From Planctomycetaceae bacterium (lineage in GTDB: Bacteria; Planctomycetota; Planctomycetia; Planctomycetales; Planctomycetaceae), in NCBI GenBank assembly GCA_003445035.1, contig DLVV01000138.1, forward strand, positions 1 to 16,323: a DNA stretch of 16,323 nt, given 5' to 3'. A program made the translations under genes and the position numbers. Position 1 is the stretch's first letter. Each line of letters begins with the position of its first letter. This document shows, piece after piece, positions 1-16,323 of the stretch. The notes under the pieces are model-generated. The model searched no databases. It was not told the origin of the DNA and saw only the letters and a list, made by a program, of their open reading frames with translations.

Positions 1-755
1 CGCTTGTCGGTCGATTGAGTGAGTATCCACTCGTAGAGCTTGGGGTTGCCGTAGGTCGCGTCCCAGCAATTGTGACCGAGCTGTGGATAGAGCGTGAACC
101 GGATCGGGGCACCGCGATCCCTGAGGTCTGCGACAGTTTTCTGCAACTCCTCGACCAGGCTGGATCGGTCCTTGCCCCCGACGGTCGCCCATGTCGGCAA
201 CTGCAGAAATTGCTTGGAATCGATCTTGGCAGTGCCACAGATCGGCACGATCGCCGCGAACCGACCGGGGGCGGCGTTGGCCACTGCCCAGGTTCCGGCG
301 CCTCCCATGCTCAGGCCTGTCACCGAGGTGCGTTTCTTGTCGATGTTGTAGGTGGCCTGGAGGTGGTCAATCAGTTCGAGCAGGGCAGCGGCGTGGAATC
401 GTTCTCCGGGACGGACCTGGGGCGAAACGGTGACGAAGGGGAAATCGGGCCGCTTGGCGACGAGCTTGGGAGGCCCATGCTTCTTGACCAGTTCGAGGTC
501 GTTTCCCCGTTCCCCGGATCCGTGCAAAAACAGCAACAACGGCGAAGGGCGGCCCTTGGCCTTGTAGGTCCTGGGCAGGAAAACCAGGTATTGGCATGAG
601 TGCGATGGGGTCTTTTGACTCTGGAACTTCTGTCCGACCTGTTTTCCGGGCGAGGGGGTCGCTGCGGTAGCAGACGAGTTCACCAGCAAAAAGGAAACAA
701 TGAACAATCTCAGTCCCGCCGTGATATGAGCCACGTGGTGTCGCCGTGTTCTCAT
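1..755 (-). CDS. Secreted alpha/beta-hydrolase, predicted serine esterase/peptidase (3' end outside window)
   Basis: About 251 codons are visible, running right to left and off the left edge without a stop codon. The N-terminus looks like a signal peptide: MRTRRHH, then a hydrophobic stretch (about residues 12-30, ITAGLRLFIVSFLLV) ending near SSATAA. The mature part has the alpha/beta-hydrolase features: an oxyanion-type HGSGERG loop, the nucleophile elbow GLSMGG, an acid-residue candidate in GGKD, and a His candidate in LGHNCWD, so the full Ser-Asp-His triad appears present. This resembles the predicted peptidase/phospholipase-carboxylesterase group (COG4099-like, dienelactone hydrolase fold). 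The substrate cannot be told; a secreted esterase acting on plant or algal polymers would be typical but is inference. ATG at 755 is chosen because GGAG lies 7 bases upstream (plus-strand 763-766) and a signal peptide follows. It is divergent from the sigma factor gene, 154 bases away. Confidence 0.85.
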   Translation of the reverse strand, partial: MRTRRHHVAHITAGLRLFIVSFLLVNSSATAATPSPGKQVGQKFQSQKTPSHSCQYLVFLPRTYKAKGRPSPLLLFLHGSGERGNDLELVKKHGPPKLVAKRPDFPFVTVSPQVRPGERFHAAALLELIDHLQATYNIDKKRTSVTGLSMGGAGTWAVANAAPGRFAAIVPICGTAKIDSKQFLQLPTWATVGGKDRSSLVEELQKTVADLRDRGAPIRFTLYPQLGHNCWDATYGNPKLYEWILTQSTDK

Positions 756-909
756 GCCGAATCTCCGTTCGAAAATGCTCGTGTTGCCTCCATTCAACGA
801 CTCCCCATTCCGGAATGCAACGTCTCGGAGGTGTCGACGTGGTGGCGGCTCGCGGGAATGCTGGGATAGACTGAAAACGTCAACCTGCGGTTCTCTGTCG
901 CCACGCAAA

Positions 910-1536
910 ATGCCCGACTCCGACATCAACACATCGGTTCTCATCGGCCTGCTCGATCGGGCGCGAGATGGCGATGACCAGGCTCGAGACGAGTTGTTCG
1001 AGCGGTGCCGACATTACGTCGCGTTGCTGGCTCGGGTGCATATCGAAAGTTGGTTGCAGGCCAAGGTCGACCCATCGGATCTCGTTCAGCAGACATTGCT
1101 GGAAGCCTACCGGGGCCTGGACGGGTTCCAGGGCCAGACTGAGGGCGAATGGTTGGCGTGGCTCAAGCAAATTCTCAAGCACAACGCCACCGATTACATT
1201 CGTTCATACAAGGGGACCGCCAAGCGGCGGATCCAGCGGGAGGTGCCGATGGAGGCCCCTCGGCATGGTTCGAGCCTGTTTCGAATCGATCCATCTGATC
1301 CGGGCGATACGCCCAGCCAGTTGGTCATGCAACACGAGAACGAAATCCAGTTGGCCGAGGCGGTCAGTCGGCTTGACGAAGATCACCAGCAGGTGATCCT
1401 GTTGCGGAATGTTCAGCGAATGAGTTTCAACGAGGTGGCCGAGCGGATGGGGCGGTCCCGTCCAGCTGTCCAGATGCTTTGGCTACGAGCTCTGAAAAAA
1501 TTGAAAGATCTGCTTCACGATGTCGAGGGACCCTGA
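910..1536 (+). CDS. ECF-type RNA polymerase sigma factor, planctomycete kinase-associated type
   Basis: A 208-residue sigma-70 family factor of the extracytoplasmic function type, directing RNA polymerase to a dedicated promoter set. Sigma region 2 spans about residues 25-100, with the region 2.2 core VDPSDLVQQTLLEAY (53-67). Region 4 spans about 145-203, with the helix-turn-helix MSFNEVAERMGRSRPAVQML (171-190). There is no anti-sigma gene next to it; instead the stop overlaps the start of a Ser/Thr kinase gene by 17 bases, implying translational coupling and joint function. In most ECF factors region 2.2 carries an acidic DAED-like motif; here it reads DPSD, with Ser56 replacing the Glu. ATG 910 is chosen because the protein then begins like its relatives. 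The frame is open further upstream to an ATG at 754, but that 52-residue extension is Arg/Ser-rich with no recognisable domain. No Shine-Dalgarno sequence is seen. Confidence 0.9.
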   Translation: MPDSDINTSVLIGLLDRARDGDDQARDELFERCRHYVALLARVHIESWLQAKVDPSDLVQQTLLEAYRGLDGFQGQTEGEWLAWLKQILKHNATDYIRSYKGTAKRRIQREVPMEAPRHGSSLFRIDPSDPGDTPSQLVMQHENEIQLAEAVSRLDEDHQQVILLRNVQRMSFNEVAERMGRSRPAVQMLWLRALKKLKDLLHDVEGP

Positions 1537-3313
1537 GGGGATCGGTCCGGAGTTGTCCGGCGAGTTGCCACTCGATCCGGACGACAGCAATCTGGTCGAG
1601 GCTCTGGATCAGCTGGTTGATGCGCTGCAGGCCGAAGACGGCCAGGCTCGTACCGTTTTGCTGACGGCTCGGCCCGAGTTGGCCGAATACGCCGAGTGCC
1701 TGGTCCGTTTGGATGCCTTGTTGCCGGCGTCGGCTGTGGCCGGTGCGGAGCATTCGGATCCGCTCCACACGGGGCCCACCGGTCCCTCTCAGAACGACGG
1801 CGATCGGGTGGGCACCCGGTTCGGCCGCTACGAGTTGGTCGAACGGATTGGTCACGGCGCCATGGGTGTCGTCTACCTGGCTCGCCAGACCGATCTGGAC
1901 CGGACCGTGGCACTGAAATTGATCACTCCCGGCCGTGTGGGCGGTGAGGCGGACGTGGAGAGGTTTTACAGCGAGGCCCGTGCGGCGGCTCGGCTCAGGC
2001 ATCCGGGCATCGTCGGAGTGCTGGAGGTTGGGGAGGTTGACGGCCAGCACTTCATCGCTATGGATTACGTCTCCGGAGGCGATCTCTCCGAATTTGTCAG
2101 AAGCCAAACACCCGGCAGCGAAGGGGAGAGCTCACACGCCGACGACTCGGTGTTGTTGCTGACTTCGCCGACGGGCCTGTGGCGAAAGCCCATTTCCGGT
2201 ACGGCTGTCGAACCGGATACCGCTGCCGGCTGGATCGTGGATATTTCGAGGGCGGTGGATTATCTGCACAATCACGACGTCATTCACCGTGACCTGAAAC
2301 TGGGCAACATCCTGCTGGATGAAGACCAGCGACCATTGGTGACTGATTTTGGATTGGCATTGGTCTACGGTGACGAGGCGACCAAGACAAATGCCGGCGC
2401 GATCGTGGGAACGCCAGCCTACATGGCCCCGGAACAGGCCACCGGCGATGTCGAGGCGATTTCTCCACGGAGCGATATTTTCAGCCTCGGCGTGATGCTC
2501 TATGAACTGCTGACCGGCCGCCCGCCGTTCCTGGTTGATAATCCTCTCGATACCCTGGTCCGTGTGATCGAGGTCGATCCCGAGCCACCCACCGCCATCC
2601 AGCCATGGTTGTCACGTGAACTGGAACATATCTGTCTGAAGTGTCTCGAGAAGGATCCCGGCAGCCGCTATCACTCGGCCAGAGAACTGGCCGACGATCT
2701 GGAGCGGTATCTGAGGCGTGAGAACGTTCGGGCCCGACCGGCCGGAGTGGTTCACCGGGTGCGAAGATGGGGGCGTCGTCAGCCGGTGCTGATGGCCCAC
2801 ATGGTCGCCCTGGGCCTGGTGGCCCTCATCAATCAACTGGGTTTTCTCTTTGGTGGCGATGCCGAGCATCCGGAGGTTCACCAGCGGGTGATGGCGATTC
2901 TGGTCGTCTGGATGGTCGTCTCGATTGCCTGCCAGGGACTGATGAAACGTCCGCGGTGGCAGGCGGCCGTCCGATTTTTCTGGTGCGCCACCGACGCGGC
3001 ACTGCTGACGTCCGTACTGGCACAAAGTGCGGCTGCCCCCGGTCCGTTGCTGGTCGGGTATGCGCTGCTGATCGCAGCTTCGGGGTTGTTCTTCCGTGTC
3101 CGACTGGTGTGGTTCATGACCCTGTCCTGTGTTCTCGGCTACGCCGTCCTGCTGGGGGTCCGACAACGGCTGCACGCCGTTGCCCTGGACGAGGATGTGC
3201 CCTGGCAGTATCCGATTCTCTTTGCGGTGGTCCTGGCCGTTCTGGGGATGGTCATCGCCTACCAGGTCTTCCGGGTCAGGGTTCTGAGCCGGTACTACCG
3301 CCGGGGAGGATGA
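1520..3313 (+). CDS. Ser/Thr protein kinase with C-terminal multi-helix membrane domain
   Basis: 597 residues. The N-terminal 100 residues are a helical, acidic leader. The Hanks-type kinase domain covers about 104-398 and has every catalytic element: glycine loop GHGAMG (111-116), ATP-binding Lys133 in ALKL, Glu152, catalytic loop HRDLK (256-260, Asp258) with Asn263, DFG (276-278), and YMAPEQ (301-306). A poorly conserved insertion of about 35 residues (196-232) interrupts the C-lobe before helix E. After a basic stretch (404-421), about six hydrophobic segments follow (near 423-445, 455-473, 485-502, 507-525, 528-548 and 563-582), and the protein ends in a basic tail. It therefore looks like an active kinase held in the inner membrane by a polytopic sensor domain rather than the single helix plus repeat domain common in planctomycetes. 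ATG 1520 lies inside the sigma factor gene. The likely partner is that sigma factor; this is inferred from gene order. Confidence 0.93.
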   Translation: MSRDPEGIGPELSGELPLDPDDSNLVEALDQLVDALQAEDGQARTVLLTARPELAEYAECLVRLDALLPASAVAGAEHSDPLHTGPTGPSQNDGDRVGTRFGRYELVERIGHGAMGVVYLARQTDLDRTVALKLITPGRVGGEADVERFYSEARAAARLRHPGIVGVLEVGEVDGQHFIAMDYVSGGDLSEFVRSQTPGSEGESSHADDSVLLLTSPTGLWRKPISGTAVEPDTAAGWIVDISRAVDYLHNHDVIHRDLKLGNILLDEDQRPLVTDFGLALVYGDEATKTNAGAIVGTPAYMAPEQATGDVEAISPRSDIFSLGVMLYELLTGRPPFLVDNPLDTLVRVIEVDPEPPTAIQPWLSRELEHICLKCLEKDPGSRYHSARELADDLERYLRRENVRARPAGVVHRVRRWGRRQPVLMAHMVALGLVALINQLGFLFGGDAEHPEVHQRVMAILVVWMVVSIACQGLMKRPRWQAAVRFFWCATDAALLTSVLAQSAAAPGPLLVGYALLIAASGLFFRVRLVWFMTLSCVLGYAVLLGVRQRLHAVALDEDVPWQYPILFAVVLAVLGMVIAYQVFRVRVLSRYYRRGG

Positions 3314-3423
3314 GGCGACAGAATCTCGCGGAGAACTGGTCTTGTTGAGCGTCTGGCTCGGCCGGTATCATCCGCCGCCAGCGTCCCGTTTGGATCCGTC
3401 TTTTCCGCTTTCGGCCGGCCCGC

Positions 3424-4518
3424 ATGTTTCCCGATCGCATCGCCAGGCGACTGGACGAGACCGACGTCCAGAGGATTGCGGTCATCAAGCCGACAGCCTT
3501 CGGCGACGTTGTCCAGTCGTTGCCGATTCTCGGGGCGCTGGCGGAACGGTTTCCCGGGGCACGGGTGTCGTGGGTGATCAGTGAGCCCCTTTCGGAACTG
3601 GTGGCCGGTCACCCCGTTCTCGATGAATGGATCGTCTATCGGCGGCGCGGTGGATGGCGGCAATGGCGGCAATTATTGGCCACCCTGAGAAACCGTCGAT
3701 TCGATCTGGTGTTCGACTTGCAAGGCCTGTTGCGGACTGCAGTGATGACTCGTGCCACGGCGGCACCATTGCGGATTGGACTCGAGACGGCCCGGGAAGG
3801 CTCGGGGTTGGCCTGCCATGGATTGCTCGAGGATACTGGTCGACAGGTGCCTGCCCATCGACGTTACTGGCGGGTTGCGGAGTTCCTGGGAATGGGTGAC
3901 TTGACGCCACGGGCCGGGCTGGAGATCTCCCGCTCTGAACACGCCTGGGCCGATGTGATGACCCGCCAACTCGGAGAGCGGGTGGTGGCGATCCATCCCG
4001 GAGCGCGCTGGGAGACGAAACGGTGGCCGATCGAGCACTTTGCGGCCGTTGGCGTGCATGCGATCCGTGAACATGGCGCGTCGTTGCTTCTGGTGGGGTC
4101 ACCGGATGAGCGAGTGGCCGCAGCGAGACTGAAAGAACTGATTCTGCGGCAGGCGACTGACGGGCGGGTCGAGAACCTGGCGGGACAGACCGGGTTGAAG
4201 AAACTGGCGGCTGTGCTGTCAGCGGTCGACGTCGTGGTGACAAACGACAGCGGGCCAATGCACTTGGCCGCTGCGGTCGAAACTCCTGTGGTCGGTGTGT
4301 TCACCTGTACCACGGCCCGACGGTCTGGTCCGCCGGGAGATCGGCATGTTCTGATCGAGACATCGGTGACCTGCGGGGGCAGTTATCACAAGCGCTGTCC
4401 TCATCGCGGAGACCGTCACCTGGCCTGCCTGCAGGATGTGTCGGCCGCCGAAGCCTGCGAGGGACTCGATCGACTGCTTGGGGACGTTCCGGCGATCGTG
4501 CGGACGAAAGTGGCTTAG
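3424..4518 (+). CDS. Glycosyltransferase family 9, heptosyltransferase-type
   Basis: 364 residues, the usual length for GT9 lipopolysaccharide heptosyltransferases, which transfer L-glycero-D-manno-heptose from an ADP-sugar to the inner core at the cytoplasmic face of the membrane. The N-terminal Rossmann half has the signature IKPTAFGDVVQSLP (21-34); Asp28 matches the catalytic Asp of WaaC. The C-terminal half has HPGARWETKRWP (191-202), which contains a basic residue of the sugar-nucleotide site, and NDSGPMHLAAA (274-284), the donor-binding loop typical of WaaF. Near the C-terminus Cys317, Cys325 and Cys335 form the cysteine-rich tail seen in many family members. The exact sugar cannot be assigned from sequence. 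ATG 3424 is the natural family start; no Shine-Dalgarno sequence is evident. It follows the kinase by 110 bases and converges on the FGGY kinase with a 10-base gap. Confidence 0.9.
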   Translation: MFPDRIARRLDETDVQRIAVIKPTAFGDVVQSLPILGALAERFPGARVSWVISEPLSELVAGHPVLDEWIVYRRRGGWRQWRQLLATLRNRRFDLVFDLQGLLRTAVMTRATAAPLRIGLETAREGSGLACHGLLEDTGRQVPAHRRYWRVAEFLGMGDLTPRAGLEISRSEHAWADVMTRQLGERVVAIHPGARWETKRWPIEHFAAVGVHAIREHGASLLLVGSPDERVAAARLKELILRQATDGRVENLAGQTGLKKLAAVLSAVDVVVTNDSGPMHLAAAVETPVVGVFTCTTARRSGPPGDRHVLIETSVTCGGSYHKRCPHRGDRHLACLQDVSAAEACEGLDRLLGDVPAIVRTKVA

Positions 4519-4528
4519 GGACTATCTG

Positions 4529-5968
4529 TTATCCCAACAGCCTGATGGCCTGTCCCGCGGTTGCCAGGTCGGGCCAGACGCCGCATTGGCTTCCGGCCAG
4601 CAACGCCGTGCCGAACGCCGCCTCCTGGTCGTGTTCGGCCAGCACCACCGGCATGTCAAATCGCCGTTCGATGCTCTCCACCAGCAACGGATTCTGTCTC
4701 ATTCCGTTCCCGGATCCGACAATTCGCACACAGTTGGCCGGGCGGGCCTGGTCGGCATTTTCGAAGAACCAGGCGAAGCCGTCAGCGATGCCGTTGAGCA
4801 CGGCGCGGGCGACATGTCCGGGGGTGAAGTTCTGGAACGTGATCCCTTCGAACCGACCCCGCACCGTTGGTTGACGCCGTGTTCCGCGAAACAACGGTTC
4901 GCAAACCAGGCCGTCGGCGTCAGGAGAAACGGAGGCGGCCGATTCGGCAAGCTGTGAATAAATTGCCTCGGCCGACAACGGTGTCCCGAAAGTGTCCAGC
5001 CAGCCGCCGACGGCCTGGTTCACCCACGCGTAGGCGTCGCCGCCGGCCAGGCCGGCTCCAACCAGCATGAAGCGATTTTGAGGCAGATAACGGGTGTCCA
5101 TTGATGGCACGTGACAGAATTCCGGGACGGGCCAGTTGATCTGGCCACCAGTGCCGACGTTGATCTGGATCGCCGGTTCGCCAACCGGCAGGCTGCCCAG
5201 TACTGCCGCCTGGTTGTCGCCGATTGCCCCACAGATTGGCAGGCCGGCCGGCAACCCGGTCTCTGCGGCCCACTCCGGGACCAGCGTGCCGATCACCGTG
5301 CCACTTTCGACCACCCCGGGCAACCATTCTCGAGGGATGTGGCCACTGTCCAGCAGCGGATCGCTCCAGCGATCCTCAACGAGGTTGAAGACGCCGGAGG
5401 CCGCCGCGTTGCTGCGATCTGTCACGATCGCCGTGTCGGTCAACTCGGCTGCCACCCAGTCGGCCAGGAACGTGGCTCCGGCGGTTTCCGAAGGGACCGA
5501 GTCGCTGCCGATGAGTGTTGCCAGGGTGACTCCCAGGTATCCGGGGGCCGGTTTGCAGCCGGTCTGTGCCAGGTCCGCGTCTTCACAAGCGGCCAGGTAC
5601 GTCTCCAGCCAGCTTGCGGCGGGATCAACTGGTGAGTCGATTGTGGCGGGTTCGTTGGCGCGACGATCCTGCCAGGTGATCAAGTGGGTCAGCGGACGAC
5701 GTGAGGGGCCGGTCAGAAGCACACCATGCATCTGGCCGGTCAGCCCCAGGCCCGCCGGGGTTCCGGGCAGATCACGTGCCAACTCCGAAAGAACGTCGAC
5801 GATGATGCCGAGAATGTGCGTCGGATCCTGCTCGGCGTGACCGGAAGGCAGGCCGAGCTGGGTGGCGGTGTTCGGGCGTTGAACGCGTGTGACGATCTGG
5901 CCGTCGGGATCGACGGCAATCGCCGCGATTGAACTGGTTCCAAGATCCAGGGCGAGGGAGAGCAACAT
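4529..5968 (-). CDS. FGGY-family carbohydrate kinase, sedoheptulokinase- or xylulokinase-like
   Basis: 479 residues, full length for an FGGY kinase, which phosphorylates a sugar with ATP in the cytoplasm. The N-terminal phosphate loop is LDLGTSS (7-13). GLTGQMHG (75-82) and LITWQDRRA (96-104) form the sugar-binding region. The catalytic base is predicted to be Asp251 in GAIGDNQAA, the second phosphate motif is INVGTGGQ (269-276), and the adenosine-site motif is GSGNGMRQNPL (418-428). Several blocks (the ITWQDRR segment, SNAAASGVFN at 186-195, the GDNQA block and the MDTRYLP region at 290-296) recall animal sedoheptulokinase as I remember it more than bacterial xylulokinase. I therefore favour sedoheptulose as substrate but hold this weakly; xylulose is the main alternative. 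It ends 10 bases from the stop of the convergent GT9 gene. ATG 5968 starts directly at the beta strand of the phosphate loop; no clear Shine-Dalgarno sequence. Confidence 0.88.
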   Translation of the reverse strand: MLLSLALDLGTSSIAAIAVDPDGQIVTRVQRPNTATQLGLPSGHAEQDPTHILGIIVDVLSELARDLPGTPAGLGLTGQMHGVLLTGPSRRPLTHLITWQDRRANEPATIDSPVDPAASWLETYLAACEDADLAQTGCKPAPGYLGVTLATLIGSDSVPSETAGATFLADWVAAELTDTAIVTDRSNAAASGVFNLVEDRWSDPLLDSGHIPREWLPGVVESGTVIGTLVPEWAAETGLPAGLPICGAIGDNQAAVLGSLPVGEPAIQINVGTGGQINWPVPEFCHVPSMDTRYLPQNRFMLVGAGLAGGDAYAWVNQAVGGWLDTFGTPLSAEAIYSQLAESAASVSPDADGLVCEPLFRGTRRQPTVRGRFEGITFQNFTPGHVARAVLNGIADGFAWFFENADQARPANCVRIVGSGNGMRQNPLLVESIERRFDMPVVLAEHDQEAAFGTALLAGSQCGVWPDLATAGQAIRLLG

Positions 5969-6058
5969 GGATGAGGTTGAGACGGGGGCGGGCTGTGTTG
6001 TTCGTCCGGCAGCGGGTGCGTAGAGTGACTATATCACGTCGAAACCGGAGCCCCATCA

Positions 6059-7336
6059 ATGCGTCTGTCTGCGAGTCTTGAATTGTGTGTCTGCGTGCTG
6101 GTCGCCGGCCTGCTGGTCGGCGAGGCCGGAGCGGCTGATTCTCCGGCCTTTCGCGGGGTCCGTGGCGACGGCCATTCGGATGAGCAGGTGCCGGTCAAGT
6201 GGAGCGCTGAGAAGAACGTCAAGTGGCGGATCGCATTGCCATTCCCCGGTCACAGCACTCCGGTCATTTCGCGAGGGCGGGTGTTCTTGACCTGTGCCGA
6301 CGTCAACGGCAAACAGCGTGGCCTCTACTGTTTCGACCGTCAGACGGGCAAGCAGGTCTGGAAGCGGGTCGTGTCGTTCGGAAAAGTTGAGCCGACCCAC
6401 AAGACCAACCCCTACGGTGCGTCGTCACCGGTCACCGATGGCAAGCGGGTGGTTGTCTGGCACGGTTCGGCCGGCCTGTTCTGTTATGACCACGCCGGCA
6501 AGTTGTTGTGGAAGCACGATCCCGGCGACGTGTTGCACATCTGGGGTTATGCATCGTCCCCGGTGATCTACAACGACCGGGTGTTCTTGCATCACGGTCC
6601 GGGGGTGGAATCGTTCATGATCTCCCTGGAACTGGCCACCGGGAAAGTCCTGTGGAAGACCCGAGAGGCCGGCGGGGCCAACGATCGCGATCCACGGATG
6701 GTGGCTTCGTTCAGCACGCCCGTGGTTGCCAGTGTGGGCGGCGTCGACCAGTTGATCTGCAGCATGCCGACCAGGGTGGCCGGGTTTGATCCGGGAACGG
6801 GTGAGGTGCTGTGGAGTATCGCCGGCCTCCCGTCACCACGGGGCGACCTGGTGTACACATCTCCGTTGATTGCCGGAAACGTCGGGATTGCGATGGGCGG
6901 TTACCAGGGGCCGCGGATGGGCTTCCGGCTTGGCGGAAGTGGTGATGTGACCAAGACGCATCGCTTGTGGCGGGTGGAAGAGAAACAACCTCAGAGGATC
7001 GGGTCGGGTGTGGTCGTGGGAGATCACGTCTACATCGCCAACGCCGGCCCGGGGACCATCGAGTGCATCTCGGTCAAGACGGGCAAAGTGGCATGGAAGG
7101 ACCGTCTGCCGTCGGGCAATGCCTGGGGGTCGACGGTGCGAGCCGGTGACTACCTGTACGTGACCGACCAGGGGGCGACCACGCACGTGTTCCGTCCATC
7201 GCCGAAGAAATTCGAACTGGTCTCCAGCAACGGCCTGGGGCCAGGCGAGAAGAGCAATTCGACTCCGGCCTTCTCCGACGGCGAGATCTTCCTGAGGACA
7301 CACAGCAGCCTGTTCTGCATCGCCGGACCCAAGTGA
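6059..7336 (+). CDS. Secreted PQQ-like beta-propeller repeat protein
   Basis: 425 residues. A signal peptide covers about residues 1-25, with cleavage near AGA-A. The mature protein starts with FRGVRGDGHS, a form of the FRG...GDG opening of many planctomycete PQQ-like proteins. Repeats of the BamB/quinoprotein-propeller type follow, visible as recurring W-K/W-R strands such as GLYCFDRQTGKQVWKR, MISLELATGKVLWKT, AGFDPGTGEVLWSI and ECISVKTGKVAWKD, each ending a blade. I see no cytochrome or dehydrogenase domain and no proof of bound PQQ, so an enzymatic role is unsupported; a binding or scaffold role in the periplasm is the safer reading. ATG 6059 has GGAG 8 bases upstream (6047-6050). The gene diverges from the FGGY kinase across 90 bases and converges on the cytochrome gene with 24 bases between stops. 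Confidence 0.9.
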   Translation: MRLSASLELCVCVLVAGLLVGEAGAADSPAFRGVRGDGHSDEQVPVKWSAEKNVKWRIALPFPGHSTPVISRGRVFLTCADVNGKQRGLYCFDRQTGKQVWKRVVSFGKVEPTHKTNPYGASSPVTDGKRVVVWHGSAGLFCYDHAGKLLWKHDPGDVLHIWGYASSPVIYNDRVFLHHGPGVESFMISLELATGKVLWKTREAGGANDRDPRMVASFSTPVVASVGGVDQLICSMPTRVAGFDPGTGEVLWSIAGLPSPRGDLVYTSPLIAGNVGIAMGGYQGPRMGFRLGGSGDVTKTHRLWRVEEKQPQRIGSGVVVGDHVYIANAGPGTIECISVKTGKVAWKDRLPSGNAWGSTVRAGDYLYVTDQGATTHVFRPSPKKFELVSSNGLGPGEKSNSTPAFSDGEIFLRTHSSLFCIAGPK

Positions 7337-7360
7337 TCCTCGTCGGGCAATCGCCGGTCC

Positions 7361-8161
7361 TCACTCGCTGCGAAAGGTCGAGTGACAGTCGGCGCAGGCC
7401 TTGGCGGACTGGAGATACAGCGGCTTGATTTTAGTCTTGTCGCCGGCCCGAAAAGCCCTCGCGGTGGCGGCGGCGTTCGTCTGGAAATTCGACGAGAAGT
7501 TCTGCCAGGCGGGCAACTGGGACTTTTGTTTGACCTCGTGAGTGTCGGAGAGGATGACCAGTCCCAGCAGGCTCATTGTCGCGGCATTGCGTGCGGCGAG
7601 ATTGGGGTCACGCGTTTGTCGGACTGCCCGCCTCAGTCGGCTGTTACGAGAGTTGAGTTCCTCCATGACGTGATGGAGCGAAATCAGTCCGGTCCAAGGC
7701 CGCTTGGCCGACCCGACCGGTTGGGCCTGTCCGAGAACCGCTTGTGTGAGTCTGGGAACTGTCGCGAGCGCCTCGCCGTGTGTTTTGCTCGCGGAAAGCT
7801 TCAGGGCGGTATCTCGCAACGTCGGTCCGTGGATCGGCAGCCGGTCCGCTTTTTCCGCGGTGGTCAGTTTGCTGTCGTGCGAGGCCAGTGCCTGCCCGAT
7901 CACGGCCAGCATGCCGGCGGCTCGCGGCAGTTCATGCTTGGCCGAGTCTGCGTAGGACTTTCTGGTGTCCAGGTACTGCTTGACGAGAGACAGTTGGAGA
8001 ACGGCTTCGTTCTGGAGGTCGGAGATTGAGATGATCTCGGAAAGCTTCTGGGGTCGGCGGGCGGGGGGCTTGGTTGATGTCATGCCCAGGCAGGCGACAG
8101 TCCCAAACAGCACGGTGAGCACTATCGGGGTGGTTGAAGTGAGGCGGAGCAGGGGGGACAT
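7361..8161 (-). CDS. Cytochrome c'-like (class II) protein with one C-terminal haem site
   Basis: 266 residues. An N-terminal hydrophobic segment (about 11-27, ending TVACLGM) indicates export; TVAC is an imperfect lipobox, so it may be a lipoprotein or be cut by signal peptidase I. The rest is predicted mostly helical. A single covalent haem motif CADCH (256-260) lies six residues from the C-terminus, the position expected in class II cytochromes such as cytochrome c', where the motif sits in the last helix of a four-helix bundle. The protein is about twice the usual length. Residues 45-145 and 157-262 look weakly alike, but only the second half has CxxCH. The role is electron transfer or gas binding in the periplasm; the partner is unknown. 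ATG 8161 has GGAG 7 bases upstream (plus-strand 8169-8172). It lies 69 bases downstream of the membrane glycosyltransferase gene on the same strand. Confidence 0.8.
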   Translation of the reverse strand: MSPLLRLTSTTPIVLTVLFGTVACLGMTSTKPPARRPQKLSEIISISDLQNEAVLQLSLVKQYLDTRKSYADSAKHELPRAAGMLAVIGQALASHDSKLTTAEKADRLPIHGPTLRDTALKLSASKTHGEALATVPRLTQAVLGQAQPVGSAKRPWTGLISLHHVMEELNSRNSRLRRAVRQTRDPNLAARNAATMSLLGLVILSDTHEVKQKSQLPAWQNFSSNFQTNAAATARAFRAGDKTKIKPLYLQSAKACADCHSTFRSE

Positions 8162-8230
8162 GACGACACTCCGTGGCGACTCGAGATGAGGTCGGCGAAA
8201 AATCAGTCTGGTGCGAGTCCGTGACGGGTG

Positions 8231-10006
8231 TCAAGGCGTGTGGGATGACGGTCCCGGGAGGTTCACACGAACCAGCACGATTGTCCGGACACCGTGCACG
8301 GACCATTCCCATTCCGCCGCTCCGTGCAGAAAACGAGATCCGGACGGGTGAGCTCGGGGGTCCATCAACCGCCCCATCCGGGCGTACATCACCATGTAGT
8401 CCGCCTCGTTGGTCCCCACCAGTTGGATGTCGTCACGAAGATGTCCCCAGCTCTTGAGCATCTGCTTGCCATAATGTTCGGGAAAAAACGTCAACCGGGC
8501 CCCTTGTGGCAGGTGCTCCTGCATCTGGTCGAGTGCCTCCCGATTGAACAATTCCCACCAGTAGCTGACCTCGTGAAGGGGCCGTCGTGGTTCCGGCAGC
8601 GAGTGCCCCAGGGGGACGGGCCGAGTGGCTTCGGTGAAGCCGCCGACCAGCGAGTTGTAGTAGGACAGTCCGGCGGGGTGAATGGTGGCGTTGGTCCCGA
8701 TGGCGACGAAAACCAGCACGCCGGCGGCGATCCAGGGGATTTTGGGTCGATGGTCTCCGATCCAACGCAGCCGCAGGCGTTCAAACCCCCCCGCTGCCAG
8801 GAAAGCGGCAAAGTAGAAGGCGGGACGGTAGAGCCGGGTGCCGTCGTGAGCGGGAGTGCCGGGCAGCATCACGACGAGGGGCAATACGGCTGCCGCGATC
8901 AGCCACAGTCCCTCCAGTGCCATTCCGGGACGCGCCGGCGTGGCTCGGCCACGCCCGGCCCGACGGGCCAGCCCGATCGCCAGAAGCGACAGGGACCAGC
9001 CGGTCACTTCAACCAGGACCAGCACAACGACCCACGGTGGTGTCGTGATGCTGCTCAACAACGGCACACTGTGCCAGGGGACCGGAACCGGACGGGCTCC
9101 CGGAACGAGCTCGGCCTGGAAGACATGCCCCAGGTAGTAGACGTCGATCTTCCAGCCGACCGGGTCGTTGAGCAGCAGGTCGATGTAGCCGAGAAATCCT
9201 CCGATGGGGTTGCTCCACCACGGGGGCATGAGGATCAGTGCGGCCAGTGGGGCCACGGTGACCAGGCAGGCGGCGGCTCGCCAGTGCCGCCGTGGCCCGG
9301 TCAAAACACCCCAGGCGACCCAGGCGGGCACGATCAGCCAGAAGGTGGGCTTGGCCATTGCCCCCACACCGGCCAGCAGTCCGAAGACGACCGGCCAACG
9401 CCAGGCGGATCCTGACTGCGGTCGGTCTCCCTGGCGGCTCTTCCAGAGGGCCCAGCAGGCCAGGACCTGAAATGATGCGACCAGCGGGTCGATGCTCATC
9501 AGCAGCGCGTGCGCCCACAGCCGTGGCATGCCAATCAGTGCCGCGACGGCTATGACGGCAGCGGTTGAGGACAATTCGTCGCGAACCCACGAGAAAACGA
9601 CTCCGCAGGTGACCGCCAGCACCACCAGGTTGCCCCAGCGATAGGAGTGGGGCGGGGAGTCGAACAGCCCCAGCGTAAAATGTCCCAGCGAACCGATCAG
9701 GCTGACCAGTGGCAGGTTCTTGCTTTCCTGACGCGCGTAGTACCAGCCCTCGGCCAGGCGGTCCTCGGCGAATGCGGCACCCGGGCCGTGTGCGAAGAGG
9801 TCTCCGAACCACGCGTGGATTCTCTGACTGTTGTCGATGTAGCGTGGCTCGTCGGTTGTCAGGCCCAGGTCGCGGACGGACCAGGCCGATGCCACCAGGC
9901 AGGCCAGGGTCACGCCGAGTGGGGCGAACTGCTGTAGTCGGTTCGGTTGGCGTGGAGTGTCCTGGGACGGGGGGCCAGTTTCGGCCGCGTCGCCGACGGG
10001 AGTCAC
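8231..10006 (-). CDS. Polytopic membrane glycosyltransferase, GT-C fold, ArnT/PMT-like (GT39/GT83 type)
   Basis: 591 residues with many hydrophobic segments (the first at about 28-44). Directly after the first segment comes [14 protein letters not shown] (49-62). The Asp-Glu pair (52-53) matches the catalytic acidic motif in the first extracytoplasmic loop of GT-C enzymes such as ArnT and protein mannosyltransferases, which transfer a sugar from a polyprenyl-phosphate donor to lipid A, protein or another acceptor at the outer face of the membrane. The C-terminal 130 residues, from about 460, are soluble and contain SYYNSLVGG and a Trp-rich stretch. The acceptor cannot be told. It starts with GTG at 10006, which overlaps the TGA of the upstream reductase gene in a GTGA quartet (plus-strand 10003-10006), with GGAG 8 bases upstream, so translation is probably coupled to the reductase. 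The cytochrome gene follows 69 bases later. Confidence 0.85.
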
Positions 10007-10845
10007 GAGGAGGACTCCGGATCGTCCGTCTCCATGGGGGCGGTGGGACCCCGGACCAACTGGTCGTCGAAGTAATTGATTCCCATGCCAGCGTCGATCA
10101 CCAATCCCTGTGCGTTGATTCCCGAGGAGCGGGGAGAGAGCAGGAAGGCCACGGCGGCGGCGACTTCATCGGTCTGCACGGCCTGTTTTCGGAGCGTAGC
10201 CTGTTCGGCATAGAGGTAGCTGTCGACATAACCCGGGATGCCGGCTGATGCGGATGTCTTGAGCAGGCCCGGGCAGACGGCGTTGAAGCGAACCCGGCTG
10301 AAAGACGAGAAGCTCTTGGCCAGAAAGCAGACCGAGGAGTCCAGTGCGGCCTTGACCGGCGCCATGTACCCGTAGTTCTCGGCGGTCATGCGAGTGGTTG
10401 ATATCGATATGGTGACAACACTGCCGTGGTCGGGGTCCAGGAGGTCGCGGAGCGCGTTGGATACGGCTACCAGCGAGAAGCAACTGATGTCGACGGCTTC
10501 GAGGAATGCGGCTCGAGGTGTCTCATGAAATGGCAACCAGCCGGCCGAATAGTCAGCGAAGGCGATCGAGTGGACGACCCCGTGAAGCCTGTCGGAGACC
10601 GAGGCGACCTCCGTGGCCAACCGTTGGATGTCCGCGGGTTGCTGAACATCACAGGTGATCACCACCGCGTCACTGCCGGCCAGTTCGCGGACGGTTTCGG
10701 CACGCTCGGCACTGCGAACCGCGTAGATCACCCGCCCGCCCGCATCGGTCAGCATCTGTGCGACGTGCCATGCGACGCTTCTGCGATTGGCGACCCCCAT
10801 CACCAGGACGTCGCGGCCGGCGAGGTCGAGAAAGTCGGCGGGCAT
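10003..10845 (-). CDS. FabI-type enoyl-ACP reductase homologue (SDR), divergent at one active-site position
   Basis: 280 residues. It aligns well with FabI, the NAD(P)H enoyl-acyl-carrier-protein reductase of type II fatty acid synthesis. It has the FabI-style cofactor loop [10 protein letters not shown] (17-26), the segment CDVQQPADI (65-73), VVHSIAFA (90-97), active-site Tyr158 with Lys165 at the FabI spacing of seven, and [21 protein letters not shown] (185-205). At the position of the second FabI tyrosine (Tyr146 in E. coli, ten residues before the catalytic Tyr) this protein has Ile148. It could be the housekeeping reductase of this lineage or a paralogue with another substrate. ATG 10845 is chosen because homology starts right there ([17 protein letters not shown]). 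The frame stays open upstream to 11079, but that extension is basic, low in similarity and overlaps the divergent gene. No Shine-Dalgarno sequence is seen. It overlaps the glycosyltransferase start by 4 bases. Confidence 0.82.
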
Positions 10846-11017
10846 GATGCGCGACACTGTGACACAAACCCCCGAGGAACGCAACGGGCGCCTCGCAACG
10901 GCCGGTGTGGCGTTGACGCATCCGCAGATGGCCCTGAGAATCAGAGATGGAGCCGGTGTCTGATGCGGTCGTGAGTCGAGTCGCTGGCCGAACCAAAATG
11001 CCCGCGGGACCGAAACG

Positions 11018-12055
11018 GTGTTGGGAAGCCAGATACGTAAACAGACCCTGGCGGTCGTCTGCCGCAACCTGGCCACCATGCTCTACTCGGGCGTTCCGGT
11101 GGTTCGGGCCCTGGATGTGGCCGGCAGAAAGGCCGGCGATTCGCTTTGCAGAGAGGTGTTCACCGACATCGCCCAGCAGGTGCGTGCGGGCGAGGAACTC
11201 TCGGACGGGATGGCACGGCACGGCCGGCGGTTTCCTGAATTGGTCATCGACATGGTCCGCCTGTCCGAGCACAGTGGGGCTTTGCCGGAGGTGCTGGAAC
11301 ACCTGGCCGAACACTTCGAGAACATCGTGGCGCTGCGACGGAAGTTTCTCTCTCAGATCACCTGGCCGGTGATCCAGTTCGTTGCTGCCACCGGGGTGGT
11401 GTCGCTGGTCATTTTTGTGCTGGGCATGTTGCCGGGGGGAGAGGCCGTGTCGGAGATCACCTTCGGTCTTCGCGGTGCGGGGGGGGCGATCACGTTCCTG
11501 GCGATTGTCTACGGCACGCTGGCGATGCTGTTTGGCGGTTATCTTGCCGCGTCCTCGGTCGTGACGGCTCGCCAGATCGTCGACCGGATTTCGCTGAGCG
11601 TCCCGGTCGTCGGCAAGTGCCAGAGGGCGTTTGCGATTGCTCGGTTTTCGTGGGCCTTTTACCTGACACAACAGACCGGAATGCCGATCCGTCGGAGCCT
11701 GCAGGCAACGTTTCAGGCGACCGGGAACGGTGCGTTTCACGCGAAATGCGAATCGGTCTGCCGATCGGTCGAGGAGGGAGACTCACTAACCGTCGCCCTG
11801 GCCGAGACGGGATTGTTTCCCCAGGATTTCCTCGAAATGGTCGACGTGGGTGAGACGTCGGGGACGGTTCCCGAACAATTGCACCGGTTGAGTCCGAGGT
11901 TTCGCGAGGAGGCTGAACGGGCCCTGTCGTTGCTCTGCGGCGCCATCGCCTGGGCCGTGTGGAGCATCGTGGCGATGTTCATCGTGTTTTTCGTGTTCCG
12001 ATTCTTCCTGTGGTACGTGGGCCAGATCAACCAGGCACTCGAGGGGCTCCAGTGA
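11018..12055 (+). CDS. Type II secretion system F-family inner membrane protein (GspF/PilC-like)
   Basis: 345 residues with the duplicated T2SF layout. The first cytoplasmic helical domain (about 8-112) contains [18 protein letters not shown] (18-35) and [20 protein letters not shown] (81-100). Two membrane helices follow (about 115-138 and 157-180). The second helical domain (about 200-300) contains the matching [16 protein letters not shown] (215-230) and [12 protein letters not shown] (277-288), and a last membrane helix lies at about 306-332. This family forms the inner-membrane platform of type II secretion and type IV pilus machines and contacts the assembly ATPase. It is somewhat shorter at the N-terminus than typical GspF (about 400 residues). 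No ATPase, secretin or pseudopilin gene is in the window. The start is GTG 11018 with a weak GGGA 8 bases upstream; no ATG lies in this frame before the upstream stop at 10961. Its TGA overlaps the GTG of tgt. Confidence 0.88.
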
Positions 12056-13182
12056 CCGGTTCCTCGGACGGATTTGCCTTTGAGATCCAAAAGGCCAGTG
12101 AGTCGAGTTCGGCGCGTTGCGGCGTGTGGCACACGCCGCACGGAACGGTTGAGACTCCCGCGTTCATGCCGGTGGGCACTCGGGGGACGGTGCGTGGGTT
12201 GTGGCCGGAACAACTGGTCGAAACCGGGGCCGAGATGGTCCTGGCCAACACCTACCACCTGGCTCTGCGGCCGGGAGCCGAGGTGGTCGAGGAACTGGGA
12301 GGATTACACCGGTTCATGCAGTGGGATGGACCAATCCTGACCGACAGTGGTGGCTTCCAGGTCTTCAGTCTCGCCGAGATGGCCCGATTGACCGACGACG
12401 GAGTCTCGTTCAAGTCACACATCGATGGCAGTTGGCTCGAGTTGACCCCCGAGCGGGCGGTGTCCATCCAGGAACAGTTGGGGGCCGACTGCATCATGTG
12501 CCTGGACGAGTGTCCGTCTCACGAGGTGCCGATCGAGAAGCTCAGGCAGGCCGTTGATCGAACCACCGACTGGGCTCGCCGCTGCCGGGACGCTCAGAAG
12601 CGGACCGACCAGGCACTGATGGGAATCATCCAGGGAGGGACGGACCCGGCCGAGCGGGAACGGTCGGCCGAGGGTTTGCTGAAACTGGAATTTCCGGGGT
12701 ACGCGATTGGCGGGCTCAGCGTGGGGGAATCACCCGAATCGATGTACAAGACACTGGACGTGACCACGCCGATGTTGCCGACGGATCGACCGCGGTACCT
12801 GATGGGCGTGGGCACTCCCAGGGACCTGTTCGAGGCGGTGGTCCGCGGGATCGACCTGTTTGACTGCGTGATGCCGACTCGCAATGGGCGCAGCGCGTCG
12901 GCGTTTACCGTCGAGGGTGAAGTGAGACTGAAGAATCGGAAGTACCGTACTGACGAGAGGCCCCTGGACCCCGGCTGTGAATGCCGGGTGTGTACGCGAT
13001 TCAGTCGCGGCTACCTTCGCCATCTGTTCTTGTCACGGGAGATGTTGGGGCCGATCCTGGTCTCCTACCATAACCTCGTGTTCTACCAGAACTTCCTGCG
13101 ATCGCTACGGGACGCGATCCGGTCCGATCGGCTCGATGAGTTTCGATCGCTTCACCTTGCTGAGGTTCCGGCATCTCTTTAG
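12052..13182 (+). CDS. tgt: Queuine/preQ1 tRNA-guanine transglycosylase
   Basis: 376 residues, the standard length for bacterial TGT. This enzyme exchanges guanine-34 of tRNAs with a GUN anticodon for preQ1 in queuosine synthesis. The base-binding Asp98 is in [12 protein letters not shown] (96-107), the base-recognition region is MGIIQGG (190-196) with [10 protein letters not shown] (217-226), and the nucleophile Asp271 is in [13 protein letters not shown] (268-280). The zinc ligands are Cys309, Cys311, Cys314 and His340. These and Asp271 match the Zymomonas enzyme (318, 320, 323, 349 and 280) with a constant offset of nine. GTG 12052 is chosen because it gives family length, overlaps the previous TGA in a GTGA quartet and has GAGGGG 5 bases upstream (12041-12046). 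An in-frame ATG at 11959 would add 31 residues with no family match. Position before yajC and secD is the classic bacterial order. Confidence 0.97.
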
Positions 13183-13341
13183 ACTACGGGTTTGGACCGT
13201 CCTGCGGGGCGGGCAAAGTGCTAAGAAAACGACCGGAGAGGCTGCACGGGCCGGATTCTTGTCGCGGGTTTTGGACCCGGGACATCCGGCTGGCCAGTGG
13301 TGACCGGTCGAGCGACGACGGGGTTCAACGGATGCTGTCAA

Positions 13342-13347
13342 AGGTGA
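13342..13347 (+). promoter_or_regulatory. Ribosome binding site deciding the yajC start
   Basis: AGGTGA with a 5-base spacer to ATG 13353. It is one of the clearest Shine-Dalgarno matches in the window and favours 13353 over the in-frame ATG at 13332, which has no such motif. Confidence 0.6.
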
Positions 13348-13352
13348 AAGGG

Positions 13353-13910
13353 ATGCGGTCGTACGGCGTCGTGGCGACCTGTGTTGCCGCGGTTTTCGTG
13401 TTGGCGTTCGTCCCGGTGGTGCTCGCACAGGACGAGACACCCGCGGAAGGTCCTGCGACGGATGCCAGTGCAGCGGCGGCCGGAGAGTCGCCCGCGTCAA
13501 GCGACGAGGCTGGTGCGGGTGACACGTCAACTGCGGAGACGGATTCCGCCAGTCCGGATCCAGCGGCCAATCCCGATGCCCCGGCAGCAAATCAGGCGGA
13601 ACCACCGTCGATGACGGACATGCTGGTCCCGATCATCGGGATGGGGCTGATTTTCTACTTCATTGTGCTGGCTCCACAGAAGAAGGCCCGCAAGAAACAG
13701 CAGGCGGTGGTGGAGTCACTTCAGAAACACGATCGGGTGGTTTCCATTGGCGGAATCGTCGGTACGATCGTCTCGTTTGACACGTCCAGTGACGAGGTGA
13801 TTCTGGAAGTGGCCCCCGAGACGCATATCAGGATGCTGCGTCGGAGCATCCAGGGGCCTAAGGCCCTGGGTTCTGACGAGGATGGTGCGGGAGACAAGGT
13901 CGGGAAGTAA
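13353..13910 (+). CDS. yajC: Preprotein translocase accessory subunit YajC, with N-terminal extension
   Basis: 185 residues from this start. The C-terminal part is a normal YajC. The membrane helix (about 88-107, MTDMLVPIIGMGLIFYFIVL) runs into APQKKARKKQQAVVESLQKHDRVVSIGGIVGTI (107-139), and the beta-rich cytoplasmic domain follows to about 165. YajC associates with SecD and SecF at the inner membrane in protein export. In front of this core lies an unusual extension: a signal-peptide-like segment (1-25, cleavage after VLA) and about 60 residues very rich in Ala, Ser, Asp, Glu and Pro (27-87). Canonical YajC is about 110 residues without these. The first ATG in this frame after tgt is 13218 and a second is 13332; 13353 is preferred for its Shine-Dalgarno match. 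It lies 170 bases after tgt and 45 before the next gene. Confidence 0.9.
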   Translation: MRSYGVVATCVAAVFVLAFVPVVLAQDETPAEGPATDASAAAAGESPASSDEAGAGDTSTAETDSASPDPAANPDAPAANQAEPPSMTDMLVPIIGMGLIFYFIVLAPQKKARKKQQAVVESLQKHDRVVSIGGIVGTIVSFDTSSDEVILEVAPETHIRMLRRSIQGPKALGSDEDGAGDKVGK

Positions 13911-13955
13911 ACTCGGTATCGGTCGGGCCGCGACAGACAAGGACAGATAGACGCG

Positions 13956-14744
13956 ATGGATCAACTTGGAATTCCCCTGATTCTGGCCAAGATCCCCGTT
14001 TGGGGCGCCGGTGTGTGTTTCGTTCTGACCGTGGTTGGCGGCTACGTTGCGTCGCGGTGGTGCGAAAAGCAGGAGGCATTTGCCGAAAGTCATGTGACGA
14101 TGGGCGTGCTGGCGTTTGCGGGCCTGGTCGCACTGGGTTCTATGGTCCCCGGCCTGTTCTTCGACCTGGATACCGGCGGCCGGTTTTTGCTGGGGCTGGG
14201 TCTGGGGGTGTTTGGCCTGGGGGGATGGCTGGGGTCCCGCGACATGCTCAAGGGGCAACTGGTGGCGGCGATGTGCCTGCTTTACGTGGCCGTTTCGGTG
14301 GCGGTATTCGTCTGGCAGCCGCAGTGGTACTTCGGCAGTGGTACCGGGACGAGGGCTGTCCTGCTGATTGCTGCGACGTTCGTCGTTCCGTTGAGCCTCG
14401 GACACTTGTTGGCGATGGCAATGAAGATGGAAGACTTCTCGTGGCGGATCGGCGTCGTGCTGACGACGGTCACGCTAGCCTTGTGGCCGATGGCCAAGGG
14501 CGTGGTTGTGCAGGCCGCCGACAAGTGGATCCACGATGCGGCGGTCCAAAAATGGCAGGCGGGCAATGACAGTTACAAGGTCACAGACGGGGTCGTGAAG
14601 ACCCTGGGGGAAAAACTGCCCAGGCTGACCGTCCATTATTCCGAAGGCGGCAAGATGCCTGATGCCAAGCCGGGGGCGTCGGCGGTGATGCGGTCTGGCG
14701 GCGATGCGGCGAACAAAAAGTCGGATGAACCGGATGAAAAGTGA
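13956..14744 (+). CDS. Unrecognised six-helix membrane protein between yajC and secD
   Basis: I do not recognise this 262-residue protein. It has about six hydrophobic segments (near 13-33, 49-69, 74-94, 101-120, 132-154 and 162-183). The third is Gly/Leu-rich (FLLGLGLGVFGLGGWLG, 77-93). A hydrophilic tail of about 80 residues follows, containing a possible amphipathic helix (186-202), KTLGEKLPRLTVHY and a charged end rich in Lys, Asp and Glu. There is no signal peptide, lipobox, haem motif or ATPase motif. It sits 45 bases after yajC and 55 before secD on the same strand, so it is very likely co-transcribed with the Sec accessory genes and could be part of that complex or merely a membrane passenger. 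No convincing Shine-Dalgarno sequence: AAGGA at 13939-13943 is 12 bases away. ATG 13956 is the first in frame after yajC. Confidence 0.75.
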   Translation: MDQLGIPLILAKIPVWGAGVCFVLTVVGGYVASRWCEKQEAFAESHVTMGVLAFAGLVALGSMVPGLFFDLDTGGRFLLGLGLGVFGLGGWLGSRDMLKGQLVAAMCLLYVAVSVAVFVWQPQWYFGSGTGTRAVLLIAATFVVPLSLGHLLAMAMKMEDFSWRIGVVLTTVTLALWPMAKGVVVQAADKWIHDAAVQKWQAGNDSYKVTDGVVKTLGEKLPRLTVHYSEGGKMPDAKPGASAVMRSGGDAANKKSDEPDEK

Positions 14745-14786
14745 TCGGAACCGATCTGTGAGCGGATTCACGATGAACAGGCGGGT

Positions 14787-14792
14787 AGGGAG
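14787..14792 (+). promoter_or_regulatory. Ribosome binding site deciding the secD start
   Basis: AGGGAG with a 7-base spacer to ATG 14800. It favours that start over the in-frame ATGs at 14734 and 14773, neither of which has a comparable motif. Confidence 0.55.
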
Positions 14793-14799
14793 CGGCACG

Positions 14800-16323
14800 A
14801 TGGACCGTTGGTGGGCGTTGGCCTGTGTTCCGGCTCTGTGGCTGGTACTGGCCGTGGCCGGGTGCAGTGACACCGATCCGATGATCAAGCTCCGCCGGGC
14901 CGGAGCGGTGATTGAGCATGATGACGAACGGGTGAAGGTCGAGCGGGTGGTGTTGTCTCAATCGGCGACCCCCGATCAGCTGGACGAACAGTTGAAAGAC
15001 CTGGCCCGTGTGCCGCGCGTCCTGATGCTGGACCTTTCGGGGACCCAAGTCCAGGACGAGCAGGTCAAGCAACTTGCCGCACTCGATGAACTCCAGACGC
15101 TGGATCTTTCGGATACCGCCGTCACCGACGAAGGACTCAAGGTCCTGGCCAGCCTGACCAGCCTCCGCAAGCTGACACTCTCCAACACCCGGGTCACCGA
15201 CGGTGGTCTTTCCGAGCACATTCCCGAATTCCCTGCGCTGGAAACGCTGGAAATTTCTCGATTGAAGGAGCCCCAGCGAGAATCCGGGGTGGTCGAGGGG
15301 GGTGGAGTTCTCGAGAAGTTTTTCTCCGGAATCAAGCTGGGCATCGACCTGGCTGGTGGAGCGAACCTGATCCTGGAGGTGGATCAAGGGAAACTGGACG
15401 AGCAAGAAAAGAAACTGACGGCCGACGTGATGTCGCAAATGGCCACCTCGATCAACAAACGGGCCAATCCCGGTGGCAATAAGGAGCTGACCGTACGCCC
15501 ATTGGGGACGAATCGGATTGAGGTGATCATTCCCAAGGCGGACCCGCAGGTTGTTGAACAGACGAAGCGGATGATGACCCGACTGGGGAGTCTCGAGTTG
15601 GCGATCCTGGCCAACAGCCAGGATATGAAATTTCAGGACCTGGTCAGGCGAGCCCAGGAGTTGCCCGACGACAAGACACGGGTCATCACCGAAGTCGCCC
15701 AGCAGGACGGTTCCACACGCTCACGAGTGGATGGGGCATGGTTGCCCATTTCCGAGGACGGTCGGGATGTTCAGAATTCTACGAACCGGTTGGTGTTCAA
15801 GAAGCGGCCCAACCTGCAGGGGCAACCTGTCGATCACGTGCTCGTGTCCTACGAGGACGAAAACCTGCGGGTGACGGGTGAACATCTCAACAACGTCTAT
15901 CAGACCAACGACGAAAACGGTCGATTGGCCGTAGGCTTCCGTTTGAATTACGGGGGCGCCAACCGGTTTTCGGATCTGACCGGCCGCAACGAGCCCGACA
16001 GGGCCGCGGGATTTTATCGACACCTTGCGATCATTCTCGACGGCGAGGTGTTCTCGGCACCGACGCTCAACGAACGCATCAGTGACAGCGGACAGATCTC
16101 GGGTGATTTCACCCATGAGGAGATCAACGAACTGATCGGCGTGCTCAAGGCCGGGGCACTCGAAGTCCCTCTAAAGAAGGAGCCGGTCAGCGAACTGACG
16201 ATTTCTCCCACCCTGGGCAGCGATGTGCAGAAGAAGGGCGTGGCGGCCATCGGGATCGCATCGCTTGCGGTTGTCATCTTCATGATCGGTTATTACCGAT
16301 TCTCGGGCATCGTGGCCGTGGTT
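14800..16323 (+). CDS. secD: SecD-family protein translocase subunit with inserted leucine-rich-repeat domain (3' end outside window)
   Basis: 508 codons are visible, with no stop before the right edge. From residue 177 the protein is SecD: GIKLGIDLAGGANLILEVD (177-195) matches the start of the P1 periplasmic domain. Later come LAIILDGEVFSAPTLNERI (409-427), the ALEVPLKKEPVSELTISPTLG segment (454-474) that precedes helix 2, and the start of helix 2 (about 480-500). SecD and SecF use the proton gradient to finish protein export. Upstream is unusual. Residues 5-21 form a hydrophobic segment ending VAGC, a lipobox-like sequence with Cys22. Then come about 50 hydrophilic residues and a leucine-rich-repeat domain (about 72-153) before P1. 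Normally P1 follows the first membrane helix directly. ATG 14800 is chosen for its Shine-Dalgarno match; ATG 14773 would add NRR and a more basic start. SecF, or a fused SecF part, would lie beyond the edge. Confidence 0.88.
   Translation, partial: MDRWWALACVPALWLVLAVAGCSDTDPMIKLRRAGAVIEHDDERVKVERVVLSQSATPDQLDEQLKDLARVPRVLMLDLSGTQVQDEQVKQLAALDELQTLDLSDTAVTDEGLKVLASLTSLRKLTLSNTRVTDGGLSEHIPEFPALETLEISRLKEPQRESGVVEGGGVLEKFFSGIKLGIDLAGGANLILEVDQGKLDEQEKKLTADVMSQMATSINKRANPGGNKELTVRPLGTNRIEVIIPKADPQVVEQTKRMMTRLGSLELAILANSQDMKFQDLVRRAQELPDDKTRVITEVAQQDGSTRSRVDGAWLPISEDGRDVQNSTNRLVFKKRPNLQGQPVDHVLVSYEDENLRVTGEHLNNVYQTNDENGRLAVGFRLNYGGANRFSDLTGRNEPDRAAGFYRHLAIILDGEVFSAPTLNERISDSGQISGDFTHEEINELIGVLKAGALEVPLKKEPVSELTISPTLGSDVQKKGVAAIGIASLAVVIFMIGYYRFSGIVAVV
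15013..15258 (+). repeat. Leucine-rich repeats within secD
   Basis: Three full repeats of about 24 residues and the start of a fourth, each following LxLSxTxVxDxxLxxLxxLxxLxx. The repeats begin at LDLSGTQVQD, LDLSDTAVTD and LTLSNTRVTD, and the last unit begins LEIS. This is the TxVTDxGL subtype common in planctomycete exported proteins. Such domains usually bind other proteins; here the domain would face the periplasm in the same compartment as SecD P1. Confidence 0.85.

What the first reader, a model, noticed from the sequence alone, without database searches (positions are those of the whole stretch)
14800..15420. LRR domain inserted in SecD between its first hydrophobic segment and P1
The frame is continuous from a hydrophobic N-terminus through three to four leucine-rich repeats into an unmistakable SecD P1 start (GIDLAGG at residues 181-187). 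In canonical SecD, P1 follows helix 1 at once. A protein-binding repeat domain there could recognise substrates or cell-envelope partners during late export, or replace part of the P1 head's role. I know of no description of it but cannot search.
Basis: partly seen in the sequence, partly recalled or inferred. Interest (0 to 1): 0.75.

Follow-up and report, generated by a model that had tools for sequence, protein, structure and literature searches.

The report
Split SecD carrying lipoprotein LRR domain
In some planctomycete bacteria the protein-export motor SecD appears to have its first membrane helix in a separate neighbouring gene and instead starts as a lipoprotein with a small leucine-rich-repeat (protein-binding type) domain, an arrangement for which I found no description.

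Summary
The reading frame is real: signal segment, four short leucine-rich repeats (LRR), then SecD P1 (GIDLAGG, residues 181-187). It is no assembly error: 8 of 170 held genomes of the same family (6 genera) have it, and so do database proteins. None was seen outside the family in class and phylum samples.

The hydrophobic segment is a lipoprotein signal peptide (lipobox VAGC; Gly-Cys invariant in 10 of 10 aligned fusions), not SecD helix 1. Helix 1 lies in a separate gene just upstream (13956-14744), homologous to the N-terminus of intact relatives (profile E 3e-11; reversed control 1.7% probability). Among 150 listed matches in 170 genomes, standalone copies occur only in the 8 LRR-SecD genomes. 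So SecD is split between TM1 and P1, with an LRR lipoprotein fused to P1. A predicted full-length relative shows a confident LRR on a flexible linker and a SecDF fold without TM1.

Lipidation, in-trans TM1 and the LRR's job are inferred. My searches of an open library found no paper on it. New variant of a known kind.

The parts
13218..13910 (+). yajC, next to the split secD; long N-terminal Ala/Pro/acidic region
   Evidence: PF02699 77.4 bits over cut-off; hydropathy
13956..14744 (+). separate membrane protein carrying SecD's detached N-terminal helices ('SecD-N'), 262 aa
   Evidence: profile-profile match to the N-terminus of 30 intact SecDs, prob 97.2%, E 3e-11; reversed control 1.7%; 18 database hits, one of them the window's own, none with a precomputed Pfam domain
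14340..14510 (+). helix pair homologous to TM0-TM1 of intact family SecDs (residues 129-185)
   Evidence: hhalign columns
14511..14648 (+). tail behind TM1; homologous to the short SecD-N tails, four of which resemble the C-terminal cap of planctomycete LRR proteins (hardly so in the window itself)
14800..14862 (+). lipoprotein signal peptide of the LRR-SecD protein (residues 1-21)
   Evidence: hydropathy peak residues 5-23; lipobox VAGC; alignment A1
14863..14865 (+). lipobox cysteine, Cys22
   Evidence: invariant in 10 of 10 aligned fusions
14866..15018 (+). N-cap region of the LRR domain (residues 23-73)
   Evidence: alignments; a standalone LRR lipoprotein with a similar N-terminus is in G011
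15019..15261 (+). four leucine-rich repeats (residues 74-154)
   Evidence: Pfam LRR_6 and LRR_4 over cut-off; LRR predicted with high confidence in relative G012
15262..15339 (+). variable linker between LRR and P1
   Evidence: lowest conservation in the window clade; pLDDT under 50 at the matching place in G012, residues 156-177
15340..16230 (+). SecD P1 domain, from GIDLAGG (15340-15360) on; P1 head 15862-16167
   Evidence: PF07549 and PF22599 over cut-off; coordinates
16237..16293 (+). SecD TM2; the gene runs off the contig at 16323 and seems to go on in contig C428
   Evidence: hydropathy; start of PF02355, partial and below its cut-off in the window (14.7 of 20.5 bits); contig overlap

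Best explanation
This is a split, lipoprotein-type SecD. Gene 1 (13956-14744) makes a membrane protein that carries the detached TM0-TM1 helices. Gene 2 (from 14800) makes the rest of SecDF, starting with a type II signal peptide, a lipobox Cys, a four-repeat LRR, a flexible linker and then the normal P1, TM2-6 and SecF. Proposed working: signal peptidase II cleaves before Cys22, the N-terminus is lipid-anchored in the inner membrane where TM1 would have been, TM1 is supplied in trans by the gene 1 protein, and the SecDF body works by the usual proton-driven P1 movement. The LRR is a tethered periplasmic protein-binding arm whose partner is most likely the gene 1 protein or another translocon or envelope protein. 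Shown by sequence: the fusion, the lipobox, the detached TM0-TM1 gene, its occurrence with the fusion, and the complete SecDF remainder in relatives. Inferred: cleavage, lipidation, in-trans assembly (about 0.7) and the LRR's partner (about 0.4).
Against: No biochemical data. The lipobox of some relatives is imperfect (Thr, Phe or Ser at -3 in G011, G012, G014), so cleavage is not certain there. The window TM protein model is poor (pLDDT 51), and no complex could be predicted. Ten of the 160 module matches are not listed; four of these genomes were seen intact, six (G060, G100, G103, G112, G116, G189) were not judged. SecD-body trees do not group the fusions (5 changes; with six fusion rows 0 of 200 bootstrap trees show one clade), although one clade is not rejected (AU p 0.225, 0.256). 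Over all 15 fusions the LRR concave face is only slightly more conserved than the convex face (0.61 against 0.54).
Confidence: 0.65

Rival explanations
1. The signal segment is not cleaved and serves as a replacement TM1 in the same chain; the upstream TM protein has taken on another job.
For: One hydrophobic helix of suitable length in the right topology; imperfect lipobox at -3 in three relatives.
Against: Gly-Cys invariant in 10 of 10; the upstream protein keeps the TM0-TM1 homology and is present in all 8 fusion genomes; its dN/dS is 0.20 (one pair).
Confidence: 0.2
2. The LRR is a passenger: a lipoprotein gene became fused by chance, and only its signal peptide matters, as a new way to place P1 outside. 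(This overlaps with the best explanation; it denies only the LRR's role.)
For: The LRR sequence diverges among lineages; the standalone LRR control cannot separate it from ordinary LRR conservation; no partner known.
Against: Purifying selection on the LRR, dN/dS 0.18 (one pair); nearly fixed length across lineages; kept in 6 genera.
Confidence: 0.2
3. Separate LRR gene joined to secD by a sequencing or assembly error.
For: The window contig ends inside the gene; one database copy seems broken into two proteins on one contig (P0001 and P0006; P0006 not fetched).
Against: Fused frames without a stop in 8 genomes from 6 genera, 1074-1244 aa long in G001, G011, G012, G014, G016 and G187, and in database proteins such as P0005 (741 aa).
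Confidence: 0.01
4. The upstream TM protein only shares ancestry with SecD's N-terminus and no longer joins SecDF; SecD works without TM1.
For: In the window clade it has gained about four extra helices and only 57 columns match; the reported water channel of SecDF comprises TM4, 5, 6 and 10, not TM1 (PMC9508474 passage).
Against: Co-occurrence and gene order in 8 of 8 fusion genomes; conserved helix-pair sequence.
Confidence: 0.15

Closest known systems
Canonical SecD/SecDF (T. thermophilus 3aqp, D. radiodurans 5xan, E. coli 5mg3)
   Same: P1, TM2-6 and SecF half in the relative G012; Sec_GG motif and P1 head in the window; yajC neighbour
   Different: TM1 is not in the chain; type II signal peptide, lipobox Cys, LRR and flexible linker precede P1
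Planctomycetaceae SecDF with fused TM0-TM1 (Gimesia type)
   Same: P1 onward (Gimesia maris P0008: 48% identity over 65% of the query); tgt-yajC-secD order in G091; the same TM0-TM1 module, there fused
   Different: one continuous gene, no LRR, no lipobox
Standalone planctomycete LRR lipoproteins (e.g. G011:C37, 303 aa)
   Same: lipobox, N-cap, repeat type
   Different: not fused to SecD, varying repeat number, a C-terminal cap in some (21 caps); each held-out fused LRR scores above the standalone sequences given

Membership tests
SecD (TIGR01129 / Pfam Sec_GG, SecDF_P1_head) | GG motif at the start of P1 | tested here: met
   PF07549 22.5 bits over 20.3; GIDLAGG 181-187
SecD (TIGR01129 / Pfam Sec_GG, SecDF_P1_head) | P1 head | tested here: met
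   PF22599 81.3 bits over 27
SecD (TIGR01129 / Pfam Sec_GG, SecDF_P1_head) | full-length model score | tested here: inconclusive
   the window is partial: 152.8 against cut-off 244.4; complete relative G012 382
SecD (TIGR01129 / Pfam Sec_GG, SecDF_P1_head) | TM1 in the same chain directly before P1 | tested here: not met
   only a lipobox signal peptide precedes the LRR; TM1 is in the upstream gene; the SecDF fold alignment of G012 starts at model residue 163-169. TIGR01129 itself starts at the GG motif, so the family model does not require TM1
SecD (TIGR01129 / Pfam Sec_GG, SecDF_P1_head) | conserved Asp motifs of the proton path in the membrane part | tested here: met
   VDANV and VDANVTT in relatives G001 and G012, aligned with VDGNV and LDVN of 5xan; which Asp is E. 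coli D519 is recalled; this part lies beyond the window end
Bacterial lipoprotein (signal peptidase II substrate) | lipobox at the end of a hydrophobic signal segment | tested here: met
   LAVAGC, Cys22; Gly-Cys in 10 of 10; the consensus pattern is recalled and three relatives deviate at -3
Bacterial lipoprotein (signal peptidase II substrate) | cleavage and lipidation | not testable with these tools
   needs labelling or N-terminal mass spectrometry
Leucine-rich repeat domain | repeat motif over curated cut-off | tested here: met
   LRR_6 29.9/23.4, LRR_4 31.2/27
Leucine-rich repeat domain | strand-turn-helix solenoid | tested here: met
   regular strand-helix units 76-151, pLDDT blocks 89-95, in relative G012, not the window

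The most novel reading that the evidence does not exclude
A split-LRR clasp holds a split SecD together. The LRR lipoprotein gene went in as a permuted piece: the TM1 gene now ends in an LRR C-terminal cap and the SecD body begins with an LRR that, by my reading of the alignment, has no cap of its own, so the cap docks on the last repeat and re-links TM1 to P1 without a covalent bond, making the TM1-P1 joint detachable or regulated.
Probability: 0.17. Interest if true: 0.85.

Novelty: new variant of a known kind. Interest (0 to 1): 0.6.

Why it matters
SecD is a widespread part of the export machinery, and its TM1-P1 connection is part of the RND fold in the solved structures. A natural lineage that cuts exactly there, codes TM1 as another protein and hangs P1 on a lipoprotein with a protein-binding domain would show that TM1 need not be covalently linked. 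It offers a natural tool to ask what TM1 does in P1 movement, and it points to a possible extra partner of the translocon in planctomycetes.

Tried and rejected
Assembly error: rejected. Translation-arrest leader as the upstream gene: the TM gene shows homology to SecD TM0-TM1, and I saw no RAPP-like end in the window's copy by eye; arrest peptides upstream of secDF are described in PMC10987492 (passages only). LRR in the TM gene by Pfam: no match in 7 proteins. LRR C-cap in the TM-gene tail: G014, G012, P0140 and G016 have 0 of 2000 of their own shuffles at or above their score; P0128 1, P0122 2 and P0130 3 of 2000; the window tail 29 of 2000 with another stretch aligned, G187 56, the rest 15 to 994 of 2000 (24 tails in all). 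The first run pooled 9200 shuffles and its cap set of 23 held two wrong-frame rows, dropped. The ends of fused LRRs also score with the cap profile (up to 12.0 bits), so the profile is not specific, and that the fused LRR lacks a cap rests on my reading alone.

Single origin: the LRR profile, leaving each lineage out, ranks every held-out fusion above the standalone sequences (167 given, uncurated, some wrong frames; 110-122 rows scored, fusions included). SecD-body trees scatter the fusions (5 changes), and the Tgt tree does so too (4 changes). AU tests do not reject one clade (p 0.225, 0.256, 0.302; 0.0985 with G024 added). Loss or transfer is left open. Row L062 (G002 fragment) was dropped from the trees and replaced by L133.

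Conserved LRR face: suggestive only (a trio of standalone proteins was not a clean orthologue set). Structure of the window TM protein: pLDDT 51, not used. The pdb_via rows barely test the LRR part of the model (they cover 164-1059). Genome surveys: one search lists only part of its matches, so a few family genomes (e.g. G112, G116, G188) were not judged by it; the draws did not match all eight known fusions (1 and 5), and strict cut-offs could miss diverged ones. One search scored 7995 candidates and lists 120 of 393 hits; two searches were run with the frame from 14812. For alignment A4, 32 of 61 usable SecD loci were given. One search used a wrong frame and was redone.

Full report
What is there. 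The window is a whole contig (C349) of an assembly of 467 contigs. On the + strand it ends with tgt, yajC, a 262-aa membrane protein gene and an LRR-SecD frame that runs off the contig. The SecD frame holds LRR_4, LRR_6, Sec_GG and SecDF_P1_head, each over its Pfam cut-off. The next part of the gene seems to begin at the end of contig C428, which overlaps C349 by 24 bases in frame. The genome has one P1-head match.

Not an artefact. A profile of ten LRR-SecD proteins was run on the 170 held genomes of the same family; 161 have a match. Matches that start in the signal peptide and run through the LRR into P1 occur in G000, G001, G002, G011, G012, G014, G016 and G187 (8 genomes, 6 genera). All other listed matches start at profile position 148 or later, that is, without the LRR (the list is cut, so a few genomes are not judged). 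With an N-terminal profile and strict cut-offs, fusions appeared only in this family: 5 of 397 genomes drawn from the class (two further matches there are standalone LRR proteins) and 1 of 392 drawn from the phylum (the window's own). Database proteins carry it too (P0001-P0005, P0007, P0016). That the family is Planctomycetaceae, and that G002 and G012 are the records RS395 and SP200, is inferred from record titles, contig lengths and positions.

The hydrophobic segment is a lipoprotein signal. It ends in LAVAGC, the Gly-Cys is invariant in 10 of 10 aligned fusions, and hydropathy finds no other segment before TM2. The fused LRR is of the kind of planctomycete LRR lipoproteins: a standalone one with the same N-terminal layout is in G011, and many LRR proteins match the repeat part in the 8 genomes. 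The fused ones score above the standalone sequences given in a leave-one-lineage-out test and keep a nearly fixed length.

SecD is split. In intact family members P1 is preceded by two helices (TM0, TM1) in the same chain: 30 of 30 intact rows match the short TM-gene profile there. In the 8 fusion genomes a separate gene between yajC and LRR-secD carries this pair. Profile comparison: short TM genes against intact N-termini prob 99.5%, E 5e-23, 66 columns; window-type TM genes prob 97.2%, E 3e-11, 57 columns; reversed controls 0.2% and 1.7%; short against long 98.7% over 97 columns, tail included. A genome-wide search for the module matched 160 of 170 genomes; 150 matches are listed. It is standalone (frames 123-281 aa) in exactly the 8 fusion genomes. 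Five other short frames proved to be intact SecDs cut at a contig end. Of the ten genomes with unlisted matches, four were seen intact and six were not judged. The window-type TM gene has about four further helices, with close relatives only in G000, G001, G002 and G011.

Selection and surface. Window against G002: dN/dS LRR 0.18, TM gene 0.20, P1 0.09 (one pair). In the window clade (8 sequences) the commonest residue at concave LRR positions has mean frequency 0.92, at convex and loop positions 0.69, in P1 0.93; over 15 fusions the figures are 0.61, 0.54 and 0.74. In two standalone pairs 36 of 45 concave and 91 of 130 convex positions are identical, against 11 of 12 and 14 of 30 for the SecD LRR (window-G001; concave SecD against standalone, Fisher p 0.67). 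That is too few to prove a special binding face.

Origin. The TM-gene tail resembles the C-terminal cap of LRR proteins in four short-family sequences (0 of 2000 shuffles each) but hardly in the window or G187 (29 and 56 of 2000). This fits insertion of a permuted or tandem LRR gene between TM1 and P1, which would have split the gene at once. The trees scatter the fusions over the family, while tests do not reject one clade. One origin with losses or transfer and repeated origin all remain open.

How it most likely works. SecDF is described as a proton-driven helper whose P1 domain is thought to handle emerging protein; its reported channel comprises TM4, TM5, TM6 and TM10 (PMC9508474 and PMC8669966, passages). 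TM1 is not named in it, so a non-covalent TM1 is mechanically conceivable. A lipid anchor and TM1 place the P1 start on the same side of the membrane. The LRR then sits on a loose tether beside P1 and could hold the TM1 subunit, a translocon partner or an envelope protein. These last steps are inference.

Literature. Ten searches of the held open library ran, and I saw no description of it: SecD/leucine-rich repeat/planctomycet (0 papers), SecDF/split/SecD/Planctomycetes, SecDF/leucine-rich repeat (43, 1, on Listeria virulence genes), SecDF/P1 domain/transmembrane/proton/structure (44, 8 listed; passages of two seen), SecDF/additional domain (45, 4 listed), planctomycet/SecDF (46, 7 listed; passages of PMC4452313, PMC2881027 and PMC10987492 seen), planctomycet/leucine-rich repeat/lipoprotein (68, 5 listed), leucine-rich repeat/C-terminal cap/split/complementation (75, 0), SecD/gene fission (95, 0), SecDF/RND/evolution/domain architecture (96, 3 listed). 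For the other papers I saw the listing only. Most subscription papers are not covered.

Verdict. The more striking fact, not in the finding, is the split of SecD between TM1 and P1.

Noticed in passing
13218-13910: YajC has a signal-like helix and a roughly 65-residue Ala/Pro/acidic stretch before its usual membrane helix; similar in G002, shorter in G001, absent in G012 and G016 by eye.
   Followed up: no
13956-14340: Extra membrane domain of about four helices at the N-terminus of the window-lineage TM gene; weak paralogues at G000:C267, G002:C149 and G011:C47 (39-40% over about 77-94 residues).
   Followed up: partly
L091 (G024): Intact SecD with a long TM1-P1 linker whose first part matches the tail of the split TM genes (profile to position 98); it may be the state before the split, or a re-fused SecD that lost the LRR.
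   Followed up: partly
L044-L100 (intact family SecDs): SecD of this family commonly has an additional helix (TM0) before TM1, weakly shared with two other families of the class (f5, f7).
   Followed up: partly
754-3313: Sigma-70-type factor gene overlapping a Ser/Thr protein kinase gene with a hydrophobic C-terminus by eye.
   Followed up: no
7361-8161 (-): Predicted protein with a C-terminal CADCH motif (cytochrome-like by eye) and no Pfam match at 1e-5.
   Followed up: no
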